In this document: positions 1-64,000 of the stretch, one piece after another | How positions within the stretch are numbered: position 1 is the first letter of the stretch | How the letters are laid out: each line of letters starts with the position of its first letter | IMG/VR virus record: IMGVR_UViG_3300031277_000001 | Location: 1-64,000 of that record | DNA: 64,000 nucleotides | Source: a virus | Direction: 5' to 3' (one strand) | The notes under the pieces: model-generated | The model's database searches: none | Told to the model about the DNA's origin: nothing | Seen by the model: the letters and a program-made list of their open reading frames with translations, nothing else | Position numbers and translations under genes: made by a program

Positions 1-2649
1 GAAGATCCTTCCGTTGAGTCGGAAGATGTCGTCCCCGGCGGACTTCCTGAACTCTCCCTTGAGGTGTAACCACTGCTTGCGTATCGCCAGGAACAACTCG
101 AGGAGGCGATCCGAGACCTCCTTGACCACCGCGGCCTCGTAGTCCCGGTGGGCCTTCCAGGGAGACTGCTCATGCTGCGTGGCCGGGACGATCTTGGCCT
201 TGGCAGTCCTGGGACGCAGGACGTGGAGGGCTTTCGTGAGGGGTCCCTCATGTTTCCCTTCTTGATGTTTCAACACCTCACCCTCAACAATCACTCTACT
301 CTTCAAGTGACGAACATTGTGTATCTTGATCTGAGTTCCTTGCTTGAGAAGGTGCTCAGCACCTGTGTCACTAGATAAAAACAATCTCGCCACCTTTGTT
401 CCTTTAGGAACAACCACTTGAAGAACAACAGGAAACCCCTCTATGTCCTTTCGATAGCCTCTCTTCGACTTCTTCGCGAAGTCCCAGGCAACTCTCGGAA
501 CTTGCGTGAAAGAAGAAGGGGAAGGCAAGACAATCTTCTTCTCTTGTTCCCACTTAGCTATCACATCAAGAGGAACAACCATGCCTTTGTAGGACACCAT
601 AGTTGCAGGAAGAGGAGCAGAAGCATCAACGGCATCATTAAGAGCTTTCGACACATCGGGATCACTTGGAGAAGCGTCCTCAAAAACATACTTGTTAAGT
701 CCCTCCTTCGTTTCTCTTGAAAGCTTGGGAGCAGTAGGAGATAACTTGAAGTGAGGATTCATCTTGTAGTAAACATTGTCAGGTCCTGCCAATACAAGAT
801 TAGTTATTGCATGAGCAGACCAATGAGCATCAAACTCTTCTTCCTTCATAGGATTCTTCAACTGCTGCAAGAAAGCTATGTCCCGCTTGTACCAGTACTT
901 GTAGTGACCAGGACTGCCCTCGCGCTTGAGGTACTTGGCCTTCGCCATCTTCTTCACACCGAAGAAGTCCGCAGGCGTGTAGCTCTTCTCATCTGCTTCA
1001 TCATCAGTAGCGATCACGACGTCCATGACGCCTAGGGCCTGCTCCTTGGTCAAGTTCGACGCTATGTAGTTCCTGAGCTCCACGACCTCCCTGTTGTCCC
1101 ACTTGTGCATCTCTATCGAGATGGTCGTCTTACTGACGTAGACGCGAGCGAATCCACCGGTGTCCGCCGCCTTCTGGTCCTTGTAGTCCCTGTGGTTCTG
1201 GTTGGGGGAGAACTCTGTTATCTTCTTCTCATCAGGGTGCCACCACGCCTTGAAGCAGCCGTCCTTGTACTTGGGGGTCTGGCGGAAGGCCACGCCCTTC
1301 TTGACGGCAGGCTTCTTGTCCTCTTCGTACTCGTACTTGTAGTGACCGGGGGGTCCTGTCCTCTTCGTGTACTTAGCCTTGAACAGCTTTGACAAGAGGG
1401 AAGAAGCTTTCGCGAGGATCTTGTGCTTGGCGTACCTCGGAATGGTGTTGAACATGTTGACGAAGGAGGGGAGGATCTCCGAGATCTCGTGCTGCGTGAA
1501 GTAAGCATCATGCTTGGGCCAATACTCCTGAGTCTCCCAACCTTTCCTCTTCAAGAGAATGGGAACAATCTGCTCACTTGCCCTCGCGATGATCTCTCCC
1601 AGATCTGACCAGTAGGGAACGTCATTCCCCTGCCTCTTGTCCATCAAAGCAAATCTCGCTAAGGGATTCTTCATGATTAATCCTGGCAATCTTCCTGGAC
1701 CATCGGGAAGCCTGTTGAGGAATTGGTGAAACACTTTTCGTTCTTCTCTCCCTTTCAGGAGGGTATAATCGAGATGATGAAAGTACTCGTGAGTAAAGCT
1801 CTTGGTGAACTCCTTCCCCATCGTGATGGTCCTCGAGTACTCAGAGTAGTTGGCGGCCACTTCTCCAAAACTGGTACGCGTTCCCACTCGCTGTCCTCCA
1901 CGACCCCTCTTGGAGTACGTGATCTTGACCATCGACTTGTTCTTGAACCCCAGGAAGTCGAGTTGGTGCAACTTGTAGAGGACAGGCACCCAGAGGTACT
2001 TGTTCTTCCACGTCAACTTGTCAGTGATCTTGGCCTTGAAGTGCTCATAAGCAAAGGACTTGTACTCCTCAACGGGGAGGTCCTTGAAGAACTGCAAGGA
2101 GGGCCTCTCAGGCAAGGGAGTGGAGGGCTTCTCCTCAATCTTGCGTTCCTCACTCTGGGTAGGGATGGGCTCACCCAGTATCTCCTTCGCGGACTCCGGC
2201 TCGGGCTCCTGGAGGAGGTGCTCGAGGAACTTGGCCTTGGCCTCCACCACGCTGTCAACCTTGAAGAACTGCTGCTGGACCTTGGGGTAGAGGGAGCAGG
2301 GAGGGATCTGGACGTCGACGAACCCATTGGACGTCTTGATGGCCCACATCTTGTCCAGGGCCTCCTGCCCCTTCGCTCCGAACTTCTCCACGAACTTCTT
2401 CTTGTTCTCCTGGAGGAGACGCGTAACGAACTCCTGGTTGGGATTCTCCTTGGGGTGCATGACAGGCCGCCCGGCCTTCCTGGCAGCCTCCTCGGCCTCC
2501 CTCACCTTCGCGGAGCCCGTCTTCCCCACGTACTTCCACGACGTGGGGGTGTCCTTGCGGAAGACCTCGCCGTTCCCGTAGTAGCGGACGGTCCCGAGCG
2601 GGAGTCCGCGAGCCTTCACCAGTGGTACTCTAACGAGCAAGTGCTCCAT
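1..2649 (-). CDS. Polyvalent virion protein with metallopeptidase and ADP-ribosyltransferase-like regions (3' end cut by window edge)
   Basis: The frame is open from ATG at 2649 to base 1, giving 883 codons with no stop, so the C-terminus lies outside the window. Residues 287-294 read HEYFHHLD, a zinc-metallopeptidase HExxH motif. Two copies of a YxKRxGxxGHYKYxY motif lie near residues 424-440 and 570-585. Around residues 700-780 a segment with VVPKGTKVARL and AEHLLKQGT resembles the C-terminal half of phage ADP-ribosyltransferase exoenzyme domains, but the usual Arg, STS and ExE residues look eroded (YKG, FTQ, GAE), so activity is doubtful. Multi-domain proteins of this kind (polyvalent proteins) are often injected with phage DNA. 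The next gene upstream carries the same short motif, suggesting a joint role in the virion. The domain assignments are by eye. Confidence 0.75.
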   Translation of the reverse strand, partial: MEHLLVRVPLVKARGLPLGTVRYYGNGEVFRKDTPTSWKYVGKTGSAKVREAEEAARKAGRPVMHPKENPNQEFVTRLLQENKKKFVEKFGAKGQEALDKMWAIKTSNGFVDVQIPPCSLYPKVQQQFFKVDSVVEAKAKFLEHLLQEPEPESAKEILGEPIPTQSEERKIEEKPSTPLPERPSLQFFKDLPVEEYKSFAYEHFKAKITDKLTWKNKYLWVPVLYKLHQLDFLGFKNKSMVKITYSKRGRGGQRVGTRTSFGEVAANYSEYSRTITMGKEFTKSFTHEYFHHLDYTLLKGREERKVFHQFLNRLPDGPGRLPGLIMKNPLARFALMDKRQGNDVPYWSDLGEIIARASEQIVPILLKRKGWETQEYWPKHDAYFTQHEISEILPSFVNMFNTIPRYAKHKILAKASSLLSKLFKAKYTKRTGPPGHYKYEYEEDKKPAVKKGVAFRQTPKYKDGCFKAWWHPDEKKITEFSPNQNHRDYKDQKAADTGGFARVYVSKTTISIEMHKWDNREVVELRNYIASNLTKEQALGVMDVVIATDDEADEKSYTPADFFGVKKMAKAKYLKREGSPGHYKYWYKRDIAFLQQLKNPMKEEEFDAHWSAHAITNLVLAGPDNVYYKMNPHFKLSPTAPKLSRETKEGLNKYVFEDASPSDPDVSKALNDAVDASAPLPATMVSYKGMVVPLDVIAKWEQEKKIVLPSPSSFTQVPRVAWDFAKKSKRGYRKDIEGFPVVLQVVVPKGTKVARLFLSSDTGAEHLLKQGTQIKIHNVRHLKSRVIVEGEVLKHQEGKHEGPLTKALHVLRPRTAKAKIVPATQHEQSPWKAHRDYEAAVVKEVSDRLLELFLAIRKQWLHLKGEFRKSAGDDIFRLNGRIF

Positions 2650-2672
2650 GTCACGTCGTCCCTTCTCACTCA

Positions 2673-4436
2673 CTATTCTTGTGCCCAGTGCTTCTTGATC
2701 CAAGCCTGGTACTCAGGATTGTCAACCCCACCTTCTCTTGCCCACTTCTTCTTCAGGTCCTTGGGGAGGGGATTCTCCTTCATCTTCTTCAAGTCGATCC
2801 GGAACGTCTTCTTGGGATTATCTGCTTCATCATACTTCTTCTCAGGATGTGAATAAGGCTTCTCTAACTTGTCTACTATCTCCTGAGCCTTTCTTCGAGT
2901 CTCTGCGGGGAGCATCTCATCCTCTGCTATTCGACCATACTTGGCTATCTTCTTCTGAATCTTGGGAGGAATGTCATCCCACTCAACAACGCTTTTTACT
3001 TCTCCTCCTCCTTTCTTCTGAACCTTCTTTTCTTGTTTACGTACAATCAAATCTCCGTACTTGTTTTCTTGTACCTTGAAACCCAATTCCCTAATTTTTT
3101 TCTTGCCATAAGTAGGATCATCAAAAAAACGATCAATATCTATATAAACTTTCTTTCCCTTGTAAGATATCCTGTCCTTCGAATTATGGCCGGAATCCAA
3201 CTTGATACCAAGTTCTTTTAAACCTTCTTCAATACCTCTGTCACCTTCCTCACTACTCATAACAACTGGCTCATCTTTAAACGACTCTTTCTTCTCCTTT
3301 CGTGCAGTCAACTGCTTCAAGACCTGACTGGAAGCGGCTTCACTGTGTCGCCATCTATCATTCAAGATAGCGTTGTTCCCAATGAAGTCAGCAATAGCCT
3401 CATCAACATCTTTTTCAAACCTCTTTGCGTCGTAAATTACACGAGAGAGTTCTTCTCTTGCTTGTTCAATTGACATGAAACCTTTCTCTTGCTTCATGTC
3501 AAGATCTCTGGAAGCAGCACTGGGGGCTTCATGCTTCTTGGGGGCTGCATCTTCTCTGTCATATCTTGCAGCTCGATCAGCAGGGGACTCCTTGACAGGC
3601 TTGATCTGATCATGAGGAACATTATATCTAAGGACAGTCTTTCCATTCATCACCGTAGCCAGATCATATCCACCCTTGTGGTGCGGAGAGACAACACGCC
3701 ACTGATTACCGGCATATTCTACCAAGTCATTATGCTTGTATCCTTGCTGGCCTGGTTTATAGTAGTACTTGTAGTGTCCTCTCGTACCCTCGCGCTTGAT
3801 GTACTTAGCCTTCCTGAGCACGCGCAGCACCAGCGAGACGGACTTCGTCATCTTGCCGGCCAGGGAGCCCAGGTGCTGGCTCCACGTCGCCAGAGACGCC
3901 CCCGACGACAGCTTCCAGCCCTTCTTGATGCCTTCGTCGAGCTTCTTCTTCAGGACGAGGACGTCCTGCTTCTTCATCTGACCATGCTGGGGGATGCTCG
4001 TCCTCAAGACCTTGGACACCCTGGCGATCCACCCGTAGTCCTTCGTGGTCAAGCCGTGGCCGGGGGTGTCCTCACCAGTCTTGGCTCCCTGCTCACCGCT
4101 GGGTGACGGGCCTGCCTTGAGCTTGCCAGAGGCGTCCTTGTACCAGTACGTGAAGTTCCCCGAGGTGCCCGTCCTCTTGACGTACTTGTGGGACGCCGTG
4201 GCGGTGGCAAGCGCCTTCTTCAACTTCTTGATTATCTTCTTGGGAACATCTCCTGGCTTGATCAAGATGACAGCTTTCATGAGCGTCCAACCCTTCTCCG
4301 TCTTGATGTACTTCTTCCCGTCCTTCTCCATGACGGAGCCCACGGGATTCTTGACCGCACGGGCCTTCTTGGGCTTCTTCTCCGGGAGAGCCTTGCCCTC
4401 CGCGTCCGTAGCCTTCACCAACTTGATCCTCACCAT
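2673..4436 (-). CDS. Lysine-rich virion-associated protein with two YxKRxG...YKYYY motifs
   Basis: A 587-residue, highly charged protein with no enzyme motif that I recognise. The short motif shared with its neighbours appears twice: KYVKRTGTSGNFTYWY near residue 84 and KYIKREGTRGHYKYYY near residue 209. The segment between them (GLTTKDYGWIARVSKVLRT, SGASLATWSQHLG) looks like a compact helical domain, and the C-terminal half is mostly charged helices. It follows the metallopeptidase gene's start by 23 bases in the same operon. Sharing of the motif with the polyvalent protein and with the protein at 5541-6635 suggests that all three are handled alike, for example packaged in the capsid. Function unknown. 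Confidence 0.85.
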   Translation of the reverse strand: MVRIKLVKATDAEGKALPEKKPKKARAVKNPVGSVMEKDGKKYIKTEKGWTLMKAVILIKPGDVPKKIIKKLKKALATATASHKYVKRTGTSGNFTYWYKDASGKLKAGPSPSGEQGAKTGEDTPGHGLTTKDYGWIARVSKVLRTSIPQHGQMKKQDVLVLKKKLDEGIKKGWKLSSGASLATWSQHLGSLAGKMTKSVSLVLRVLRKAKYIKREGTRGHYKYYYKPGQQGYKHNDLVEYAGNQWRVVSPHHKGGYDLATVMNGKTVLRYNVPHDQIKPVKESPADRAARYDREDAAPKKHEAPSAASRDLDMKQEKGFMSIEQAREELSRVIYDAKRFEKDVDEAIADFIGNNAILNDRWRHSEAASSQVLKQLTARKEKKESFKDEPVVMSSEEGDRGIEEGLKELGIKLDSGHNSKDRISYKGKKVYIDIDRFFDDPTYGKKKIRELGFKVQENKYGDLIVRKQEKKVQKKGGGEVKSVVEWDDIPPKIQKKIAKYGRIAEDEMLPAETRRKAQEIVDKLEKPYSHPEKKYDEADNPKKTFRIDLKKMKENPLPKDLKKKWAREGGVDNPEYQAWIKKHWAQE

Positions 4437-4437
4437 T

Positions 4438-4623
4438 TCATCCTCTCCTCTCGTGTCCCCACAGCTCGGGGAACATCATCGCAGCCTCATCAAACTCTGC
4501 TTGGGTCACCACTCGGGACAACAAGTACTTGAGCATCGCTGCCATCGCGTTCTCCAGAGAGGTGTGCTTGCTGGCGTCCCACTTGTCTTCAAGAACCACG
4601 TGCAGACCGTTCGCAGTCAGCAT
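4438..4623 (-). CDS. Small hypothetical protein (61 aa)
   Basis: Start at ATG 4623 overlaps the last bases of the kinase gene upstream and is preceded by an AGGAGGAAG ribosome-binding site, so the longer in-frame extension is rejected. The protein is a short mixed-charge helix-rich sequence ending in WGHERRG. No family recognised. The pattern of an RBS buried in the C-terminal codons of the gene before suggests translational coupling. Confidence 0.7.
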   Translation of the reverse strand: MLTANGLHVVLEDKWDASKHTSLENAMAAMLKYLLSRVVTQAEFDEAAMMFPELWGHERRG

Positions 4624-5450
4624 ACTTCCTCCTCTTCTTGTGAACCCTTCATGAACCCCTTCCCGGCATCCCTGTACACGGGGAGACCTCCATACCTCTT
4701 CAGATAGTCCAAGCGACGAAGGAAGATGATCCTCCCCGCCTTGGCCACCCCGAACCTCACGAGCTCGTCGTGACAAGCCTGTATGGTCTCCGGCGTGATC
4801 TCCTGGATTGCATCTTCTGGTATCTCGAGATCCCCATGCTCGGACAACATCTGGTGCGGCCTGCTCCGGTATCCCCGGAACACTCCGTACTCCGTCGCGT
4901 CGGGGAAGCACAACCCGTTGTCGATGGCCCAGAACTTCCTACCCGTCACCAACCAGTTGCTGGCGTGGCGGTCCGTGTTGCAGCACAACCAGTCGAGGAG
5001 GGCGAGCCTCTGCCACTCCTCTACCCTGACGTCCTCGTAAGTGAGTCCAGAGGCCTTCCAGGTGGGCGCGGAGGGAATGAATACCTGCGCGGATCCCACA
5101 TCGTCGTCCACCTTGCGGATCACCGTGGGAGGAACGACGTAGAGACCCAGCAGGGACGAGACCAGGTACACCAGTCTCTCCCGCTTCCACTCCGTCCCGG
5201 GGAGCACGTTGTTGCCCCTCATCTTCTTCACTCTAGTGTGAGGTCTCACCTTCCACACGGCCTCCACGAAGCTCCCCGGAGCGGACGAGAAGACCAGCTT
5301 TCGCGCCCTGCCGGACTTGCTCCCCACAAGGGGGACGGGTGGTCCCTCAAACTCTCCGAGGAGGAAGTCCTCCCAGGGGTGGGAGTACACTTCTTCCTGT
5401 GTCGTGATGAGATCTGCTGCCATGTCCTTCCTGACCATCAACTTGTTCAC
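4617..5450 (-). CDS. PI3/4-kinase / HipA-like protein kinase
   Basis: The 277-residue product carries the hallmark catalytic segments of the phosphatidylinositol-kinase/HipA-like kinase fold: NTDRHASN at residues 158-165 (catalytic Asp160 and metal-binding Asn165) and AIDNG at 176-180 in the place of the DFG motif. Lys67 in AVWKVRP and Glu87 or Glu91 are candidates for the ATP-anchoring pair. GTG at 5450 is used as start, with GGAGG eight bases upstream; an in-frame ATG four codons later is possible. The family covers Ser/Thr protein kinases and lipid kinases; in a phage morphogenesis operon a protein substrate seems more likely, either a virion protein or a host protein after injection. The substrate is not visible from sequence. 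Confidence 0.75.
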   Translation of the reverse strand: MNKLMVRKDMAADLITTQEEVYSHPWEDFLLGEFEGPPVPLVGSKSGRARKLVFSSAPGSFVEAVWKVRPHTRVKKMRGNNVLPGTEWKRERLVYLVSSLLGLYVVPPTVIRKVDDDVGSAQVFIPSAPTWKASGLTYEDVRVEEWQRLALLDWLCCNTDRHASNWLVTGRKFWAIDNGLCFPDATEYGVFRGYRSRPHQMLSEHGDLEIPEDAIQEITPETIQACHDELVRFGVAKAGRIIFLRRLDYLKRYGGLPVYRDAGKGFMKGSQEEEEVC

Positions 5451-5537
5451 CTACCTAGACCTCCGTGAAAGAAAGAAATCAACAACGAGAACAACGGCTA
5501 CTATGACGAGTATGAAGAGATCAACACCATAAGGCAT
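5451..5537 (-). CDS. Candidate 28-residue single-pass membrane peptide
   Basis: ATG at 5537 opens a 28-codon frame whose stop TAG abuts the GTG start of the kinase gene. The peptide is MPYGVD, a run of about 16 Ile/Leu/Val/Ala/Phe residues, then FLSRRSR: a typical membrane segment with a positively charged tail. Its ribosome-binding site is weak (AGAAG inside the preceding gene's end). It fills the only gap between the two flanking genes. Could also be chance, given its size. Confidence 0.4.
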   Translation of the reverse strand: MPYGVDLFILVIVAVVLVVDFFLSRRSR

Positions 5538-5540
5538 CTA

Positions 5541-6635
5541 CTACTTCTTCTCTTTGAGGACTCCCTTGCCCTTCTCCGTGACCACCACCGAGGTCCCTCC
5601 ACCAACGTCTCGCTCGGAGACGAACTTGATGAGACCTGCGTCGGCCATGTCGTCAAACATCTTGGAGTCCTTCTCGGGGATGTCCGCGGCGTCATCAAGG
5701 CTCTCCACGGAGGCCAGGGCAGACTTCACCTTCGCGTTGTCGTAGCCCTTGAGGACAGGACTGGACGACTCTTTCTTGTCAGGAGATCCCGCCTCTTTCA
5801 CGAAGTACGTCACGTAAGGAGTTATCCCCTTGCCAGGGACAGTCCTCACCCCAGCCTCTTTGTACACCTTGACAGTCTTGCCCTCGGCGCGTAGTTTCTT
5901 GGCTTCGGCGAGGGCGGCGGCCTTGGACCCCACCTTGGGCTCACCAGTACTCTGAGACCCACCACCTTGACCACTCCCGTACTCGTACTTGTAGTGCCTC
6001 GGACTTCCTGTCCGCTTCGTGTACTTAGCCTTCGCAAAGATCCTCTGGAACAGCGACGGCTTGGCGGTCCTGACCGACTTGTTGATGGGTGGAGGAATGG
6101 CCGCTTCCACCAAGGAGCGGATCACCTGCTGCAAGGGGTCGATCTTCCGCTCGTCCATGTGGTTGACCATCTTGAGCTGCTCCATCTTCTTCAGGACCAG
6201 CGTCTTCTCGTCTCCCTCGACTAGGTTCTCCTCCAGGACAGCCTTCAACTGGTCGATCTTGACTGCGATCTCCGCGTCCGTCAAGGCGAGCCTGAGGTCC
6301 ATGATGATCCCCAGGGCTCTGTTGATGGCCCAGCAGTTCAACCGCTTGGGACTCTCGGACACAGCCTCCGGACCAGGATACGACTTCTGGAGCTCCGCTG
6401 ACACCTCGCTGGGCTTCATCGCCTTCTTGTAGCCTATCCCGGCCTCACTGGCCGCTATGGCGATGGCCTGGTTCCTCTTGGTCACCACAGGACCCTTCTT
6501 AGATCCCGAGTGGAGCTCACCATGCTTGTACTCGTGCATGACCTTCCCGAACTTGTCGTCCTTCTTGGACTTCTTCTTTTTCTTCTTCCCCGACCCCTCT
6601 TCCTTCATGGATTTCGACAACAATGCTATGATCAT
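5541..6635 (-). CDS. DUF6496-like and YKR-motif protein
   Basis: 364 residues. After a lysine tract (GKKKKKKSKK) comes MHEYKHGELHSGSKKG followed by KRNQAIAIAASEAG, which matches the small DUF6496 type found in phage and bacterial proteins. Near residue 203 is KYTKRTGSPRHYKYEY, the fifth copy of the motif seen in the two large proteins downstream, here with Arg in place of the conserved Gly. The C-terminal part ends in GVLKEKK and resembles a short winged-helix-like segment (DMADAGLIKFV). It is likely a virion-associated protein by its company; no activity can be assigned. The ATG at 6635 overlaps the upstream gene by four bases. Confidence 0.8.
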   Translation of the reverse strand: MIIALLSKSMKEEGSGKKKKKKSKKDDKFGKVMHEYKHGELHSGSKKGPVVTKRNQAIAIAASEAGIGYKKAMKPSEVSAELQKSYPGPEAVSESPKRLNCWAINRALGIIMDLRLALTDAEIAVKIDQLKAVLEENLVEGDEKTLVLKKMEQLKMVNHMDERKIDPLQQVIRSLVEAAIPPPINKSVRTAKPSLFQRIFAKAKYTKRTGSPRHYKYEYGSGQGGGSQSTGEPKVGSKAAALAEAKKLRAEGKTVKVYKEAGVRTVPGKGITPYVTYFVKEAGSPDKKESSSPVLKGYDNAKVKSALASVESLDDAADIPEKDSKMFDDMADAGLIKFVSERDVGGGTSVVVTEKGKGVLKEKK

Positions 6636-6847
6636 GACGTCCTCCTTTTTAGTCTGTCACGCAGAGTCAGACGGACCTTCACGGCCACGTCCACCTCTGA
6701 CCTCTTGATTGGCTTGCCCAAGAAGTTGTTCTTAAAGGCAAACCAGAGAACCCACCAGAACCTCATCCTAGGCAGTTTCTCCAGCGTGCCTCCCTCGTTC
6801 GTCCGGAGATAGCAGGCATCTCCCATGACCTTGAAGTCACCTATCAT
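6632..6847 (-). CDS. Small hypothetical protein (71 aa)
   Basis: ATG at 6847 follows GGGGGGAGACG. The product has an aromatic, hydrophobic stretch in the middle (MRFWWVLWFAFKNNFLGK) that could sit in or on a membrane, flanked by basic residues. It overlaps genes on both sides, consistent with a translationally coupled chain. No family recognised. Confidence 0.7.
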   Translation of the reverse strand: MIGDFKVMGDACYLRTNEGGTLEKLPRMRFWWVLWFAFKNNFLGKPIKRSEVDVAVKVRLTLRDRLKRRTS

Positions 6848-6983
6848 CGTCTCCCCCCTTGCCCGTCAGGGCTCTCCTAAACAGGTCCAACATCTCGGGG
6901 CTACCATGCATCTTGCCATCATTACCCTTGCGCCCTTTGGGTGGGATGTATATCCCTGTGCTCCTCCCCTGCTCTTCACTCAC
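6837..6983 (-). CDS. Small hypothetical protein (48 aa, GTG start)
   Basis: GTG at 6983 overlaps the preceding TGA stop in a GTGA arrangement, and AGG-rich sequence lies just upstream inside the neighbouring gene. The 48-residue product begins SEEQGRSTGIYIPPKGRKG and ends GKGGDDDR. The tight overlaps at both ends argue that it is real although short. No homologue recognised. Confidence 0.6.
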   Translation of the reverse strand: MSEEQGRSTGIYIPPKGRKGNDGKMHGSPEMLDLFRRALTGKGGDDDR

Positions 6984-7225
6984 TGACACCACCTCCTCCA
7001 GAAGCGCTCCAGCCGCTCTTCCTCTCTCCTCCGCTGCCGGTATGCATACTGCTCCAGGGAGATCCTCTTCTTCGGCCGGGATCTGAGGAAGAAGAACTCA
7101 ATGAGTCCCTCAACAATTACCCACCTCATCTTCTTCTTCCTCTCCGGCAGGGAGTATATAGATTTGATGATTGTCTCATCATAATCGTAGGATTCCAATA
7201 GTTCATAAGCCTCCCGATCCGTCAT
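6980..7225 (-). CDS. Small basic helical protein (81 aa)
   Basis: ATG at 7225 is preceded by GGGAGGAAGGTG. The first half is acidic (TDREAYELLESYDYDETI), the second strongly basic (YRQRRREEERLERFWRRW). A longer in-frame extension upstream lacks a ribosome-binding site and overlaps a zinc-ribbon gene, so it is rejected. Function unknown. Confidence 0.7.
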   Translation of the reverse strand: MTDREAYELLESYDYDETIIKSIYSLPERKKKMRWVIVEGLIEFFFLRSRPKKRISLEQYAYRQRRREEERLERFWRRWCQ

Positions 7226-7374
7226 CACCTTCCTCCCGTCTTGGTATTCACGTACACCGCCAGGTTGACCACGGACGGAGGCAGCACGATCTTCTTCGCA
7301 CACTTCGTGCACACCAGCACGCAGTCCACGATCGCCCAGGCGTTGCTCCCACACGAGCACTTCGCCTGTGTCAT
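7225..7374 (-). CDS. Zinc-ribbon mini-protein (49 aa)
   Basis: ATG at 7374 overlaps the stop of the upstream gene (ATGA). The 49-residue product contains CSCG near its start and CTKC near residue 22, a two-knuckle zinc ribbon. Its stop shares one base with the next start (TGATG). Small zinc-ribbon proteins of this sort are common in phage gene strings; the role is unknown. Confidence 0.65.
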   Translation of the reverse strand: MTQAKCSCGSNAWAIVDCVLVCTKCAKKIVLPPSVVNLAVYVNTKTGGR

Positions 7375-7913
7375 TCACCCACCTTCTCCCCGAGATCCTG
7401 GGAGTTGTGGAAGTCCTCCCGGGCCTCCTCACTCTTGGACGCCTTCGTTGAGCCATCAACGAGCCCAACTGAGCAGTCACAGGAGTGCACCCACGGTGCA
7501 TGACTCTTTCCGCATCTCGTGCACACCCAACCCTTACTGACATCACTCATGGTGTTCCTCCTTCTTCCTTCTATGTACTCGTACAACTTCACCGTCGCGA
7601 TCGTCTTGTTCTCGGACCGGCAGCCCCAGTGGAACGCCTGCTCCATGGCACTGAACATGTCGTCCGTGGTGAAACTCGCGTCCCTCCGCAGCTCCATCAC
7701 GGGACCCGAGGACTTCATGAACTCCTGGTACCTCTTCTGGTCAGACTCCGCATCGAGTGCATAGTACTTCCGAGCCCAAGAGGCACCCGGCATGAGTACA
7801 CTGACGACGGCACAGTTCCTACTATTGAGCTCCGGATCAATGAAGACCAGAGAGGAGTCTCCTCCCCGGATGGCCCGACCAAACAATTCCTTCAAAGGCG
7901 CTATGATGATCAT
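7371..7913 (-). CDS. Hypothetical protein with C-terminal zinc ribbon (180 aa)
   Basis: ATG at 7913 overlaps the upstream gene's stop by four bases. Residues 1-125 form a mixed alpha/beta domain without a recognised family. A Cys cluster follows (CTRCGKSHAPW and CDC, near residues 138-155). An internal ATG with a good GGAGG (MSDVSKGWVCTRC) might allow the zinc ribbon to be made on its own as a short second product. Function unknown. Confidence 0.75.
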   Translation of the reverse strand: MIIIAPLKELFGRAIRGGDSSLVFIDPELNSRNCAVVSVLMPGASWARKYYALDAESDQKRYQEFMKSSGPVMELRRDASFTTDDMFSAMEQAFHWGCRSENKTIATVKLYEYIEGRRRNTMSDVSKGWVCTRCGKSHAPWVHSCDCSVGLVDGSTKASKSEEAREDFHNSQDLGEKVGE

Positions 7914-8338
7914 GACGGCTCCCCCTTCTCCTGCTTCTCCATCTCCATGAGGAACATCGCGTTGCAGATCACCTGGGCGAGGTGGAGGCACTCCGGCATC
8001 TCGGGGTCCCTCAACTCTCCCCCGCGCCAGGCCTCGAAGTGTCGCATGAGTGCCGAGGTGTACCTGTCCTTGGCGTTAGGCACCAGCTTCCAGTTGTTGT
8101 CGGCGTACTTCCGAGCCCCGATGGTGAGCACCCTGGCCACCTCCCGCAGGACGTCGACCGGCACCAGGGAGTAACGGACCTTGCCATCGTCGTACTTCGC
8201 TCCCTCACTACGTACCTCAGAGTCAGTACTCCTCATCGCCTCCTGCACATTCCCAAGTGCCTCCGTGGACTTCCTATCAGACTCCACAGCCTTCTGGAAA
8301 AACTCCTTGCAGATGTGCTCCGTGGACTTCCTACTCAT
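7910..8338 (-). CDS. dATP/dGTP diphosphohydrolase-type protein (DUF5664)
   Basis: The central segment KYDDGKVRYSLVP, then ARKYADNNWK, ALMRHFEAWRGGE and a late HLAQVICNAMFL matches the all-alpha phage family annotated as dATP/dGTP diphosphohydrolase, N-terminal (DUF5664), distantly MazG/HD-like. The His, Glu and Asp residues in these blocks would bind metal. The first about 50 residues are a charged helix. The start at ATG 8338 is preferred over a GTG nine bases earlier. A role in adjusting deoxypurine triphosphate pools would fit the phage's modified-guanine chemistry, but the substrate is not proven by sequence. Confidence 0.65.
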   Translation of the reverse strand: MSRKSTEHICKEFFQKAVESDRKSTEALGNVQEAMRSTDSEVRSEGAKYDDGKVRYSLVPVDVLREVARVLTIGARKYADNNWKLVPNAKDRYTSALMRHFEAWRGGELRDPEMPECLHLAQVICNAMFLMEMEKQEKGEPS

Positions 8339-8579
8339 CGCCTGCACTGCCTACGTGAGACTCCACCGGAGTAATCACCTGGAGGAGTGTACGGGAGTCA
8401 ATTACCATGACCTTGTTCTTGGGAAACGTACGTATCAAACTCTCCCTGAGAGTTACTACGAACTTGGTGGAGTTCATCATGAGATCATTCACAGACACCA
8501 CAATGACGTCATCCGGCTTCAGTTCCAGGACCTTGATACTCTCCAAATCTATGACGGCATCACCATCTACTAATTTCAT
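8331..8579 (-). CDS. Small hypothetical protein (82 aa)
   Basis: A beta-rich protein (VIDLESIKVLELKPDDVIVVSV). ATG at 8579 follows GGACAAGAG. Its last codons overlap the start of the DUF5664 gene. Family not recognised; the pattern of alternating hydrophobics suggests a small barrel or ferredoxin-like fold. Confidence 0.7.
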   Translation of the reverse strand: MKLVDGDAVIDLESIKVLELKPDDVIVVSVNDLMMNSTKFVVTLRESLIRTFPKNKVMVIDSRTLLQVITPVESHVGSAGDE

Positions 8580-8598
8580 CTCTTGTCCTCCACCAACT

Positions 8599-8925
8599 TC
8601 ATACTTCCTCCTCTGGTGTCACGTCTCTCACAACAGGATCAGTATTCCTGGGAAGCATTTCCCCCACGATACTGACACCGCCCCCGAGATCAATCTCTAC
8701 TTTACCACCCCTGAGATCCTTGATCCTCGACACGGAGCCACGTAGGGAGATCACCTTCCACTCCTTGTCGTCCGGCTTCCTGCCGCCGTCACCCGTATTG
8801 GCGGATTCCACGTGCACCAGGACTGCCCCGCAGATCGTGCAGTCCCCCGCCAGGTAGTGCTCTGTGACCTTCCCGCAGCGCTCGCAGTACTTGTACTCCA
8901 CGGCTCGAACCATGTTCACACTCAC
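8599..8925 (-). CDS. Zinc-ribbon protein (108 aa)
   Basis: CERCGK at residues 14-19 and CTICG about 15 residues later form a classical zinc ribbon, followed by a beta-rich tail with LRGSVSRIKDLRGGKVEIDLGG. The start overlaps the end of the DUF5662 gene by four bases. An internal start at residue 5 (MVRAVEYKY) is possible. Function unknown. Confidence 0.75.
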   Translation of the reverse strand: MSVNMVRAVEYKYCERCGKVTEHYLAGDCTICGAVLVHVESANTGDGGRKPDDKEWKVISLRGSVSRIKDLRGGKVEIDLGGGVSIVGEMLPRNTDPVVRDVTPEEEV

Positions 8926-9629
8926 AACGACATCACCTCCCGGGACTCCTCGTACTCCCGCTGCTCCTTGCTGTCAGACCACTCGATCAGGTACTCCACG
9001 AGCTCCCGCGTCCTCACGTGCAAGCACATCCTGTGACAGTTCACAGCGTACCACCTCCGCGTCGCCTGGTAGTGGTCGTCCCCGTGCAGGTAGGTCCCCT
9101 GAGCCTTCCCGGCCGCCACCCAGTCCGCCACCATCTCCTTGACGCACTCGACAGGCATCTCGAGCACCTTGATGCCTCCGAGGTCCACGGGGAGAGTCCA
9201 GTACTGCCAGTGGTGGGCGTTCCTCTTCTGGTGGAGGAACCAGGCGTGGTCGAACGCAGGGTCACCGGTGTCCGTCGGCTTGTAGTACCCTATGCCCTTC
9301 TTCCTCTCCGCAGCCGCTACATCACGGAACCTACCGTGGAAGTGGTTGGCGTAGGGGAAGAACTCCGACGGCCTGAACTTCGACAAGTCGTGGACGACGC
9401 CCCGCCAGGGCATCCCCATCCTCGCGCACTCCAGGAACACGAACCACTTGTGCTTGATCACGTACTTGAGGTACGTCCGCCAGACGATGAGGAGCAGGAG
9501 CCAGTGACGAAGCCTCGCGCCTGCTGCATGGGGCTGGCGCTGCATCGCCGACTCACCGCCCTGCTTGGAAAACTTCTTGGACTTTTCCACGCTCTTCTCT
9601 TGCACTTCTCGTACCTCCTCTCGATTCAT
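8922..9629 (-). CDS. DUF5662-type metal-binding phage protein
   Basis: 235 residues. The HDLSKF motif, then HQKRNAHHWQYW and a late HGDDHYQ form the signature of the DUF5662 phage family, which looks like a divergent HD-type metal-dependent phosphohydrolase core. Such proteins occur in many large phages; the substrate is unknown. A basic N-terminal extension of about 40 residues precedes the domain. ATG at 9629 lies three bases after the stop of the gene upstream. Confidence 0.7.
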   Translation of the reverse strand: MNREEVREVQEKSVEKSKKFSKQGGESAMQRQPHAAGARLRHWLLLLIVWRTYLKYVIKHKWFVFLECARMGMPWRGVVHDLSKFRPSEFFPYANHFHGRFRDVAAAERKKGIGYYKPTDTGDPAFDHAWFLHQKRNAHHWQYWTLPVDLGGIKVLEMPVECVKEMVADWVAAGKAQGTYLHGDDHYQATRRWYAVNCHRMCLHVRTRELVEYLIEWSDSKEQREYEESREVMSL

Positions 9630-9632
9630 CGC

Positions 9633-9833
9633 TCACATCTCCGCGGGTGGCCCGGGGAGTCCCGCGTTCTTCACGGCTTCCACTACCTCTTCTACACCAT
9701 CCCAGGCCTTTAGTACCGCCTTCGACTTCATGTGTATGTACGTCGTTCCGCTCTCTCTACAGATGTAATCTATGTTGAACACGTTCACCCACACATACTT
9801 GTCGAATCCAGTCCTGATCTTCACTAACTTCAC
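9633..9833 (-). CDS. FlbD-like small protein (66 aa)
   Basis: The sequence VWVNVFNIDYICRESGTTYIH followed by KAVLKAW and a helix resembles the FlbD-like family of small beta-beta-alpha proteins found in flagellar loci and in many phages. The start overlaps the portal gene stop by four bases. No role can be stated beyond the fold resemblance. Confidence 0.6.
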   Translation of the reverse strand: MKLVKIRTGFDKYVWVNVFNIDYICRESGTTYIHMKSKAVLKAWDGVEEVVEAVKNAGLPGPPAEM

Positions 9834-11404
9834 GTCACATCCCCCATGACCTTCTCCTTCCTTCTCGTCAGCCTGTCAAACTCCTTCACGTAGTCGTCCC
9901 AGGACTTCCAGTCTCCTTGCATCGACTTCTTGGACTCCTCACCTTCGAGGAGGGACTCGCCCTCACCTATCTCAGGGAAGTCCATGTCCTCTCCTTCACT
10001 GCCTTCACCGGGGCTGCCACCCATCATGCCTTCCTGGGCCTGCTGGGCTTGCTTGTCCTGGATGAGCAACTGCACGGTGAACTGGTTCAAGATCTCGTCT
10101 GCGTAGGGGCGGTCCATCTTCTCCTTGCCCTGCTTCTCGAGTATCTCGTTGATCGTCATGTCCACACCGAGTCGCTTCGTGAGGATCTCTGTCTTCCTCA
10201 ACTGGTCAACGGGATCCACTCCAGAGAACTTGAGCTCGTACTTCGTGGTCACTTTCCTGAGCACCTTGTTGAGATGCTGCTCCATGAACATGAGGAGGCT
10301 GTCGAGTCCGCGATCCTTGCTGGCTTCCACTCTGGGAGTCATCTCGTTTGCCCCAAACACGTGAGTAGCGTCGTCTGCCTTGATGCCGAGCTCCGCGAGG
10401 TCAATCGAGAAGACGGCTGCTATGAGGCTGCTCACGAACATCATCCCCTTGTGGTACTCCATGTCTTTGTTGCTGGTTCCTATCGCCTTGAAGTCTATCC
10501 CCACGCCGTCCTTGCCACTCGGGAGGATCGGGATGGCCCACTGACCGCCGGCACCCGACATGGCCGAGTACCAGTACTGCTGGATGGCCGTGAGGCCCTT
10601 GGTGTCTATGTCACCCATCACAGAGATGAACCCGCGCGGCATCTTGTCTCGCACGAACTGGTCTCTGAGGTGGTTGTAGCCGAAGAGGAGCGTCGTGATC
10701 AAGTCTATCGCCATCTCTACGTCGGAGTAGCCGTAGCCCCTGAACCTGACGTCTGCCCTCTTGTTCTTGTAATCAAACACTAAGTTGTTGTGGTTGTACT
10801 CTTCTTTGATGACGTCGTCTAGCACCTGGATGAACGCAACGTTCTTCTTAGGGTACTCCGGGGTCGTCCTCTTGAGCGTGGCGCCGTCAACCACCCAGTA
10901 CGCCGCCGGCTGCCCCCTCAGGTTGTACTGGATCTCCGTGGCTATCTGGTCTATCGTGCAGGTCTCCCTGACTATCATCTGGAGGTAGTCCGAGAAGTCG
11001 TCCTCCCGCTCGGAGGAGTAGTCGTAACCAGTCTGCTTGATGAACTTCACGAGGAGCTTGATCTCCTCAGGGTCTGCCTTGCCCCCCTCTTCCTCCGTGG
11101 CCACGAGTCGGAACCCCTTCTCGCCCTCCCTGGCCTGGTCCTCCGTGACGTAGCGAGTGAACCCGAGGACTTGATTGATCCTCGTCTTTATGATTGCGTT
11201 GAGGAGGGGCACCCTGTCCACTATGTTGCGGAGCACCGAGTAGTCTATCTTGAGGAGCCTCTCCCGGACGCCCTTCGCGCCTCCCCTGACCATCCAGTTG
11301 ATGATGTTGGGATCTAAGAAGGCTGTCTGCAACTTCTTCAACTGTGAGTTGAGATCAACGATCTGCTTGCTGTCTCTCTTCTTACTGTGACGATTCTTTC
11401 TCAT
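9830..11404 (-). CDS. Portal protein
   Basis: 524 residues, the usual size for a portal. The start region RHSKKRDSKQIVDLNSQL leads into a helix-rich domain with LLKIDYSVLRNIVDRVPLLNAIIKTRINQ, typical of myovirus-like portals, then a crown region with the conserved polar loop HVFGANEMTPRVEASKDRG and a Gln-rich, acidic C-terminus. The portal is the dodecameric ring at the capsid vertex through which DNA is packaged and ejected. The gene opens the left-hand morphogenesis operon behind its own promoter and a 190-base leader. The terminase genes lie about 7 kb upstream, so the usual terminase-portal neighbourhood is broken by metabolic genes. Confidence 0.85.
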   Translation of the reverse strand: MRKNRHSKKRDSKQIVDLNSQLKKLQTAFLDPNIINWMVRGGAKGVRERLLKIDYSVLRNIVDRVPLLNAIIKTRINQVLGFTRYVTEDQAREGEKGFRLVATEEEGGKADPEEIKLLVKFIKQTGYDYSSEREDDFSDYLQMIVRETCTIDQIATEIQYNLRGQPAAYWVVDGATLKRTTPEYPKKNVAFIQVLDDVIKEEYNHNNLVFDYKNKRADVRFRGYGYSDVEMAIDLITTLLFGYNHLRDQFVRDKMPRGFISVMGDIDTKGLTAIQQYWYSAMSGAGGQWAIPILPSGKDGVGIDFKAIGTSNKDMEYHKGMMFVSSLIAAVFSIDLAELGIKADDATHVFGANEMTPRVEASKDRGLDSLLMFMEQHLNKVLRKVTTKYELKFSGVDPVDQLRKTEILTKRLGVDMTINEILEKQGKEKMDRPYADEILNQFTVQLLIQDKQAQQAQEGMMGGSPGEGSEGEDMDFPEIGEGESLLEGEESKKSMQGDWKSWDDYVKEFDRLTRRKEKVMGDVT

Positions 11405-11452
11405 GTCTGGGACTCCTGGCCTGGCGGGATTGGTGAAATTGAATTGTAGAAC

Positions 11453-11472
11453 AAAAAGGAGGACTTCTCCTC
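11453..11472 (-). terminator. Stem plus U5 in the portal leader (attenuator-like)
   Basis: On the minus strand GAGGA, loop GAAG, TCCTC form a short stem (459-463 with 468-472) followed by CTTTTTG. It lies between the promoter at 11596-11624 and the portal ATG at 11404. A second hairpin (AGGAC/GTCCT, 11513-11527) sits upstream of it. The stem is only five pairs, so termination would be weak or conditional. Confidence 0.4.
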
Positions 11473-11595
11473 GACAGGAGATGATGGGGAGGGAGAGACT
11501 TCTAGACGTACCAGGACTCGCGGTCCTCTCTGCTTCAAGATTACCTCACACCTACACCCCTCACTTCGGACCGGACAAGTATGTTACTTACAATT

Positions 11596-11624
11596 ATAAT
11601 AAGATATTTCTAAAGAAATGTCAA
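11596..11624 (-). promoter_or_regulatory. Sigma-70 promoter for the portal operon
   Basis: Read on the minus strand, TTGACA (11619-11624) is separated by exactly 17 bases from TATTAT (11596-11601). The -35 box overlaps the stop codon of the gene at 11621-11815. The remaining 190 bases before the portal start contain no gene and form the leader. Confidence 0.8.
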
Positions 11625-11815
11625 CCAGCAGTCTTCTTCCTTCTAGGAGTTATCTCGAGATCAAAGGCGTGGAGCAGTTCTCCTATGCGGTCTATCTCAT
11701 ACAAGGAGTGAATTAACACCTGATCAAGGAAGTTACACACTCGCTCCGAGGCTCTTTGAACGTCCTTCTCCTCGTTAAGAATCTTCGTGATGTATCCTTT
11801 CTGCTGTGAAGTCAT
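11621..11815 (-). CDS. Small helical protein (64 aa)
   Basis: Starts TSQQKGYITKILNEEKDVQR and ends ITPRRKKTAG; predicted to be largely helical. ATG at 11815 is preceded by GAGGAGGAACTC. It is the last gene of the metabolic operon before the portal promoter. No family recognised. Confidence 0.7.
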   Translation of the reverse strand: MTSQQKGYITKILNEEKDVQRASERVCNFLDQVLIHSLYEIDRIGELLHAFDLEITPRRKKTAG

Positions 11816-11878
11816 GAGTTCCTCCTCAATACAACAGCCACATCTACCAGGGGAGTGTCATCACCGGGGCACAACAAC

Positions 11879-12283
11879 TCAGGCATTCTTCCACGTCCTG
11901 AGAATGTCAAGTGCTTTCTGAATGTCAAACACAGAGATACCCAGGAGTTGCCGGAGAAACTTACGGATCTCCCTCTCCGTGTACATCTCGGAGACGACGT
12001 CCTCATACAACTTAACCTTCTCCCGGGCATCCTCCAAGGTGATGACTGCGACATCACGAGGCAGCTTGTTGTCACCGGCGGGGTGGACATGGAAGTCTCT
12101 CTCCCTCGCGAGAGTCAGCTTGTCTACCCCTTCCATGAGCTTGTACCACTCCTGCTTTATCGCGTCCAACTTTTCATCCTCGTATATGTCTCTTCCTCCC
12201 TTCAGACCATACACCTTCGCTTCCGCGTCGAGCAACAAGCTCAACTGCTCATCATCCATCTTCGGTATTCTTCCCTCAGACAT
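11879..12283 (-). CDS. Hypothetical helical protein (134 aa)
   Basis: ATG at 12283 follows GAGGAGGGACATT, so the slightly longer in-frame start is rejected. The product is rich in Glu, Lys and Leu with a predicted coiled coil in its second half (LEDAREKVKLYEDVV). It contains the segment HVHPAGDNKLP. Function unknown. Confidence 0.7.
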   Translation of the reverse strand: MSEGRIPKMDDEQLSLLLDAEAKVYGLKGGRDIYEDEKLDAIKQEWYKLMEGVDKLTLARERDFHVHPAGDNKLPRDVAVITLEDAREKVKLYEDVVSEMYTEREIRKFLRQLLGISVFDIQKALDILRTWKNA

Positions 12284-12294
12284 AATGTCCCTCC

Positions 12295-12834
12295 TCAATA
12301 CAGCTTCTTCTCATACTTCCTCACGACCACTCGCTTCGTGACTCCGTTCACGTAAGCCCGCAGTGCGTGCGCAAGAATCGCATTCTCCTGGAAGAGATCA
12401 CGACGGAACTTCTTGCTCTCTCGCTTCTTGTACATCTTCCCTGACTTGTAATAGTAAAGACCCCAACCCTCGGGGAGTTCGTCAACCTTGATAACCCCCT
12501 CGAGACAGACGTAGTAACGATGGGCACCGAGGTGGGGAAACTGCACGTAGAAGAGCTCCGGCCGCTCCGCTTGGAGGACCGCCTCCTGCCTGTAGTTTCC
12601 TCGTCTCCCCCACCAAGACGTCTTGGGCTTCCACTTCTGCCTGACCTCCTTCTTCTGATCGTTGAGGAAGTCCGACCGACTCATCTTGATCTCATAGAGA
12701 GTACTGTCGGAATCCTTGAAGGCCAGTACGTCGGGATACTCTTGAGAAGCAAAGCTCTGGTACTCCCAAAGAGCCACGTGGGCTCCCCGAATGCACCAGA
12801 GCGCTACCGCTTCACACAATTCAGAGTGTGTCAC
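12295..12834 (-). CDS. PD-(D/E)XK-type nuclease-like protein
   Basis: The series YPDVLAFK, STLYEIKMSRSDF shows Asp (PDVLAF), Glu and Lys (EIK) in the spacing of a PD-(D/E)XK nuclease core, here in the MmcB/DUF-like variant used by several phage and bacterial repair proteins. 179 residues fits a single-domain nuclease. The C-terminal half is basic (KKRESKKFRRDLF, RVVVRKYEKKLY) and may bind DNA. It sits next to SSB and ThyX genes in the nucleotide/DNA metabolism operon. Structure-specific or restriction-type cleavage cannot be told apart. Confidence 0.6.
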   Translation of the reverse strand: MTHSELCEAVALWCIRGAHVALWEYQSFASQEYPDVLAFKDSDSTLYEIKMSRSDFLNDQKKEVRQKWKPKTSWWGRRGNYRQEAVLQAERPELFYVQFPHLGAHRYYVCLEGVIKVDELPEGWGLYYYKSGKMYKKRESKKFRRDLFQENAILAHALRAYVNGVTKRVVVRKYEKKLY

Positions 12835-12847
12835 CTTCCTCTTTCCC

Positions 12848-13171
12848 TCAAGGATCTATGATGTCGATACTCCTGGCTACTATCTGCACCTTCGAGCGCA
12901 GATTTCCCTCACGATCCTCCCAAGAAGCGACTTCGAGGCGTCCATACACTTCAACAACCGTGCCCTTCTTCAACTCCTGGTTGAGATCTTCTGCGGCCGG
13001 ACCGAACTGGACGACGTCGAACCTCGACACCTTCTCCTTCTCGTTGTAGCGGAAGGTGTACATCAGAGCTAAGTTGATCACGGGAGTCCCGTTGCTCGTG
13101 TACCGCAACTCAACATCACGATCAAGAGTTCCTCGGATCTCCACTGTGTTCAAGTCGTTCTTCTCCTTCAT
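12848..13171 (-). CDS. ssb: Single-stranded DNA-binding protein (OB fold)
   Basis: 107 residues with a bacterial-type SSB OB-fold: VEIRGTLDRDVELRYTSNGTPVINLAL, then RFDVVQFGPAAEDLNQ and a GTVVEVYGRLEVASWED strand set. It lacks the acidic C-terminal tail (DDDIPF) that recruits host repair proteins. ATG at 13171 has GAGAGGAG upstream. The frame continues upstream for 38 codons into a hydrophobic segment (NILGLLIVAALSIPTVGWILL) starting at a GTG at 13285; if used, this would give a membrane-anchored SSB, which seems unlikely but cannot be excluded. Confidence 0.75.
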   Translation of the reverse strand: MKEKNDLNTVEIRGTLDRDVELRYTSNGTPVINLALMYTFRYNEKEKVSRFDVVQFGPAAEDLNQELKKGTVVEVYGRLEVASWEDREGNLRSKVQIVARSIDIIDP

Positions 13172-13307
13172 AATCTCTCCTCTCTTAAATATGGTACGTA
13201 ACAGTATCCACCCTACCGTAGGAATGGACAAAGCAGCGACAATGAGCAAGCCCAAAATGTTTGTCGTGGTCACACTTCCCTCCACAACACTGTATTAGAA
13301 GACCTCC

Positions 13308-13970
13308 TCAAACATCAAACACCTCGGGAAGAAGACCGAGAAGATAGTTCCTGAGAGGAATCATCAACTGCAACATTTGTGGGTGAGCCTTCGAAGAAGT
13401 GCGCAATCTAAGCACGTGCCTCCACTCACGATAATTCGCCGACATCACTATCTCCGTCTTCAAAGCGTTAGGAAGAACAGACCTGGCCTGCTGAGGGGTC
13501 CAACCCGATTCCAGAAGCTTCATGTACGTCTGTTCTGCTACCAAACAAGAGTTCATCCAAGCATATGAAGGAGACGAAGAACCTGGCTTCAACTTCTGAT
13601 CAAGAAGCTCAATTCCATACTCCCCATCTGGATAGTCCACCCAAAAAGGACGAATGACAGTTATCTGAGCATCAAACTGCTCCCGAGAATAATTGCAGTA
13701 TCTCGTGCTCTCCTGCGAGAACGACGCGAGGCGGTGACGGACCAGTTCATGCGAGATGCCTCTGTCACAGACGAACCTGACAGTGAGTAAGGAGTGCTCA
13801 ATCACAGATTCATGCCCGAGACTTATCACCTTCTTCACAAACTTCGGGGCTGAATCTTGCGTGATTTTCTCTTCAGACTTATAACAAGTCCTCCCCGCCC
13901 TCTCTATCACTTGAGAAAAAAGAGGGGAATCTGGAAAGATCACCTCAAACGAAGGTTCTATCATTCTCAT
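13308..13970 (-). CDS. thyX: Flavin-dependent thymidylate synthase
   Basis: 220 residues with the ThyX signature RHRxxSxxxxSxR at residues 78-90 (RHRLASFSQESTR), plus the C-terminal SANYREWRHVLRLR block that binds dUMP and FAD. The enzyme converts dUMP to dTMP with methylenetetrahydrofolate and NADPH, keeping flavin as hydride carrier. ATG at 13970 overlaps the upstream stop (ATGA). It supplies dTTP for phage replication; no thymine-hypermodification gene is seen beside it. Confidence 0.93.
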   Translation of the reverse strand: MRMIEPSFEVIFPDSPLFSQVIERAGRTCYKSEEKITQDSAPKFVKKVISLGHESVIEHSLLTVRFVCDRGISHELVRHRLASFSQESTRYCNYSREQFDAQITVIRPFWVDYPDGEYGIELLDQKLKPGSSSPSYAWMNSCLVAEQTYMKLLESGWTPQQARSVLPNALKTEIVMSANYREWRHVLRLRTSSKAHPQMLQLMIPLRNYLLGLLPEVFDV

Positions 13971-14368
13971 AACAACACTCCTCTCACCAACTTTCTCGCC
14001 CGTATGATGTTGCTGGGACTGTTCCATATGAAGTTCCTGCCACTCGGATGAGGAAGGATCAAGTATCTCCCCTCCCTCTCAAAAGGAGTGTAGTGGAATC
14101 CAAACGCCTTGCTCACCTTGGCTCCCAGGAGGATTATGACACTCCACTCCTGCGACTCCTTGATGATGTTCGCTTCTTCTCTCGCCTGCTTGTTGGACCA
14201 CGTTCCCACGCACAAGTTCTTCCTATCAAACTTCCCTATGTACTCCGACACGGACATGTCGAAGATGTTGCGGAGCCTGTCTCCGGAAGCTCCGCGTGGG
14301 AGTGGATACAAGGCAAAACGAGGATCCACTCCATAGGGATTGAGTTCACCGACGAGTAGAGGCTTCAT
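13967..14368 (-). CDS. Uracil-DNA-glycosylase-fold protein
   Basis: The order LLVGELNPYG near the N-terminus, VIILLGAKVSKAFG in the middle, and HPSGRNFIWN at residues 107-116 matches motifs of the UDG superfamily (substrate loop and HPS minor-groove loop). At 133 residues it is short for an active family 1-5 enzyme and has no Fe-S cysteines. It may recognise an unusual base or nucleotide; the phage has a second UDG domain fused to its polymerase. Activity is uncertain. Confidence 0.6.
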   Translation of the reverse strand: MKPLLVGELNPYGVDPRFALYPLPRGASGDRLRNIFDMSVSEYIGKFDRKNLCVGTWSNKQAREEANIIKESQEWSVIILLGAKVSKAFGFHYTPFEREGRYLILPHPSGRNFIWNSPSNIIRARKLVRGVLL

Positions 14369-14964
14369 ACCTTCCTCTCCTGCTCATCCCGGTACAGATC
14401 ACCAACAATTTTGAAGATCTCCTCCCAAGACAGTGCTCGGAAGATACGGCGATTGTTCTCCCGGACTGCCTGGTTGTACTGGTAATCCACAACTATTGCA
14501 CTCCTCCCCGTAGCTGCCCAGGGGATGATCTGCTCCGCGGAGTCGTCGATGAGGAGGTCGGCGTCGAGCATCCACTTGGGGTGCCCCATAATCAAATGCT
14601 TGTAGACGTCGAAGAAGCAAAAGTGCTTCATCACCCACTCCACCTTCTCGTGAGCACACGAGGGAGACGACCACCAGGGAACCGTCCCTATGTAAAGATC
14701 AGTTCTCAAGAGACAATGAAGACGAGTGAAGTACTCCCCAGCTCCTGGAATCAACTCCAAGGACTCCCAGAAGCCGGGGCGGAGCATCAACTCATTGACC
14801 ACCTCGGCGGCGGCCCTCTCCTCCACAGGAAGTACCCACTTCTCTATCCTACGAGAAGTCCAGTGGGTAGGAGGAAGAAGCGTGAATCCCTTCTTCTTGA
14901 ACTCAGTCAGGACACCCTTCCTCCAGTCAGAGAGGACTCCATCCATGTCAACAATTACTCTCAT
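14365..14964 (-). CDS. 5'(3')-deoxyribonucleotidase (HAD family)
   Basis: The N-terminus MRVIVDMDGVLSDW carries the HAD motif DxDGV with nucleophile Asp6 and acid/base Asp8, as in NT5C-type deoxyribonucleotidases that hydrolyse dNMPs. Later, DADLLIDDSAEQI supplies the motif IV aspartates. ATG at 14964 follows AGAGGTGTGAGG. In a phage that builds its own modified DNA this enzyme could remove unwanted dNMPs; the preferred nucleotide is not evident. Confidence 0.75.
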   Translation of the reverse strand: MRVIVDMDGVLSDWRKGVLTEFKKKGFTLLPPTHWTSRRIEKWVLPVEERAAAEVVNELMLRPGFWESLELIPGAGEYFTRLHCLLRTDLYIGTVPWWSSPSCAHEKVEWVMKHFCFFDVYKHLIMGHPKWMLDADLLIDDSAEQIIPWAATGRSAIVVDYQYNQAVRENNRRIFRALSWEEIFKIVGDLYRDEQERKV

Positions 14965-14966
14965 CC

Positions 14967-15545
14967 TCACACCTCTTTCTGCTCGATAGGCTTGTGGCAG
15001 TTTGTACAAATTACTTTCTCACCGTCGTGCCTCCAACTACGACCCTTACTGTCTTGATCACACTCACACACATCCGGCTTCACGGCGGCGAGGGAGGCGA
15101 GACTTATTATCTTTTCAAATAGTGGTGCTGTCATCGTTTTGAATTCGGACGTGATAGTACAAAATCCAGAGGCATAATACTTCAAATCGTTTATTGCCAC
15201 CTCCAGCGCATCCCGCTCGGCCGTCACGCGCTGGAGGTCGGCGCGGAGGGTGGTGAGTTCATCACCGCCCATTCCTAGCGTATATGTCTTCTCAATCTTC
15301 TCAAAAACATCGGGCTTGCAGGGGTAAAACTCATCGTTGACACCTTTGATGATATAATCGCCGTAGTCGGCCCGCATAGGGCCTTCAAGAGTACTTATCT
15401 CTATCCACATCTTTTCACCGACAGCACCGACTCCACAAACCTTGCCACCACACCAGGAAGCCACATCGTCTGGTGTATTCGGTTCACAAAGATGTACTAC
15501 CTCAATTGTCACTGGCTTTTTGGTGTATCTTTTCACTTCATTCAT
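14967..15545 (-). CDS. Phage accessory protein with coiled coil and C-terminal Cys motif
   Basis: 192 residues in three parts. Residues 1-85 (RYTKKPVTIEVVH ... YPCKPDVFEKIEKTY) match a widespread phage family of unknown function. A short coiled coil follows (ELTTLRADLQRVTAERDALE). The end holds CECDQ and CTNCHKPIEQKEV, a possible zinc site. The coiled coil and tail are near copies of parts of the protein at 49563-49901, with a 39-base exact DNA match, showing recombination between small-gene cassettes. Confidence 0.75.
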   Translation of the reverse strand: MNEVKRYTKKPVTIEVVHLCEPNTPDDVASWCGGKVCGVGAVGEKMWIEISTLEGPMRADYGDYIIKGVNDEFYPCKPDVFEKIEKTYTLGMGGDELTTLRADLQRVTAERDALEVAINDLKYYASGFCTITSEFKTMTAPLFEKIISLASLAAVKPDVCECDQDSKGRSWRHDGEKVICTNCHKPIEQKEV

Positions 15546-15706
15546 CGGTGCGCTCCTTTTGGACTAGCGTCATTTAAACCTCTCTGGTACGCGTCCCTTA
15601 TGGCCAACAAAACCTTTTGTTTTAAGCTGTCTTTAAACTTTTCTGACAATATGTTAGTCAGATCAAGATAATCACAAAAATCTTCAAACACCGTTTTCTC
15701 ACTCAT
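15542..15706 (-). CDS. Small hypothetical protein (54 aa)
   Basis: ATG at 15706 follows GTGAGGGG; the stop overlaps the next start (ATGA). The product begins SEKTVFEDFCDYLDLTNIL and looks helical. The bases between its stop and the next gene (TCATCGGTGCGCTCCTTT on the plus strand) are repeated at 49898-49915 in front of the paralogous gene, so this gene pair is part of a mobile cassette-like arrangement. Confidence 0.65.
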   Translation of the reverse strand: MSEKTVFEDFCDYLDLTNILSEKFKDSLKQKVLLAIRDAYQRGLNDASPKGAHR

Positions 15707-15710
15707 CCCC

Positions 15711-16151
15711 TCACACCTCTTTCACCTCAGCTATTACGGGGGACTTCGCCTTGGCCATGGGCACCAACCATGTCAAATTATTGATCGTGTGCAGTCTATC
15801 TATCTCATCGGAGTCGTACCAACACACAAACTCGGCGGTCTTTTGCTGGAGAATTGGAAAAGACATTCTCAAAGTCTTCCTCTTGATAAACGAAGAGAAA
15901 AAATGTACTCGCCAAGAAGCATCCTTTGCCGTGAGGACACAAAACTCTCTCCAATCATGCACACGGAGTCCCGTCTCTTCTTCAAACTCACGAAACATCG
16001 CCTGGGAGGGAGTTTCCCCCTCTTCTATCTTACCCCCCACTCCGTTGAGGAAACTCTTCTGCCATGCAGGCTTATTCTTCTTTATCAACACAACAGACAA
16101 GTTGGAGAGGAAACTCTCAACAAAAAGAAAACCCGCTACGTACTCCTTCAC
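15711..16151 (-). CDS. Nudix hydrolase
   Basis: A complete Nudix box GX5EX7REUXEEXGU spans residues 40-62 (G40, E46, REFEEETGL). The start is taken as GTG at 16151, which has GAGAGGG just upstream, giving 146 residues; a longer frame would run into the adenylosuccinate synthetase gene. Nudix enzymes cleave nucleoside diphosphates linked to another group; possible substrates include (d)NTPs or modified purine nucleotides. The gene follows the purine gene purA directly. Confidence 0.8.
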   Translation of the reverse strand: MKEYVAGFLFVESFLSNLSVVLIKKNKPAWQKSFLNGVGGKIEEGETPSQAMFREFEEETGLRVHDWREFCVLTAKDASWRVHFFSSFIKRKTLRMSFPILQQKTAEFVCWYDSDEIDRLHTINNLTWLVPMAKAKSPVIAEVKEV

Positions 16152-16161
16152 AAAATCCCTC

Positions 16162-17436
16162 TCAAATATGAAATGGCTGGACGTCCTTCTCCGTCCTACC
16201 TGTAGAGAACAGGAGGAGGTCAGGAAATGCTGCAACCACATCACTCGACCTCACTCCGGATTTCTCATGATGGATTAATCTAAGCAAACTAAGAGTAGAC
16301 ACTCCAGCAATAGTCCTCAACCTGAACTCCTTGGTAAAGTCCGTCAGGTGGTCCAAACACGTCAATGCCACACCCACCTTGGCAGTACTGGAAGGCCTAT
16401 ACTTCACCTTACCCAGATCTTCTTTGATTTCCTTGACGGCCTGCTTACACCAATCAAGATCGAGGTAGCCGTACCTCATGGCTCCCTGGAACTTGTTCTC
16501 AGGATTAGTGTAGTTCTCGACTCCCTTATAAGGGAGTCCGTCCACCTCGTTGAGTACGGGACCATCACCGTGTCTCGTCAAGTAAGTCCTGGTGACCAGG
16601 TAGACGTCGAGCTCCACCTCGGAGCGGAGACGATTGAGAACCTCCACGACGTTCCGCATCCCCGTGCTCGACCGCGTCAGATACGGCATGAGATCCTTTC
16701 GCTTCTGATCCAGACGCATGCCCTGGGCTCCCTCGAAGACCACCTGTCTGCCGGGCTCCTTGGCACAGTACCTCTCCAGGAGGTCCGAGGTCTCCCACAT
16801 CACAGAGTTCTTCATCATCCTCCTCGCGTAGTCCACGAAGTTGTCCACGATTGCGAAGCCTCCCATCTTGTCGATGGCCCACCTCCGGAACTCACGATCA
16901 TCCAGATGCAACTTCTCCAGACGGTAAGGGAGATACTCGTTCTCTATAATGTACAAGACGTCCTTGAGCTGTCCCTCTGACTTGTCTACGAGATCCCTGG
17001 CCAGGATCTTGAGCTGACGATACTGACTGCGCTCCACGGTCTCGTTGATCCCCAAGCCGCAGGTCATCGTAGTCCCCTCCTGCTTGGAAGCATACTCGTT
17101 GATCAGCATGTCGTACGGCGTGGAGATCCTGCAGAGAGGATCGACAAAGACCTCCCTGACAGGGGCCTTCTTGTCGAGGAGCTCCTTGAGTTCCTTGAAG
17201 AACATGAGGGGATTGACGATGAAGTGTGGAGCGAAAAGAGTTCGGGCACCCCGAAGAGTGCCCGATCCGAAGTGATGAAATATGTGCTCCTGGCCACTGG
17301 ACGTCTTTACACCATGACCAGCCTGAGCTCCACCGTTGAACCGCACGTTGAGGGTACGTGCATCTGACAGATAGTTGACTATGTGACCCTTGCCCTCATC
17401 ACCGTAGTTCATCCCAACAACTGCTGAAATCTTCAT
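16162..17436 (-). CDS. purA: Adenylosuccinate synthetase (PurA/PurZ family, PurA-type catalytic residues)
   Basis: 424 residues, close to the 432 of E. coli PurA. The P-loop GDEGKG at residues 12-17 keeps Asp13, and GGAQAGH places His41 exactly where the catalytic His lies in PurA. VFEGAQG and TRHGDGP blocks are also conserved. PurA joins IMP and aspartate using GTP to make adenylosuccinate. Phage PurZ, which makes the 2-aminoadenine precursor from dGMP, replaces Asp13 with Ser or Gly, so this protein looks like the PurA type, though divergent elsewhere (EGTTMTCGLGIN). It probably boosts purine supply for phage DNA synthesis. Substrate choice between IMP and a (d)GMP analogue cannot be settled by eye. 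Confidence 0.85.
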   Translation of the reverse strand: MKISAVVGMNYGDEGKGHIVNYLSDARTLNVRFNGGAQAGHGVKTSSGQEHIFHHFGSGTLRGARTLFAPHFIVNPLMFFKELKELLDKKAPVREVFVDPLCRISTPYDMLINEYASKQEGTTMTCGLGINETVERSQYRQLKILARDLVDKSEGQLKDVLYIIENEYLPYRLEKLHLDDREFRRWAIDKMGGFAIVDNFVDYARRMMKNSVMWETSDLLERYCAKEPGRQVVFEGAQGMRLDQKRKDLMPYLTRSSTGMRNVVEVLNRLRSEVELDVYLVTRTYLTRHGDGPVLNEVDGLPYKGVENYTNPENKFQGAMRYGYLDLDWCKQAVKEIKEDLGKVKYRPSSTAKVGVALTCLDHLTDFTKEFRLRTIAGVSTLSLLRLIHHEKSGVRSSDVVAAFPDLLLFSTGRTEKDVQPFHI

Positions 17437-17481
17437 ATAGTTTCAATCCACACGCCCTGGGTAGGACGTGATCCTCCCGTA

Positions 17482-18423
17482 TTACAAGTGTGCGTCGATC
17501 GTGTCCCGGACCTCGGTGTCCGTCTCCGTCATGTTCTTGAGTGCGTTGGCGACCACGACTCCCGTGGAACCGTCCCAGGACTCCGTCACGTTTTTCAAGG
17601 ACTTCCCGGCTGCGAGCTCCAGTATGGACACGATGGTCTCACCGATCTTCTCGTGGTCATCCAAAGGAATCACCCGCTGGGCTCCGATCACGTCCTCCCA
17701 TGACTTCCTCACGGACTCGAAGGCCATCCGAGCGTGACTGCCCTCCTTGATGATGATGTGGAACACGTTCCACTCGGGATAGATGAGGTCATAGAGTTCC
17801 TGGGCGGTGATCTTCTCCTTATCGATGTCGTCTCCCATCGCGGTCAGGAAGTGAGAGCGGTTGAGTTCCGGAGTGATCTCCTCATCTCCGATAGTGAACA
17901 GAAAACCCTTCTGACCCCTCTTGGTGAAACTGTCGGTCTTCGTGCGATACTTGGCGAAGTACCAGGCGAGGATGTAGGACTCGTGACAATTCCCCCCACC
18001 ACCACCTTCCAGGTAGATCTTCTCGAGCTGTTCGAAGATCCGAATGTCGGACTCGAACTGGGACGCTTGGAACGGCACGCGGTCACCGGCCTCGACGTCT
18101 CCGATGGCACAGCAGCAGATGTGGGGATCCGTGATGGGACGCCTCTCCAGGACCTCCTGGCAGATCGTCTTCATCCCCACCCTGGCCAGGCGATCGAGCA
18201 CGGCGTGCATAGATCCTGTCACGTCAAGAGACAAGATCAAGGGTGTCGAGTTGGGATGATCGGGACCATCCACGGACTCACGGACCTTGAACTTCTTGGG
18301 GTCGAGATCTGGGTTGACGTTCCGGCTCTTATAGATGTCGGCCGTCGTCGTATCGGGATCCGAGTACCTCCGTGATGTACTGAATCTCACAAAATCTTTG
18401 TCGCTGTAACTTCCACCACCCAT
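17482..18423 (-). CDS. VWA-domain protein
   Basis: A von Willebrand A domain starts at LILSLDVTGSM (MIDAS motif DxTGS, Asp67 and Ser71), followed later by the helix-strand pattern and GFLFTIGDEE, which supplies a further acidic MIDAS residue. A glycine run (GGGGGNCHES) sits in a loop. 313 residues. VWA proteins bind protein partners through a metal ion and often work with MoxR-type AAA ATPases; none is adjacent. It is the first gene behind a phage-type promoter and a structured leader. Role in the phage unknown. Confidence 0.75.
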   Translation of the reverse strand: MGGGSYSDKDFVRFSTSRRYSDPDTTTADIYKSRNVNPDLDPKKFKVRESVDGPDHPNSTPLILSLDVTGSMHAVLDRLARVGMKTICQEVLERRPITDPHICCCAIGDVEAGDRVPFQASQFESDIRIFEQLEKIYLEGGGGGNCHESYILAWYFAKYRTKTDSFTKRGQKGFLFTIGDEEITPELNRSHFLTAMGDDIDKEKITAQELYDLIYPEWNVFHIIIKEGSHARMAFESVRKSWEDVIGAQRVIPLDDHEKIGETIVSILELAAGKSLKNVTESWDGSTGVVVANALKNMTETDTEVRDTIDAHL

Positions 18424-18473
18424 GTGGTTCCTCCTCTGTATAAGGTATAAGACACCGTACGGTGACTCCTGCT

Positions 18474-18548
18474 TAAAAATAGAGGGGGCCCCTGAAGGCT
18501 TCTCGGAATGGCGAACCGAGAGAAAGACGGCAAATAAAGCCCCCTCTA
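18474..18548 (-). promoter_or_regulatory. Structured leader RNA with U5 tract (attenuator or cis-regulatory RNA)
   Basis: GCCCCCTCTA (18539-18548) pairs perfectly with TAGAGGGGGC (18480-18489), a 10-bp helix. It encloses a second hairpin TCTCGG/CCGAGA (18501-18506 with 18516-18521, nine-base loop). On the minus strand the helix is followed by ATTTTTA. It lies between the promoter element at 18619-18649 and the VWA start at 18423. The layout fits an intrinsic terminator used as an attenuator; a ligand- or protein-binding leader is an alternative. Confidence 0.65.
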
Positions 18549-18618
18549 AAAATCTCTCTCCATCAAAACTCTCTTTGAGGTTCTATCGTGGTGATGGATC
18601 CACTTCCTCGTGTACCAT

Positions 18619-18649
18619 GTTATTGGTCTAACTCCCCCAAAGTTTGAAA
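18619..18649 (-). promoter_or_regulatory. Bipartite phage promoter element, copy 1
   Basis: Minus strand TTTCAA (18644-18649), 13 bases, then TAGACCAATAAC (18619-18630). It follows the terminase large-subunit stop and precedes the leader of the VWA gene. From TTTCAA to CAATAA the sequence is the same as in the copy at 37.0 kb. Confidence 0.7.
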
Positions 18650-18657
18650 ATCTTCCC

Positions 18658-20445
18658 CTATGACTTCCTCAACTGATTGAGAAACTCCACGGCAGTCATC
18701 TTAGACAACTTGTCAATCTCTTCTTGAACTAACTCCTTCTTCCCATCCATTGAAGATGCTGGAGGCTTCTGAGAAGGAACTCCCGCGGCTTCCTTGATGT
18801 AGTAATCTATGACACTGTCGCTAGGAATTATCCTATCCGCCTGTGCGCAATACGTCTCGGACAACATGAAGTGGTCTGGATTACCAGATTCCCAAGAGTA
18901 GTAAGACTTCTCAGGATTGTTTTCATTCTCAATCAAAATCCTCGTGGAAGCTCCCATCTGAGAACGATAACGCCCGCTCACGAGAACAGAGGACCCCTCA
19001 GGATTCATTATCATCAAGGAGTCAAATTGTGTCTTCAAATAATCAATAGATGACGTCCTGTCCTGCTTCACTATCTGATCTTCTCGATTGACGTTGAAAT
19101 CGAGGAGTCCATGCTGGAACCTCGAAGCATAGACGTTCTTGAACTCATCGCGGAGAGAAGCTATGGAGTGTATCTCCGGATCAGCATCAATCACACACAC
19201 CTTCGGCTGCCACTCCTTCAAGAGTTCTTTGAGAATACCAAAGGAAGGGATCTCCGTGGCCAGGACGAGTCTCCTCCTAATGCAGTTCTGATTGTCCTTG
19301 ATGCGTTCTCGTATCGTCACAGTAAGAACACCGCCTACATCAACCCCCATGAACAAGGGTCCCTTGATGTCTGTCTTCTCAATGGGATACCGATAAGGTA
19401 CCTCAACTTTATTCAAGACCCCATCGGAGAATCGAGCACCTTCTGAGGAATATGGCAATCCCAATCGCTGATTGATGAAGAACTGACGTTTCTGAGCATC
19501 GAAAAAAACCTCTATCCATTCATTAGCAAGCTCCCTCAAAGACACATAGGGGGTGATCACCGAGGGGATGAGTCTCCCTACCCACTCCTTATCCAAGAAC
19601 TCCTCCACAAACTCACCCTTCTGAAATCTGTTGACCTTCTTCCCACACTTGGCACAGATCAACGCCGGTTCATCCGAATTACTACACTCTCTATCATAGA
19701 GTTCATAATTCTGAGGGCCTGTCTGCCGCATGACATTCTCAAAGAATCCAGGAACGAAGTAATACCCGCAGTGCTCACACTTTATAAACCAACGTCCCTT
19801 CGTGGACGACTGTATCCTCTTATTTATTCCAAACCCCTCAATCGTAGGCGTCGAGATCTCCCTGTGAGCCTTGTATGACGAGTGAATCAAACGATCAGGA
19901 GCCATGAGAAGATTCTTCTGATTGCAACGATCCTTCTCATCAACATATATAGAGTCCATCGGCTTCTCGATGAACTCGTCCTCGACATTTGACCCCACAT
20001 AAGCTATCTGGCCCTTCCCGAAGTGCTTGAGAGCAACACGAGACGTCCCGGCGGCATCATCTATCATGCGCTGGTAGGCTGCTACGCGCCGAATCACAGG
20101 ATCAATCCGTGAACTCACAAAGTGATCTCGGCCCTTGTACTTGGGAAGAACATACATGACGAGGAGTCCCAGTTCTCCTGCTTCATAGAAAGAACTCAAT
20201 ATGAACAACTCAGTGAGTCCTCGCTGAGCGGGCTTCTCAACAACGAACTTCTTGAACTTCAAGAAGTCACGATAGAGAGCAATCAAGTACGGAACATTCT
20301 TGAAGGACATGCGCTCTCCATGGATGTTCCTATGGTACTGGAGGGCCCAGTACAAGAGAGGAGCTTCCTTCTTGAACTGCTCCTTGAGATCCATCTCTTT
20401 CAAGTGTATCTGGTCAGCTAAGTTCTTGATAGGATCTTCAGACAT
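18658..20445 (-). CDS. terL: Terminase large subunit (GpA-like)
   Basis: 595 residues. The N-terminal ATPase part has VVEKPAQRGLTEL in the place of a relaxed Walker A and TELFILSSFYEAGELGLLVMYVLP strands. A treble-clef zinc insert (CEHCGYYF ... CAKCGKKV) is typical for lambda GpA-like terminases. The nuclease domain is marked by GVDVGG and VCVIDADPE, supplying metal-binding aspartates. The enzyme pumps phage DNA into the prohead through the portal and cuts the concatemer. GpA-like terminases often make cohesive ends. The gene overlaps the upstream gene by eight bases. Confidence 0.85.
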   Translation of the reverse strand: MSEDPIKNLADQIHLKEMDLKEQFKKEAPLLYWALQYHRNIHGERMSFKNVPYLIALYRDFLKFKKFVVEKPAQRGLTELFILSSFYEAGELGLLVMYVLPKYKGRDHFVSSRIDPVIRRVAAYQRMIDDAAGTSRVALKHFGKGQIAYVGSNVEDEFIEKPMDSIYVDEKDRCNQKNLLMAPDRLIHSSYKAHREISTPTIEGFGINKRIQSSTKGRWFIKCEHCGYYFVPGFFENVMRQTGPQNYELYDRECSNSDEPALICAKCGKKVNRFQKGEFVEEFLDKEWVGRLIPSVITPYVSLRELANEWIEVFFDAQKRQFFINQRLGLPYSSEGARFSDGVLNKVEVPYRYPIEKTDIKGPLFMGVDVGGVLTVTIRERIKDNQNCIRRRLVLATEIPSFGILKELLKEWQPKVCVIDADPEIHSIASLRDEFKNVYASRFQHGLLDFNVNREDQIVKQDRTSSIDYLKTQFDSLMIMNPEGSSVLVSGRYRSQMGASTRILIENENNPEKSYYSWESGNPDHFMLSETYCAQADRIIPSDSVIDYYIKEAAGVPSQKPPASSMDGKKELVQEEIDKLSKMTAVEFLNQLRKS

Positions 20446-20935
20446 CGGGACTGTCTTCCGCCGTCACTTCATCAACTGTTGAGGCTTCCTTGAGCTGCTC
20501 TTCCGCAACCTTCGCCAACTGTCCCGGGGGGAGGAACTTGGAGAAGTACTCCTCAAGTCCCCTCCAAATCATAGGCACACCTTGTAACCGCGTCTCGTTC
20601 TTCAAGATGTGGTTGCGTGCGAAGATCCAGGCTTCAATTGCAATGTTGAGGCCAAAGACTCTCACGACACTCCTGCCTATGTCAAAACTAGTCCTATCTA
20701 TCTTTCCATACCTGAGCTGAAAGACAGAAGAAACAATCTTGCCTGCTACTTCCATGGGCAAGGGATCTTCGGGAGGCAAACTGTTCACCTTCTTGAAGTC
20801 CCCAGTCGCCTTCTGTATCTCCTCAAAGATACTCCGAGACAACGAGTAGAGAGGCTGGAGTATCTCTTCAACCGCCTTCTGGACCTTCTTGAAGCGCTTC
20901 TCGGCTTGAACTTCCTGTCTCTTCTTGTTGGACAT
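20438..20935 (-). CDS. Hypothetical protein between terminase subunits (165 aa)
   Basis: Mostly helical, with basic N-terminus (SNKKRQEVQAEKRFKKVQ) and acidic C-terminus (DEVTAEDSPDV). ATG at 20935 has AGGTAGGACAAG upstream and lies 68 bases inside the preceding frame. Its position between the small and large terminase subunit genes suggests a packaging accessory role. No family recognised. Confidence 0.7.
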   Translation of the reverse strand: MSNKKRQEVQAEKRFKKVQKAVEEILQPLYSLSRSIFEEIQKATGDFKKVNSLPPEDPLPMEVAGKIVSSVFQLRYGKIDRTSFDIGRSVVRVFGLNIAIEAWIFARNHILKNETRLQGVPMIWRGLEEYFSKFLPPGQLAKVAEEQLKEASTVDEVTAEDSPDV

Positions 20936-21590
20936 CTTGTCCTACCTTTCTCATGGACGCTCCCTTGACTACCTGCTCAAGCAAGGATATCTCATCCAGT
21001 CGTTCTCTTAACTGATCAACATCAATAGAAGCCTCCACCTTGGTAACAGCCTTCTCCCCCGCAGAACTTGATGAGGACTCCGCGGTGACCCTCAAGTTGA
21101 AGTTTCCATCAATGTCCATCCCCAAGATCTTCATAATCATCTTCCCCATCGCATCAAAGTTCTTGTCTGTCACAGGGAGGTCGAGCATCTCATACAACTT
21201 CTGGAAACATCTCTCTTCCAAGAGCTTCATGCGCTCCATGACCAAGAGGTTGTGCTTCTTCCTTATGATGATGTAATATCTGAGAATCTTAGGGTTTCTC
21301 TTCCACGCCTCTATAGTAGAAGAAGCTACATGAAAGATGTCTGCCCACTGCTTGTTTGATCGAAACTCCGTTGCCCAACGGAAGGCGAAGTTCTTGTACT
21401 TCTCGGGAAGGAGAGGTAGTTGTGGATCACTCTGCGAGTAAACCTCTGCAAAGATCTTAGACATCCTCTCACGAAAGACAGTCACGGACTCCTTGATAGC
21501 AGAACCGTCATCCTTGTCAGGCTCTGGGGGGGTGTCCAAAATAGTCAAATCTTTGAATTCTTGATTGTTTTCTCTAAGATCATCATCCAT
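20868..21590 (-). CDS. Probable terminase small subunit
   Basis: 240 residues. A helix-turn-helix-like segment (FRSNKQWADIFHVASSTIEAW) is followed by long helices with KKHNLLVMERMKLLEERCFQKL, the usual order in small terminase subunits, where the N-terminal domain binds the packaging site and the central helices oligomerise. A Ser-rich linker and acidic tail end the protein. It precedes terL by one gene. Identification rests on position and the HTH pattern. Confidence 0.6.
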   Translation of the reverse strand: MDDDLRENNQEFKDLTILDTPPEPDKDDGSAIKESVTVFRERMSKIFAEVYSQSDPQLPLLPEKYKNFAFRWATEFRSNKQWADIFHVASSTIEAWKRNPKILRYYIIIRKKHNLLVMERMKLLEERCFQKLYEMLDLPVTDKNFDAMGKMIMKILGMDIDGNFNLRVTAESSSSSAGEKAVTKVEASIDVDQLRERLDEISLLEQVVKGASMRKVGQDVQQEETGSSSREALQEGPEGG

Positions 21591-21854
21591 CTACACGTCC
21601 TGGAGTTCAAGTAATTTCAAAAAGCGCTTCACCTTGGCTGGGGAGAGATGAATGCGCCCCTCTTGTACAACATCATCAACCGTCACAGAAACAACTAACT
21701 CAGAAGGAAGAACAACATCACCTGCGTCCTTCGTCAAGGACTTCCGCACCGTGATCTCTATCTCTCCTCGAAGATCTATCGTCCGTGGAGGCTTCTCAAT
21801 CGAAGAGGAAGCGGGGTCTAAGACGTAATCATCAAACTCTTCTTCGTGACTCAT
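21591..21854 (-). CDS. Small hypothetical protein (87 aa)
   Basis: ATG at 21854 follows GGGAGGTGAGG; a longer upstream extension is rejected. The product is beta-rich (TIDLRGEIEITVRKSL, ELVVSVTVDDVV) with an acidic N-terminus, and ends in a helix (KVKRFLKLLELQDV). Its stop is adjacent to the start of the terS-like gene. Function unknown. Confidence 0.7.
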   Translation of the reverse strand: MSHEEEFDDYVLDPASSSIEKPPRTIDLRGEIEITVRKSLTKDAGDVVLPSELVVSVTVDDVVQEGRIHLSPAKVKRFLKLLELQDV

Positions 21855-21856
21855 CC

Positions 21857-21967
21857 TCACCTCCCAAAAGAATAGAAGTAGGTCGCATGGAGGAATCTCC
21901 CGGTGATTTCTTCCCTTTCGGGCTTTGTCCCGAGAGACATGCGAAGAGGGTGCTTCTGTTCCAGCAT
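21857..21967 (-). CDS. Candidate 36-residue peptide
   Basis: ATG at 21967 gives 36 codons (start MLEQKHPLRMSLGTKPEREE, end TYFYSFGR), the stop overlapping the RBS region of the next gene. AGGTG lies 12 bases upstream, a poor spacing. It fills most of an otherwise empty 150-base gap. Weak support. Confidence 0.35.
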   Translation of the reverse strand: MLEQKHPLRMSLGTKPEREEITGRFLHATYFYSFGR

Positions 21968-21997
21968 ACAACACCATTCACCTGGAACACCCCACGG

Positions 21998-22035
21998 ACA
22001 CTACTTCTACTCAAACACACTACTTCTACTCAAAC
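21998..22035. repeat. Perfect 19-bp tandem duplication
   Basis: ACACTACTTCTACTCAAAC occurs at 21998-22016 and again, directly abutting, at 22017-22035. The first unit contains the stop codon of the nuclease-like gene at 22007-22510, so the duplication defines its C-terminus. It looks like a recent slippage or replication event. Confidence 0.9.
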
Positions 22036-22510
22036 GCTCGAAGACGTCCCACTCCAGAATCACAACGGGCTTCTTGAAGGACTTCCTCTTGTGAACCACA
22101 ATCCAGTCAGTACTGTCTACTTTGTTACTCTGAGCCTGCCTGATAGCATCCACCAAAGAAAGAGACTCCGTAGACTTGCTCTCGATAGAAAAGGGGAACC
22201 TCAAGAGAGCTTCACCTCTCAAAATGATATCCACTCCAGATTGCCCCATCTCTCGAGAATGGATCAAGCACTGATCATCAGACTGATCATAAGGAACACC
22301 TATTATCTGAGAGATCCTTCTACATATCCACTGCTGAAGATCTCTCCCCTTCCCCTTCGCACTACTCGTCTTGATAGGTTTCAGAGCACGTACTAACTTT
22401 TTCTTCGCGGAATCATAAGCAGGAGATTCCCCTATATAAGAAGGAAGGTTATTAAGAAGAGCTCGAATTTCCTTGCCTTCAAACGACACGGTCATGACTT
22501 CTCCCTTCAA
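22007..22510 (-). CDS. PD-(D/E)XK nuclease, possible Holliday-junction resolvase
   Basis: 167 residues. GVDIILRGEALLRFPFSIE followed by SKSTES gives the Asp ... Glu-x-Lys pattern (ESK) of PD-(D/E)XK nucleases, with a downstream Gln (IRQAQSN) as in archaeal Hjc and related phage resolvases. An N-terminal helical region and GRDLQQWICRRISQIIG provide DNA contacts. The gene stands beside recA-like recombination genes, which fits junction resolution or debranching before packaging. Confidence 0.65.
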   Translation of the reverse strand: MKGEVMTVSFEGKEIRALLNNLPSYIGESPAYDSAKKKLVRALKPIKTSSAKGKGRDLQQWICRRISQIIGVPYDQSDDQCLIHSREMGQSGVDIILRGEALLRFPFSIESKSTESLSLVDAIRQAQSNKVDSTDWIVVHKRKSFKKPVVILEWDVFERLSRSSVFE

Positions 22511-22697
22511 GAAACATCTCGGAGAACATGTTTATACCCAGGAAGGCAAAGTAGTTCATAGCCCTGGACTCCTTGCTACCCTTACCTCTAAGGGCTACAA
22601 TAGCTTCGACAGGGGAATCCTTTTCTGCAACCCTACTCAGAAAAGACAACCACGTCTTGTAGAGGAGATTCCTATCAACACGAAACTCATCCATCAT
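22479..22697 (-). CDS. Small hypothetical protein (72 aa)
   Basis: Starts MMDEFRVDRNLLYKTW; the two ATGs at 22697 and 22694 overlap the stop of the recA-like gene. Mixed charge and likely helical, containing a Gly-Lys loop (LRGKGSKES). The end overlaps the start of the nuclease gene by 32 bases. No family recognised. Confidence 0.65.
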   Translation of the reverse strand: MMDEFRVDRNLLYKTWLSFLSRVAEKDSPVEAIVALRGKGSKESRAMNYFAFLGINMFSEMFLEGRSHDRVV

Positions 22698-23887
22698 CCG
22701 TATCTTCGCGGTCTCACGGTCTTGATGGCAGATTCTATTTCTTCCCACTTTGCCCTCACGCGATCTCGGAGTTCTTCCTGCTTGGAGTTGTTCTCTATCC
22801 ACGTTATCAAGTCCTCTCTCTTCATTGCAACTCCGAACGTCTTCTCGAAGTCTTCTCGCATCTCCACATCTTTGACGATCCACTCAGTTAGACCTTTGAC
22901 TCCAGCAAGATTAGTATACGTTTTTTTGGCTTCTCTGTAAAGATCTTCCTTGCCCTTCGACTTGATGAATTCAACAAGAACTTTCGGAGTAATCTCCTCT
23001 CCAGGAGACCAACGAAGAGCTGCAGAGGAAGAAGACAACTCACCTGTCTCGGTACGAAGATCAAACAAGAAGTCCACGTTGGACCCTACGTTGTCAAGTC
23101 CATAGTCGAAGATGAGAGGAAAGTAACAAGAACGAAAGGGCCGAGGCGTCTTGGACTTCTTCGTCTTGGCCTTGACCACCTCTCCCACGGGCCTCCCTTT
23201 CTTGATGATATTATGGGCTTTGTAAAGCCACAAGCAAGTGTGCGCATAGAAGTTGAGAGCTTTACCCCCCGCTCGCGTCTGCGTGTTGAACATCGAACCG
23301 ATATCATCACGAGTCTGGGAAATGACCACCAAGAGAATGTTCTTCTGCTCGACAAGACCCGTGAGGTTCTTGAAGAACTCCTGTGAGAGGAACTTGGCGG
23401 ATTCCATCTGGTAAGAGCCCTGCTCAAACTTCTTGTCCTTCTGGTACGCCGAGAATCTCTTGTCACCTCGCTCCTGAATCTGTCTTGACGAAAGACCATC
23501 GAGGGTGTCGAGGATATAAATCCCCTTCTCATCCGCCTTGAGAGATTCCGCAAACTCCCGGACATGACAATACCACTCCTCCACCGTCTCAGACTTCACA
23601 CGATCTTCTTCATCAGGCAAGACCTTGAATCCATAGAGCTGCTCGGTATCAAAGGTGAACCCAGACTCGGCATCATCGTACACCCACTTCAGCTTGTCCT
23701 TGAAACAGTGGTACGCCGCAGCCACGAGCTCACAAGCCAAGAACGTCTTCCCTGAGGAGGAGTCACCCACTAAGTTGATGATCCTTCCTATAGGATAGCC
23801 ATACCGGAGTCCTCCACCAACAACGAGGTCAAGGAGATCACAACCCGTGGAAAACGATCCTCTCTCCTTCTCTTGCATCAACATCAT
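22694..23887 (-). CDS. RecA/UvsX-like recombinase
   Basis: 397 residues. The Walker A is GDSSSGKT at residues 41-48, Walker B is GIYILDTLDG, and an L1/L2-like region with TRAGGKALNFYAHTCLWLYK resembles RecA and UvsX. The C-terminal third is charged and helical. The protein would form filaments on single-stranded DNA for recombination-dependent replication, working with the gp32-like protein encoded just upstream. The usual RecA N-terminal helix is missing, as in UvsX-type proteins. Confidence 0.85.
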   Translation of the reverse strand: MMLMQEKERGSFSTGCDLLDLVVGGGLRYGYPIGRIINLVGDSSSGKTFLACELVAAAYHCFKDKLKWVYDDAESGFTFDTEQLYGFKVLPDEEDRVKSETVEEWYCHVREFAESLKADEKGIYILDTLDGLSSRQIQERGDKRFSAYQKDKKFEQGSYQMESAKFLSQEFFKNLTGLVEQKNILLVVISQTRDDIGSMFNTQTRAGGKALNFYAHTCLWLYKAHNIIKKGRPVGEVVKAKTKKSKTPRPFRSCYFPLIFDYGLDNVGSNVDFLFDLRTETGELSSSSAALRWSPGEEITPKVLVEFIKSKGKEDLYREAKKTYTNLAGVKGLTEWIVKDVEMREDFEKTFGVAMKREDLITWIENNSKQEELRDRVRAKWEEIESAIKTVRPRRYG

Positions 23888-24276
23888 GATAACGGGATCC
23901 TCCTGTTCTTCTCAACCGCTGCAAGATAAGAAGACTCACGAACATATATCTTCTTCACGGCGTCGCACCGCATGACTTCTAGACGCCACTTCTTGATGCG
24001 AATGTACACCGAGCTCAAATTCACCTTGTACTTCACAGCAAGAGCACCCACAGAGATCCATCCCGGAGGAGGCTGCACGGCTTCTTGCATGATGTACTCT
24101 CCAAGAAGTCGACGATCGAACCACCAGTGGTAGCCATCGGGGTGCTTGGACATGAACCCCATCCTGAGTCCTTGATAGTAGAGCATGGTGGAAGAAATAC
24201 TCTTCCCCATCCTCTTGCAATATCTGAGGGCCTCGGAGGTAGTCAGGTGATCCTTGAGATCTAAGTTGTCCTTCAC
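23884..24276 (-). CDS. Helix-turn-helix protein (130 aa)
   Basis: Two HTH-like units: LTTSEALRYCKRMGKSISS near the start and ISVGALAVKYKVNLSSVYIRI later, followed by a basic patch (KKWRLEVMRCDAVKK). Resembles excisionase/MerR-like DNA-binding proteins. It lies between recombinase and ssDNA-binding protein genes with four-base overlaps at both ends. It might regulate or help load replication proteins; not resolved. Confidence 0.65.
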   Translation of the reverse strand: MKDNLDLKDHLTTSEALRYCKRMGKSISSTMLYYQGLRMGFMSKHPDGYHWWFDRRLLGEYIMQEAVQPPPGWISVGALAVKYKVNLSSVYIRIKKWRLEVMRCDAVKKIYVRESSYLAAVEKNRRIPLS

Positions 24277-25289
24277 TCCTTCTCCTTCTTAATCTTGCGA
24301 TAGGCGTCCTCGCACTTGTCCCAGACTTTGCACCTGGCACACTCCTTCTTGCGGTCCCAGTCCTCCCCGAAGACGTAATCAAAAGGGCACACATCCTCTC
24401 TCCGCGGGTCTTCTGATTTCTTCTCATCATCCCCATCACGATGACGGCGGTGCTCAGAGTCGTCCTCTTCCCGATCTCTCCGGGAGAGCCTCTCATCTCT
24501 GTCAGTGTCACGAGAAGAAGAGCGAGAACGAGTCTCTTCATCGCCATCACCCTGACCATAGAGAGCTGCTTGCATCTCGTCATAAGTCATGACCTTCATG
24601 ATCTCGTCCAACGAGATGCTCCTCTTCTCAATCAAGTTGTCGAGTTCTTTGGCAGTGATGTCATCCTCGCGGTCCTCAAAGGAGAAGGACTTGAACTCCA
24701 GGAACTCCACTCTCTCGATGGACGTAGTAGCACCGCGGAAGCGCACGATCTTTCCTCTCTCGATTCCGGCGTAGTCCACCATGCCACGCTCTCCACCGGC
24801 AGCGATGGCTTCTTCTACCAACTCCTTCTCGAAGAGGTAGTGAGAAGTAGAAAAGATCATGAGCCCTTTCTCGACGTCTCGGGCGTCAAGAACATTGTAT
24901 ATCACGCGGCGGCTGGGTTTGAGAGCCTTGTACTCCTTCTCCATTCCCTTCGCCTTGTACTCCTCGGCCTGCTCGCAAACAGGACACGCCTTCAAGTAGT
25001 TCTTCTTCAGACAGACCATGTCCATTTCACCTGCTCCCACCCTCTGGTGGACCCAGACGTCCATGACACAATCAATCTCTCCTATCTCATACTTGCCCTG
25101 CGCCACCATGGGGTGCTTCTTGGTCTTGATGGTGTAAGGGACGATGATGATCCTGTTCGTTGCCTCGCGTGGCTTGTAGAACTTGGTGTCTGTGGGGAAG
25201 TTAAAGATCTGCCCTCCTCCACCGGAGTCCTTGGTCTTCTGAGCCTCAGCGTACCTCTTTTGCAAACCACTTCTTCTCGTCTCACTCAT
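24273..25289 (-). CDS. gp32-like single-stranded DNA-binding protein
   Basis: 338 residues. FPTDTKFYKPREATNRIIIVPY starts an OB-fold core like that of phage gp32 proteins, with a zinc-binding CLKKNYLKACPVCEQ loop. An acidic, Arg/Asp/Ser-rich linker follows, then a second Cys motif (CPFDYVFG ... ECARCKVWDKCED) typical of phage gp32-like C-termini. It coats ssDNA at the fork and interacts with recombinase and polymerase. The phage also encodes a bacterial-type SSB at 12.8 kb. Confidence 0.8.
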   Translation of the reverse strand: MSETRRSGLQKRYAEAQKTKDSGGGGQIFNFPTDTKFYKPREATNRIIIVPYTIKTKKHPMVAQGKYEIGEIDCVMDVWVHQRVGAGEMDMVCLKKNYLKACPVCEQAEEYKAKGMEKEYKALKPSRRVIYNVLDARDVEKGLMIFSTSHYLFEKELVEEAIAAGGERGMVDYAGIERGKIVRFRGATTSIERVEFLEFKSFSFEDREDDITAKELDNLIEKRSISLDEIMKVMTYDEMQAALYGQGDGDEETRSRSSSRDTDRDERLSRRDREEDDSEHRRHRDGDDEKKSEDPRREDVCPFDYVFGEDWDRKKECARCKVWDKCEDAYRKIKKEKE

Positions 25290-25792
25290 GATTCTTTCTC
25301 CTCTCCTAACCTATGTAATTTCTTGCGTGCATCTTCCTGTGCCGCATCTCTTCCTGTTCTCACGTGGCCTGTGTCGATCATGTAGTAGCCCTTAGACCAC
25401 AAGACGGTCAAGTTGTCCAGCATGGACTTCCTGTGCCCCAAAGAACCCACCACAGCATCAGCCCGAAGTCTGTTCTTCTTGGCCTCCCTCAGTTTGTCCT
25501 TAGCCGCAATGACTCGATCGTGAGCTTCAACCAAGGCCTTGATAGAAGCGTCAGTCACCTTCACGTCATCGGGAGGATCACGACGAAAAGATAACTCCAC
25601 TTCTGCTTTGATCTTCGCCAGGAAGTCCTCAGCCTCACTCTCACTATCCTTCGCCGCAGCTTGGATCTCAGAATAGTACAAATACAAGGACGACTGACTC
25701 TCACACTCTTCATCAAGCTTGTACTTGTTGATCCTACAGTCCCTTCTTGCACTGTCCAAAGAATCAACTACCTGCTTGTCACTTTCATCCAT
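25286..25792 (-). CDS. Hypothetical coiled-coil protein (168 aa)
   Basis: Starts DESDKQVVDSLDSARRD, with long Glu/Lys/Ala helices (AEDFLAKIKAEVELSF, AHDRVIAAKDKLREAKKNRLRAD). ATG at 25792 follows AAAGGATAGAGT and lies 18 bases from a phage-type promoter element, making it the first gene of the ssDNA-binding/recombinase operon. Function unknown. Confidence 0.7.
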   Translation of the reverse strand: MDESDKQVVDSLDSARRDCRINKYKLDEECESQSSLYLYYSEIQAAAKDSESEAEDFLAKIKAEVELSFRRDPPDDVKVTDASIKALVEAHDRVIAAKDKLREAKKNRLRADAVVGSLGHRKSMLDNLTVLWSKGYYMIDTGHVRTGRDAAQEDARKKLHRLGEEKES

Positions 25793-25810
25793 ACTCTATC
25801 CTTTCATATT

Positions 25811-25841
25811 GTTATTGGTCTTCATACCACTGAGTTCATAA
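25811..25841 (-). promoter_or_regulatory. Bipartite phage promoter element, copy 2 (divergent)
   Basis: Minus strand TTATGA (25836-25841), 13 bases, AAGACCAATAAC (25811-25822). It overlaps the 3' end of the transglycosylase gene and precedes the gene at 25286-25792. The upstream half is the weakest match of the five copies. Confidence 0.55.
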
Positions 25842-26699
25842 ACTTTTGTACCCCTCAAAGGCTGTCCAGACGTCGTTCATGTACGAAGAGTGACTCGGAG
25901 AATACTCTGCGAAGAACGACTGGTAGGACTCAAAAGACTTCCCTCCCTTGTAGTACATACTAGGGAAGTACTCCCCTGCAACATAGGCTGCGGCTATCCA
26001 CCTCAGGTCACCATTGAACTCCGCACTGAGCACCAGATAGAGACGAAACCAGCCCTCCGTCATCATCTCAATATCATTCTCCCAACCCTGACAATAACGA
26101 GAGCCAAACAAGGACTTCGCCGTGAATGGCATGAACTGGTACAACCCCACCGCTCCCACCGAGGACACAGCAGAAGGAACAAACCAGCTCTCGCACCTCA
26201 TGAAAGCCATGGGCAACCAGGGATCCACCATGTACTGCTCAGAGTACCTGAATATGGCGCGGAGGAGTCTGTCTATCTGGTCGTTAGTCAGACGCTTCTC
26301 CTTGGGTATACTGTTCTTGTGCTCGTCATAGAAGTCAAGGATAGACTTCTTGCCCTTGAGATAAAAGATCTCCATCCTCTGAGAATAAGAAGGAGACTCC
26401 TTCCTGACCAAGGCACTGATAGTGTACAATCCTTCCCTCTGCTCTTTGAGAACGCCACTGTTGTACTGGAGCAACTGCATCACAGCATAGACTGCCGCTC
26501 CTGCAATAAGCATCGCCAGGAACAACAAAAGAATGATCTGGAAGTTCTTCTTCTTGATCATTCCATCACGGTAGCGAACCCTATCCTGCGTCGTCTTAAG
26601 AAGTAACGACAACTGGGCGGCGTCCATCTCCGACTTTGAGTATTCAAGAAGATCACTTGAAGAAGGGCCCCTCCCTTGAAGAGATCTCGGTTCTTCCAT
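25836..26699 (-). CDS. Membrane-anchored lytic transglycosylase (SLT type)
   Basis: 287 residues. One membrane segment lies at about residues 53-76 (IILLLFLAMLIAGAAVYAVM). A soluble lytic transglycosylase domain follows with catalytic Glu170 in MAFMRCESWF, then AVSSVGAVGLYQFMPFTAK, the canonical second motif. The enzyme would cleave peptidoglycan glycan strands from the outer face of the inner membrane. With an N-in/C-out anchor it may act in lysis (like a signal-anchor endolysin) rather than as a tail-tip protein; its place among replication genes is unusual. Confidence 0.85.
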   Translation of the reverse strand: MEEPRSLQGRGPSSSDLLEYSKSEMDAAQLSLLLKTTQDRVRYRDGMIKKKNFQIILLLFLAMLIAGAAVYAVMQLLQYNSGVLKEQREGLYTISALVRKESPSYSQRMEIFYLKGKKSILDFYDEHKNSIPKEKRLTNDQIDRLLRAIFRYSEQYMVDPWLPMAFMRCESWFVPSAVSSVGAVGLYQFMPFTAKSLFGSRYCQGWENDIEMMTEGWFRLYLVLSAEFNGDLRWIAAAYVAGEYFPSMYYKGGKSFESYQSFFAEYSPSHSSYMNDVWTAFEGYKSL

Positions 26700-26705
26700 A
26701 CTACA

Positions 26706-27644
26706 CTATCCTCCTATAGTCATTGCATTGTAACAAGCCAGAGACACACCGGCTTTCCCTGAGTCGTAGAACGGCTGGGAGAAGACATCAATAACAAGGG
26801 CTGCACGATTGTTCACCTTGCCTTGCAACAAGGCAGAAGTAAAGTATCCAAGGATCTGGTGTCGCAAGGCCTCCCAGTCAGAAGATTCCTCGAACACTTT
26901 CTTCAACTTGTCGCATACGTCTCCCCAAGTACCATCTTTCTTGATCATGGCTCGACAGAGCTCCAAGACATACTCACTCCCTTCCTCGGAAGTAGCAGAC
27001 CCTGATCTCAAGATCTTCAAAGCAGCGTCAAGTTCGAGAAACATGACCTTCTCCATGGCTACCAGCGCCATGCGAGGCGATCCTTGACTCACATCTATTA
27101 TCTCTTCAATCACGGAATCAACTAGTTCAACCTTCTCCTCTTTGCCCACGCGCTTGAGGAGGACAGAGATGTATCTCGACTCAAGAGAAGAAAAGAGGAC
27201 TTCTGTACATCTCGATCTCAAAGGCTTGATCAACTTCTCAGGATTCGTGGTGCACAGAAAAAAGTAGCAGTGACTGGGAGTGTCTTCAAGAGGCTTCAAC
27301 ATGGCGTTCTGAAAGTCCTTTGAAGTCATGTGAACTTCGTCTATGATCCACACCCAATACTTCCCATCAAAGGGATACGCACGCATCTGATCAATGATCT
27401 TCCTCGCCGTCTCGATACCCCTGTTGTTGGCGGAGTTCACCTCAATCAGCGAGAGATCCTCCACACCCAGTCTCTTGGCGAAGATTCTAGCGGCGGTCGT
27501 CTTTCCACACCCCGCGGGACCCGTGAAGAGATAGACGTGAGGTCTCTCCTCATTCTTCAAGGTGTCATCCAACATCTGGACAGTCTCACGATTGCCCAGG
27601 AGTTCATCGAAGTCCTTAGGTCGATACTTCTGATACAACGACAT
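26706..27644 (-). CDS. Clamp-loader AAA+ subunit (DnaX/RFC-like)
   Basis: 312 residues. Starts SLYQKYRPKDFDELLG, the typical DnaX/RFC N-terminus. Walker A GPAGCGKTT at 42-50, Walker B WIIDEVH near 98, and the arginine-finger SRC motif in PLRSRCTEV are all present. It lacks the DnaX zinc site. It loads the sliding clamp onto primed DNA; a clamp-like protein is encoded at 31-32 kb and no second loader subunit is evident, so it may work as a homo-oligomer or with a small partner nearby. Confidence 0.88.
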   Translation of the reverse strand: MSLYQKYRPKDFDELLGNRETVQMLDDTLKNEERPHVYLFTGPAGCGKTTAARIFAKRLGVEDLSLIEVNSANNRGIETARKIIDQMRAYPFDGKYWVWIIDEVHMTSKDFQNAMLKPLEDTPSHCYFFLCTTNPEKLIKPLRSRCTEVLFSSLESRYISVLLKRVGKEEKVELVDSVIEEIIDVSQGSPRMALVAMEKVMFLELDAALKILRSGSATSEEGSEYVLELCRAMIKKDGTWGDVCDKLKKVFEESSDWEALRHQILGYFTSALLQGKVNNRAALVIDVFSQPFYDSGKAGVSLACYNAMTIGG

Positions 27645-27844
27645 TACTTCCTCCTATTCTTACTAATTCTCTTCGGAATCTCTATGAGGATCTCCAGGTA
27701 GTCAATAGACCTTGTACTATCCGCAAGGAGAGCTTTGTTCCTCTTCGTGTAATCCCATATTCTACGAAGAAAGAAGCGAGCCAATGAGTACATCACATAA
27801 TTCCATATTCTCGATACAACAAATAGACTATAGTGATAGCTCAT
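27644..27844 (-). CDS. Small hypothetical protein (66 aa)
   Basis: Start MSYHYSLFVVSRIWNYVMYS at ATG 27844 with GAGGAGAAGAC upstream. Aromatic-rich first half (possibly membrane-associated) and basic end (PKRISKNRRK). Ends in a TAATG junction with the clamp-loader gene. No family recognised. Confidence 0.6.
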   Translation of the reverse strand: MSYHYSLFVVSRIWNYVMYSLARFFLRRIWDYTKRNKALLADSTRSIDYLEILIEIPKRISKNRRK

Positions 27845-28065
27845 GTCTTCTCCTCCACAATCCTCGACACCCACAAGGGCTCTCCCTCTACTTCGAGAAA
27901 GAAGACCACGCGCGTCAGCTTGATGCTCTTAGTAATATTCGTATTCATCAACTGCACCTTGTCTACATACTCCAAGGCCTTCTTAGAAAGCTCCTCCTTC
28001 ATCTCAAGACCAAACCGATTGAGAGAAGCATCAAGGGGGATCTCCTTACCATTCTTATCTATCAT
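27841..28065 (-). CDS. Small hypothetical protein (74 aa)
   Basis: ATG at 28065 (MIDKNGKEIPLDASLNRFG) lies inside the end of the upstream gene and is preceded by AGTCCGTTGATG; the longer frame starting at 28095 is less likely. Beta-alpha-beta pattern with SIKLTRVVFFLEVEGEP. Could be a partner of the replication proteins by position only. Confidence 0.6.
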   Translation of the reverse strand: MIDKNGKEIPLDASLNRFGLEMKEELSKKALEYVDKVQLMNTNITKSIKLTRVVFFLEVEGEPLWVSRIVEEKT

Positions 28066-28282
28066 CAACGGACTCCCATATGTTATCAACAGCAATCTTC
28101 TGCTTCTCAGTCACATGATGATTCTTGTCGATCCAGTCGCGGATTCCCTGGAGAGTATCGTCGGCGAAGGAGTACTTCTCATCGAGAAGCATCTCATCAC
28201 ACTTGTCCAAATACTCCAACCAGTCAGATTCACTACTGTCATGCTCTTCCCGAGCATCCTCAAGACGACGAAGTCTCTTCAT
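28055..28282 (-). CDS. Small acidic helical protein (75 aa)
   Basis: ATG at 28282 overlaps the stop of the gene before it (ATGA), preceded by GGAGGAGATCC. Acidic, with DEMLLDEKYSFADDTL and a C-terminal helix. No family recognised. Confidence 0.65.
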   Translation of the reverse strand: MKRLRRLEDAREEHDSSESDWLEYLDKCDEMLLDEKYSFADDTLQGIRDWIDKNHHVTEKQKIAVDNIWESVDDR

Positions 28283-28443
28283 ACTTCCAAGGATCTCCTC
28301 CAAGCATCGGACTTTCTCTTCAACTCATCAAGAACATCATGAACGTCTTCGTCCTCATCAACATCTGCTACGAGTTCAACACGAATGTTCTCGTAATTCC
28401 CTGTGTTGTAGGTCTTGAAAAAAATAACCTGCTTGATTCGCAT
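28279..28443 (-). CDS. Small hypothetical protein (54 aa)
   Basis: ATG at 28443 follows the polymerase stop by one base, with GGCGGGGGA in the polymerase C-terminal codons as ribosome-binding site. The product starts MRIKQVIFFKTYNTGNYENI and ends in a basic helix after an acidic DVDEDEDV stretch. Overlaps at both ends support it. Confidence 0.7.
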   Translation of the reverse strand: MRIKQVIFFKTYNTGNYENIRVELVADVDEDEDVHDVLDELKRKSDAWRRSLEV

Positions 28444-28444
28444 A

Positions 28445-31063
28445 TCATTCCCCCGCCTTCAACGTCCCGCAACTCTCCATCTCGGCCCAACTCCCGTCAA
28501 CAGCCGAGCGCTCTTTCTCAACGGTGAGCGGAACTATGATCCAAGGCCAGAACTCTCGGACCTTCTTCGTACCGTAGTCGTACACGAGGCGATCAAACAA
28601 CTTCTCGTCGTCGGGATGCACGTCCGCAACAATAGAATCATGAATCTGCCCTATTACAAAAGATCTATCAAGATGTTGGGTAGCCTCGGACACCTTGACA
28701 AACGTCCAGAGGAGGATATGAAACGCGCTTCCCTGGACCCTGTAGTTGATCACCTCGTTCCTCTTCATGGGACCCCAACATCGAAAGTCCGTGTACATGT
28801 CGATATAACCGCACTTCTCGTAATCCACAACCGTTTGCTTCTTCCATGCGGCGTACACCTTGAATCGCTCTCCCCAAAATCTCCTATCACACTTCTCAAC
28901 ATGGGACTCGAAGTCGTCAAAATCTCGGACGCCCTTCTCACGTAGCCATCCCCGGGTCTCCTCGGACATCCTCTTCCACATATCTGGAGCAGTCTGCTCG
29001 TAGAAGGAACCATAGAAGGAAGGAAACACGAAACCATTCTTGGCGAGGTACCTCTCTTGCTTTGACACCTTCTCCTTGTCCTTCTTGAAGATCTCAGCAG
29101 CCATGTCACGATGCATGTCGGCGTTGGGGTCCTCGATGTACCGGATGAGATTGGGATCCTTGTTGTAGCAAGCCGCTGTGCACACTTCAGTCTGCTTGAA
29201 GTCATACTCCACGAGGCGATTTCCTCTCCTGGGAACAATCAACGAACGTATGACGTGCTTGATCTTCTCGTCTCTCTTTGGAACGTTCTGGAAGTTCGGA
29301 CTACTTGAAGAAGATCGAAACGTATCGACGTTACCCAAGCCGAAGAAGGGGTGGATGTATCCTCGAACCATCTCTCTCTCATACTGTCCCAAGTATGTCT
29401 TCCGAGCCTTACTCCATCGCCGAAACTCGAGGACTTCCTTGGCGAGCGGGACATCAAGACCTTCAAGAGCCTTCTCGTCCACAGACCTCTTGCCTCCAGA
29501 TGTCCGTGCCCTGGATCTCACTTCGAGGATGTCAAAGAGAAGATGTGCCAACTGATCTGGAGAACCTACGTTGAACTTATTCTTGCCATCCCATCTCTTC
29601 ACCTCGGGGCTATCATAAATCCTCTCTTCTATGCAGCGGATCCTCCTATCAATAGAGGCGCGCACCTCTTCCAATTTCTCCCTTTCAACACGGACACCAT
29701 TGTTCTGTGCCCTTGCAAGCCACTGACTTGACTCAAAGAAGAATCTCGCTCCGGTCAGGAGTCGCTTCTTTGAGTCAAACTCCTTCCTTTGGATCACAAA
29801 CAACTCCCTAGTAAAAAAAGAGTCCTCCCCGTTGTAAAGCAAGACCTTCCCCATGGGAGCTTCCTCTATTCTATTAAAAGCGTTAGCAGAGTCTGCATCC
29901 TCCCCAGGAGATGCGGTCGTAATGTATGGATCAACGTCTTCATCATAACCTAGGACCCCTAGATTTTTGTAGACCTGAAACTTCAAACCGACGTTCTTTC
30001 TATTGTTGAGACAATGAGCCGCGAGCATAGTGTCCCACCTCGGCCCCGAAATCTTCTTCCCTAGGCAGTACAAAGACCACATTTCCTCGAAAGACATGTT
30101 GTGACAAATCTTGCCTATGTCAGAGTCAAGAAATCTTCCCCAAGCTTCCTTGACTTTATCATCTGAGAACGAAAAAGCCTTGGTATCATGTCCGTCACAG
30201 AAAGATACAGACACAATCCTATGTCCTTCTCTGTGAGGTTTCTTCCCTGTGGTTTCATAATCAAAAGCAACCCAGGAGGGACTCCTCATCAAGAGATCCT
30301 CTATCCAAGCAACAGCTAAATCTGGGTCCTCCGTGATGTCAACTTTACTTCTCTTGTATGAAGGGAAATCAGCAGAAACAACAGATAGCACTGCACGTAA
30401 CTGCTTCTTATACTGTGCTTCGAGAACCTTGTCGCCCCCCAAACGTACAAGATATGAAGGATGATAGACGGGACAAATCCACATTCCCAACTCCTGGTCA
30501 GGAATGACCTCTCCCACCCAATTAGAATACTTGATCTTCTTGATCCTTCCCACCATGCGAGGACCCATGTAGGCATCAAAGGCAGATTCACCTACGAGGA
30601 GAACTGCCTTGGGCTTGTACATCTCAATCGTGTTGAGAAGATTTCTTCTACAGATCCGCAGTTCCTTAGGACTTGGACTTCTATTCTTGGGAGGTCTACA
30701 AATCAACGCATTGGTCTTCCAGAAGTCCTTATCAAGATCAAGGTCAAGTTCTGACAAGATGTCACGAAAATACTGTCCTGTCTTCCCTACAAGCTGAGTA
30801 CCTTTCCTGTCCTCGGTCTCTCCTGGGGCCTCGGCCACAACCAAAATCTCCTTGTCCCCACGACCACTAGGCTGCATCTTCGGAGATTCACAAGTCTTGT
30901 AGAGCCCACAATTCTCACAAGTCTCAACCTTCGTAGAACGCGAGGAAGAGGACCTCCCCCGAGTTGGAGCAACACCTCTTCTTTCCCGCTCGGACTGCTT
31001 CTCGGCCTTTGTCTTCATAGCATAGAGGCCGACATTCATCTCTTCAAAGAAACCACCCTTCAC
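28445..31063 (-). CDS. DNA polymerase, family A, with fused uracil-DNA glycosylase and 3'-5' exonuclease domains
   Basis: 872 residues. Residues 45-230 form a family 4-type UDG: Fe-S cysteines C49, C52 or C58, C122 and C138, VAEAPGETEDRKG, ICRPPKNRSPSP and YHPSYLVR at 200-207. A DnaQ/Pol I-type exonuclease begins near 262 with FDYETTG (Asp268, Glu270). The C-terminal family A polymerase shows motif A YDFKQTEV, the O-helix AKNGFVFPSFYG and motif C QIHDSIV with the catalytic Asp. This is the replicative polymerase; fused UDG domains are, as I recall, also present in SPO1-like phage polymerases. Whether the UDG excises uracil or senses it ahead of the fork is unknown. GTG at 31063 overlaps the clamp stop; ATG at 31039 is an alternative start. 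Confidence 0.92.
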   Translation of the reverse strand: MKGGFFEEMNVGLYAMKTKAEKQSERERRGVAPTRGRSSSSRSTKVETCENCGLYKTCESPKMQPSGRGDKEILVVAEAPGETEDRKGTQLVGKTGQYFRDILSELDLDLDKDFWKTNALICRPPKNRSPSPKELRICRRNLLNTIEMYKPKAVLLVGESAFDAYMGPRMVGRIKKIKYSNWVGEVIPDQELGMWICPVYHPSYLVRLGGDKVLEAQYKKQLRAVLSVVSADFPSYKRSKVDITEDPDLAVAWIEDLLMRSPSWVAFDYETTGKKPHREGHRIVSVSFCDGHDTKAFSFSDDKVKEAWGRFLDSDIGKICHNMSFEEMWSLYCLGKKISGPRWDTMLAAHCLNNRKNVGLKFQVYKNLGVLGYDEDVDPYITTASPGEDADSANAFNRIEEAPMGKVLLYNGEDSFFTRELFVIQRKEFDSKKRLLTGARFFFESSQWLARAQNNGVRVEREKLEEVRASIDRRIRCIEERIYDSPEVKRWDGKNKFNVGSPDQLAHLLFDILEVRSRARTSGGKRSVDEKALEGLDVPLAKEVLEFRRWSKARKTYLGQYEREMVRGYIHPFFGLGNVDTFRSSSSSPNFQNVPKRDEKIKHVIRSLIVPRRGNRLVEYDFKQTEVCTAACYNKDPNLIRYIEDPNADMHRDMAAEIFKKDKEKVSKQERYLAKNGFVFPSFYGSFYEQTAPDMWKRMSEETRGWLREKGVRDFDDFESHVEKCDRRFWGERFKVYAAWKKQTVVDYEKCGYIDMYTDFRCWGPMKRNEVINYRVQGSAFHILLWTFVKVSEATQHLDRSFVIGQIHDSIVADVHPDDEKLFDRLVYDYGTKKVREFWPWIIVPLTVEKERSAVDGSWAEMESCGTLKAGE

Positions 31064-32118
31064 TACTTTGTGTCCTCAATGGTGTAGGCTGCTAAGAAGC
31101 ACTTGGAGTTGGGACCTACAAACACGAGTCGACGAAATCCTTGATATTCCTTCAAATAGATCTCCTTCGACCTCTCTAGAGCGTACACAGTAGAGGAGGA
31201 CTCCAAGGTCACCTGGATAGGCGTGTCCATGCCCTTGGGAGGATCCTTCCACTCAATCTTCTCGAAGTACTTCCCGATGGCTCTCTGGGACTCACACTCA
31301 ATGCCTTCCTTCGAGAAAGTAATCTTGAGCAACTCCATCCCACCATACTCAATAGAGAGCACGTTTGCCCTTCCTATCATCTGCTTGAAGGAGGAGGGGA
31401 GGACTCCTTGAGGATCTTCCTCTACCTTCTCCATCGCAACGACGGTACTCAAGATCTTGTCAAAAGGGTAGTCTGTGTCCATCTTCTTTCTTCCTGACAC
31501 GATGGTCCCGTCAGGGAGCTTGAGAAAGAGACGCGTCTGCGAGTGCGCCACCGCAGTCATGTTATCAAACTTGAGGAGCTCCGTCACGACCTTCTCTTCA
31601 ATCAAGAAGTCTCCCATGGGATCCTTCATCACGAAGAAGTTGAGCCTCTTGGAATCGACGGAGAGGACAGTCTTGTCCTTAACACGAACACCTTCAAGAG
31701 CATACTCTCTCAAACCGAGAAGACAGAAGTTAAGGGCTGCACGAAAGTCCTCCGACACAGGCTCCCAGGAAAGAGCCTCCATGTCCATCTTCTCCACTTG
31801 CTTGAGAACAGCATCCTCTTGGTAGGCGAAGGTAGCCTTGGATCTACCACACATGATGTCCACTCCGGCCTCTGTGACCTCTATGTCCACCGTGTCCTCA
31901 GTGTACTTGGTCAACAGCGAATAGAACTCGGCTGCGCGGATGGACCCCTTGAGAAACTTAAACGTCTCTCCCAAGAAGATAGACACAGCTACGAAGTCCT
32001 TGAAGGCATGGACGTAGCCCTCCTTGAAGGAAAACGAGTTGTTCTGGAATTCCCCTCTCTCAGCCCCTATCATCGACGTCTGCAATTTCTCCAGAAGCGC
32101 TTTTCGATCCACTTGCAT
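31063..32118 (-). CDS. Sliding-clamp-like protein (DnaN/PCNA fold)
   Basis: 351 residues from ATG at 32118, which has GGAGATCGGA upstream. The chain shows repeated beta-alpha-beta units (EVTEAGVDIMCGRSKATFAY, VLSIEYGGMELLKITFS) and ends in RRLVFVGPNSKCFLAAY, like the last strand of bacterial beta clamps. Length matches the three-domain DnaN type. It sits directly upstream of the polymerase and near the clamp loader, which supports the assignment although identity to DnaN is low. It would tether the polymerase to DNA. Confidence 0.7.
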   Translation of the reverse strand: MQVDRKALLEKLQTSMIGAERGEFQNNSFSFKEGYVHAFKDFVAVSIFLGETFKFLKGSIRAAEFYSLLTKYTEDTVDIEVTEAGVDIMCGRSKATFAYQEDAVLKQVEKMDMEALSWEPVSEDFRAALNFCLLGLREYALEGVRVKDKTVLSVDSKRLNFFVMKDPMGDFLIEEKVVTELLKFDNMTAVAHSQTRLFLKLPDGTIVSGRKKMDTDYPFDKILSTVVAMEKVEEDPQGVLPSSFKQMIGRANVLSIEYGGMELLKITFSKEGIECESQRAIGKYFEKIEWKDPPKGMDTPIQVTLESSSTVYALERSKEIYLKEYQGFRRLVFVGPNSKCFLAAYTIEDTK

Positions 32119-32278
32119 TCCGATCTCCTCTCTCATATTCTTCTTTCTTCTTCATGAAATTATCAAGTTCTGACTTGTAAAAGTACGACTTCAAGATGTG
32201 TAAATCTTTGATCTTGTCTTCTATCTTCTTGAGATAATCCTCATTCAAGTTGTAGAATCCAGCATAGAAAATAATCAT
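32060..32278 (-). CDS. Small hypothetical protein (72 aa)
   Basis: Starts MIIFYAGFYNLNEDYLKKIE, mostly helical and charged, Ser/Ala-rich end. The last 59 bases overlap the clamp gene in another frame, which is longer than usual, so the C-terminus may be less constrained. ATG overlaps the upstream stop (ATGA). No family recognised. Confidence 0.55.
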   Translation of the reverse strand: MIIFYAGFYNLNEDYLKKIEDKIKDLHILKSYFYKSELDNFMKKKEEYERGDRNASGSKSASGEIADVDDRG

Positions 32279-32613
32279 GACAACCCCATCGACTTCAAGA
32301 TCTCCGAGCCATCACAGAAAGAAGGACCGCGGAGAGCCGCTTCCTTCTGCTTACTCCTCTCTTCTACTAACTTGACGACAGCATCAAAGACATAGCACTG
32401 CATCTTCATCTGCTCACTTTTGTTCAAAGTCGCAGGGAAGGGGAGGGCTTGGAGAGTCCCAACGGGTTCCCACATGTCTTGAGATATACGATGCAACTCA
32501 TCCAAGGAAAACTCTCCAAGAATCAAATCAACACGAACCATCAAAGGCTTGAGGAGCTCCGCCAACAAAATATTCCTCTCAAGTTTATTGTCTCCCACGG
32601 GTTCCTCCATCAT
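32275..32613 (-). CDS. Hypothetical protein (112 aa)
   Basis: Starts MMEEPVGDNKLERNILLAEL; predicted all-helical, with one Cys pair far apart. It overlaps the stop of the dpdA-like gene by four bases, and the next gene by four, so it is translated with the modification operon. No family recognised; could be an accessory to DNA modification or replication. Confidence 0.65.
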   Translation of the reverse strand: MMEEPVGDNKLERNILLAELLKPLMVRVDLILGEFSLDELHRISQDMWEPVGTLQALPFPATLNKSEQMKMQCYVFDAVVKLVEERSKQKEAALRGPSFCDGSEILKSMGLS

Positions 32614-33488
32614 GTAAAATTGAATCCTTGAGCCAAGAACTCCTTGCCCTTGTAGCGTCGGTGAGGAAAAGGCTCAAGCCTGGACAAAAATTCTTCAAAG
32701 AAGAGGATATTGATCACCTCCCTCTGGCGATGGGAGTTACTAAGCCCTTCTTCAACAACTTTCTCCATACCATTCTCAGAAATAGACTTCCCCCATGAAA
32801 ATCCTCGCATGGACACATACTCCATGACCTTCTCTTTCTCCTGAGTAGATAGCGTGGAGAAACGCCTCATCACGATCTCTCTCATCGTTCCGCGAAGAGT
32901 GATCTTCGTGGCCAAGGGCGTCCTGTCATACATGAACTCTCCCTTGGCGTTCCAGCGAGGAACGAGGATCCCTCCATATCCTGCACAGAGACGCCAGGTC
33001 ATGGAATCACAGGAGAACCACGGGTACCTGTAGAGCATCTCAACTGAGGTCACTGCGAATCCATGCGTCTTGACCAACGGATACCCCGCGTCGTCTGTCG
33101 TGTGCATCATGCACTCATCAAGCCAGCGGACCTTGCTTCTGTGCACCGAGTCGTTGGCGGGGGAGAGTCCTATGTAGGGAATCTCCTTGACCATCTTCTT
33201 CAACCACTTCCAGTCTTCATGTTGGTGGAAGACGTGAATCAACTTGTCCTTCTCGATGCCCTTGGAAAGCATGTACTCGTAGTTCGCGTAGCCCTTGCGG
33301 GCGGACTCCTCAAACTCGTCCCGAGATGGCTTGCGACCAAACTCTCCAGGAATGGAATCCAGATTGACGTAGTAGGAGAACTTGTCCCTGTTCTTCTTGA
33401 TGTACTCCACATACTCGTCAAGATCAACAGCGTCCTTCTGCGTCCACGCCGAGAATGCTCCACTATCAAGGAGCATCGAGAAGTTCAT
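32610..33488 (-). CDS. dpdA: DpdA-like DNA 7-deazaguanine transglycosylase
   Basis: 292 residues. LLDSGAFSAW at 6-15 is the hallmark of phage DpdA proteins, relatives of tRNA-guanine transglycosylase with a TIM-barrel fold. NLDSI at 42-46 and FSCDSMTW at 158-165 provide conserved aspartates; Asp161 is the likely nucleophile that displaces guanine. DpdA exchanges guanine in DNA for a free 7-deazaguanine base (preQ0 or preQ1). It ends the QueD-QueE-FolE-QueC-YkgJ-QueF operon, so substrate and enzyme are made together. The sequence preference for modified guanines is not visible. Confidence 0.8.
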   Translation of the reverse strand: MNFSMLLDSGAFSAWTQKDAVDLDEYVEYIKKNRDKFSYYVNLDSIPGEFGRKPSRDEFEESARKGYANYEYMLSKGIEKDKLIHVFHQHEDWKWLKKMVKEIPYIGLSPANDSVHRSKVRWLDECMMHTTDDAGYPLVKTHGFAVTSVEMLYRYPWFSCDSMTWRLCAGYGGILVPRWNAKGEFMYDRTPLATKITLRGTMREIVMRRFSTLSTQEKEKVMEYVSMRGFSWGKSISENGMEKVVEEGLSNSHRQREVINILFFEEFLSRLEPFPHRRYKGKEFLAQGFNFT

Positions 33489-33922
33489 ATCTTGCTCCCC
33501 ACATGAATCTTCGTCGTGATTCCTCCTCGAATAGCCACCTCAATGTCCACGGACAAATCATCAGGACCAACAACACTATGAAAATCTTGATAAATCTTCG
33601 CCGCAAGGTGCTCATGAGAGATAGGAAGTTCCCGATAGTCCAAGAGATAAAACTTCAACGCCTTGAGCTCCGGGACACTCTTGCGAGGTACATATCTGAT
33701 GCGAAGCTTGTTGATGTCTGGCAAGAACGTCACAGGACACAAAGAAATCAACTCGTCCGTGGCGTACTCAACAACCTCTGCCACAAGTCCCACATAAGGG
33801 ATCAACACAAGATGAAAGTGAGGAAGTACGACGTCCATGGAGTCCTGCACTCTCTGCCTATAGATTGCCTCCGTAGCGTTCTCCATCGTAGTGAGAGGCT
33901 TCCACTTCCTAACATCATCCAT
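33485..33922 (-). CDS. queF: QueF-like 7-cyano-7-deazaguanine reductase
   Basis: 145 residues, the short unimodular size. Catalytic Cys62 in LCPVTFLPD with Asp69 matches QueF, where the Cys forms a thioimide with preQ0. The NADPH-binding QueF motif is retained as ELKALKFY (85-92), followed by DYRELPISHEH with the conserved His103 and Glu104. QueF reduces preQ0 to preQ1 with two NADPH. QueF-L proteins, which make other derivatives, lack the NADPH motif, so true reduction is favoured. The start at ATG 33922 overlaps the end of the upstream gene by a few bases; longer starts are rejected. Confidence 0.8.
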   Translation of the reverse strand: MDDVRKWKPLTTMENATEAIYRQRVQDSMDVVLPHFHLVLIPYVGLVAEVVEYATDELISLCPVTFLPDINKLRIRYVPRKSVPELKALKFYLLDYRELPISHEHLAAKIYQDFHSVVGPDDLSVDIEVAIRGGITTKIHVGSKI

Positions 33923-33924
33923 CG

Positions 33925-34557
33925 TCACCATCCATAACCTCCTTGTAGTATCTGCATGTCCTTGAGCTTGTTCTCCTCGAAACCGAAGTAGTTCAACCAG
34001 TCCAGGAGTCTCTTGAGCTTTCTCCGTATGTCCAGGGACTCCTGCGGTGAGCAGTAGTCGCGTATGATGCACTTGCAACCCCTCGTCTTGCCATCACACT
34101 GGAGCATGTTCCAAGCCCTCCCGAACGTCCTTGTCATGAGAATAGCTCGCTCCTTGTTGTGAAGAAACCTCAATATCTCGAAGTCGCAGGAGAAGGGTCG
34201 AAGATCGTGAATCTTGCAGCGTCCCGTGATTTTCTCGAGATACTTGCAGTGGTAATCTTTGTTCTCCTCCTGGAGATCCGAGAACACCGTGTAGTTCTTG
34301 TCGTTGATTCTTATCTGCCGAGGAGTGAGCTTCAACGCGTCTATGGCTTCCCTCTCCGAGGGGAGATAGTCCAAGGAAAATCGAGGACAGCACGCCCCGC
34401 ATCCAGAAGGGCAAGTGAACTCTCGCATCAACTTGGGAGAGATCTGCAACTTCTTCGAGGGTTCAACAAGCACTCCCTTGTAATAGAAAGGACTACTTGC
34501 ACAAGAAGCCACGTAAGATAACATGATCTTGTCTACAGAATCAGTGTACTGTGGCAC
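33925..34557 (-). CDS. YkgJ-type cysteine-cluster protein
   Basis: 210 residues with CPSGCGACC near residue 50 (CX3CX2CC), then CKYLEKITGRCKIHDLRPFSC and CDGKTRGCKCIIRDYC: the pattern of the YkgJ zinc/iron-chelating family. Start is GTG at 34557 with AAGGAGAACAC upstream. Members are linked to metal clusters and sometimes to radical or oxidative chemistry. Here the gene sits between queC and queF in the modification operon, so a role in tailoring the deazaguanine base or in metal supply for QueE is suggested; there is no direct evidence. Confidence 0.75.
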   Translation of the reverse strand: MPQYTDSVDKIMLSYVASCASSPFYYKGVLVEPSKKLQISPKLMREFTCPSGCGACCPRFSLDYLPSEREAIDALKLTPRQIRINDKNYTVFSDLQEENKDYHCKYLEKITGRCKIHDLRPFSCDFEILRFLHNKERAILMTRTFGRAWNMLQCDGKTRGCKCIIRDYCSPQESLDIRRKLKRLLDWLNYFGFEENKLKDMQILQGGYGW

Positions 34558-34566
34558 GTGTTCTCC

Positions 34567-35319
34567 TTAAAAGGGCGTTCCTTCGAGATCTGGGTCACCT
34601 GCGTCCGACGCCATCTCCTTGGTGACGCGACGCGGCGTCTCGTTGGTTTCTTCCTCTTGCATCTCTCGTTCAAGGACGTCTTCGTAGTTGGTGTTGTCGA
34701 ATCCCTGGAGAGCTTCCTTGCGCTCCGTGCACGCTCCGCACTTGCCGCAGTGGTACTCTCCTCCCTTGTAGCACGTCCAGGTGTTCCTCCCGAAGTCGAT
34801 GCCGAGACCATGTCCGATGAGTCCTATGGCTCTCTTGGACAAGTAGATGTAGGGAGCCGCAATCATGATGTGCTCGTAAGTCCCCATGGCCATGGACTGA
34901 CTCATGGAGGCGATAAAGTTAGGACGACAGTCGGGATAGATGGCGTGATCTCCCGAGTGAACTCCTATCAAGACACCTGTGCAACCAGAAGATGCTGCAA
35001 CGGCACAGGCGATGGAAAGCATCATCCCGTTTCGAAAGGGAACAACCGTCTTCTTCTGGCTCTCGTCCTCGTAGTGCCCTTCGGGAATGTCATCACCCCC
35101 TTGGAGAAGATTTGATCGAAGCATGGGCAACAGCTGCGAGAGATCAATGACCTCATGGGGAACGCCCAAAGACTCGCAGTTCTTCTTGGCAAACTCCAGT
35201 TCTTTGAGATGCTTCTGTCCATAGAAGAAAGACAGTGCTTTCTTGATGTTCTCCTTTTCCTGGTGGAGCAAGGTGACACTATCCATTCCCCCCGACACGA
35301 TAATCAACTTATCTTTCAT
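34567..35319 (-). CDS. queC: 7-cyano-7-deazaguanine synthase
   Basis: 250 residues. The PP-loop SGGMDS at 9-14 binds ATP; VPFRNGMMLSIA and the four-Cys zinc site (CYKGGEYHCGKCGAC) near the C-terminus are characteristic of QueC. The enzyme turns 7-carboxy-7-deazaguanine into preQ0 with ammonia and ATP. It is a standalone QueC, without the amidotransferase fusion (Gat-QueC) of some phages. Part of the compact modification operon. Confidence 0.93.
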   Translation of the reverse strand: MKDKLIIVSGGMDSVTLLHQEKENIKKALSFFYGQKHLKELEFAKKNCESLGVPHEVIDLSQLLPMLRSNLLQGGDDIPEGHYEDESQKKTVVPFRNGMMLSIACAVAASSGCTGVLIGVHSGDHAIYPDCRPNFIASMSQSMAMGTYEHIMIAAPYIYLSKRAIGLIGHGLGIDFGRNTWTCYKGGEYHCGKCGACTERKEALQGFDNTNYEDVLEREMQEEETNETPRRVTKEMASDAGDPDLEGTPF

Positions 35320-35322
35320 ATC

Positions 35323-35904
35323 TTACCTCCCTACCAATGAAAGAAATTCTGCCCTGACTTCTGGCTGGAGGAATACTCCACGCAGGGCAGATGTGATAAT
35401 TTTGGATTCTTGTTGATATGCTCCCCGCATCTTCATGCAGTAATGTGTCCCTTCAACAAACACAGCCGAACCTCCTGACTGAATGCCTAAAAACAACTTG
35501 TTGGCAATATCCTCAGTCAAAGTCTCTTGAAGAACTGGGCGCTTAGCCAAAATAGAAGACAACCGAGCCAACTTTGATACACCAAGAACGCGGCCGGCGG
35601 GAATGTAGGCGAGGTTGACTGTGTACTCCACGGGGAGGAGATGATGGGGACACATCGAATAGACACGAATCCCTCGAGCTATGATCATCTCTTTACATTC
35701 CCCAGGAAATGTGGCAGAAAGAATCTTTTCTACCTGCATGTCAGTATCACGCAAGCCTCCGAAGATTTCTGCATAGGCTCGAGCAACACGAGCTGGGGTG
35801 TCTTTGAAGTTTTCATCTTGACTGTTCAAACCATAAAGAGAGGCGAGACCTTGTAGTATGAACGCCACTCCATCTTCAATCATCTGAGTTCCATCTCGTT
35901 CCAT
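35323..35904 (-). CDS. folE: GTP cyclohydrolase I
   Basis: 193 residues from ATG 35904, which shares bases with the queE stop (TAATG). The zinc ligands are visible in SMCPHHLLP and in THYCMKMRG, and RVLGVSKLAR is the conserved substrate-pocket segment. It makes dihydroneopterin triphosphate from GTP, the first step to queuosine-type bases (and folate). The placement between queE and queC assigns it to the deazaguanine pathway. Confidence 0.93.
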   Translation of the reverse strand: MERDGTQMIEDGVAFILQGLASLYGLNSQDENFKDTPARVARAYAEIFGGLRDTDMQVEKILSATFPGECKEMIIARGIRVYSMCPHHLLPVEYTVNLAYIPAGRVLGVSKLARLSSILAKRPVLQETLTEDIANKLFLGIQSGGSAVFVEGTHYCMKMRGAYQQESKIITSALRGVFLQPEVRAEFLSLVGR

Positions 35905-36548
35905 TATCGCACTCCTATCAACTTGTGGATTTGCAACGACAATCTCCACTCCAAAGGGAGCTTCTTGACTGCATCAACTGTCGCTTCAACATTCTTGTTG
36001 TCGTTGGGCTGCAAGAAAAAGTGATAAAATCCCTCACGTATGCCTATTCTTCCCAAGAGGGGTTGATAAGGCATAGCAGGAACAACGTATCTTCGCAGCT
36101 CCTCAATAGACTGCCCTGTATACACGAGTTTCAACTCGTCTCCAACGCGCTGCTTCCAGTTGAAATCCTTAGGAGAAACTGTCAACCACTCCACCTTACG
36201 ATGATCAAAATGAAAGTCTCCATTCGTCTCCACATGAACACGAAAACAAGAAGAATGCAAGCATTCTACCAAGTCAAGGAGACCTTGCATCTGGAACGTA
36301 GGCTCGCCCCCAGTGATTACAACACGGTTGCAGTCGGATCTCTCGGCAAGAGTGAGGACCTCGTCCATGATCTCATCGCAACTCATCACAGTAAATGGCA
36401 AGTGAATTGTGTCGCAAAACGAACAAGTTCTATTGCACCCTGAGAAGCGAACAAATATGGCGGGGGTCCCTGTCCAATAACCTTCACCCTGGATGGAGTA
36501 GAAAATCTCGTTGATCTTAATCTTCAACTCAGGACTGGTTGCCGTCAT
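35904..36548 (-). CDS. queE: 7-carboxy-7-deazaguanine synthase (radical SAM)
   Basis: 214 residues. FSGCNRTCSFC gives the CX3CX2C cluster motif at C38, C42 and C45, after the substrate-binding YSIQGEG near residue 17. VVITGGEPTFQ is the SAM-binding GGEP motif. QueE rearranges 6-carboxytetrahydropterin into the deazapurine ring using a [4Fe-4S] cluster and SAM. It overlaps queD by 20 bases. Confidence 0.93.
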   Translation of the reverse strand: MTATSPELKIKINEIFYSIQGEGYWTGTPAIFVRFSGCNRTCSFCDTIHLPFTVMSCDEIMDEVLTLAERSDCNRVVITGGEPTFQMQGLLDLVECLHSSCFRVHVETNGDFHFDHRKVEWLTVSPKDFNWKQRVGDELKLVYTGQSIEELRRYVVPAMPYQPLLGRIGIREGFYHFFLQPNDNKNVEATVDAVKKLPLEWRLSLQIHKLIGVR

Positions 36549-36861
36549 ACGTCACCACCGAACCTTCACTCTCCTCCACATCCACCTTGTAGCAGTAGGG
36601 GATCTGATCACACAACCACTTTGCAATGTTCTCCGCCGTGGGCTGCTCAACATAATCGTTGATAAAGTGATGATCAAGAACGTTGACCGTCTCCTTGATC
36701 TTCGAAAAGTCAAACACCATCCCATTCTCATCGAGACTTTCACGACGACAGTATATTGTAATTTTCCACGCATGCCCGTGAACATTCTGACACTTCGACG
36801 GATAATTGAGATCCAGTCGATGCGCTGCTGCTACAACAACCACCTTCTTCAAGTAGAACAC
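36529..36861 (-). CDS. queD: 6-carboxytetrahydropterin synthase
   Basis: 110 residues with zinc ligands His14, His28 and His30 (NVHGH), catalytic Cys24, DHHFIND at 63-69 and PTAEN. QueD converts dihydroneopterin triphosphate to 6-carboxytetrahydropterin. The start is GTG at 36861, after GGAGAGGTGAAGAA inside the short gene upstream. Confidence 0.92.
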   Translation of the reverse strand: MFYLKKVVVVAAAHRLDLNYPSKCQNVHGHAWKITIYCRRESLDENGMVFDFSKIKETVNVLDHHFINDYVEQPTAENIAKWLCDQIPYCYKVDVEESEGSVVTYDGNQS

Positions 36862-37013
36862 TTCTTCACCTCTCCTTCAACAAGTTCCAACCCCATCATA
36901 GCCAATCCTATCCCGAAAAGAATACTAATCTTAGTTCTCTCCTTCTCTCTCTTCGTAGGCTGCATCATGATAGTATAGGCTTGATCTACAGTCCACTTCA
37001 AGTAGGGTTTCAT
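36849..37013 (-). CDS. Candidate small membrane protein heading the modification operon (54 aa)
   Basis: ATG at 37013, 54 codons, starting MKPYLKWTVDQAYTIMM; residues 29-45 (ISILFGIGLAMMGLELV) could span a membrane. The start is only six bases from the promoter element, so the message would be nearly leaderless; an internal ATG pair (MM) is an alternative start. It overlaps queD by 13 bases. Function unknown. Confidence 0.5.
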   Translation of the reverse strand: MKPYLKWTVDQAYTIMMQPTKREKERTKISILFGIGLAMMGLELVEGEVKKCST

Positions 37014-37018
37014 ATCAT

Positions 37019-37049
37019 ATTATTGGTCTAACTCCCCCAAAGTTTGAAA
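37019..37049 (-). promoter_or_regulatory. Bipartite phage promoter element, copy 3
   Basis: Minus strand TTTCAA (37044-37049), 13 bases, TAGACCAATAAT (37019-37030). It is nearly identical to the copy at 18.6 kb, including the ACTTTGGGGGAGT spacer. It follows the helicase stop and precedes the queD operon. Confidence 0.7.
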
Positions 37050-37053
37050 AATA

Positions 37054-38481
37054 TCACCCTATCCCCAAGACGTCAGATTCAAGACGCGAATCAAGGCAGA
37101 CTTGACCGAGATCCAAACACTGGAGAACAACTATCTTTCGCCCCCCTATGCGATCATCACGCTCTATCAACTGTTGTATTCTACAGACACCTTTTTCTCG
37201 CTCCTCCTTGGTCTGATTGATAGAAATCAACTTACCTACATGAGCAATCTTCCGGATGTCCTCCGCGACGTCCTTCTCACTGGCGTCCTGAGTAAAAGCG
37301 GCTCTCCCCGCCTGAGTAGCTGTGACAGTCAAAGAGTTCCTCTTCTGCGCCATCCCTCTCAACCTCTTCCAGATTTCATCCAACTGGTGCCTGTACTCAC
37401 CATACATACGAGAAGGAACAATCAAGTCGGCGTAATCAACTATGATGACGTCAGGAAGGAACCCATCATAGTAGTACAAATTGTCCAGAGTGGCCTCAAT
37501 ACTCTCTACAGTCGCGGAGTACGCTGGAAAAGTAAATATTCTAACCTGTCCTGCACGAAACTGTCTCCGAAAGTTACTTTGAAGCTTCTTCACAGAAGAG
37601 AGATCAATCGTCTCGTAGTCGCGTTCCTCAACTCGGACCTCCCACTTGTCTTCCTCACCCTCTCTATAGAACGTAGGAAACATGACAGATCGAACCCTCT
37701 GGGTCTCTCTACGTCTCCTCGGCTGCCCAACAAGAGAGACCCAAGTACGTCTAATATACTGGTTGTGTGTCATCTCTAAGTTGATGAGGGCTACACGAAA
37801 GCCATGGTAGAGAGCCAATTGTCCTACATACCACTCCCACCACGACTTCCCTTTCTTCGGAGCAGCCAAAAAAGCAATGAGATCTCCTCTACAAAATGCG
37901 CCGAGTCCTACACTAGTACCAAGGATTCCAGGAAAGCGGAACAGTACATCTTCCTCTTCAAGAAAAGCCGATGCTACTTGAGCGGAATCATCAAGGAGAG
38001 AGACACCCTTGTCACGAGGAGTTTCTACTCTAGAAAAATTAGAAATTGCCTGCTCTCCCTTGAGAGGATTCTTCTGGAGAAGACTCTCATCAATCTGATC
38101 CTTCAAGCCTTCAAGAGCACGCAACTTCAAGTATTGAACTGCATTGTCTACAAGGAAAGGAGTATTGTCCCTCTCGGGATGGACGTCGTTGTTCTCGTAG
38201 TCCTTAGAGAGGCGAAGGAGAAACTCTGAGATGAGCTCCGTGTCATCTTCATCTCGGATTGTAGAAGCATTCTTCTTGTAGAGGTCCTGGATGTGCTTGC
38301 CTGGGGCTTCCTTGTACACTCTCCAGTATTCAAGTACCCAAGACAACACGATCTTGGCGTACGATGACTTCATGTACAAGGGCTTCAACACTAAGGAAAC
38401 TTCTCTCAAGAACTTCGTAGAAGTAATAGCCTGCGTAACAATCTGTCTCTCAATACTCGCATCTATCTCTTTCACCTTCAT
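37054..38481 (-). CDS. DnaB-like replicative helicase
   Basis: 475 residues. The RecA-like C-terminal domain has a Walker A-like loop APKKGKSWW, the conserved GFRVALINLEMT strand-helix, and Walker B DVIIVDYADL. Arg-rich RRTWVSLVGQPRRR and the Gln-containing TVTATQAGRAAF complete the DnaB pattern. The N-terminal 180 residues are helical, as for DnaB. The motor would unwind DNA ahead of the polymerase; the primase gene lies two genes upstream. Confidence 0.85.
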   Translation of the reverse strand: MKVKEIDASIERQIVTQAITSTKFLREVSLVLKPLYMKSSYAKIVLSWVLEYWRVYKEAPGKHIQDLYKKNASTIRDEDDTELISEFLLRLSKDYENNDVHPERDNTPFLVDNAVQYLKLRALEGLKDQIDESLLQKNPLKGEQAISNFSRVETPRDKGVSLLDDSAQVASAFLEEEDVLFRFPGILGTSVGLGAFCRGDLIAFLAAPKKGKSWWEWYVGQLALYHGFRVALINLEMTHNQYIRRTWVSLVGQPRRRRETQRVRSVMFPTFYREGEEDKWEVRVEERDYETIDLSSVKKLQSNFRRQFRAGQVRIFTFPAYSATVESIEATLDNLYYYDGFLPDVIIVDYADLIVPSRMYGEYRHQLDEIWKRLRGMAQKRNSLTVTATQAGRAAFTQDASEKDVAEDIRKIAHVGKLISINQTKEEREKGVCRIQQLIERDDRIGGRKIVVLQCLDLGQVCLDSRLESDVLGIG

Positions 38482-40102
38482 TTATTATCTCATCCTCATC
38501 TTTCAAGCAATCTTCAAACAACGTGCCAAGGAAGTCCTCGTCCTTGGCGTCTCTCCCATCAATAATCTTGGTGAGTACCTCCTTCTTCTTGTCAAGCAAT
38601 TTGATGATCTTGTTTTCAATAGTATCGTCAGCAATGAGATAATAGATATTGACACACTGGGTCTGTCCTATCCTATGACAGCGATCGCCCGCTTGGTCGA
38701 GATCAGCATTGGTCCAAGGCAACTCCAGAAAAGCAACAGATGATGCAGATGTCAACGTGATCCCCACTCCTGCAGCGACCATCTGTCCTATGAACAACTT
38801 AGTACTAGGATCATGTTGAAACTTGTTGATCCTCTTCTGTCGCTCCTCGGCAGGAGTACTCCCATCAATTCGCACACAGTGTCCCTCGAACTCGCGTTCT
38901 ACATCATCCAAGACGTTGATGTGAATCCCAAATACTACAAGTTTCTGCCCTGTCGAGAGAAAATCACGTATCCACCGAAGAACAGAATTCCTCTTCGCAA
39001 GATATGCAAGCTGCTTCAATCTCTCTACTTGATTCTGAGCTTGAATACCTCTCTTTGCGATGTTCTCCTTCACCCACTCCTTGAACTTCTCTGAGGCGTC
39101 ACGATAAGCCTCCATCTCAACAGCATCACACTCGAGACGAACGAGTGACTTCAACTTCTCGGGGAGGTCTTTGAGAACGTTGACCTTCTCTCTTCGAATC
39201 ATCACGGGGGCAACAATCTCTCGAAGTTCATCTTGATTTGTGGCTCCCTTGAAAGTCCACCCAAACCCGTTGTACTTGGGATCACAATAGCGATGCAAGT
39301 AACTCCACTGATTAGGAAACAACGAAGGTGCAACGAGATTCAAGACAGTAAAGAACTCAGAAGGGTAGTTCTTGATAGGTGTTCCCGACAAGAACACCTT
39401 GTGAGGGACAGGCTTGGCGATATGAACAAACGACTTAGTCCTGAGAGCCTTGCTGTTAGACACATACTGAATCTCATCTCCTATAATCGTCTGGAAGGGG
39501 ATCTCCATAAGGATCTCCTCCCAGTCCTTCAAGATGTCATAGTTAATGACATAGAACTTCCTCTCCTTCTTCAAACTATGAGCCTTACGCGAGGAAAAGA
39601 TGTACGTATCTGTCTTCTTGATTCCCAACCACTTAAGAGCTTCTTCAATCCACACAAACTTGACTGTCGCAGGGCACACAATCAAAGCGGGGAAACTGTC
39701 TTCATGAAGATTCAAGTACCCTATAGCCTGGATAGTCTTTCCCAAGCCCATCTCATCTGCAATAATCCCAACACCAGAGCGACCTTCAAGAAAACGTACG
39801 CCTTCTTTTTGAAAGGAAAAGAGACCCTCAATCTTGGTCTCATCAATCACCACTTCCTTCTTCTCCTCTTCTTTAGATTCAAGGAGCTTAGCAGCAGCGG
39901 GAGTGAAGTCAAACCCAAAATCTTGCAAGTACCTCAAATTACTCCTCGTGACAGGAACAACCCACACTTTCCTCTCCATGTTCCACATTCTCCCCACGAG
40001 ATTCACCTTGACCAGCTCCAAGACACTATAAAACGCCTTTCTATCATCTGATCGAAACTGCACGAGAAGAACAGAACCGTCATAGTCCACCATCTTAATC
40101 AT
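38450..40102 (-). CDS. SNF2-family DNA translocase/helicase
   Basis: 550 residues. The N-terminal 80 residues (VNLVGRMWNMERKVWVVPV) look like a HARP-type module. The motor has DEMGLGKTIQAIG (motif I), GDEIQYVSN (motif II, DEIQ), KVFLSGTPIKN (III) and the second-lobe motifs VAAGVGITLTSAS and QAGDRCHRIGQT (V, VI). This is a SMARCAL1/SWI2-SNF2-like annealing helicase; in phages related proteins handle stalled forks and recombination intermediates (compare UvsW). It overlaps the DnaB-like gene by 32 bases. Confidence 0.88.
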   Translation of the reverse strand: MIKMVDYDGSVLLVQFRSDDRKAFYSVLELVKVNLVGRMWNMERKVWVVPVTRSNLRYLQDFGFDFTPAAAKLLESKEEEKKEVVIDETKIEGLFSFQKEGVRFLEGRSGVGIIADEMGLGKTIQAIGYLNLHEDSFPALIVCPATVKFVWIEEALKWLGIKKTDTYIFSSRKAHSLKKERKFYVINYDILKDWEEILMEIPFQTIIGDEIQYVSNSKALRTKSFVHIAKPVPHKVFLSGTPIKNYPSEFFTVLNLVAPSLFPNQWSYLHRYCDPKYNGFGWTFKGATNQDELREIVAPVMIRREKVNVLKDLPEKLKSLVRLECDAVEMEAYRDASEKFKEWVKENIAKRGIQAQNQVERLKQLAYLAKRNSVLRWIRDFLSTGQKLVVFGIHINVLDDVEREFEGHCVRIDGSTPAEERQKRINKFQHDPSTKLFIGQMVAAGVGITLTSASSVAFLELPWTNADLDQAGDRCHRIGQTQCVNIYYLIADDTIENKIIKLLDKKKEVLTKIIDGRDAKDEDFLGTLFEDCLKDEDEIINEGERDRCEY

Positions 40103-40986
40103 AAGTGCTCCACCATCCAGCGAACTTCTCGAACTATATGATCAGGAAGTTTCGCAGGATCCTTGTCTGTCTCAAGATCAACCACGTGAGTATGCACTCC
40201 CAGGCTTCCAATGGCTGATGCATACTTCTCTGCTCTCTTCTGAGCATCGGGCTCAGAATCAAACAAGAAGACGACCTTCTTGTATGTTGTCAAGAGACGA
40301 AGCTGTTGATCCGTCAACTGAGTACCGAGTCCTGCTACAAAGTTGTCCCCCATGCGCCACACATCAAAAGGACCTTCAACAACCGCTACCCAGTCCTTCT
40401 TGCAATTATCAAGGTTGTACAAGACGTACTTAGGATTCATCACACTGCGCTCTACTGACAAGGTCTTGTAGCGAATCTTCTGCTTCTCAGTGATGTCTCT
40501 GCTAGTGAAAGAGACAACTTGTCCATGAAAAATGATGGGTATTATGATCCTAAGACGATACTCCCCCGCCAAGCCTGTCCCTCTAACTTGATACTTCCTC
40601 TCAATATAATCGGGATCAAACCCACGAGAGATCAAATATTTTCTATGATACTTCTCCAAAGACTCTCCAGGGAGGCTCACCGAACTTGATCTTGGTTCCT
40701 TCTTCTTGTTCAAAATACTATGAACAAGTGTTGCAGCCGAGTAGTCGCGAATAATACTCTCAGCTTGAGTCCAGGAAATGTGCAAGAGAGATACAATCAC
40801 CTCCTCGACAGGGTGTCCTCCACACTTCCAGCATGAGTAGTACCCTCCCGAGAGATTGAATCCCCCGTGATTTGAATGATCAGAACACAAAGGACATCGT
40901 ATTGCAACCCACCCGGGAGAAACGTTCTCTCCTTCCTCAAAGTAAGGAACACCATTGTCTCTAAGGAACGCCCTGGCATCAAACAT
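40099..40986 (-). CDS. DnaG-type primase
   Basis: 295 residues from ATG 40986. A zinc ribbon CPLCSDHSNHGGF ... CWKCGGHP lies at about 30-60. The Toprim domain shows VAVVEGPFDVWR (catalytic Glu) and VVFLFDSEPDAQ (DxD). It makes RNA primers for lagging-strand synthesis. Shorter than bacterial DnaG and without the helicase-binding domain. Confidence 0.85.
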   Translation of the reverse strand: MFDARAFLRDNGVPYFEEGENVSPGWVAIRCPLCSDHSNHGGFNLSGGYYSCWKCGGHPVEEVIVSLLHISWTQAESIIRDYSAATLVHSILNKKKEPRSSSVSLPGESLEKYHRKYLISRGFDPDYIERKYQVRGTGLAGEYRLRIIIPIIFHGQVVSFTSRDITEKQKIRYKTLSVERSVMNPKYVLYNLDNCKKDWVAVVEGPFDVWRMGDNFVAGLGTQLTDQQLRLLTTYKKVVFLFDSEPDAQKRAEKYASAIGSLGVHTHVVDLETDKDPAKLPDHIVREVRWMVEHL

Positions 40987-40988
40987 GA

Positions 40989-41384
40989 CTATACAGAAAT
41001 CTCCATCACACCGCCTTCGAGTCCTGTCACCTTGATAGTATCTCCCCGACAAATCTTGTAACCAATCTGAGCAACAGGGACAACAGACCTAAGAACTACA
41101 GGGCCCACGAGAGCTTCCATCATCCAGTTGGATTCTCCCAAGATGGAAGATGCCCCTCGTATGATAGAAGGAAAGAAGGTTTCACCCGTCTTCTCACGGA
41201 GATATCGGGCAATCATCACAGAAGAACTTGTAATCTTCACCTTGTCTCTCTTGTAACAAGCATAAAGAAAACTAATCGTGTACTTGTCAAACAACTCCTC
41301 TACCCATGCCCTGTCTTTCTCATTCAAGTACACAGACATGTAGTCATCAAGAACGAAAGGCTCGGAAACTTCTTGATGTCTCAT
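40989..41384 (-). CDS. Hypothetical protein (131 aa)
   Basis: Start ATG 41384 (MRHQEVSEPFVLDDYMS) with AGGGAGGGGACTC upstream. A helical first half and a beta-rich end (ICRGDTIKVTGLEGGVMEISV) that resembles a small SH3-like barrel. It is sandwiched between the sigma-like and primase genes. No family recognised. Confidence 0.65.
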   Translation of the reverse strand: MRHQEVSEPFVLDDYMSVYLNEKDRAWVEELFDKYTISFLYACYKRDKVKITSSSVMIARYLREKTGETFFPSIIRGASSILGESNWMMEALVGPVVLRSVVPVAQIGYKICRGDTIKVTGLEGGVMEISV

Positions 41385-41398
41385 TATGAGTCCCCTCC

Positions 41399-41902
41399 CT
41401 AAAAAAGTTGGTAGCAATGCCACCAGTCCTTTATCTCCTCCAACGAGATGTCAACAACTTTCACCGCCCAGGAGAGCTTCTTCGTGAAGAATTCTCGAAT
41501 AGAATTGAATGTGTGTCTCTTCTCGGGTAGGGAGAAGATGTAAGCAAGGATCTGCTGAGCACTATTGGACAACTCCGTCGTGATGGACTCCTGCAATTCA
41601 AGCTTCTGGAGAAACCGATCAAACACATCAGTATGTGACAACGTGTCAAGAATCGACTCATCTTGATATTCCACCTTGACGAGATCTTTGTTCTGACGAT
41701 AATAGAGATCTGCGATCCCTTTCAATCTGTACCACAAGAAGGTAGTAAACTGACCTAACTTCTCATCGTACTTCAATAAAGCTTCTACAAAGATGTAGAA
41801 AGCTTCTGAGCACATCTCATCATAGTCAAGACCATTACTTCTCGCTGCCCTCCAGGCTTGGTGTAGGATCTGCCTCTTGCATCTCTTGAACTCCTGCGTC
41901 AT
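41399..41902 (-). CDS. Sigma-factor-like protein (region 2)
   Basis: 167 residues from ATG 41902. LDYDEMCSEAFYIFVEALLKYDEKLGQFTTFLWYRLKGIADLYYR matches sigma-70 region 2 (-10 recognition and core binding), split here as DYDEMCSEAFYIF and KYDEKLGQFTTFLWYR. A C-terminal region of about 50 residues could serve as a reduced region 4 (NSAQQILAYIFSLPEKRHTF). Phage sigma factors redirect host RNA polymerase to later genes; the bipartite promoter elements in this window are candidate targets. It overlaps the Rad50 C-half gene by 68 bases. Confidence 0.65.
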   Translation of the reverse strand: MTQEFKRCKRQILHQAWRAARSNGLDYDEMCSEAFYIFVEALLKYDEKLGQFTTFLWYRLKGIADLYYRQNKDLVKVEYQDESILDTLSHTDVFDRFLQKLELQESITTELSNSAQQILAYIFSLPEKRHTFNSIREFFTKKLSWAVKVVDISLEEIKDWWHCYQLF

Positions 41903-42557
41903 CACTTCGGTACTTACGTTCACGTGATTCCTCCCCTTTCAAAACTACTACATGAGATTTCTTGTATCCATCACGACCTTCCCTCAATTTGACAGAAAAG
42001 AGTTTGTCTGCAATCTCTACAAGATTTTCTTCATGAGAAACAATTACAACTTGCAACTTCAATCTCTTGCTCAACTTCTTCAACATCTCACTCGCCTTGG
42101 GACGCAAGTCTCTCGAGAGAAGGCGGAAAGGCTCATCAAGTACAATGAACTTCCTCGTCCTGCCGAGGGACCAGACGGCAAGACGGAGGGCGAAGGAGCA
42201 CACGTCCGAGACACCTCCTCCTGACGAGTCTTGTGGATCTATACTAACACCATTACGTAAAAAGGTCAACTGTGCCTCCGTCTTTCCTCTCTTTATCTCA
42301 AAGTTGACCTTGAAGTCGTACTCCCCGGGAAAGACTGCGTCAATAGCAAGTTGAACGATGTCTTCAAGATGAAACTTGAGAGATTCTTGCGTCTCCTTAG
42401 CTACCTGCTGGATTAGAGCTTGAGCCTTCTCCACACTTTCAAGAAGTTGCAGAGAAGACTTCTTCTTCTCAATGGTCTCTGAGATCTTCTTCTTCAAGAA
42501 AGATCTCCGCGCCTCGGCCTGGAGAAGAATGGCACTATAGTCCTCCAAGTTCCTCAT
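41835..42557 (-). CDS. Rad50/SbcC-like ATPase, C-terminal half (split gene)
   Basis: 240 residues. After an N-terminal coiled coil come SSGGGVSDVCSFALRLAVW at 111-129 (ABC signature) and KFIVLDEPFRLL with Walker B Asp141/Glu142, then VVIVSHEENL with the H-loop His. It lacks a Walker A and the zinc hook. The matching N-terminal half with Walker A is encoded separately at 43761-44822. Together they would form the composite ATPase of a gp46/gp47-like end-processing complex. Confidence 0.85.
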   Translation of the reverse strand: MRNLEDYSAILLQAEARRSFLKKKISETIEKKKSSLQLLESVEKAQALIQQVAKETQESLKFHLEDIVQLAIDAVFPGEYDFKVNFEIKRGKTEAQLTFLRNGVSIDPQDSSGGGVSDVCSFALRLAVWSLGRTRKFIVLDEPFRLLSRDLRPKASEMLKKLSKRLKLQVVIVSHEENLVEIADKLFSVKLREGRDGYKKSHVVVLKGEESRERKYRSDDAGVQEMQEADPTPSLEGSEK

Positions 42558-42802
42558 GACACGGAATCCCAATCATACGAAGATTCAATCCTCGCCAAGA
42601 GAACAGCTATCCTTCTCTCTCCTTCCTTGATGTCGTCAACCAGAGACTTGATCTTGGCCTCAACCGCTGGGAGATCATCACATTGAAACTCGTCCTTCCA
42701 CCTCTTCTTGATGGACTCCATGACTCCCTCGGCCTTGGACTTCTTTGCCTTCAAGGTGTCAATCTTCTCCTTGATCTTCTTGATGTCTTCAATCGCTATC
42801 AC
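42554..42802 (-). CDS. Small coiled-coil protein between Mre11 and Rad50 C-half (82 aa)
   Basis: IKKIKEKIDTLKAKKSKAEGVMESIKKRW and later DDIKEGERRIAVLLARIES form a helical hairpin. One Cys only. It overlaps both neighbours by four bases. It may be a remnant or a separately made part of the Rad50 coiled-coil arm, or a subunit bridging the two halves. Confidence 0.7.
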   Translation of the reverse strand: MIAIEDIKKIKEKIDTLKAKKSKAEGVMESIKKRWKDEFQCDDLPAVEAKIKSLVDDIKEGERRIAVLLARIESSYDWDSVS

Positions 42803-43758
42803 TTAGATCCTCCCACTTGATCCAAAAGTCTTTCAATCACATCTACAATAGAGGGATCCACACCCTTCATCTTGACTCGAAGGTTCTGAACGAAGTCCAA
42901 TGAAACCTGAGTACCTCTCTCCAGTGTAGATATGAACGCCTCGATCCTTTCGTCACGTTCTTGCTGTCTCTTTATGTGATCGTTCGACACTGTCCCCTTG
43001 TCAGGAACAGGAACAAACTCGACCTCATCTCTGACTAGATCAATAAAGTAGAAACCTGCTTGGTAATCAACAAGATCTGCAGACTGACGCACCAGGCACC
43101 CCGGATTTACTACCTTCTGAGTACCCTTCTCCCAGAGGAAGTGCCTATGATTGTCCCCCAAGCAGATGTAGCGAGCATCTGGAAACATCTTGGCAAGATC
43201 TTCCGCAAGGACACCTTCATCAGTAGGAGGCATGTCTTTCTTGGATGCAAAAGTGAGTTGATGAAGAAATACTAACTCTCTATCATCATACCCGCAGTCG
43301 CAGTCACCTCCTAAACCACAAGCACAATCATCTGCATGCGCTGTCCTTCGCGATTCCCGGATCTCCCCAAAGTGCAATGAGACTCCGATGTCATCAAGGG
43401 GGTGCAAAGGAGTTCCTCCCATCTTTGCGATAGTCCAAATATTCCCAAAAGACGACGCCATCATGTTGTCCAAGTTGTGATAGAGAAGATCATGCTGTCC
43501 CGCAAGAATGTATATCCCTCCCCCTTCCACGTGATACTGACTCACAACTTGAAAGAAGAGATTGATAATAGAAGGATGCACGTGTGACTTGTGACAAAGA
43601 TCTCCGCTCAGAGCAATTGAAGCTTTCTTCTCGTTAGCAAAACTAACAACAAACTCTAGAGCCTCTCTCTGCACTGCTAACCAGTCAGCGTCGTTCCTAC
43701 AAACAGGCATGTCCTCACGTAAGTGGAGATCTGCAACTGCACAAAGACGTTCAATCAA
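42799..43758 (-). CDS. Mre11/SbcD-like nuclease
   Basis: 319 residues with phosphoesterase motifs ADLHL, SGDLCHKS, AGQHD (usual GNHD), LHQLTF and LGDNHRH. The enzyme would be a metal-dependent exo/endonuclease acting with Rad50. An unusual Cys-rich insertion, DDCACGLGGDCDCG, sits near residues 143-156 before the conserved His. It is encoded between the two Rad50 halves. The T4 counterpart is gp47, which processes ends for recombination-dependent replication. Confidence 0.88.
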   Translation of the reverse strand: MIERLCAVADLHLREDMPVCRNDADWLAVQREALEFVVSFANEKKASIALSGDLCHKSHVHPSIINLFFQVVSQYHVEGGGIYILAGQHDLLYHNLDNMMASSFGNIWTIAKMGGTPLHPLDDIGVSLHFGEIRESRRTAHADDCACGLGGDCDCGYDDRELVFLHQLTFASKKDMPPTDEGVLAEDLAKMFPDARYICLGDNHRHFLWEKGTQKVVNPGCLVRQSADLVDYQAGFYFIDLVRDEVEFVPVPDKGTVSNDHIKRQQERDERIEAFISTLERGTQVSLDFVQNLRVKMKGVDPSIVDVIERLLDQVGGSK

Positions 43759-43760
43759 AT

Positions 43761-44822
43761 CTATTCCCCTTTCAACTTCCCTGTTCCATCACATAAAGGA
43801 CACACGTCGGGCAAAGACTCGTACAAGTCGTGAATCTCTTTATCAACTTCCTCAACAATACGAGAAGATGTGTTGTATATAGATAGAACAAGATCTAAAG
43901 CTTTCCTCTTGTCGTCCAGATCTTGTACCATAGAAATCTTGTTCTGGACGTCATCAACAAGAGCTTCAATAGGAGAAATATCAATAGATGTCACTACCTC
44001 TTGAGCTTCTACAAACTCCTTCTTCAAGGAGTCCAACTGACCTCTCTTCCGAGAAAGTTCTCCAAGAGAAGTTGACAAAACTTCTACTTTACCAATGAGG
44101 AGCTCTACTTCCTGCATGTCAACCTTGTCACATACCTCTAGTGCTTCTCGATATTCTTCTCCAGTATCTCGCAAGGCTTGGAGGACACCATGCAAAGGAA
44201 ATATCATTGATTCCATTTGCACTGCTTCATCAACAACCTCACGAGCAGCAATCAACCAAGAAAAAGAGTCGTACTCCTTCTGCAATTCAACAAGCTCCGC
44301 CTCAAGGGAATCCCGAGTAGAACGACTCTGCCTCTTCGTGGACTCCACAAGTGAGAGCACTTCATCTATAACGTCGAGGCGAACAGTCTTGTTGAGGATC
44401 CTCGCCACCTCTCCTGCCCCGTTGGACAAAAGGAAGTGAGGATCAAGCTGCTTTTGGATGTTGATATCTGTGATATTAAGAAGATCAGAAACCTCATGAG
44501 GAACATCACGACGAATAGCATCAAACTTCTCCTGGTTAACGAGATACCTGTTGATGTCCCTGTGCCGAAATCTCGTAATAGTATTGTCATCAAACGAGAG
44601 AGTGACCTGAGTGGGCTGCTTGATAGTCCCCTTGTCCGTGATGTTCCAGTGAGAAACTATTCCAAGCCCGTCTGGTTTGTTCTGCAACAACCAGTAGAAA
44701 GCACGAAGGATGGCTGTCTTGCCCTTGTCAGAAGACCCTATGATCACATTAATGCCTGAGCAGAATTCCAACACAGTGTCTTCATGAGACTGAAAGTTCT
44801 CAATATGCAGTTTGTCAATCAT
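43761..44822 (-). CDS. Rad50/SbcC-like ATPase, N-terminal half with zinc-hook motif (split gene)
   Basis: 353 residues. Walker A GSSDKGKT at 29-36 follows HIENFQSHEDTVLEF, the typical Rad50 N-terminus. A long coiled coil leads to CPLC at 341-344, the zinc-hook CXXC, and the protein ends nine residues later. So the chain stops just after the hook where an intact Rad50 would turn back. ATG 44822 follows AAGGGGCCC; a longer frame back to 44891 would overlap the promoter and is rejected. Confidence 0.88.
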   Translation of the reverse strand: MIDKLHIENFQSHEDTVLEFCSGINVIIGSSDKGKTAILRAFYWLLQNKPDGLGIVSHWNITDKGTIKQPTQVTLSFDDNTITRFRHRDINRYLVNQEKFDAIRRDVPHEVSDLLNITDINIQKQLDPHFLLSNGAGEVARILNKTVRLDVIDEVLSLVESTKRQSRSTRDSLEAELVELQKEYDSFSWLIAAREVVDEAVQMESMIFPLHGVLQALRDTGEEYREALEVCDKVDMQEVELLIGKVEVLSTSLGELSRKRGQLDSLKKEFVEAQEVVTSIDISPIEALVDDVQNKISMVQDLDDKRKALDLVLSIYNTSSRIVEEVDKEIHDLYESLPDVCPLCDGTGKLKGE

Positions 44823-44850
44823 TACTAAGGGCCCCTTCTCCGTACAAATA

Positions 44851-44891
44851 ATTATTGGTCTAAATATAAGAAACCTTGAAAAAAATGTCAA
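44851..44891 (-). promoter_or_regulatory. Composite promoter: sigma-70 plus bipartite phage element, copy 4
   Basis: Minus strand TTGACA (44886-44891), 17 bases, TATATT (44863-44868). Superimposed are TTTCAA (44876-44881), 13 bases, TAGACCAATAAT (44851-44862). It precedes the Rad50-Mre11-sigma-primase-helicase operon by 28 bases. Confidence 0.8.
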
Positions 44892-46015
44892 CCGGATTTT
44901 CTATTCTTCTGCTCCCTCCTCTGAACAAACAAGACGAACGCCAACGCAAAAGGCGCTATGATGTCAATAAAGACAGCAGGAAACACAGACAACCAAAACT
45001 CAACATGGATAGGACTCGCTCCCAAGACAGTGCCTATCCACACATAAAAAGATTGATGCACAACGACGGTGTCCTGAGTTAGCCCTTCCTTTGTTTCTCC
45101 CTCCAAAGAAGAACGAACCTTCTCTCTAATCACAGACAACTGCTCGTTGAGCTTCTGCACCTCACGGTCCACAACAGCGATCCGCCAGGTCAAATCGTTG
45201 AAAATCTTCCTGTCCTCCTGCTGCTTCTCCAAGGTGTCAAACTGGGAGAGGAGCTTCTGATACGACGTCCGCTGCTCCATCTTATCATCGATCTGCTTCT
45301 GGAGATTCTCCTCCTCAGCCTGGTAGGACTCATACAGAGCCCGCTTATACGTCATCTGGCTCCCCTTCGCCGTGGCGACTACCTCGTTGTGGATCCTCTG
45401 ATTGTACTGCCCCGCCACGGTGCTCACCATGGAGAAGACGAGAACGACCGCCCAGAGTATCAAGAACACCGAAGCGAGGATCCTCTGTCGGGATCGACCA
45501 AGGAGAATCACGATCTCAAATGCCATGCAGGAGAAGAGAACCATGACAGAACTCAACACGATAGCGAGGAGGGGAGGAAGGAAATCCATCAACCAAATCG
45601 CAGTATAGTAGATAGATAGAGACACGGCGCCCACAACAATCACAGTCATCACCACTCTCAAGACGATGAGCATCCACCCCAAGGTGACGATATCACCAAC
45701 AACCTCCTTCTTCTTATCTTCTACCGGGGGAGAATCAAGCAGTCTGCTTCCCTGCACAGGAGGAACTTGAGGCGTTTCTTGCTCGGACTTCTTCACAGGA
45801 GAGGACTCAATCATCTTGTACCTGGAGTAGTTCTTCTTGAGAAAACCTTCGTGAACGAGTAGCCTATAGATGTCGAGCATCTTGTACTCCGAAGTAGAAA
45901 ACCTCTCCGCGGCTTCCTTGATAGTGGGCAACTTCTTGTACTGATTAAAGTAGTTTCTCAAGAAGATCTTCACATCGTCAATCACAAGAACCCCTACAGA
46001 CTGCGCACTGCTCAC
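44888..46015 (-). CDS. Membrane protein with N-terminal winged-helix-like domain
   Basis: 375 residues. Residues 10-75 (IKEAAERFSTSEYKMLDIYRLL) look like a winged helix. Two or three membrane segments lie near residues 118-205 (VIVVGAVSLSIYYTAIWL, PPLLAIVLSSVMVLFSCMAF, ILASVFLILWAVVLVFSMV), then a coiled coil, and a last membrane pair at the C-terminus (FWLSVFPAVFIDIIAPFALAF). It may tether phage replication or DNA to the membrane, but nothing proves this. The stop overlaps the composite promoter. Confidence 0.75.
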   Translation of the reverse strand: MSSAQSVGVLVIDDVKIFLRNYFNQYKKLPTIKEAAERFSTSEYKMLDIYRLLVHEGFLKKNYSRYKMIESSPVKKSEQETPQVPPVQGSRLLDSPPVEDKKKEVVGDIVTLGWMLIVLRVVMTVIVVGAVSLSIYYTAIWLMDFLPPLLAIVLSSVMVLFSCMAFEIVILLGRSRQRILASVFLILWAVVLVFSMVSTVAGQYNQRIHNEVVATAKGSQMTYKRALYESYQAEEENLQKQIDDKMEQRTSYQKLLSQFDTLEKQQEDRKIFNDLTWRIAVVDREVQKLNEQLSVIREKVRSSLEGETKEGLTQDTVVVHQSFYVWIGTVLGASPIHVEFWLSVFPAVFIDIIAPFALAFVLFVQRREQKNRKSG

Positions 46016-47844
46016 TCTCTCTCCTCCTTCTTGGTCTTAGAATCCATGTAAGTAGGATTCTTGACGCGCTTCTCTATCATCCTGAGAGCAAGAGTGTCGT
46101 CCTTGTCAAGACCTCTCTTCCACTTGTTCTTCAACTTCCACCATGCAATGGCTGAGCGCACCCTCTCAAGATCTTCATGACTCGTGGCGTTCAAGGACAA
46201 CCTTGCCACAACAAGTTTAACAAACTCCTCCTCCCTGAGTCTCTCTTTCTCCTTGACCTTCTTGATCCAGTGAAGGGTAGGCATCAGCTCCAAGTAGTGC
46301 CTTCTCTCATTGCGGTTGTGCAAGTAATACTCGCAATCAGCTTCTGATATCTCGTCGATATTGAGGAACTCACCGTCGTAGAAACGAAAAGGCACCCTAT
46401 GCTTCCTCTCATGAGCAGGCTCCCAATAGTCCCATGGATAGACGGTGTCCTTGGGATTGTATCGAATGACAAGACGTCGATGGTGACGATCTCCGTCCGC
46501 AAGAATCATCCCCTCTACTTGATAGATAACACCGCGAGAGGGTGCCGAGTCGGGGCGAAAAGGATATGTCCTGTCATATATTTCGCTAAAGTAGAAACCA
46601 AACTTCCCCATACACACACGAGAACCCACCACAACAGATTTAGCATTCGTCTTAAGAAACTCTTCCCAGGAGGGATGTCCATCTGAGATCCAGTACTCCT
46701 GCTCGGCGTCCCTTATGAGCTCCACCTGGTCGGAAGTGAAGCCGTCCAACTTCATCAAATTGACCTTCCCGCGGAGTCGTGTTCCCAGAATCTCCGTACG
46801 ATCAATGAGACCCTGCAAGGCTGCAAAGCAAAACAAGTGTGGACGGACTTCTTTGCCAAGTTGCTTCTGCAAGTACTCATCGTCCCAGTCCTTGTGTTCC
46901 TTGTAGATCTCCTCAAGGCGATCCTTAGATGGAAACAACGTCTCGGGAACCTTCACGTCAGACCAAATTCTATACAAGTTCTCACCATTCCGAATCAAGA
47001 AGTATGTCCGAAAGTTCCCCTCGTTCATACTAGCATTCACCCAAGGGTCATCCGAGTAGTGCTTGGACTCACGACGGACTCGAAAAGCGCAGACAGACTT
47101 CTCCTTGTAGAGAAACTTGTCGTAGTTCTTCGTGATCCACTCATCAAACACCCCTATGGAACGCACATCAAGTCCTCCCTCTTCCCACACTCCAGTCTCC
47201 TCGTCCATGTAGAGGAGCTGCTGATAGACGGACACGGGCAACTCCTCCGCTGCTCGCTCGCCCTGACGAAGAACTATCACCTTCTCGTTCATCCCCATGT
47301 ACGTCGTCAAAGCGTAGAGAACTCTCGTCTTTCTATCAACCTCAGCTTGTAACAAGGCCAACTGGTGAAGCATCTCACTTCGCTTCAACTCAAACTCGTA
47401 CTTCATCCTCTGAAGCTGATCATGAGATGAGCGAAGTTCCATCTTGTTCTGCATCTCAGAGAAAGAAATAGCTTTGTCTACTTGATTCTCAAGAGATTCA
47501 GACACTGCACCCTCAATCAAGGGCTGGTTCAAAATCAACCGATAGTCCATGTCAATGCACTCAACAAGGGGGAGGTCGAGTAGTTTCACGTGTTTCTTCA
47601 CATAACCGCTATCATCAAGAACTTCCTCATACACGGGGATACTCGAGTTAGCCTTGTATTCGTGCACGTAGCGATCGAGCGCCTCGTCCCTTTCCCCTCT
47701 CTTCTTGATGAACTTGTCAGGAACATACCTCTCGGGAAACAAGACCTTCACCTTGAAGAACTTCACAGCAGTGTCTACATCAGGGGCTTCCACATCTACA
47801 TAACGCCCATACTCTTTGATAAGACCAAAAGAATATCTCTTCAC
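46012..47844 (-). CDS. Large hypothetical protein (610 aa)
   Basis: No recognised domain. The N-terminal third includes a coiled coil (MQNKMELRSSHDQLQRMKYEFELKR, split by me as MELRSSHDQLQRM and KYEFELKRSEM); the middle is mixed alpha/beta with many Trp and Tyr; the C-terminus is basic (NKWKRGLDKD, KTKKEERE). It overlaps the membrane protein gene by four bases, suggesting that the pair works together. Confidence 0.75.
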   Translation of the reverse strand: MKRYSFGLIKEYGRYVDVEAPDVDTAVKFFKVKVLFPERYVPDKFIKKRGERDEALDRYVHEYKANSSIPVYEEVLDDSGYVKKHVKLLDLPLVECIDMDYRLILNQPLIEGAVSESLENQVDKAISFSEMQNKMELRSSHDQLQRMKYEFELKRSEMLHQLALLQAEVDRKTRVLYALTTYMGMNEKVIVLRQGERAAEELPVSVYQQLLYMDEETGVWEEGGLDVRSIGVFDEWITKNYDKFLYKEKSVCAFRVRRESKHYSDDPWVNASMNEGNFRTYFLIRNGENLYRIWSDVKVPETLFPSKDRLEEIYKEHKDWDDEYLQKQLGKEVRPHLFCFAALQGLIDRTEILGTRLRGKVNLMKLDGFTSDQVELIRDAEQEYWISDGHPSWEEFLKTNAKSVVVGSRVCMGKFGFYFSEIYDRTYPFRPDSAPSRGVIYQVEGMILADGDRHHRRLVIRYNPKDTVYPWDYWEPAHERKHRVPFRFYDGEFLNIDEISEADCEYYLHNRNERRHYLELMPTLHWIKKVKEKERLREEEFVKLVVARLSLNATSHEDLERVRSAIAWWKLKNKWKRGLDKDDTLALRMIEKRVKNPTYMDSKTKKEERE

Positions 47845-48011
47845 CCCCTCCTCCTTCCATATCTACGCTTGAACTTGCCTCGCTTATGATTGGCTATCCC
47901 ACGGAACCGCTCAACTCCCTTGTCTGATGAAGAATAACCACCGACATTCCAGTGACTCCACATCTTCGCCCACATGGAAACTAACGCAAGCATGAAATTC
48001 TTTTTCATCAT
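47841..48011 (-). CDS. Small basic protein (56 aa)
   Basis: ATG at 48011 follows GGAAGGGGGACGGTAAG. Starts MMKKNFMLALVSMWAKMW, ends KRGKFKRRYGRRRG: a hydrophobic first helix and an Arg/Lys-rich tail, which may bind nucleic acid or membrane. No family recognised. Confidence 0.65.
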   Translation of the reverse strand: MMKKNFMLALVSMWAKMWSHWNVGGYSSSDKGVERFRGIANHKRGKFKRRYGRRRG

Positions 48012-48012
48012 C

Positions 48013-48282
48013 TTACCGTCCCCCTTCCATCTGGTCGAGCATGGCGCGGAGTGTTCGTGCCCTACTTCTGTGTATTTCATCGATACCGGCGCTTGATGCT
48101 CCTATGCCCCATGCCAAGCTACGCACCATCTCGATGAACTCCACGGGCACTGAGACGCGGCCGGAAGGAGTGAATGTGTCATCTAATATATCAGGGCACA
48201 CAACATATGTCTCATCGTCACTACCGACGGTTTCTAAATGCTCAGTTCTTGTTTTTCCGCAGTTCTTGCATATCTCATTCAT
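48013..48282 (-). CDS. Small Cys-motif protein (89 aa)
   Basis: Starts MNEICKNCGKTRTEH with a CXXC and a later single Cys (VVCPDI), then helices. First gene on the downstream side of a block of about ten short accessory genes at 48.0-50.5 kb. Overlaps the neighbour upstream by eight bases. Confidence 0.65.
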   Translation of the reverse strand: MNEICKNCGKTRTEHLETVGSDDETYVVCPDILDDTFTPSGRVSVPVEFIEMVRSLAWGIGASSAGIDEIHRSRARTLRAMLDQMEGGR

Positions 48283-48469
48283 CACGCGCCGCCTCCTGCT
48301 GCTTTATATAGCGTTTCAATTCTTTTTTAGTTGTTATCTTTTTAGGAAACTTTATAAAGCCCGCCTTCGTACATTCACACCCATCCCATGCACAGTCTTG
48401 GCAGATTGGCTCATGGCAATTATCGCAATAATATTCAGCTTTCGCTTCTCCGCAATTGCTACACTTCAT
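48275..48469 (-). CDS. Double zinc-finger protein (64 aa)
   Basis: MKCSNCGEAKAEYYCDNCHEPICQDCAW-type sequence, read here as CSNC, CDNC, CQDC and CEC knuckles, like a B-box or HIT-type zinc finger. A basic helix follows (KKITTKKELKRYIK). ATG at 48469 immediately follows the upstream stop. Function unknown. Confidence 0.7.
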   Translation of the reverse strand: MKCSNCGEAKAEYYCDNCHEPICQDCAWDGCECTKAGFIKFPKKITTKKELKRYIKQQEAARDE

Positions 48470-48470
48470 T

Positions 48471-48668
48471 TCACTCGCTGCCTTTCTTTGATCGGATGAT
48501 GGAAAGAATTCCTGTTGCCTCTTCCAGCATTCCGCAACAGACACTTATATCATATAAAGGGTTGTCTTTCCTTGATTCATATTCTTTTATCCGCGCCTCA
48601 ACCTCCTGCTCCAGATCAATGAGGATGTGGCATTCGTTCGGTTTGCAGATTAAAAAATCTTCGCTCAT
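48471..48668 (-). CDS. Small hypothetical protein (65 aa)
   Basis: Starts MSEDFLICKPNECHILIDLE; helical, with four Cys in total. ATGA overlap with the gene upstream. No family recognised. Confidence 0.65.
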   Translation of the reverse strand: MSEDFLICKPNECHILIDLEQEVEARIKEYESRKDNPLYDISVCCGMLEEATGILSIIRSKKGSE

Positions 48669-48853
48669 TGCTTCTCTCCTTCTTTACGAGAAAGCCTCGA
48701 TCTCCACCAACGTACAATCAACGGAGTTTCGTGTTTGTATCTATCACATGCCGTACTACGAGGATAATCCCACTTACCGGCAGCACATCTGTTACAAACA
48801 GAGTTGTCGCAACTATCGCACAATGGTTTTTGCGTAGTGCTGTATGTGATCAT
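48665..48853 (-). CDS. Small Cys-rich protein (62 aa)
   Basis: CDSCDNSVCNRCAAGKW near the start gives four closely spaced cysteines, followed by CDRYKHETPL: a likely zinc-binding or Fe-S-like knuckle. Basic C-terminus. Overlaps both neighbours by four bases. Confidence 0.65.
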   Translation of the reverse strand: MITYSTTQKPLCDSCDNSVCNRCAAGKWDYPRSTACDRYKHETPLIVRWWRSRLSRKEGEKQ

Positions 48854-49044
48854 CCCCTACCCCCTGCGGCTCTTTCGGCGGCGATGGATTCATTGTGAAG
48901 TTTTACGATATGAGCACCATAACTACGTGACACCTTGTCAATGATTATTATTCCAGAGGCGTCAATTATCTGGCAACAGCGTCTCGCCTGGTCGTATTTT
49001 TTGTGCCATTTTTCTATGTATTCTTTCTTCTTACGCTCCGCCAT
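48850..49044 (-). CDS. Small helical protein (64 aa)
   Basis: ATG at 49044 (MAERKKKEYIEKWHKKYDQ) lies inside the end of the upstream gene and has GGCGCGAC upstream; the longer frame is rejected. Basic first helix, then DASGIIIIDKVSRS. No family recognised. Confidence 0.6.
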   Translation of the reverse strand: MAERKKKEYIEKWHKKYDQARRCCQIIDASGIIIIDKVSRSYGAHIVKLHNESIAAERAAGGRG

Positions 49045-49288
49045 GTCGCGCCTCAGATTTTCCCAAATAATAAGGTCCGTCAATAGAAATGCTTTGCACA
49101 AAGAGTACTTCAAATATCTCAGTTCCTTTCGGAAAATCCTTTAGTGAAAATCCATCGACTTTTTTATTAGTAAATAACCACGCCTTGTATTTGTTCTCAG
49201 ACCATCCTTCTTTCTGAGTGTAAAAAACAAGCAAGCCGTCTTCTCTTCTGCGTCCAATTACATACATCTTTTTCTCGACTATAGCCAT
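49031..49288 (-). CDS. Small hypothetical protein (85 aa)
   Basis: Beta-rich with aromatic residues (KMYVIGRRREDGLLVFYTQK, KAWLFTNKKVDGF). ATG at 49288 follows GAGAGTGACGGT. No family recognised. Confidence 0.65.
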   Translation of the reverse strand: MAIVEKKMYVIGRRREDGLLVFYTQKEGWSENKYKAWLFTNKKVDGFSLKDFPKGTEIFEVLFVQSISIDGPYYLGKSEARHGGA

Positions 49289-49292
49289 ACCG

Positions 49293-49559
49293 TCACTCTC
49301 CCTCTTTCGCTTGGGCGCGTGTCAAAGTATATGCAGAGAACCAGTTAAGCTTCCCAAGCTCAATAATTATGCAGTGGGGACATAGAAGCCCGCCGCTCGT
49401 CTTCGTTGGTGATATATGTATCCACAGATCGTCCGGGATCAACAAGTCCATACGGAAATATCTGCCACACCGCTGGCACCGACATCCACGGCAATCATCA
49501 CAGAGAAGGTCAAGGCCAGTCCTTTTGTTGACAATGCAGTGAACGCAATTCGTACTCAT
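49293..49559 (-). CDS. Small multi-CXXC zinc protein (88 aa)
   Basis: CVHC, CDDCRGCRCQRCGRYF and a later CPHC give at least three CXXC knuckles, enough for two zinc ions. Resembles zinc-ribbon proteins in phage accessory blocks. Function unknown. Confidence 0.7.
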   Translation of the reverse strand: MSTNCVHCIVNKRTGLDLLCDDCRGCRCQRCGRYFRMDLLIPDDLWIHISPTKTSGGLLCPHCIIIELGKLNWFSAYTLTRAQAKEGE

Positions 49560-49562
49560 CCC

Positions 49563-49901
49563 TCACACCTCTTTCTGTTCGATGGGTTTCCAACATGTAT
49601 TTGATATCGGCGTATTACCTTCTACTGTGCAATCTTTAGCGTTTCCGCAATTCTTGCACATATCCGGCTTCACGGCGGCGAGGAGAGAATGCTTTATTTT
49701 GTTGTATGCCCTTAATCGCTGTTCATACGTCTTCAAGCCCATCAAGCCACCAGCCTTTTTGAATGCAGCCCACACATTCTTTCTCTCCCGCGTCACGCGC
49801 TGGAGGTCGGCGCGGAGGGTGGTGAGTTCCTCGACAGGAATGAGCGTTGTCGGCTTGCCGATCTTCTTTTTGTCATGGAAATAATCTATGTCTTCACTCA
49901 T
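49563..49901 (-). CDS. Coiled-coil accessory protein, paralogue of the 15-kb gene (112 aa)
   Basis: ATG at 49901 follows AAAGGAGCGCACCG, the same ribosome-binding site as at 15545. The product has a coiled coil ELTTLRADLQRVTRERK and a C-terminal Cys motif ending CWKPIEQKEV. DNA at 49791-49829 is identical over 39 bases to 15222-15260, and two further matches flank the genes. The paralogy points to cassette exchange within the genome. Confidence 0.75.
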   Translation of the reverse strand: MSEDIDYFHDKKKIGKPTTLIPVEELTTLRADLQRVTRERKNVWAAFKKAGGLMGLKTYEQRLRAYNKIKHSLLAAVKPDMCKNCGNAKDCTVEGNTPISNTCWKPIEQKEV

Positions 49902-50139
49902 CGGTGCGCTCCTTTGGTTGATATTGTTTACATTCAATTATCAATCTTTCAGCCTCATGTGGTAAATATTCATACCCATCTTTGGGGAAATTATGCAAAA
50001 TTGTTTCTGGGTCGTACCCGCACAGTCCTATAATTTCCTTGTGCTTCTCCACACGATCAAAATCATCGTATGGCCGCCCCGTCTCTATCCTCCACAATAT
50101 CGTTGCGTAATCATGCAGTGCCCACCACAAGTCACTCAT
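49894..50139 (-). CDS. Small hypothetical protein (81 aa)
   Basis: Starts SDLWWALHDYATILWRIETG, helical, with YDDFDRVEKHKEIIGLCGYD. Overlaps the coiled-coil gene by eight bases. Member of the accessory block; no family recognised. Confidence 0.65.
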   Translation of the reverse strand: MSDLWWALHDYATILWRIETGRPYDDFDRVEKHKEIIGLCGYDPETILHNFPKDGYEYLPHEAERLIIECKQYQPKERTDE

Positions 50140-50171
50140 CTCTCACCGCCTTTCTCGGGGACGCGCTCTGC

Positions 50172-50420
50172 TCATGGGCGGGACTCGGGTTCGACAATAG
50201 GCTCTGCGTTTATTATTTTTTGCGCTTTCGACTCCATTCCCTCACCCCAGCACTTTTGGCATACCGTAGTTCTATATTTGTCACGAGGTTTGTCAACATC
50301 TATTACGGTAAGGATTGCGACTGGTTTATTTGTGCAACGCGTCCATACTTGAGGAGCAAATTGAAACGCCCCAGGACTACGTTGTCCCATACATTGTTTC
50401 AAGTCTATGTCGTCTTTCAT
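50172..50420 (-). CDS. Small CXXC protein (82 aa)
   Basis: ATG at 50420 (MKDDIDLKQCMGQRSPGAF) follows GAGTGAGGGG. A conserved-looking VWTRC and CQKCWGEG may form a zinc knuckle. First longer gene of the accessory block in transcription order. No family recognised. Confidence 0.65.
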   Translation of the reverse strand: MKDDIDLKQCMGQRSPGAFQFAPQVWTRCTNKPVAILTVIDVDKPRDKYRTTVCQKCWGEGMESKAQKIINAEPIVEPESRP

Positions 50421-50424
50421 CCCC

Positions 50425-50481
50425 TCACTCCTTCGCCTTGGCCGCACGGCGGGCGGTGTCTTCTTCACTCAGCTTTTCCAT
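50425..50481 (-). CDS. Candidate 18-residue peptide
   Basis: ATG at 50481 with GAGGAGGACTGC upstream encodes MEKLSEEDTARRAAKAKE and stops just before the next gene. The ribosome-binding site is good, but the peptide is very short; it may be a leader peptide coupling translation. Confidence 0.3.
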   Translation of the reverse strand: MEKLSEEDTARRAAKAKE

Positions 50482-50491
50482 GCAGTCCTCC

Positions 50492-51901
50492 TCAATCACA
50501 TCTCAAGCTCTCGAGAGCTGCAGCCTTCACGATCGCTGCCTCACCCTCAACAGTGTTGTCATCATGTTCCCTCTCCTCTTCAATCGCCTTGGACTCTCGT
50601 GCTCTCACAACCTCTCGTGCTCTCGCAGACTTGATCTCCTCAACTGTCAAGTCCAGGACGACGTCAAACTCCTGGAGACACCAGGTGACAAATCTCGACC
50701 ACGTCTTGTTTCCCTGCCCGAAGTTGCCGAGCCTCCACCCCTCCCATGATCGCGCAAACTCATCTATGGTGGTGAGGAACTTGTCGATCGTGGCAAACTT
50801 TTCCTTCCACGTCTGCACGTGATCCTTGACGTAGTAGTTGTACGCAACGAGGTCCTTCTCGTTCTTCTTGTACCAAGCGAGAAGAGAGGAAGCCTTCACC
50901 AGGTACTCCGATTCTCCCCACTCCTTCCTCTTGTGAGAAAGTAGAACCGACCTCTCCTCCTCAGAGAGATCAACGCAACCCTTCATCCTACCTTCTCCAC
51001 GAACCAACTTTGGCTCGTTAAACACACAATAGAGGAACCACGACTTCTGCGCCCCCTTGTTGTAAAAGAAGTCGTTGATGGACTTGTTGAGAATGTCCTT
51101 CCTCTCAGGCTCGTAGCCCTCCACGCGCATGGTGGCAAAGCGCTTCACAGCTTTCCTCACGAGAGGTTCTACCGGGCGGCCCTCAAACCACTTGAAGTCG
51201 ATGTTAGAATCCTTGACCCACTTAGGATCAAAGGCGTACTCGCGGACGAGTACGCGTGGGCGGGGCAGGAGAGTCAGAAACGCTTGTGCTTCAAGAAACA
51301 ACTTCGGAACGGGCTTGTCAGCGGAAGGGGGGCGATTCGTGAACCCTCCGAGCGGAAGAACTTCGAGCAGGAGTTCCTTGATCTCATTTCGCAACATGTT
51401 CTTCTTCTCAGGCGAGGAATTCTTGAGTCCGAAGGACTCTATACTACTCTGTTTACTATCTGTTCGTAATACATCTGTAGTTACATTTGTGTGTTTAGCA
51501 CTATCCATTTGTGTGTTTAGCACTATGGATTTGGTGGTTTCACCAAATGGTGAAACTCCATCCTTTTCCAACCATGCATCTTCATCTACCAGGGCGTAAG
51601 AAAGCTTCCTCTTCCAGGGATCATTCTCAAAGTGTCCTGTGACAATCACGTTCTGCTTCTTCAACGAGTTGATGATTCTCTCTACTTGCCACTGCGTCCA
51701 GAAAGGAAAGTATGACGCCCACGTGTTGATCGTATTGAACGTCCAGGTTCTCTCTACCTTCTCTCCATTGATTTCTATGGGATGCATGTTCCTGTTCTCC
51801 GCCTTGTTCTTCCTTATCCAGAAGATGAGGGCTTGGAGAATGATAGCCTCATCAACTCCATACTTCTTAGCGACTTGGGCATCAAAGATGTAACAAGACA
51901 T
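50492..51901 (-). CDS. Replication-initiator-like protein with N-terminal winged helix
   Basis: 469 residues. The N-terminus (FDAQVAKKYGVDEAIILQAL, WTFNTINTWASYFPFWTQWQ, RIINSLKKQNVIV) matches the winged-helix domain of phage replisome organizers and DnaD/DnaA-type initiators. The rest is helical and unassigned, with a Glu-rich end (IEEEREHDD). It is the first gene behind phage promoter copy 5. It may open the origin or load the DnaB-like helicase. Confidence 0.65.
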   Translation of the reverse strand: MSCYIFDAQVAKKYGVDEAIILQALIFWIRKNKAENRNMHPIEINGEKVERTWTFNTINTWASYFPFWTQWQVERIINSLKKQNVIVTGHFENDPWKRKLSYALVDEDAWLEKDGVSPFGETTKSIVLNTQMDSAKHTNVTTDVLRTDSKQSSIESFGLKNSSPEKKNMLRNEIKELLLEVLPLGGFTNRPPSADKPVPKLFLEAQAFLTLLPRPRVLVREYAFDPKWVKDSNIDFKWFEGRPVEPLVRKAVKRFATMRVEGYEPERKDILNKSINDFFYNKGAQKSWFLYCVFNEPKLVRGEGRMKGCVDLSEEERSVLLSHKRKEWGESEYLVKASSLLAWYKKNEKDLVAYNYYVKDHVQTWKEKFATIDKFLTTIDEFARSWEGWRLGNFGQGNKTWSRFVTWCLQEFDVVLDLTVEEIKSARAREVVRARESKAIEEEREHDDNTVEGEAAIVKAAALESLRCD

Positions 51902-51935
51902 ATCATGATCCTCCTGAGAAATAGTCCTACTACAT

Positions 51936-51966
51936 GTTATTGACCTGAACGTGGTGGAGTTTGAAA
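51936..51966 (-). promoter_or_regulatory. Bipartite phage promoter element, copy 5
   Basis: Minus strand TTTCAA (51961-51966), 13 bases, CAGGTCAATAAC (51936-51947). It shares the AACT after TTTCAA with copies 1 and 3, and precedes the initiator-like gene by 34 bases. Just upstream (51967-52016) are two direct copies of GATCTYGGGGTAGAT-like sequence. Confidence 0.6.
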
Positions 51967-52017
51967 AATTGTTGTCTCTTCCAATCTACCCCGAGATCAT
52001 TTCTATCTACCCCAAGA

Positions 52018-52371
52018 TCAGTCTCGATCTGGTACAACATGATTCGGATCTTCCCCTAGATCCTTCAACTTGGTGGCTACCATCTCCCACCGGATCTTGT
52101 TCATCCTACCCCGGATAAACAAGATGCCGTGTCTCTTGGCGTAGAAGAGCCACCCCTTTACGTTCTCGTCCTTCTTGACAAGAACATGGTACGCCTCGCA
52201 AGTCACGGTGTCCGTGACTCTATCGACATACTCTGCGTGAGAGTGGTGGTGAAGCAAGGCATAGTTCTTGTACTCCCTCTCCACACTGACGTACCGACAG
52301 CAAGTAGTTCCCAGGTAGTACTTGTGTACTATCTTTTGCTTCACGAAGTCCTGCCTCTCTTTAGCATTCAT
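52018..52371 (-). CDS. Hypothetical protein (117 aa)
   Basis: ATG at 52371 (MNAKERQDFVKQKIVHKYYL) follows GAGGAGAAGAGATC; the longer frame is rejected. Mixed alpha/beta, containing HHHSHAEYVDR and VLVKKDENVKGWLFYAKR. No family recognised. Confidence 0.7.
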   Translation of the reverse strand: MNAKERQDFVKQKIVHKYYLGTTCCRYVSVEREYKNYALLHHHSHAEYVDRVTDTVTCEAYHVLVKKDENVKGWLFYAKRHGILFIRGRMNKIRWEMVATKLKDLGEDPNHVVPDRD

Positions 52372-52631
52372 GATCTCTTCTCCTCCTTCTTCTCTATGCA
52401 TTTGTAGAGGTCGTTGAGATGTATCACCATCATAGTGATGGTCTCGAGGAGCATCTTCTTCCTTTGAGGAACAGAGTCCTTGATGTTTGCGGCTCCCCAC
52501 AATAGTCGCAAGTCAGAGTGGAGCTGATCACAGTACGCTTGCTCCTTGTTCTCAGGACGTACGAGAGCTCTGCCACTGAAGGGACACTCTCCTCTAGTAC
52601 CGTCCTTAGTAAATCTCGTATCAGTCCCCAT
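52368..52631 (-). CDS. Hypothetical protein (87 aa)
   Basis: Starts GTDTRFTKDGTRGECPFSG, then helices with LETITMMVIHLNDLYK and a charged end. Overlaps its neighbour by four bases (ATGA). No family recognised. Confidence 0.65.
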   Translation of the reverse strand: MGTDTRFTKDGTRGECPFSGRALVRPENKEQAYCDQLHSDLRLLWGAANIKDSVPQRKKMLLETITMMVIHLNDLYKCIEKKEEKRS

Positions 52632-52663
52632 ACTAGTCCCCTTTCTTGTCCGGGCTGGCCACC

Positions 52664-52712
52664 GGGCCGCCGCGTTACACCGGAGAATCTTGGTAGAGTT
52701 CCCCGGCGGCTC
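52664..52712 (-). other. GC-rich hairpin between genes
   Basis: GCCGCCG (52666-52672) pairs with CGGCGGC (52704-52710), extended by a G-T and a G-C pair at the outer end. It is placed between the stop at 52717 and the start at 52631. There is no U-run on the minus strand, so it is a structured leader or processing site rather than a simple terminator. Confidence 0.5.
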
Positions 52713-52716
52713 CGCG

Positions 52717-53088
52717 TCAATCGAGCTCCGAGAGGAGCTTCTGGAGGTCCTCCACGGACTGCCCCTTCAGGGCTTCGTCCTGCTTGGAGGCGATGATCTC
52801 GAGGATCTTCTGCTTCTTGAGCTTCCGCTCCACGGCGTTCTTCTCCGCCAGGGCATCTGCCTTCTTGACTTCGAAGACGTGTCTGACGATGCCGATCTGC
52901 AGAGTGAGGACCTCGTCCTCCTTATCGTCCTCCTTGAGAAGGCTGTCTTCCGTGACTTCCCTGCGTGCGGAGTTGAGTTCCCTGTAGATGCTGTCCAGTG
53001 CACGCGGTGAGAGGTCCCAGAGGTCCTCCGCCGTGATGGCTCCCCGGTAGGGGAAGCGCAACTTCATCCTTGCTGCTTTTTCAAACAT
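52717..53088 (-). CDS. Conserved phage protein (123 aa)
   Basis: Starts MFEKAARMKLRFPYRGAITA, then EDLWDLSPRALDSIYRELN and a C-terminal coiled coil with QKILEIIASKQDEAL and VEDLQKLLSELD. I recognise this as a widespread phage family of unknown function. The start is the ATG at 53088 after AAGGAGGTGCAA. Confidence 0.8.
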   Translation of the reverse strand: MFEKAARMKLRFPYRGAITAEDLWDLSPRALDSIYRELNSARREVTEDSLLKEDDKEDEVLTLQIGIVRHVFEVKKADALAEKNAVERKLKKQKILEIIASKQDEALKGQSVEDLQKLLSELD

Positions 53089-53106
53089 TTGCACCTCCTT
53101 GGTGAC

Positions 53107-55155
53107 TTAGAAGTTTACCTTGAGGGTCCTGTTGACGTGACCCTCAACCTTGACTACGACCGAGTTCCGCTTCGTAGCGGAGAAGCCCAGTCCTGAGAGC
53201 TGGTCCGCGGCGTCAACGACGCGCATCCTGCTTCCCAGTGCTTCAAAGACTCTCTTGTGGACCGCGAGATCCTCCCGGAGATACTCGTTGAAGAATCCGT
53301 TCGGGAGCTCGTCGTTGACACTCCCGTTGAGCATGAAGAAGTAGTGACGATGACCGATCCCCTTCTGATCGTCCCAGTAGTTCGGGGAGTACATGATCAC
53401 CGACGCGGGGTAGAACTGGTTGGTGTCGAGACCCCAGGCCTTCCGAGACGCAGTGGATGAAGGAACGAGTTCCTTGATCGAGAAGCCCTCCTTCGCGGTG
53501 TAGGTGACCTCCGCCACGTGAATCCTCTCCCCCTGCCTGAGTGGCTTGTTGTAGGAGAAGCTGTGAACCTCGCCATCGAACTCGACCTCGGCTGTGAAGC
53601 CGGACCGGGCACCCCTTGAAGCGAAGCAGTGCACGAACATCTGATACCTCCCTGGAGGCATCCTCTTCGTGTCCGTCCAGATGATGTTCTCTACTGCAAC
53701 CCCTCCCCGAGCCTGTTGTGTGGGAACGATGATGTCAACGTCGAGCATCCCTGTGGAGGGGTGCACGTGCATCTTGTTCACGTAGAAGATCTCGTTTCCC
53801 CCCGGTTCAATGCAGTGTGCGTCGAGGTCGTTGTTGTTGTCGCCCTCCTCGTTCCACTGGATGGAGAACCGGAGCACACCGTCAACACGACCTCCCATGG
53901 CCTTCACGCGCTCCTTCATGGAGTCCGTGATGTTCCCCGCATAGGCCCACGAGAAGGGGTTCCCCCACTTGAAGAGCGTCTTGCTGTTGGAAGCCTGAGG
54001 GGCAATCAGTGACACCCTGTTGGGTACGAGGCGGTTCTCAAAGAGAACCTCCACTCTCTTGACCGTCGGCAGGACGTCCTTGACGAAGTCCTCCGCGGAG
54101 ATCTCCTCGACCTTGGAGAACGACTTCGGGTTGACGGCCACCCCCTGGGCCATGTCGTCGAAGACGGACCCCGCGAGCCGCTTGGCCGCGTCCCTGTCCG
54201 CGAAGAGGATGTTGTTCACCGTGATGTCGTCGAGTACCGCAAACCTGCGGGGGAGACTCTCGAGGAGTCCCAGTTCTGTCAGCTTGGCCTCGGCGTCCGC
54301 GATCATCTTCTTGGTGTAGATGGCCTTGGGGCGCTTGTAGTTCGAGGGGGCTACGATCTTCTCGTACCGCTTGACAGCCTCGTCGAGGTCCACCCCAGTG
54401 GTGACGTCGGTGAGTAGTACGCCGATGCTGTGATTCCGGATCCTACTCAGGGCCGGACCGGCTTCCAGGGACTTCTCCCAGACGTACCAGTCCTTGATCT
54501 CGTCGTGGGTGAGTCGGTGGTACATGCGATGATACTGTAAGAACTTCTTGAGCACGGCTTCCCACTCCTCACCCTTGTACAAGGAGTTCTGAGCGATGAG
54601 TTCCAGCACTGTCTCCACGGCGTCCTGGGAGATCTCCTCCAAGGATCGCTGGAAGACGTTCTTGCTGTCGCGGAACTGACCACGCCGGGTACCCTCGTCA
54701 CCTTTCTTGACCACGAACGTAGGAGGCAGCTTGAAGTAGAAGTGGTGCCAGGTCATGACGGAACCGTCTTCGTGCTCCTCATGGTTCTTGTCCATACCAT
54801 GTGTACGCTCACTCGTGACGAAGACGTCGGTGATCGCGGCGCGGCGCACGAACTGTGCCATCTTGTTGATCACGGTCTGGAAGGCGGCGTGACCTATGTC
54901 AAAGTCCCAGATGGTGGTGATCTTGCCATCCTTGAGCTTCACCACGTTCCCGAACGTCTTCACGAAGTGTCTACAAGCAGAGCAGTCGTACTCTCTTCTC
55001 TCGCGATACTTCATGTTAGTTCCCTCGGGGAAGGACTCAAGATAGGTGTTCCAGAGAAGGTCCTTGTCAACACCCACGACAAAAAGGTGCGTTACGTCCT
55101 TGAGCATCTCCGTGATGTGGGACTGCATGGAGTCTCTGAATTGCTTGAAGTTCAT
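53107..55155 (-). CDS. Large conserved phage protein with C-terminal beta-sandwich
   Basis: 682 residues. The N-terminal half has LFVVGVDKDLLWNTYLESFP, a CSACRHF motif near residue 80 and TTIWDFD, features of a conserved phage/bacterial family of unknown function. The C-terminal half is beta-rich with DNNNDLDAHCIEPGG and GMLDVDIIVPT, resembling acidic calcium- or ligand-binding loops of a DUF2135-type domain. It stands with the two conserved proteins around it as one operon. Function unknown. Confidence 0.75.
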   Translation of the reverse strand: MNFKQFRDSMQSHITEMLKDVTHLFVVGVDKDLLWNTYLESFPEGTNMKYRERREYDCSACRHFVKTFGNVVKLKDGKITTIWDFDIGHAAFQTVINKMAQFVRRAAITDVFVTSERTHGMDKNHEEHEDGSVMTWHHFYFKLPPTFVVKKGDEGTRRGQFRDSKNVFQRSLEEISQDAVETVLELIAQNSLYKGEEWEAVLKKFLQYHRMYHRLTHDEIKDWYVWEKSLEAGPALSRIRNHSIGVLLTDVTTGVDLDEAVKRYEKIVAPSNYKRPKAIYTKKMIADAEAKLTELGLLESLPRRFAVLDDITVNNILFADRDAAKRLAGSVFDDMAQGVAVNPKSFSKVEEISAEDFVKDVLPTVKRVEVLFENRLVPNRVSLIAPQASNSKTLFKWGNPFSWAYAGNITDSMKERVKAMGGRVDGVLRFSIQWNEEGDNNNDLDAHCIEPGGNEIFYVNKMHVHPSTGMLDVDIIVPTQQARGGVAVENIIWTDTKRMPPGRYQMFVHCFASRGARSGFTAEVEFDGEVHSFSYNKPLRQGERIHVAEVTYTAKEGFSIKELVPSSTASRKAWGLDTNQFYPASVIMYSPNYWDDQKGIGHRHYFFMLNGSVNDELPNGFFNEYLREDLAVHKRVFEALGSRMRVVDAADQLSGLGFSATKRNSVVVKVEGHVNRTLKVNF

Positions 55156-55565
55156 GTATTTTCTCCTTTTGAGTTCTCCTTGTAACCAGGCTCCACACGC
55201 TCGAACATCCGAGAGTCGAACTCATACTCCAGGAGAGCGTCATTCTCAGAAGAGTAGAAGAGTGCCGTGAAGTCCATCAGTTTGGTGAATGCTCCCACTT
55301 GATTAGTGTTCACTGGATTGAGGATGACGCGATGTACTTGAACGACATCCTGCTCACGAGGATAATTGTAGAAGCCCACATACATCTTCTTGAGCTTCAC
55401 AATGTCTCCCACAGCCAGGGACTTGATCGGTTGGAAATCCACAGCACGATCTGACGCAGGGATGAGTTTCAACTCCGCGTCATGGAAGGGGCTCTCCTGC
55501 ACCACCTTATCCTTGGGAAGAGATTTTCCTTCCGGACTGGGAGCTTTTCGTTTCTTCTTATTCAT
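55152..55565 (-). CDS. Hypothetical protein (137 aa)
   Basis: A basic, Pro-rich start (NKKKRKAPSPEGKSLPKDK), then a beta-rich domain (AVGDIVKLKKMYVGFY, DVVQVHRVILNPV) that resembles a small barrel. Overlaps the large gene by four bases. ATG at 55565 follows GAGGAGGTACACTG. No family recognised. Confidence 0.7.
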   Translation of the reverse strand: MNKKKRKAPSPEGKSLPKDKVVQESPFHDAELKLIPASDRAVDFQPIKSLAVGDIVKLKKMYVGFYNYPREQDVVQVHRVILNPVNTNQVGAFTKLMDFTALFYSSENDALLEYEFDSRMFERVEPGYKENSKGENT

Positions 55566-55608
55566 TCAGTGTACCTCCTCGGTATGTATAGACTTGCAAC
55601 TGCAAGTA

Positions 55609-55703
55609 TGGGAGCGACGGGACTCGAACCCGCATCGCGCGCGGAGTGCACAAATACACCACAGTATACCGCCGCCCGAGTGTTACCACTACACCACGCT
55701 CCC
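55609..55703 (-). tRNA. tRNA-like gene with abnormal anticodon region (possibly degenerate)
   Basis: GGGAGCG and CGCTCCC form a perfect 7-bp acceptor stem, with discriminator A at 55609 and no encoded CCA. GTGT-AGTGGTA-ACAC is a good D-arm, and GCGGG-TTCGAGT-CCCGT a good T-arm. Between D- and T-arm are 46 bases instead of about 23; none folds into a normal 5-bp anticodon stem with a 7-base loop, and the D-arm type does not match long-variable-arm tRNAs. It may have an insertion, be a pseudo-tRNA, or be a tRNA-like structure. A CTTGCA/TGCAAG hairpin (55593-55606) follows. Confidence 0.55.
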
Positions 55704-55708
55704 AAGCT

Positions 55709-55748
55709 GGCCGCCCTGTGGTACTCCGGATCTTTGGAGAGGGCGGCC
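55709..55748 (-). other. Stable two-tier hairpin beside the tRNA-like gene
   Basis: GGCCGCCCT (55709-55717) pairs with AGGGCGGCC (55740-55748), 9 bp; inside, CTCC/GGAG (55724-55727 with 55736-55739) closes an 8-base loop, with a 6-base bulge. It lies just upstream (in transcription) of the tRNA-like gene and downstream of the MSHFTVLVIG gene. No U-tract on either strand, so a processing signal or part of a structured RNA. Confidence 0.6.
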
Positions 55749-55855
55749 TTAGAAATACCTCATAGAGAAAACATGTAGTAGGGACCATTACTTTGCGGCC
55801 CCCATATCAGACCTCCTTTCTACTCTACATACAGGACCATCAAGCGATCCCGCAA

Positions 55856-56929
55856 TCAGATGTGACAATCGACGACGGTGAGGAAGGTCTCCGGTGGGTT
55901 GTTGAGAATGAAGTGATCAACGAATTCGTCGTCCCACTTCTGCTTGTCTTCATCTTTATCAGAAGACATACACCACCAACCCATCACGCCGGGGGCATAC
56001 CACTTGCCATCTTTAACAACAGCATAGGTAGAAAAAGCCTGCATCGCTTTCCGACGTACAAACTTGTTCCAATCTCCACCGGCGAAAATTGTTCTGTACT
56101 CACCAGAAAGAAGGAGATCGTGATCGGTGTCAAGTTCCTGGATCTTCTTGACAACAGGATGTTGACTGTAGGCTTCCCGGGCCTTCTTAATGTCTTCATA
56201 TTTTTCCCGATACTCGCTCCACAAAGGGATCTCCTGACCATCAAAGGCGGGGAAGAACTTGTCCCAGAGAGATTTAGCACACATCAACTGAGACAACACC
56301 ATAGCGTCAAAGTCGATGTCTTTGACCTGAAGCTGAGCGCATCGTTCTGTTTCAATATGATCCTTGGGAGGACCCTCAACGAGAGCTGCGTCAGGTTTCC
56401 CAATGAGTTTAGGGAGTACAGAAGCCATCAACTTTTCGAATGGATGAGATTCTACAATAACGGGGGCAACTATGGCTTCTTTTTTGGGTATGAAGAAATT
56501 TGCCCATCTTCCTCCCACAGAATACCAATCCCAGAAACCATTGGGATTGCTCCAATCTCCGTAGCGCTTTTTCTCGGGATCTCGTTCATACCCACACCAG
56601 TTTTTCATATACTCTTCAAACGTGGCGAAGGTTTCTTTGTAAGGAATGAAACGTATTTCAAGGTGTTCGGGGACCTTGTGGGTGTTAGCCACCACCATCC
56701 CTATCTCTCCTGGAACTTTAAACTCGTCGTTCCAAGGAAGGAGTTTGCGACCATCTGGCATGATGACATATTCAGTTCCTCCAGTTTCATACTCAGTTCT
56801 GTGCTCATCCTCGGTATCTTCAAACTCGAGGAGTTCGCGGGGAAAGTTTTCATCCCCATCATACTCCTGGTAAGGAGCGAGTTGCTCTTCGATGTTGTCC
56901 CCGATAACAAGGACAGTAAAATGTGACAT
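55856..56929 (-). CDS. Conserved MSHFTVLVIG-family protein (357 aa)
   Basis: Starts MSHFTVLVIGDNIEEQLAPY at ATG 56929 with AGGGAGGAACAC upstream. This N-terminus is shared by a widespread phage and bacterial family of unknown function. The body has YGDWSNPNGFWDWYSVGGRW and, late, TYAVVKDGKWYAPG, also conserved. No catalytic motif is evident. Stands alone behind a short gap. Confidence 0.8.
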   Translation of the reverse strand: MSHFTVLVIGDNIEEQLAPYQEYDGDENFPRELLEFEDTEDEHRTEYETGGTEYVIMPDGRKLLPWNDEFKVPGEIGMVVANTHKVPEHLEIRFIPYKETFATFEEYMKNWCGYERDPEKKRYGDWSNPNGFWDWYSVGGRWANFFIPKKEAIVAPVIVESHPFEKLMASVLPKLIGKPDAALVEGPPKDHIETERCAQLQVKDIDFDAMVLSQLMCAKSLWDKFFPAFDGQEIPLWSEYREKYEDIKKAREAYSQHPVVKKIQELDTDHDLLLSGEYRTIFAGGDWNKFVRRKAMQAFSTYAVVKDGKWYAPGVMGWWCMSSDKDEDKQKWDDEFVDHFILNNPPETFLTVVDCHI

Positions 56930-57056
56930 GTGTTCCTCCCTCAAATGTATATTCCGATCTGTCTTGTTCAAGCGTGGTAGATCACCTCCACACGACACCC
57001 GCCCCTCGTTGCAATTCACATGCAGATACCCTTCCTTTCCCGGGCAGGTGTTTCGA

Positions 57057-57155
57057 CTATTTCTTGAGGACGCCAATCAAGAGAGCTACGCCTGCGGCTA
57101 CTATGAAGAAAGCCAGGGCGCCCGCCAATGTAGCTATGATGATGTCTCCTACCAT
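57057..57155 (-). CDS. 32-residue single-pass membrane peptide
   Basis: MVGDIIIATLAGALAFFIVA continues through a hydrophobic helix to GVLKK. ATG at 57155 follows the DUF932 stop by one base; GAGGTGGCCTGAG serves as ribosome-binding region. Size and shape fit a holin-like or regulatory micro-protein. Not covered by homology that I know. Confidence 0.55.
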   Translation of the reverse strand: MVGDIIIATLAGALAFFIVAAGVALLIGVLKK

Positions 57156-57156
57156 C

Positions 57157-58203
57157 TCAGGCCACCTCTTCGTTCAGAACTCTCCAGTCTTGAGGAGAGA
57201 GCTCGATGACTTCGTGACCCTTCTGCTCCAAGGCAAACTGACGATCGCGATTGTCAATCTCCTTCGCGAGGGCCGTGATCGAGTTGGCGAGTCCCCAGCG
57301 GGAGGCGTCTCCCTCGGTCATCAGGTTCGTCATGACGGACTCACGCTCCTTCTCGGTGAGGTCAAAGCGGCGAGTGACGTTCTCAACGACGCGGATCGGG
57401 TTGGCGATCTTGTCTTCCGTGGCCTCGCGCAATCTCGTGACCATCTTCTCAAAAGAGGCTTGGGTGAGGGCGTGCGCGAAAGTGTCACGGAGTCTCAGAC
57501 GGAACGCCTCGATCTCTGCCACGACCGTGTCGTGCTTGAAGATGTTGGTCTCCTGAGCGTCGTCGGAGATCCTCCGACCTATGTGCGTGCGACTCACGAG
57601 CGACTGTCCCACCATCCCGTTGGAGCACACGAGTCTCCAGATCAGCGTGGAGATGTCTACTGCACCGTAGCCCACCTCCGAGTTGGAGAGGGTCACCCCC
57701 GCTTGGACGATGTCTCCCTTCTTGACCTCGGCTGCGAGGGAGGGGAAGACGATCTGGACGTACATCTTGGTCTCCGTCAAGGAGAGAGCCCGGACTTCCA
57801 CGTCAGCGAAGTCGCGCATGACGGGAAGGAAGGACTCCATGACGGTGTAGTGGTCAAACGGGACGAACTTGTCAGACAGAAACGCACGTGCTCTCCCGTC
57901 AAGGGTCCTCACCATCTTCTTGGTGTCCGGGTTGTTGTACAACCAAGCGTTGACGTTCTGCGCTCTGAGCCCGGGGATGGCTCCCATGGACTCGTAGTAG
58001 CGCTTCGGGATGCCGAGCTTCTCCGACACCTGCTGGTGCGAGACGTCCGTCATGGCGAACTTCCCGAGTCCCGAGAGCTCGAGAGTGTTGTCGTCGGACG
58101 CCATGTTGATGCTCCCCTGGTTGATGAGATAGTCGTTCTTCGACTTCTCAATCCGATCGACCTCCATTGCGAGGTCGTTCATGCTAGTGTAGTTGCCTTT
58201 CAT
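57157..58203 (-). CDS. DUF932 protein
   Basis: 348 residues. SEKLGIPKRYYESM, RTLDGRARAFLSDKFVPFDH, VQAGVTLSNSEVGYGAVDI and RLVCSNGMV are the signature blocks of DUF932 (phage/plasmid-like protein TIGR03299 relatives), common on phages and plasmids, function unknown. ATG 58203 follows CAGGAGGAACTAC and overlaps the upstream gene by 20 bases. Confidence 0.88.
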   Translation of the reverse strand: MKGNYTSMNDLAMEVDRIEKSKNDYLINQGSINMASDDNTLELSGLGKFAMTDVSHQQVSEKLGIPKRYYESMGAIPGLRAQNVNAWLYNNPDTKKMVRTLDGRARAFLSDKFVPFDHYTVMESFLPVMRDFADVEVRALSLTETKMYVQIVFPSLAAEVKKGDIVQAGVTLSNSEVGYGAVDISTLIWRLVCSNGMVGQSLVSRTHIGRRISDDAQETNIFKHDTVVAEIEAFRLRLRDTFAHALTQASFEKMVTRLREATEDKIANPIRVVENVTRRFDLTEKERESVMTNLMTEGDASRWGLANSITALAKEIDNRDRQFALEQKGHEVIELSPQDWRVLNEEVA

Positions 58204-58366
58204 GTAGTTCCTCCTGTTGTTTGTTGTTCAACTGGTTGGCGACCTCCTCCGCTTCTGCGGCTGTGTCGCACCAATTAGTAACCTTGTTGATTGTACCTCG
58301 TGATGCCACTACACCTACGTAGTAGCAGCGTGCGCGAGGGTCGTAGCCATGTGAGTACTTGGTCAT
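58184..58366 (-). CDS. Small hypothetical protein (60 aa)
   Basis: Starts TKYSHGYDPRARCYYVGVVA, with a C-terminal Gln/Glu-rich helix. ATG at 58366 follows GGGAGGACATGTCAG. Basic tyrosine-rich first half. No family recognised. Confidence 0.65.
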   Translation of the reverse strand: MTKYSHGYDPRARCYYVGVVASRGTINKVTNWCDTAAEAEEVANQLNNKQQEELHERQLH

Positions 58367-58381
58367 GCTGACATGTCCTCC

Positions 58382-58624
58382 CTAGAGAGGAGCTCCTGTG
58401 AAGGGATCACCTCCAGCAGCTATGAACTCCTCTAAGTTGTTGAGACCAATGGCGTCGGGGGAGATCTCCACTTCCTTGCCCCCCTCATCAACTACAGTCT
58501 CCTCCCCTGTGACCTCAGGCTCGTTGTTGTCGACAGGAACACCTTCTTCATCAACAACATGGCAGTCATGCGACCACCAGCAGTCCACGCAGTTGCATCC
58601 GACGTCATGTTCCACGAGAATCAC
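58382..58624 (-). CDS. Small acidic Cys/His protein (80 aa)
   Basis: CNCVDCWWSHDCH near residue 10 suggests a zinc site; the rest is strongly acidic (EVTGEETVVDEGGKEVE), ending in GAPL. It could mimic DNA. ATGA overlap with the upstream gene. Confidence 0.65.
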   Translation of the reverse strand: MILVEHDVGCNCVDCWWSHDCHVVDEEGVPVDNNEPEVTGEETVVDEGGKEVEISPDAIGLNNLEEFIAAGGDPFTGAPL

Positions 58625-58974
58625 CTCCCCTCGTTAGGGGCCAGTAGACTCCGTGAGGAACGGAGATAAGCAATCATCTCTTTTTCCTCATCGGAAGTGT
58701 TCCGACCCATGTTTGCAATTTCTTCCCGAGCCCAGGTTATCGCATCGATGTCCTCATCGAAGATGTAAGCTGACTTGAACAGTGAGCATGTCTCTCGATT
58801 GAAAGGACACTCAAAGAGACGTGAGACCCGGCACTCGATGACTCCGGCATAAAGATTTTCTTCGTTCTTGATGGCAACAGGACGAATGTGCCCCTGACCC
58901 AAGAAGAGGTCTGCCTTCACGATCATGATCTTGATCTCATGCGGAGCCTCCTCGCAGCTCTTGATTCTTTCCAT
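58621..58974 (-). CDS. Hypothetical protein (117 aa)
   Basis: Starts MERIKSCEEAPHEIKIMIVK; contains CRVSRLFECPFNRETCSLF with spaced cysteines, then an acidic helical end. ATG at 58974 follows GAGGAGGTATGA. Preceded by a long structured leader. No family recognised. Confidence 0.65.
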   Translation of the reverse strand: MERIKSCEEAPHEIKIMIVKADLFLGQGHIRPVAIKNEENLYAGVIECRVSRLFECPFNRETCSLFKSAYIFDEDIDAITWAREEIANMGRNTSDEEKEMIAYLRSSRSLLAPNEGR

Positions 58975-59000
58975 TCATACCTCCTCGTTGATATTACTTG

Positions 59001-59083
59001 CAGCTCCAGAGACGCCCGGGAGTGACGCGGGGGACACCCCCTCCACGCACACGCCATTTCGCTCGCGGACGTCATTGGAGCTG
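59001..59083 (-). promoter_or_regulatory. Structured leader of the 58.6-kb gene
   Basis: CAGCTCCA (59001-59008) pairs with TGGAGCTG (59076-59083), and inside GGGGG/CCCCC (59029-59033 with 59037-59041) forms a tight 3-base-loop hairpin. The element lies between genes at 58974 and 59139 and ends 27 bases before the start codon, so it will fold on the message ahead of the ribosome-binding site. Confidence 0.55.
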
Positions 59084-59138
59084 TACGCCTACTACCCTGT
59101 CGCTTCCCTCGGCGTCAGCTCATGAATGAAGATACAAC

Positions 59139-59489
59139 TTAAGACTTCGAGTTTCTGCAGTAAGGTCTGAGATACTCTATAAGAGTATTGTTCGCATCAT
59201 CATTCTCAAAGAGGTCAATCTTCTTGACAGCCCCTTCCATGATGCTGTTGAGACGTTCTCGTGACGCAGGGGTCCTCTCTTCCTCGGGCAGACTGTTCCA
59301 AGCCTCCCTACGGAAGCCTACTAAGATAGCGTTGAACGTGTGCTTCGTCTGCTTCATGTTCTTCTGCTCGTTGGACATGTGAGACTCGTCCACGCTCTCA
59401 CCCGGAGCAGGATTCTGGAGACCCTTGTCAAGAGATGCGAGAACGATGGCGTCGATGTCGACAGGATAGGTTAGCATTGAGATTAACAT
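59139..59489 (-). CDS. Hypothetical protein (116 aa)
   Basis: Starts MLISMLTYPVDIDAIVLASL, then helices with EQKNMKQTKHTFNAILVGFR and a basic end. ATG overlaps the stop of the upstream gene by a few bases, inside GGGGGGTGCGTC. No family recognised. Confidence 0.65.
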   Translation of the reverse strand: MLISMLTYPVDIDAIVLASLDKGLQNPAPGESVDESHMSNEQKNMKQTKHTFNAILVGFRREAWNSLPEEERTPASRERLNSIMEGAVKKIDLFENDDANNTLIEYLRPYCRNSKS

Positions 59490-59671
59490 GACGCACCCCC
59501 CTTCACAGAGACCATCTTCTTGAGCTCCGCGTCGAGGAACTCCTTGACCTCGGCGGGAGTCTTCTTTGACCAGGCCCTATCACAAAGGGGCTTCACTTGT
59601 GTCATGAAGTCGAAGCCCTTCTCGCGGGCCGTGGTCAGGAAGTCTACCATGACTTGTAGTTTTGTGTTCAT
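59483..59671 (-). CDS. Small helical protein (62 aa)
   Basis: Starts NTKLQVMVDFLTTAREKGFD, ends with SVKGGASC; helical. ATG at 59671 follows TTGAGGAGGTGAAAC, a strong ribosome-binding site. No family recognised. Confidence 0.7.
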   Translation of the reverse strand: MNTKLQVMVDFLTTAREKGFDFMTQVKPLCDRAWSKKTPAEVKEFLDAELKKMVSVKGGASC

Positions 59672-59722
59672 GTTTCACCTCCTCAAGGTTGTAAAGAACT
59701 GTGGGACTGACTCAGATGATGA

Positions 59723-59947
59723 TTAGCCTAACACCCCCGCGTTGTCACCAGCACTCCAGCAGGTACGTCTCTCAAAACTGAACATCTGCTGCTTCTTGTT
59801 ACGAACAGCTTCTCTCAACTTCTTGAGATGCTCAGGAGAGGCCTGCATCGTGATCATCGGAGCCGTGGCGGGTGTACGATGTATCTTGACTTTTGGTTGA
59901 GGTCTTTCTTCTATGACCTCTTCAAATATAGTGACCTCTTGAATCAT
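59723..59947 (-). CDS. Small basic protein (74 aa)
   Basis: Starts MIQEVTIFEEVIEERPQPKV; a helix with HLKKLREAVRNKKQQM follows, and the end is GDNAGVLG. ATG at 59947 follows GAAGGAGGTGCTCTC. Possibly DNA-binding by its basic helix. No family recognised. Confidence 0.65.
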   Translation of the reverse strand: MIQEVTIFEEVIEERPQPKVKIHRTPATAPMITMQASPEHLKKLREAVRNKKQQMFSFERRTCWSAGDNAGVLG

Positions 59948-60138
59948 GAGAGCACCTCCTTCAAGCGCTCCTCAAGAGCAGGACGGATGCAGTCCAGATG
60001 AAAGTTGTCGTAGCCGGGAAGCCTGTTCTTGGCTATGAAGCGATTCATCAAGAAAGACTCTCCAGGATTGATGGACTCGTGGCAGTAGCGACACTCGCGC
60101 CGCCCCTTGGCCTTCTCGAGAGTGATGTTGATTAGCAT
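59944..60138 (-). CDS. Small zinc-finger protein (64 aa)
   Basis: CRYCHESINPGESF and a later FHLDCIRP give a CXXC ... HxxC zinc-ribbon (LIM/treble-clef-like). ATG at 60138 follows GGAGGAGGTACAA. Overlaps the next gene by four bases. Role unknown. Confidence 0.7.
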   Translation of the reverse strand: MLINITLEKAKGRRECRYCHESINPGESFLMNRFIAKNRLPGYDNFHLDCIRPALEERLKEVLS

Positions 60139-60151
60139 TTGTACCTCCTCC

Positions 60152-60631
60152 TTATTTTCTGTTCATTACCGCAAGTACATTCTTGGTGTAGAACAGATTT
60201 CGAGACCAATAGCCATATACACAACGAGTCCCTTCTCGTGAAGGATCACCTGTGTCGTGTATCACACCATCAACAACAGCAACCAGATGCTTAGATAAGC
60301 AGACGATCAACCTACCTTCCTGAGGCAATTCTTCTCTTTTGAGATGCACTCTACAGCCCTTTCCTATCTGCATAGTAGGAAACCACAAGAAACCAAGTGA
60401 GTTCATGTAATCGTGAAACCACTTCCTCCTCGTATATACACCCTTAGAAGCATCTTTTAACTTTCTGCTCTTTCTGGTCTTCCGTTGAGTTGAACACTTT
60501 GAAGAGAGAAACTCAAATACGTCTTTGTAGTCTTGCTCTGTTGCTATAGCTATGGCACGGGAGACACAGTCACCGGACATTTTCTTATATCCAGCAGCCT
60601 CGCGTCCTCCGTCATCATAGACAAACTCCAT
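60152..60631 (-). CDS. Papain-like cysteine-peptidase-fold protein (159 aa)
   Basis: From ATG 60631 (MEFVYDDGGREAAG). SGDCVSRAIAIATEQDY has a Cys at the start of a helix, and GRLIVCLSKHLVAVVDGVIHD has His followed by Asp, the order of a Cys-His-Asp triad in papain-like (C39-type) folds. This is a common phage family of unknown substrate; protease, deamidase or transglutaminase-like activity is possible. GAGGAGGTACGG precedes the start. Confidence 0.6.
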   Translation of the reverse strand: MEFVYDDGGREAAGYKKMSGDCVSRAIAIATEQDYKDVFEFLSSKCSTQRKTRKSRKLKDASKGVYTRRKWFHDYMNSLGFLWFPTMQIGKGCRVHLKREELPQEGRLIVCLSKHLVAVVDGVIHDTGDPSREGTRCVYGYWSRNLFYTKNVLAVMNRK

Positions 60632-60663
60632 ACCGTACCTCCTCATGTAAGGTTGAGCGGGAA

Positions 60664-60706
60664 GCGGAGGGGAGGTACCGACCTCCGCCCCCGCTCCGTG
60701 CGGGCT
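60664..60706 (-). promoter_or_regulatory. Two hairpins in the leader of the papain-like gene
   Basis: GGAGGT-ACCG-ACCTCC (six pairs, starting near 60671) and CCCGC-TCCGT-GCGGG (five pairs, ending near 60703) lie back to back 35 bases before the start codon. The first contains a copy of the Shine-Dalgarno sequence, so it could compete with or mask ribosome binding. Confidence 0.45.
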
Positions 60707-60737
60707 TTCACCGCACTGGCCTTGCCCTTACTCCTTG

Positions 60738-61199
60738 TCAGAAAATGTTTATCGTGCCCTTCACCTGGATGTAGAACTCCGTGAAGGCTCCCTCCACGTT
60801 CCGCAACGACAAGTCAGACACGACAGCGTACGTCATGGCCGGGTGTATGCAGTAGTGCCTCACCCCTATCTCCAGTGAGTTCCCTATCCTGAGTCCTGCG
60901 TTGAATCCGTACAGCATCTCCGCGGGAGTACAGGAAGGTATGCCCTGAGAATTGCTCCAGTCAGTGAGGAGGAAGGGGATCTTGACAGAGGCTCCCACAA
61001 ACACCGTGTCCAACAAGACGACCTCGGTAGCAAAGTCTGTGAATAGCCCAAAGGGTATCTCACTCAAGACGTCAGGGTTGTACGTCACGAAACCCGACGA
61101 CATTCCCCCCACCTCTACCTTGAAGTTGACGTCGAGCACGTGATCGGCGTATGCCGATACTCCCAAGATAAACATGAACACAACTAACAGCTTCTTCAT
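60738..61199 (-). CDS. Exported protein with outer-membrane-type C-terminus (153 aa)
   Basis: From ATG 61199: MKKLLVVFMFILGVSAYA then DHVLD, a signal peptide with an AxA signal-peptidase site at residues 16-18. The mature part is a series of amphipathic beta strands (VNFKVEVGGMSSGFVTY, SLEIGVRHYCIH, FTEFYIQVKGTINIF) and ends in Phe, as bacterial outer-membrane barrels do. With about 135 mature residues it could form an 8-strand barrel. In a phage, an outer-membrane protein made early could block superinfection or change the cell surface. Confidence 0.7.
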   Translation of the reverse strand: MKKLLVVFMFILGVSAYADHVLDVNFKVEVGGMSSGFVTYNPDVLSEIPFGLFTDFATEVVLLDTVFVGASVKIPFLLTDWSNSQGIPSCTPAEMLYGFNAGLRIGNSLEIGVRHYCIHPAMTYAVVSDLSLRNVEGAFTEFYIQVKGTINIF

Positions 61200-61224
61200 A
61201 CTAATGTCCTCCTCAATCAAGATG

Positions 61225-61488
61225 TTATAGAGAGAATCTTATCGATTCCGCTTGATTCTGCAACATCATAGCAGTAAAAATAAAACCTTGTCGCTGCGCG
61301 ATATCCGCGTCGCGCTCGAGTTCCTGGATGTCCAGTAACTTCCGGATGTGAGACACCTTCCCCACTTCAACTTCGTGGATCTTCTCGGAGATGGTCTTGG
61401 CAATTCTCTCGAGAGCTTCGGGAGGAAGCTCTTCGAGGAGCTCGTCGAACAGCATCCTCAAGATGCCCTTGCTGGTTTCATAATCCAT
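61225..61488 (-). CDS. Hypothetical helical protein (87 aa)
   Basis: Starts DYETSKGILRMLFDELLEEL, then ALERIAKTISEKIHEVEVGK and a long C-terminal helix. ATG at 61488 follows CAGGAGGTACAGT, with a GAGCT/AGCTC hairpin just ahead. No family recognised. Confidence 0.65.
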   Translation of the reverse strand: MDYETSKGILRMLFDELLEELPPEALERIAKTISEKIHEVEVGKVSHIRKLLDIQELERDADIAQRQGFIFTAMMLQNQAESIRFSL

Positions 61489-61519
61489 ACTGTACCTCCT
61501 GAGCTCTTCAGCTCCTGCT

Positions 61520-61590
61520 GCGCTTCTCTTACATGTTAGGCGGCTCCAGGTTGACCTACCCGTCCCTACAGTCTACTGGAGGAGAAGCGC
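61520..61590 (-). promoter_or_regulatory. Nested hairpin in the 61.2-kb gene's leader
   Basis: GCGCTTCTC (61520-61528) pairs with GAGAAGCGC (61582-61590), nine pairs. Stacked directly on it, CTCCAG (61544-61549) pairs with CTGGAG (61576-61581), with a 15-base bulge on one side. It lies between two genes and just downstream of a three-way-junction-like fold. Confidence 0.6.
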
Positions 61591-61596
61591 ATGAGG

Positions 61597-61661
61597 AGCC
61601 GGTCGCCCGGAGGCGACAGCTCTTGCCGTGGTTGGATCAACGGTGACACGGCAGACCGGCT
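61597..61661 (-). ncRNA. Candidate three-way-junction RNA
   Basis: Closing stem AGCCGG/CCGGCT (61597-61602 with 61656-61661). Two arms sit inside: TCGCC-CGGA-GGCGA (61603-61616, four-base loop) and TGCCGTG/CACGGCA (61624-61630 with 61647-61653, 16-base loop). All stems are perfect. It starts eight bases after the stop codon of the gene at 61669-61887 in transcription order. A regulatory or processing RNA is suspected; no known ribozyme or riboswitch core was recognised. Confidence 0.55.
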
Positions 61662-61668
61662 AGACGAA

Positions 61669-61887
61669 CTACTCGTCGTCTTCGAGATTGAGTTCAGGCT
61701 CCTCGCAATGCTCCACGAGTGTCTGGAGGAGATGATTGTAGTCGCCCTTCTTGCACTCGTCCAGGACTTCCTTGATCTCCTCAGGAGTCCATCCTTCCTT
61801 CCTGGCCTGCCTCTGGAACGCTCCCATGAGAGAAAAGGCGTTTCCATCGAGACCCTCGAGTTGGAGCTTCACTTTCTTTGTAGTCAT
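61669..61887 (-). CDS. Small acidic protein (72 aa)
   Basis: From ATG 61887 (MTTKKVKLQLEGLDGNAFSL), ends EEPELNLEDDE. The segment QARKEGWTPEEIKEVLDECK and the acidic end match a common small phage family. A GATC-ACTAA-GGTC hairpin and CGGAGGTACAAC precede the start. Confidence 0.75.
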   Translation of the reverse strand: MTTKKVKLQLEGLDGNAFSLMGAFQRQARKEGWTPEEIKEVLDECKKGDYNHLLQTLVEHCEEPELNLEDDE

Positions 61888-61966
61888 GTTGTACCTCCGT
61901 GACCTTAGTGATCGCTGCTTCGCGTATAACATATATTATAATAGAAGCAACTTATTAGTCGCGCCC

Positions 61967-62073
61967 GCCAGTGTCGGACTGGCATCCGAGGCTATCATCT
62001 CGAGCGGACCGCCGCTGCGCGAAGAAAAAGGGGTAGCCTCTACGCGCCGGACTCTCACGAGTCAGGCTGCGCA
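61967..62073 (-). other. Intergenic hairpin set A
   Basis: GCCAGT-GTCGG-ACTGGC (61967-61983) and GACTC-TCAC-GAGTC (62050-62063), the latter extended by GCC/GGC and CGC/GCG pairs with a bulge. The second hairpin directly follows the stop at 62087 and shares the AGTCCGGCGCGT sequence with sets B and C. AT-rich sequence at 61930-61945 separates this set from the next gene's start. Confidence 0.6.
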
Positions 62074-62086
62074 CTTTGGTGAGTTG

Positions 62087-62299
62087 TCATGCTGTGTAGA
62101 TGTGGAATCCTTTGCCGTCTCTGTAGAATTCTACCAAGACCAGCTTACCTTCAAGTACCCACTTCTCGACCAGAAACCCCTGCTCGAGATCATACACTTG
62201 ATAGTAACAAGAACCAGTCAAGTTCTTCTCAACACGAAGCGATCTGAACATGTTCTGACTCTCGTAAAAACTGGCCTCTGTAATGTTTGCCTTTGCCAT
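62087..62299 (-). CDS. Small hypothetical protein (70 aa)
   Basis: Starts MAKANITEASFYESQNMFRS, beta-rich (SCYYQVYDLEQGFLVEKWVL), ends FHIYTA. ATG at 62299 follows GTGGAGGTATATC and a CGCGC/GCGCG hairpin. No family recognised. Confidence 0.7.
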   Translation of the reverse strand: MAKANITEASFYESQNMFRSLRVEKNLTGSCYYQVYDLEQGFLVEKWVLEGKLVLVEFYRDGKGFHIYTA

Positions 62300-62402
62300 G
62301 ATATACCTCCACGCGCGTGTCGGCGCGTAGAAGCCACCCCGGTAGATCTTGCTGTGAACTTACCCGACGATTTCTCGTCACCCCTTGTCGATGAGGTACT
62401 TG

Positions 62403-62440
62403 ACGCGCCGGACTACCGTGTGAGTAGTCAGCGGCGTGAG
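62403..62440 (-). other. Intergenic hairpin set B
   Basis: GACTAC-CGTGTGA-GTAGTC (62411-62429), extended by ACGC/GCGT at the outer end. It starts three bases after the stop at 62443. Conserved AGTCCGGCGCGT on the minus strand is shared with sets A and (as AGTCCAGCGCGT) C. Confidence 0.6.
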
Positions 62441-62442
62441 TA

Positions 62443-62649
62443 TCAGATACCCAGTTCAGTTAATTTCTGCTTGTACTCTTCCTCGGTGCTGAAGCGAAGT
62501 ACGAAGTTCATCCCATACAAGGAACTTTCATGCTTCTTCGCCTCTGTTTGAGTAATGTTTCCAAGCGCTGTGTAGTAAGGTTTTCCACGAGATTGCATTA
62601 ACTGCGGATTGCGTCTTTCTTTGATGTACCAGTACTTTGCCTTAGCCAT
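62443..62649 (-). CDS. Small conserved phage protein (68 aa)
   Basis: Starts AKAKYWYIKERRNPQL, then KPYYTALGNITQTEAKKHES and a C-terminal EEEYKQKLTELG: a small phage family of unknown function often annotated only as hypothetical. ATG at 62649 follows CAGGAGGTACAAC with a GCGC-TGAAAG-GCGC hairpin just ahead. Confidence 0.75.
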   Translation of the reverse strand: MAKAKYWYIKERRNPQLMQSRGKPYYTALGNITQTEAKKHESSLYGMNFVLRFSTEEEYKQKLTELGI

Positions 62650-62675
62650 GTTGTACCTCCTGCGCCTTTCAGCGC

Positions 62676-62740
62676 GTCAAGTACCTCATCTGCGTTCCAG
62701 TCCTCAACGCGCTGGACTGTTGCCAGCCAGCGGCGGTAGG
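62676..62740 (-). other. Intergenic hairpin set C
   Basis: CAGTCC-TCAACGCGCT-GGACTG spans about 62697-62719, and a CGCTGGCTGGC segment follows up to the stop at 62741. The minus-strand sequence AGTCCAGCGCGTTGAGG parallels sets A and B. The stretch continues to the GCGC/GCGC hairpin in front of the next Shine-Dalgarno. Confidence 0.5.
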
Positions 62741-62920
62741 TTAGTTTTCTTCCAAAACTTCAGTTAGGATACCTTCGACTTCAATTGCGTTTCCGTTTTC
62801 ATCGTGTGATTGCGCACGCATCCGCTCACCGATAAAATCGGTGATTTCTTTTCCGTTGATCGTATCCTGAGAAATTGTGCCGGTTGTTTCGTTGTCGAGT
62901 AATACGGTCCAAGTTTTCAT
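62741..62920 (-). CDS. Small hypothetical protein (59 aa)
   Basis: ATG at 62920 with CGGAGGTACACT upstream, preceded by a GCGC-TGAG-GCGC hairpin. The product is MKTWTVLLDNETTGTISQDT, then an acidic C-terminus (GILTEVLEEN). It is the first gene of the operon behind the strong promoter at 63180-63208. No family recognised. Confidence 0.7.
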   Translation of the reverse strand: MKTWTVLLDNETTGTISQDTINGKEITDFIGERMRAQSHDENGNAIEVEGILTEVLEEN

Positions 62921-63172
62921 AGTGTACCTCCGTGCGCCTCAGCGCGTGGAGGACTAGAACTTCCTTCTCTATACGGCTTCCCGAAGCCCTACGGCAATCG
63001 GTCTTGCGGTTTGTGCCGGGCTGGTAATTTCGCCCCGCCTACTCGCGCTCGCCCCCTATGTGTTGCAGTTTCCTGCTCCGTCAGCCGGACTTTTGTTCGC
63101 TTACTTCCGCCCTACTTTAGGCGCTTTTTCGGCTATCCCTTTTGGGGAACGTGCCCGATAACTTTTTGTATA
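62921..63172 (-). ncRNA. 250-nt untranslated leader
   Basis: No start codon with a ribosome-binding site is found on the minus strand between the promoter and the ATG at 62920, although the stretch is GC-richer than its promoter. It holds GGCTTC-CC-GAAGCC (about 62970-62983), TCCC-CAAAA-GGGA near 63140 and a GCGC hairpin at its end. It may be a regulatory or independent RNA. Nothing else is visible here. Confidence 0.45.
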
Positions 63173-63179
63173 TATACAT

Positions 63180-63208
63180 AATATAGTACAGATTTTGTCT
63201 AATGTCAA
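63180..63208 (-). promoter_or_regulatory. Strong sigma-70 promoter for the 57-63 kb operon
   Basis: Minus strand TTGACA (63203-63208), 17 bases, TATATT (63180-63185), in a strongly AT-rich stretch (63166-63240). The near-consensus boxes suggest use by host RNA polymerase at the start of infection. Confidence 0.85.
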
Positions 63209-63283
63209 GTATTCTTTTGAAAAGTTTTGTTTATTTTTCAGATTTTCACGGGAACCACTATACAGGTTTTAAGTGAAACACCT

Positions 63284-63325
63284 AAAAAAGGGGGCGGGGG
63301 ACAGAAACTCTGCCCACCCACCCTT
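63284..63325 (-). terminator. Intrinsic terminator
   Basis: Minus strand GGGCAG-AGTTT-CTGTCC with further G/C pairs outside (63290-63325) and then TTTTTT (63284-63289). It follows the stop of the gene at 63363 and separates that operon from the promoter at 63180-63208. Confidence 0.75.
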
Positions 63326-63362
63326 GGTCCGAGCGAGGAGGAATCCTCACCGTATTGAGATA

Positions 63363-63629
63363 CTACTCGTAGAGGTACACCATACCGGCGCTCAGAGTGT
63401 CAACCTTGATTGCGATGGGATCCATCAACGGGAACTCAAATGGATCCACGAAGTTGGACCCCCAAGCCACCGAGTGGAACACCGCGTTGCCCTCGAGGTC
63501 CGTCAGAATGCACTGACTCCCGCCCGCCCCGCCAACGCACACCCAGCGGACCTTCTTGAATACTCTCTCCGCGGTCACGTCGTCCTCCGCCGTGAGCACC
63601 CACACGTTCTTGTACTTCGATACTGCCAT
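63363..63629 (-). CDS. Conserved phage protein (88 aa)
   Basis: Starts AVSKYKNVWVLTAEDDVTAE, then VRWVCVGGAGGSQCILTD and WGSNFVDPFEFPLMDPIAIK. Looks like a small beta-sandwich of a family seen in other phages. ATG at 63629 follows AGGAAGGAGAACGAC. Last gene of its operon, in front of the terminator. Confidence 0.7.
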   Translation of the reverse strand: MAVSKYKNVWVLTAEDDVTAERVFKKVRWVCVGGAGGSQCILTDLEGNAVFHSVAWGSNFVDPFEFPLMDPIAIKVDTLSAGMVYLYE

Positions 63630-63647
63630 GTCGTTCTCCTTCCTGTG

Positions 63648-64000
63648 TTAGTGTATCGTGCCGTTCGCAATCAGCACCACCACGATCGTGGCGGCTACAC
63701 CGAGTGCGGCACCAAGCCCTGCTCCTATCCCGAGATCCCGCCAGAAGTGATTCTGGTCAGGCACCACGTTCGGGAAGTTCATGGTGGGGAGCCTCACGCG
63801 GAAGCCGAGTGAGGCCAAACTGACGTCCACCTCGGAGTCCACGGGCACCACAGTGACGGTCTTCCCCGTGACGAGACACACGTAGTCGAACTTGGAGAAG
63901 AGCAATCCGGAGTGCTCGACTTCGTCGTACTTGATGACGAAGTCTACGAGTGTATCTCGGGACACCGACGCTATCCACCTGCTGGCCTCCTCCCTCGTCA
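63648..64000 (-). CDS. Membrane-anchored hypothetical protein (5' end cut by window edge)
   Basis: The frame is open beyond base 64000 (TREEASRWIASVSRDTLVDF at the edge), so the start lies outside; a GTG at 63965 could be read as a start but has no clear ribosome-binding site. The soluble part contains YVCLVTGKTVTVVPVDSEVD; the C-terminus has one membrane helix (GAGLGAALGVAATIVVVLIA). Function unknown. Confidence 0.65.
   Translation of the reverse strand, partial: TREEASRWIASVSRDTLVDFVIKYDEVEHSGLLFSKFDYVCLVTGKTVTVVPVDSEVDVSLASLGFRVRLPTMNFPNVVPDQNHFWRDLGIGAGLGAALGVAATIVVVLIANGTIH

Follow-up and report, generated by a model that had tools for sequence, protein, structure and literature searches.

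What base might a phage put into its DNA when its genome carries the genes of a whole 7-deazaguanine pathway, and what does an additional gene of the PF03692 family do in the middle of that pathway? The locus that raises this question lies in a stretch of 64,000 bases (hereafter the window), which is part of the 65,465-base linear IMG/VR virus record IMGVR_UViG_3300031277_000001. Terminase and portal genes are present in the window, and the source virus is an uncultured tailed phage of bacteria; no near-identical phage was found in the INPHARED set. Between positions 32610 and 36861, on the minus strand, seven genes that overlap or almost touch one another make up a deazaguanine operon, which reads QueD, QueE, FolE, QueC, PF03692 gene, QueF and DpdA. 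It is flanked by replication genes, which encode helicases, a primase and a DNA polymerase that includes a family-4 uracil-glycosylase domain. The initial annotation had placed six of the genes here, and each of these (QueD, QueE, FolE, QueC, QueF and DpdA) was confirmed in its place by profile search, far beyond chance; what its list left out is the 210-aa PF03692 gene between QueC and QueF. The locus thus appears to be a preQ1 DNA-modification operon that is complete and has an extra gene besides.

The operon and its preQ0 enzymes

QueD (6-carboxytetrahydropterin synthase, 110 aa; 36529..36861, minus strand) matches PF01242/PTPS at E 3.9e-25 and contains the CxxxHGH and DHH motifs, with a score of 82 bits against TIGR03367 that is slightly below the cut-off of 89. 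QueE (7-carboxy-7-deazaguanine synthase, 214 aa; 35904..36548, minus strand) is a radical SAM protein matched by phrog_2076 (E 2.1e-32) and by the Pfam radical SAM family (E 2.4e-11). Its top NCBIfam model is the QueE model TIGR04508 (E 2.3e-33, well below the cut-off), and its sequence contains the cluster motif CNRTCSFC. FolE (GTP cyclohydrolase I; 35323..35949, minus strand) matches PF01227 at E 8.5e-52 and NF006826 above the cut-off; its reading frame suggests that ATG 35904, which overlaps the QueE stop, is a more likely start than GTG 35949. QueC (preQ0 synthase, 250 aa; 34567..35319, minus strand) matches PF06508 at E 3.2e-56 and TIGR00364 above the cut-off, and has the SGGMDS motif and four zinc cysteines without a fused amidotransferase domain. 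Profile searches therefore account for all four enzymes of the preQ0 pathway, FolE, QueD, QueE and QueC.

QueF (NADPH-dependent preQ0 reductase, 148 aa; 33485..33931, minus strand) matches PF14489 at E 1.9e-17, above the Pfam cut-off, and scores 79.9 bits against the NCBIfam QueF-II equivalog, for which the cut-off is 86.9. Its start was previously called at TTG 34078; we assign it instead to ATG 33931, which stands behind an AAGGAGG site and overlaps the end of the preceding gene. As the initial annotation had observed, the key residues are visible in the sequences, and the motifs are intact despite the sub-cut-off NCBIfam scores of QueD, QueE and QueF. The operon ends with DpdA (DNA guanine transglycosylase, 292 aa; 32610..33488, minus strand). 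The DpdA stop is overlapped by a small open reading frame of 112 aa (32275..32613, minus strand), for which Pfam and PHROG searches gave no significant family.

With this set of genes, FolE, QueD, QueE and QueC would convert GTP to preQ0, and QueF, with NADPH, would make preQ1 by reducing the preQ0 nitrile to an aminomethyl group. DpdA, an enzyme of the TGT fold, would replace guanine in the phage DNA with the 7-deazaguanine base.

The PF03692 protein and its linkage to QueF

The gene between QueC and QueF (33925..34557, minus strand) encodes a CxxCxxCC protein of 210 aa, which matches PF03692 at E 3.1e-6 and passes the gathering cut-off (28.2 bits versus 23); seven of eight relatives also match PF03692 at E<=1. 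A stronger match, at E 6.7e-34, is to phrog_16018, a PHROG family to which no function is attached. Eight cysteines (C49, C53, C56, C57, C104, C114, C124 and C163) are invariant in 42 sequences. The AlphaFold model of the protein has a pLDDT of 92.9 and found no PDB match with Foldseek or VIA-align, which does not imply a novel fold; in a viral structure library it gave only three clear matches, one of them similar in length to the VH7D protein. PADLOC PDC-M06A matches weakly (E 1.7e-4), over the C-terminal third only. A match of the PF03692 profile to BurB (E 0.042) was set aside as chance, since the aligned part leaves out the cysteine core and BurB belongs to the SET-domain enzymes.

The same combination of genes recurs in named phages. 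In Cellulophaga phage phi38:2, FolE, QueF, PF03692 (gp53), DpdA (gp52), QueC, QueD and QueE lie in one cluster (gp46-gp57), as they do here, with gp53 between QueF and DpdA and the cluster adjoining a beta clamp; the gene order is different, a ParB-like insertion is present and the PF03692 proteins are 37% identical. According to PMC11515303, the DNA of phi38:2 carries a 7-deazaguanine modification. Pseudanabaena phage Pan1 and Mycobacterium phage Knocker likewise have QueC, QueF, PF03692, DpdA, QueD, QueE and FolE in one region, the PF03692 gene lying between QueF and DpdA in Pan1 and adjoining DpdA in Knocker. Their PF03692 proteins are 38-40% identical to that of the window, while hosts and gene orders differ.

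A profile scan of viral contigs with the PF03692 family yielded 50 loci. Over two viral scans, with 49 records in all, QueF was found in every PF03692-carrying record of at least 28 kb (28/28), and the eight records without QueF are all fragments of less than 28 kb. A scan for DpdA, independent of the PF03692 scan and counted over the 80 loci nearest the query, gave the same picture: QueF is present in 9/9 DpdA loci that carry the PF03692 gene versus 29/71 that do not (Fisher p = 7e-4), and among loci of at least 14 kb with QueC in 6/6 versus 22/38 (p = 0.05), both p-values being optimistic because the loci lack phylogenetic independence and only the 80 nearest the query were kept. Given that the PF03692 family tracks QueF, the protein would need the QueF product, the primary amine of preQ1. 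The linkage is tight enough to predict the substrate of the PF03692 protein, namely the amine made by QueF.

A possible chemistry is suggested by FliB, a SAM-dependent lysine-amine methylase with a [4Fe-4S] cluster on a CX4CX3CC motif and eight highly conserved cysteines, whose cluster motif has been compared with PF03692 (PMC8598068). In a profile comparison, FliB homologues aligned with the phage PF03692 family over 77 columns (E 1.9e-4, probability 47%), covering the cysteine core only and taking in CxxL...RCxIH, and one FliB homologue scores above the PF03692 cut-off. The curated FliB model NF038110 (NCBIfam) gave no match to the 210-aa protein up to E 10. We do not file the protein as a FliB, since that model is silent and the cysteine core alone aligns. 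FliB shares with it the PF03692-type cysteine core, eight conserved cysteines and, as proposed here, the use of SAM on a primary amine; it differs in its length of about 400 aa, its unrelated C-terminal part and its protein substrate. Judging from the shared core, the PF03692 protein may work like FliB, and such a core points to amine methylation; the family by itself does not prove it, because the function of many PF03692 members is unknown.

We therefore propose that the PF03692 protein, whose CX3CX2CC core probably binds a [4Fe-4S] cluster, would use SAM to methylate the primary amine of preQ1, giving 7-(methylamino)methyl-7-deazaguanine (mdPreQ1) in DNA; it may do so either on the free base or on DNA. 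On the sequence evidence, it is likely that the preQ1 aminomethyl group is N-methylated by this protein. Cui et al. (2023) reportedly described the base mdPreQ1 together with a methyltransferase, DpdM, of unusual fold. For the PF03692 protein as for DpdM, the predicted step is that preQ1 of phage DNA is N-methylated, and the lack of a PDB match for our model agrees with the unusual methylase fold reported for DpdM; the product of the proposed methylation is probably the reported mdPreQ1, and the step that of DpdM. A phage base-tailoring step would in this way be tied by sequence to the Fe-S amine methylase FliB, which suggests a testable mechanism.

Alternatively, the DNA might carry plain preQ1, with the PF03692 protein employed otherwise, for example as a chaperone or as a source of metal or Fe-S clusters for QueE or DpdA. 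Many PF03692 proteins are known just as putative metal binders, the first reading of the operon required no additional gene, and 29 DpdA loci have QueF without a PF03692 protein. A helper of QueE, however, would be expected also where QueF is lacking, yet all 28 long records have QueF and none of the 42 QueF-negative DpdA loci carries the PF03692 gene; the FliB-like core, moreover, indicates amine methylation. We consider plain preQ1 unlikely. The initial annotation had named preQ1 or a derivative as the base, and this is supported as far as it goes; plain preQ1 appears incomplete, as the PF03692 tailoring gene points to N-methyl-preQ1.

QueF, DpdA and the probable modification of DNA

If QueF were an amidinotransferase (QueF-L) and not a nitrile reductase, the base would be archaeosine (G+), and the PF03692 protein would act on G+ or elsewhere. 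It is difficult to separate phage QueF from QueF-L by sequence (PMC6884629), and the QueF of the window does match a QueF-L structure at E 3e-4, but its closest solved structure is B. subtilis QueF (E 4e-7). Its catalytic residues C65, D72 and E107, and E88, K90 and K93 of the NADPH motif ExKxxK, are invariant with the QueF of Streptococcus phage Dp-1 and of other phages, and also aligned with B. subtilis QueF; at the NADPH motif, which is missing from QueF-L, it keeps ELKALKFYL, versus AIEEFKKMV in QueF-L. Dp-1 has QueF, QueC, QueD, QueE, FolE and DpdA in one operon as in the window and shares the QueF residues, although its cluster has no PF03692 gene and includes a QueT transporter. With a similar QueF, its DNA was found to contain dPreQ1 and no dG+ (PMC6884629). 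Given the reductase residues that are kept and shared with Dp-1, and the dPreQ1 without dG+ in Dp-1 DNA, the QueF of the window is most likely a reductase rather than an amidinotransferase, and archaeosine as the base is very unlikely. The pathway from GTP through preQ0 to preQ1, as initially proposed, is thus supported by the gene families and by the nitrile-reductase residues of QueF.

For DpdA, Pfam gave no meaningful match; the profile search against DpdA families that had been suggested earlier returned phrog_887 at E 7.5e-51, and a sequence search matched 194 phage records. The predicted model (pLDDT 87.9) is TGT-like: with VIA-align it superposes on TGT with Z 14.7 and 3.4 A over 225 residues, and the best 50 rows are all tRNA-guanine transglycosylases (Z 14.2-14.7). 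Two alignments, with 14 and 23 relatives, show D44, H88, H142 and D161 to be invariant and D8 to be invariant or near-invariant. Two TGT-type active-site aspartates and the THG histidine are thus conserved, the histidine being the mark that divides DpdA from DpdA2 (PMC6884629). The TGT zinc motif CxCxxC is absent from the sequence. The sequence and the model together support membership in the DNA-modifying group of phage DpdAs, and the identity first given to the protein holds on its TGT-like predicted fold, its conserved Asp and His residues, its lack of the zinc motif and its matches, which are phage DpdAs. Placement in a tRNA-only TGT clade, named beforehand as the contrary outcome, was not observed among the sequence matches. 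It is accordingly most improbable that the pathway feeds host tRNA queuosine, with the DpdA homologue acting on tRNA and the DNA left unmodified: the fold is common to tRNA TGT, and some phages have preQ0 genes without DpdA (PMC6884629), but the families that the protein matches are phage DpdAs, it has none of the TGT zinc cysteines, its gene sits in an operon amid replication genes, and phage CAjan lost its DNA modification when dpdA was deleted (PMC6884629).

Taken by itself, a preQ1-type modification of the phage DNA is very likely, to judge from the sequences and predicted structures. The whole is probably best explained by a preQ1 operon, DpdA and N-methylation by the PF03692 protein, and the modified DNA would be protected from nucleases that read guanine; it is from the genes that we infer the activity of each enzyme, the methylation and the protection. 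By analogy with other phages, the phage genome would resist restriction. Counts of restriction sites for 15 enzymes are about as expected (PstI 7 versus 15.8), and such counts would inform on avoidance only for a known host.

A second kind of base modification was considered for the window. A phrog_1211 match at 16162-17436 prompted a search for a Z-DNA (2-aminoadenine) system, which was not supported: the protein is PurA-like, keeps the Asp of GDEGKG, scores far below the PurZ cut-off and has PurA as its structure matches, and neither DatZ nor MazZ was found among the genes scanned in the window.

Related loci and the slot between QueC and QueF

In the nearest relative of the locus (L012, identical with L070), DpdA is 76% identical and the PF03692 gene is missing. 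There, QueC and QueF enclose the gene of a 101-aa CxxC protein and an open reading frame with a DxD-like stretch, the latter giving a weak Anp1 match only. Elsewhere, QueF-positive loci without the PF03692 gene have GNAT acetyltransferases in the corresponding region (Pfam). Whole-record searches gave a GNAT match in 6 of 50 DpdA records (one below the cut-off), each time at a position within the deazaguanine cluster. GNAT matches occur in 5/26 QueF-positive versus 0/23 QueF-negative records, and in one fragment without visible QueF (p = 0.03, or 0.11 if the fragment is counted as negative).

A search of 84,980 cellular genomes returned only seven relatives, all on MAG contigs. On one of these, an alphaproteobacterial chromosome contig (L154), the PF03692 gene stands together with DUF6610 and a transporter of the Vut_1 family; on another (L152), the PF03692 gene has DUF6610 and a membrane protein of that type nearby. 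Neither context is phage-like, and QueF is absent from both neighbourhoods, which counts against the reading of a QueF-linked methylation. No further PF03692 relatives were found in 299 sampled genomes of the phylum of L154. DUF6610 was also considered as a DpdA and rejected, the hhalign comparison not being significant.

A joint reading of these loci, which we offer tentatively, treats the deazaguanine operon as a modular chassis: one slot would be interchangeable among enzymes capping the preQ1 amine, and would hold a FliB-like [4Fe-4S] N-methylase here, GNAT elsewhere and perhaps a GT-A-like protein in the nearest relative. A reduced bacterial version would consist of PF03692 and DUF6610, in one case with Vut_1 possibly importing the base. 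We know of no report of N-acetyl-preQ1 from DNA; if the joint reading is true, a GNAT in the slot predicts it as a new DNA base.

Some of the relatives on MAG contigs (L155 and L158) resemble phage clusters.

The slot between QueC and QueF in related clusters

The gene for the PF03692 protein, the proposed preQ1 N-methylase that lies between QueC and QueF in the window, is absent from the window's closest relative, L012. There, its place (L012:6407-7389) is occupied by a 101-aa CxxC protein and a second ORF, which has a DxD-like stretch and a weak resemblance to glycosyltransferases.

The deazaguanine clusters of phages without the PF03692 gene contain GNAT acetyltransferases, located near QueF/DpdA. 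Among the related loci retrieved, these are found in L014 (7468-7878), L102 (8818-9291), L120 (9005-9391) and L121 (8873-9364), in L072 (9065-9460; assigned by similarity to the other GNATs of the set), in L128 (10633-11043; a fragment on which QueF was not seen) and in L083 (at about 7180, with a score under the Pfam cut-off). These GNAT proteins are candidates for preQ1 N-acetylation.

Other settings of the PF03692 protein

On two bacterial MAG contigs, a PF03692 relative is found together with DUF6610 and a membrane protein (L154:6415-9190 and L152:1198-3548). L154 additionally carries a transporter of the Vut_1 family, whose members include queuosine-precursor importers. The PF03692/DUF6610 pairing on bacterial contigs may represent a cellular module for DNA modification through base salvage.

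In Vibrio phage VH7D (L006/L010), the PF03692 protein is 304 aa long (41694-42608); the record also carries QueF, at a place distant from this gene. Two PF03692 homologues stand in tandem at L063:7959-9405, as they do at L156:200-1896.

Nucleotide and replication genes of the window

Three further genes were identified on the minus strand of the window. The product of 16162-17436 is an adenylosuccinate-synthetase-like protein that falls in the PHROG that includes PurZ, and its active site is PurA-like; no sign of DatZ or MazZ was seen in the genes scanned. A single ORF (28445-31063) encodes a family-4 uracil-DNA-glycosylase (residues 49-212) fused to a family-A DNA polymerase. Finally, 13308-14027 encodes ThyX, the FAD-dependent thymidylate synthase, which scores above the NCBIfam cut-off.

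Follow-up and report, generated by a model that had tools for sequence, protein, structure and literature searches.

Gene content and layout of the cluster

The window, i.e., the whole stretch of 64,000 nucleotides that was analyzed, is taken from an IMG/VR virus record of 65,465 bases. It holds a virus-encoded 7-deazaguanine DNA-modification cluster, which lies entirely on the minus strand and is transcribed in the order queD, queE, folE, queC, a gene named here after its CxxCxxCC cysteine motif, queF and dpdA (Table 1). The start of queF is an ATG codon; a nearly matching start position in the nearest relative supports this choice.

Table 1. Genes and sequence features of the 7-deazaguanine cluster (positions in the window)
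Feature	Position	Strand	Evidence
queD (6-carboxytetrahydropterin synthase)	36529..36861	-	PF01242 88.6 bits; TIGR03367 82.2 bits (cut-off 89.25)
queE (radical SAM 7-carboxy-7-deazaguanine synthase)	35904..36548	-	PF04055; TIGR04508 115.8 bits; phrog_2076
folE (GTP cyclohydrolase I)	35323..35949	-	PF01227 175.6 bits
queC (7-cyano-7-deazaguanine synthase)	34567..35319	-	PF06508 190.6 bits; TIGR00364 above cut-off
CxxCxxCC protein, 210 aa	33925..34557	-	PF03692 28.2 bits
Cys cluster C49-x3-C53-x2-C56-C57 of the CxxCxxCC protein	34387..34413	-	kept in 44-45 of 45 relatives
queF (NADPH-dependent 7-cyano-7-deazaguanine reductase), 145 aa	33485..33922	-	PF14489 64.9 bits (cut-off 27.3)
NADPH block ELKALKFY of QueF, residues 85-92	33647..33670	-	E85, K87 and K90 invariant in 51 viral QueFs
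dpdA (DNA guanine transglycosylase)	32610..33488	-	phrog_887 174.6 bits; overlaps the queF stop codon

The cluster of the Streptococcus phage Dp-1 likewise brings together QueF, QueC, QueD, QueE, FolE and DpdA, the latter being 32% identical to the window protein, but it includes a QueT transporter gene and lacks the CxxCxxCC gene; its measured base is 2'-deoxy-preQ1 (dPreQ1) (PMC6884629). The same seven-gene set as in the window, including QueF, DpdA and the CxxCxxCC protein, is found in Cellulophaga phiSM, Pseudanabaena Pan1 and Mycobacterium Knocker, which differ in gene order and in DpdA sequence, and whose CxxCxxCC proteins are 35-38% identical.

A 112-aa open reading frame (32275-32613, minus strand), the start of which overlaps the dpdA stop codon, is a possible additional cluster gene; it has no match in Pfam, PHROG or NCBIfam. 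Two further genes on the minus strand are worth recording. An adenylosuccinate synthetase homologue (16162-17436; PF00709, 140 bits) keeps the GDEGKG motif and matches PurZ weakly (NF038379, 43.6 bits against a cut-off of 300); it may be PurA-like or help to make 2-aminoadenine. At 28445-31063, a DNA polymerase A carries an N-terminal domain of the uracil-DNA glycosylase superfamily (PF03167, residues 70-211; PF00476, residues 462-831), and its collinear counterpart in L063, a related virus described below, aligns from window residue 47 onward.

DpdA and QueF

DpdA of the window carries D8, H88, H142 and D161, which are invariant in nine viral DpdAs; D8 and D161 correspond to the catalytic aspartates of transglycosylases. 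With both of these aspartates and its match to phrog_887, the protein belongs to the DpdA transglycosylases. Since QueF usually feeds the tRNA queuosine pathway, the cluster might instead raise queuosine in host tRNA and not be meant for DNA at all. This is very improbable, because the transglycosylase adjoining queF is of the DpdA type (phrog_887) and has no Pfam tRNA-guanine transglycosylase match at the threshold used, and because the same type of cluster modifies DNA in Dp-1 (PMC6884629). Elsewhere among the viral loci, several carry more than one DpdA homologue, with three in tandem in L134 (7764-10807) and two each in L017, L116 and L129.

The initial annotation had placed Cys62, Asp69, the motif ELKALKFY (residues 85-92) and His103 in the QueF homologue without giving its strand, and all of them are present in the 145-aa reading frame, His103 being followed by E104. 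The protein thus has the nucleophilic cysteine, the catalytic aspartate and the His-Glu pair, and its residues 85-92 match the NADPH block pattern E-x-K-x-x-K-x-[YFW]. Across 51 aligned viral QueFs, C62, P63, D69, E85, K87, K90, E104, R132 and G133 are invariant. On the stricter NCBIfam equivalog for preQ(1) synthase, TIGR03139, the window QueF scores 81.1 bits, slightly below the cut-off of 86.9, which marks it as a divergent member. No matches were obtained when this single sequence was used as the query against the viral contigs, and a mixed QueF alignment proved too heterogeneous for scanning.

An AlphaFold2 model of the window QueF (pLDDT 94.9) has as its top PDB match B. subtilis QueF 4f8b, a covalent thioimide structure, at an rmsd of 1.3 Å. 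The two proteins have in common the unimodular fold, the Cys/Asp/His-Glu active site and the E-x-K-x-x-K NADPH block (PDB 4f8b, 4fgc, 5udg), but they are only about 29% identical over the core and differ in their N-terminal parts. The assignment of the window protein as a unimodular QueF of the YkvM subfamily, with a predicted NADPH-type nitrile reductase activity, is therefore well supported. Pyrobaculum QueF-L (PDB 5jyx, 5k0p) also shares the fold, the nucleophilic cysteine and the HE pair, but lacks the E-x-K-x-x-K block present in the window QueF.

Phage QueF and QueF-L have been described as hard to distinguish by sequence (Hutinet et al., 2019; PMC6884629). As a negative control we used 26 distinct QueF-L homologues of archaea, taken from Pyrobaculum and further genomes in the same phylum, none of which has the full set of E85, K87 and K90, as had been expected of QueF-L enzymes. 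All three residues are present in the window QueF, in B. subtilis QueF and in a Peteryoungia QueF. With QueF and QueF-L profiles built in the present analysis, the window protein scored 102 bits on the viral QueF profile, from which its own clade had been left out, and 46 bits on the QueF-L profile, while Pyrobaculum QueF-L scored 36 and 114 bits, respectively. By the same motif check, none of the 51 aligned viral QueFs is of the QueF-L type. The QueFs of Dp-1 and HVTV-1, in whose DNA dPreQ1 was detected by LC-MS, both carry the block, so that the check agrees with both QueF viruses tested in that way (Hutinet et al., 2019; PMC6884629).

Since the block is present in the window and viral QueFs including those of Dp-1 and HVTV-1, and the full set in none of the 26 archaeal proteins, preQ0 is very probably reduced to preQ1 here. 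The preQ1 chemistry proposed at the outset from the motif is thus supported by the block, by the profile scores and by the adjoining DpdA with both aspartates. That QueF might act as a QueF-L amidinotransferase, leaving dG+ in the DNA, is very unlikely: HHpred has labelled phage QueF homologues as QueF-L (PMC6884629) and the HEHL region of the window protein resembles archaeal ILHEEL, but the NADPH block is intact, the protein scores more than twice as high on the QueF profile as on that of QueF-L, and viruses with the same motif contain dPreQ1 (PMC6884629).

The CxxCxxCC gene and its association with queF

The gene between queC and queF had been overlooked in the initial annotation. Relatives of its product were found in 27 records of the phage collection, namely 18 from Vibrio phages, seven from Cellulophaga phages, Pan1 and Knocker. 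QueF is encoded in all 27, compared with QueF matches in only some 70-90 of the 50,697 records. Among 47 loci with the CxxCxxCC gene in viral contigs, QueF lies within 10 kb in 36 and elsewhere in the record in a further four; the other seven records are 4-28 kb long. Where QueF lies within 10 kb, the two genes share a strand in each of the 44 pairs examined, and the median gap between them is 4 nt. In L189, the record of locus L047, the QueF match spans one in-frame TGA; either the gene is disrupted or the stop codon is recoded.

In 80 loci collected by DpdA alone, the gene occurs in 8 of the 36 loci with QueF and in 1 of the 44 without QueF nearby (Fisher p = 0.009); the record of the sole exception has QueF elsewhere. 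A test of the association corrected for relatedness had too few independent pairs to reach significance. On a QueF tree the presence of the CxxCxxCC gene changes 22 times, at least eight of these changes being forced by well-supported branches, which indicates that the gene comes and goes among QueF-bearing viruses.

Related viruses illustrate this pattern. Knocker has the gene and Funsized, also a Bclasvirinae mycobacteriophage, does not; likewise, the gene is present in Pan1 but, in the stretch shown, missing from R26L, a member of the same genus. Among the viruses found, the one nearest to that of the window is L063. The two share a collinear stretch of about 18 kb, in which most genes encode proteins 50-76% identical, but L063 carries between queC and queF an unrelated gene for a 223-aa protein (8718-9389) in place of the CxxCxxCC gene. 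This protein matches phrog_1574, a family of unknown function, and contains an IDSD motif that is possibly glycosyltransferase-like. QueF and DpdA are retained in all three pairs (Knocker/Funsized, Pan1/R26L, window/L063), and the gene in the slot is therefore dispensable for making and inserting preQ1; it probably acts after these steps.

The CxxCxxCC family has eight conserved cysteines, at positions 49, 53, 56, 57, 104, 114, 124 and 163 of the window protein. FliB is a lysine N-methyltransferase that acts on a primary amine and binds one [4Fe-4S] cluster via a CX4CX3CC motif (PMC8598068). The aminomethyl group of preQ1 is likewise a primary amine. In twelve FliB homologues the conserved cysteines also number exactly eight and follow the order seen in the CxxCxxCC family, and a comparison of the two families by HHalign gave an E-value of 3.3e-5 (probability 72.5%) over 86 columns, confined to the Cys-rich region and running through the seventh cysteine; the five other cluster enzymes taken as controls reached no better than 0.016. 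This match may reflect membership of the PF03692 superfamily and not shared chemistry. FliB further differs in its length of about 400 aa, compared with 210 aa, and in its protein substrate. Since none of the 45 CxxCxxCC family members matches the NCBIfam FliB model (NF038110), the family is not assignable as FliB and the resemblance is a distant one only.

The cysteine arrangement nevertheless leads us to expect a [4Fe-4S] cluster in the window protein, which is probably a FliB-like preQ1 N-methyltransferase. A search of the PDB with its predicted model gave no match, and in a viral library only three proteins match, at 28-36% identity. Cui et al. reportedly described in 2023 the methylated base mdPreQ1 in phages, together with a preQ1 methyltransferase of unusual fold, DpdM. 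The window protein would resemble DpdM in its expected role, in its association with QueF and in a fold without close relatives, the lack of a PDB match being in line with the unusual fold. We therefore presume that the window protein is a putative DpdM.

Predicted pathway and final DNA base

The substrates, the order of steps, the methyl transfer and the final base are predicted as follows. FolE, QueD, QueE and QueC would convert GTP to preQ0. QueF would bind the nitrile of preQ0 via Cys62 as a thioimide and reduce it with two NADPH to preQ1, the aminomethyl base. DpdA would then exchange guanine in the viral DNA for preQ1; alternatively, preQ0 may be inserted and reduced later by QueF. Finally, the CxxCxxCC protein would N-methylate the primary amine, yielding 2'-deoxy-7-(methylamino)methyl-7-deazaguanosine (mdPreQ1). 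That the final base is methylated seems fairly likely to us, and the explanation as a whole, from preQ1 synthesis by FolE, QueD, QueE, QueC and QueF through insertion by DpdA to methylation, reasonably so.

Plain preQ1 had been the end product envisaged in the initial annotation, which also presented it as a rarer DNA modification than preQ0. dPreQ1 is, in fact, already known from viral DNA, having been measured in Dp-1 and HVTV-1 (PMC6884629), and these two viruses form the precedent for the unlikely case that it is also the final base here, with QueF and DpdA acting as they do in Dp-1 and another task falling to the CxxCxxCC protein, for instance the provision of iron-sulphur clusters for QueE. 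It would fit with this that 28 of the 36 QueF-bearing loci in the DpdA-anchored set have no CxxCxxCC gene. However, the DpdA loci without nearby QueF, many of which have QueE, are essentially devoid of the gene (1/44), which speaks against its serving QueE maturation in general, and the gene usually abuts queF. Because of this tie to QueF and the FliB-type appearance of the protein, a tailored preQ1 is a more likely final base than the plain one, with the methylated form being the more probable end product.

It is improbable that the CxxCxxCC protein modifies preQ1 in some way that is not methylation and so yields another final base. The model of this protein has no PDB match, and the occupation of the slot by a different gene in L063 suggests interchangeable tailoring enzymes, but the cysteine architecture matches that of the amine N-methyltransferase FliB. 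A related and rather doubtful possibility is that the queC-queF slot is an exchangeable cassette for preQ1-tailoring enzymes, in which the CxxCxxCC protein of the window would make an undescribed preQ1 derivative and the possibly glycosyltransferase-like enzyme of L063 another. If this were true, close relatives would switch their DNA chemistry by the swap of a single gene.

Under the preferred reading, in which preQ1 is methylated, the CxxCxxCC gene adjacent to queF shifts the base predicted for this virus from dPreQ1 to its methylated form, and this predicted base matters both for what restriction systems meet and for the mass to look for.

Follow-up and report, generated by a model that had tools for sequence, protein, structure and literature searches.

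A Rad50 homologue carried by two genes and broken at its hook, with fused and circularly permuted relatives on plasmids

In models of Rad50 and of SMC-like machines, one continuous chain ties the ATPase head to a distant hook, and signals pass along paired arms. The closest described relatives of the phage locus analysed here are single-chain phage SbcC/Rad50 proteins (T4 gp46, T5 D13 and SPO1 gp21.9) and E. coli SbcC, which share with it the ABC lobes, a CxxC hook and an SbcD/Mre11 gene nearby. The hook of those proteins lies mid-chain (position 506 of 1048 residues in E. coli SbcC, 288 of 560 in T4 gp46, 309 of 612 in T5 D13 and 324 of 637 in SPO1 gp21.9), whereas the split form has its hook at the end of a chain and a second gene for lobe II. 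Lobes I and II also stand on separate chains in the two-chain Rad50 catalytic domain (PDB 1f2t, 1ii8 and 3qkr), an engineered form made in the laboratory with the arms removed; the phage split, by contrast, is natural, keeps arm and hook, and includes a third subunit.

Mre11-Rad50 fusion proteins are described from Mimivirus, plasmids and Bacillus phage 0305phi8-36 in a 2011 paper, where the fusions of 0305phi8-36 and Anaerostipes are reported to be without one P-loop segment (PMC3175470). These are perhaps members of the same lineage as the split Rad50; in the accessible part of that account, no mention was found of the other half, of a small protein or of a permuted form such as those discussed below. 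The N-terminal half (N-half) and C-terminal half (C-half) families are catalogued apart in PHROG, as phrog_16465 (“exonuclease”) and phrog_15167 (“ATPase”), that is, as unrelated functions and not as two parts of Rad50. No account of Rad50 in split or circularly permuted form turned up in the literature searched, whose coverage leaves out most subscription journals.

The four-gene module

The window, i.e. the whole stretch of DNA analysed, comprises positions 1 to 64,000 of IMG/VR virus record IMGVR_UViG_3300031277_000001 and is nearly the entire record (65,465 bases). Its positions 41835-44822 carry, on the minus strand, four tightly coupled genes in the order N-half, Mre11, 82-residue protein, C-half. 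The N-half gene (43761..44822, 353 aa, ATG start) encodes lobe I, the arm and a terminal hook, and the TTG start of the Mre11/SbcD-like nuclease gene (42799..43758, 319 aa) follows its stop after a 2-nt gap. The mre11 stop overlaps the GTG start of the gene for the 82-residue helical hairpin protein (42554..42802) as GTGA, and the stop of the latter overlaps an ATG at 42557 as ATGA, which makes this ATG the likely start of the C-half (41835..42557, 240 aa), consisting of an arm helix and lobe II; the open reading frame itself reaches 42572 with a TTG start (41835-42572, 245 aa). These junctions suggest translational coupling of the genes. An intact Rad50 is absent from the whole record, which contains a single lobe-I match and a single lobe-II match. 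The preliminary description of this DNA, made from the letters alone, had placed Mre11 and an 82-residue protein between a hook-bearing N-half, ending nine residues after the hook, and a hookless C-half; the coordinates and the motifs given below agree with it on every one of these points.

The N-half carries Walker A (GSSDKGKT, residues 29-36, 44715..44738, minus strand), in which G34 and K35 are invariant in an alignment of 38 N-halves. The CxxC zinc hook of Rad50/SbcC is present as CPLC (residues 341-344, 43791..43802, minus strand), but at the chain end: the protein terminates in CPLCDGTGKLKGE, nine residues past the motif. Residues C341, P342 and C344 are conserved in at least 90% of the same 38 sequences, and zinc binding is predicted. 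The N-half matches AAA_23 of Pfam (5.7e-15) and phrog_16465 (3.7e-31), and its profile matches lobe I of archaeal Rad50 in the PDB (4.5e-13). The AlphaFold2 model (mean pLDDT 84.7, pTM 0.41, hook region poorly defined) has a head followed by helices at residues 149-185, 189-233, 236-279 and 283-335, with breaks 47 and 46 residues apart. Searched against the PDB with Foldseek, this model finds as its best matches lobe-I chains of Pyrococcus Rad50 and SMC heads.

The complementary motifs are found in the C-half, all on the minus strand: the ABC signature (SSGGGV, the start of SSGGGVSDV, 42210..42227), Walker B (KFIVLDEPF, 42126..42152) and the H-loop histidine of VIVSHEE (42033..42035). G119 and G120 of the signature and D146 and E147 of Walker B are invariant in the C-half alignment, and Walker A and CxxC are both absent from the C-half sequence of the window. 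This protein matches phrog_15167 (2.6e-33) and SMC_N of Pfam (4.8e-8), and its profile matches lobe II of archaeal Rad50 (1.4e-16). Rad50 models of NCBIfam are among the top matches for both halves alike, and the PDB matches of both profiles include entries in which the lobes are separate chains (1f2t_A/1f2t_B and 3qkr_A/3qkr_B). Both Rad50-homologous lobes are thus present with their motifs (Walker A in lobe I; signature, Walker B and H-loop in lobe II), on two genes rather than on one polypeptide with the N-lobe first. Elsewhere in the family, the C-halves of loci L008, L009 and L010 lack the H-loop histidine (MVG...DVAG), and their ATP hydrolysis may differ from that of the others. The C-half of Bacillus velezensis plasmid p3 (L071, 6001-6636) is annotated as “chromosome partitioning protein ParA”, which is probably a misannotation.

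The Mre11 profile of the window matches Pf Mre11 (1ii7) at 2.5e-8. The phosphoesterase motifs of Mre11/SbcD (DxH, GD, GNHD, H and GDxH) are found as DLH, GD, GQHD, H and GDNHRH, the N to Q change in motif III being one that relatives also carry. At about residues 143-158 the protein of the window (42799-43758) has a cysteine-rich insertion, DDCACGLGGDCDCGYDD, that is absent from the aligned relatives. An mre11 gene adjoins the Rad50 genes here and at most of the other loci. In L015/L016 (7808-9198) it is in two pieces, interrupted by a homing-endonuclease-like ORF, likely an intron or inserted mobile gene.

Recurrence of the split and its rejoined relatives

The same module occurs at more than 40 non-redundant loci in IMG/VR phages, Bacillus prophages, cultured phages (vB_BboS-125 and Mvi-JY20) and Firmicutes plasmids. 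Scanning with the N-half alignment matched 60 IMG/VR loci and gave no match among genome contigs. Gene order was determined by scoring all ORFs at the loci with profiles of the four parts. The order N-half, Mre11, small protein, C-half is found at 25 non-redundant loci, counting the window and Microcystis phage Mvi-JY20, and the order N-half, small protein, C-half, Mre11 at 18, many of them near-identical Bacillus prophages. The closest annotated case, Bacillus phage vB_BboS-125, has an N-half labelled “exonuclease”, a 78-aa gene, a C-half labelled “ATPase” and then an mre11 gene (L002, 8247-9227) that is missing from the public annotation.

Among 55 full-length N-halves, Walker A is present in 54 and Walker B in none, and 52 carry CPxC close to their C-terminal end, as a rule some 10 residues from the stop; neither Walker A nor CxxC occurs in any of 49 C-halves. 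CPxC is missing from the N-halves of L049 and Mvi-JY20. In Microbacterium phage Magritte the halves lie about 93 kb apart (L003, 2839-3891; L004, 284-934), and the N-half is without CxxC. Three candidate relatives were rejected: Virgibacillus phage Mimir87, considered as a split relative, has a 506-aa single chain with a central CxxC, and E. coli phages IME392 and EP_H11 have single chains in canonical order with a central hook. IME392 was kept as a single-chain control.

Two types of natural fusion join pieces of the module. Plasmids pGspE55-1 of Geobacillus and pSC2 of Paenibacillus polymyxa encode Mre11 joined in one protein with lobe I, arm and hook (802 and 841 aa, respectively), and the fusion gene is followed by a small coil gene and then by a separate lobe II. 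In the second type, the circular permutant, a single chain runs through lobe II, lobe I and arm, with a CxxC 7-19 residues from the C-terminus. Permutants are found on megaplasmids of Pseudomonas (pMPPla107, pBASL58 and others), Aeromonas, Vibrio, Variovorax, Bosea, Alteromonas and Methylorubrum (plasmid loci L075, L076 and L081-L090), where they are annotated as AAA family ATPase or hypothetical. The genome-contig scan with the permutant alignment returned one plasmid, and the viral-contig scan returned none. Every permutant examined has a short coil gene on its 5' side, recognised from the profile or visually (the profile scores being weak in several), and most have an Mre11-like gene on the 3' side. 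In some Aeromonas and Pseudomonas permutant loci (L076, 7737-8510; L090, 5808-6821) this gene has lost the phosphoesterase motifs and possibly encodes a nuclease-dead Mre11; the gene that follows the Variovorax and Bosea permutants has kept a recognisable metallophosphoesterase.

The occurrence of both fusion types argues that the pieces work together, and nothing else speaks as strongly for the halves belonging to one ATPase and for the hook break being the stable feature. The same break in dozens of phages, prophages and plasmids, together with rejoining in reverse order, therefore points to an old, working design and not to an error. Judged from sequence, the split is thus an old and widespread lineage rather than the oddity of a single phage, and the 82-residue protein counts among the constant components of the module, both of which go beyond the preliminary description.

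In a tree built from the two lobes, the split, Mre11-fused and permuted (“apex-open”) forms separate from single-chain Rad50 with bootstrap support of 97 (four controls) or 91 (seven controls; the T5 control sequence is AY543070). The permutants form one clade (bootstrap 100), and the split form of the Microcystis phage branches outside the split-plus-permuted group. This topology favours a single ancient split, after which the lobes were fused again in permuted order. When the tree is built from lobe I only, two single-chain proteins of phages are not cleanly separated from the apex-open group; a common origin is therefore likely but short of proven.

Arms, hairpin protein and assembly

Very probably, the four genes encode one phage Mre11-Rad50 DNA-end nuclease resembling SbcCD and gp46-47, with a Rad50 opened at the arm apex and a head put together in trans. 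The N-half would fold as lobe I and continue as a long arm of helices of about 46 residues up to the CPxC hook, and the C-half would begin as a short arm helix (about 60 residues) and fold as lobe II. At the head, lobes I and II from the separate chains would pair to form the ABC ATPase, bind Mre11 and dimerise with ATP; the ATP site would be built with a second lobe pair and would drive Mre11 as in SbcCD and T4 gp46/47, families in which lobe-driven action of Mre11 is established. The hooks of two N-halves would share one zinc, and the small hairpin protein would have a structural part, completing or capping the short descending arm at the chain opening. In support of this reading, the motifs of the halves complement each other, the lobes are homologous to those of Rad50, gene order is conserved and the junctions overlap, and the lobes occur fused and permuted; the PDB entries with lobes on separate chains and the two-lobe tree also speak for it. 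From these observations we infer the assembly, the coordination of zinc, the position of the hairpin and a nuclease function in recombination or replication of the phage. That the halves assemble in trans and that only one subunit type bears hooks had already been proposed in the preliminary description, and the complementary motifs, ordered co-occurrence and natural fusions make this the best reading of the sequences.

The AlphaFold2 model of the 82-residue protein has helices at residues 2-39 and 44-75 (mean pLDDT 91.6), and since a loop of four residues joins them, the chain is predicted to fold back into a hairpin. Searches against the PDB and Pfam returned generic coiled coils only, and the PHROG search was likewise without specific homology. 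This lack of specific homology, and an N-arm length that does not track the hairpin protein, would suit a loader, a regulator or a factor binding Mre11 or DNA in place of an arm subunit. We consider such a role unlikely, if far from negligible. A homologue of the small protein adjoins the C-half across the family; its gene usually lies directly 5' of the C-half, stays there even where Mre11 has moved or been fused, and also precedes the permutants. Because of this constancy beside the C-half, the hairpin is the obvious candidate for the piece that would complete the short arm. Locus L036 has two small-coil-like genes (5542-5835 and 6774-7019), one on either side of mre11.

The antiparallel arm helices of matching length that characterise Rad50/SbcC are not found here. 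From lobe I to the hook, the N-arm measures 147-348 residues in the family and 193 in the window, and the C-arm 55-71 residues in most C-halves and about 60 in the window. The opened-apex reading consequently leaves the partner for most of the N-arm unaccounted for, as the N-arm is far longer than the C-arm plus one hairpin. The N-halves without the hook motif (Magritte, L049 and Mvi-JY20), the wide spacing of the halves in Magritte and the blurred boundary in the lobe-I tree also count against this reading. N-arm lengths step by about 46-50 residues, in both odd and even counts of such units, a pattern that is only suggestive because the sequences are related. C-arms too short for pairing along the full N-arm, and arm units in odd as well as even number, would fit hooks acting within one complex, where two single-helix N-arms lie side by side and the terminal CPxC motifs close a rod that clamps DNA without bridging two DNAs. 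The arms of canonical Rad50 are antiparallel pairs, which speaks against this arrangement, and we hold it to be rather improbable. A broader proposal is somewhat better placed, although still tentative and short of an even chance: that mobile elements carry an ancient apex-open lineage of Rad50, in which the chain is cut at the hook, a dedicated hairpin subunit completes the short arm, the hook-bearing N-arms act singly and unattached, opening, exchanging or pairing in parallel, and the later permuted re-fusion of the megaplasmids has kept the open apex. If true, covalent continuity through the hook would be dispensable for a working Mre11-Rad50 machine.

It is very unlikely that the halves form no single ATPase and that each has other partners. 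The distance of about 93 kb in Magritte would be consistent with such independence, but neither half has a complete ABC site, and the single-chain permutants unite exactly these two lobes. Even less probable is rejoining of the halves after expression by a split intein, trans-splicing or a frameshift. A normal Rad50 would result, but Mre11 and the small gene intervene, the 353-aa and 240-aa proteins are without extra intein-like sequence, both halves start and stop at codons of their own, with ATGA/GTGA overlaps, and the permutant joins the halves in the opposite order. An origin of the split in faulty sequencing or assembly, or in the decay of an intact Rad50 into a pseudogene, has in its favour only the rarity of a split Rad50 and is as good as ruled out by dozens of independent loci, including complete phage and plasmid records, with motifs conserved in both halves and with conserved ends and gene overlaps; a sequencing error or rearrangement was the outcome named in the preliminary description as fatal to its claim.

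Under the preferred reading, opened at the apex and assembled in trans, the module has its chain cut at the hook, the lengths of its arm strands uncoupled and a small helical subunit added, and in one branch the lobes are rejoined in reverse. It offers natural material with which the contributions of hook, arm pairing and chain continuity to tethering and nuclease control can be tested, and it proposes a function for many proteins now labelled hypothetical, exonuclease, ATPase or ParA. Elsewhere in the window, at 34567-36861, genes resembling those of QueC, FolE, QueE and QueD were recognised by eye, which suggests 7-deazaguanine synthesis, perhaps for DNA modification.
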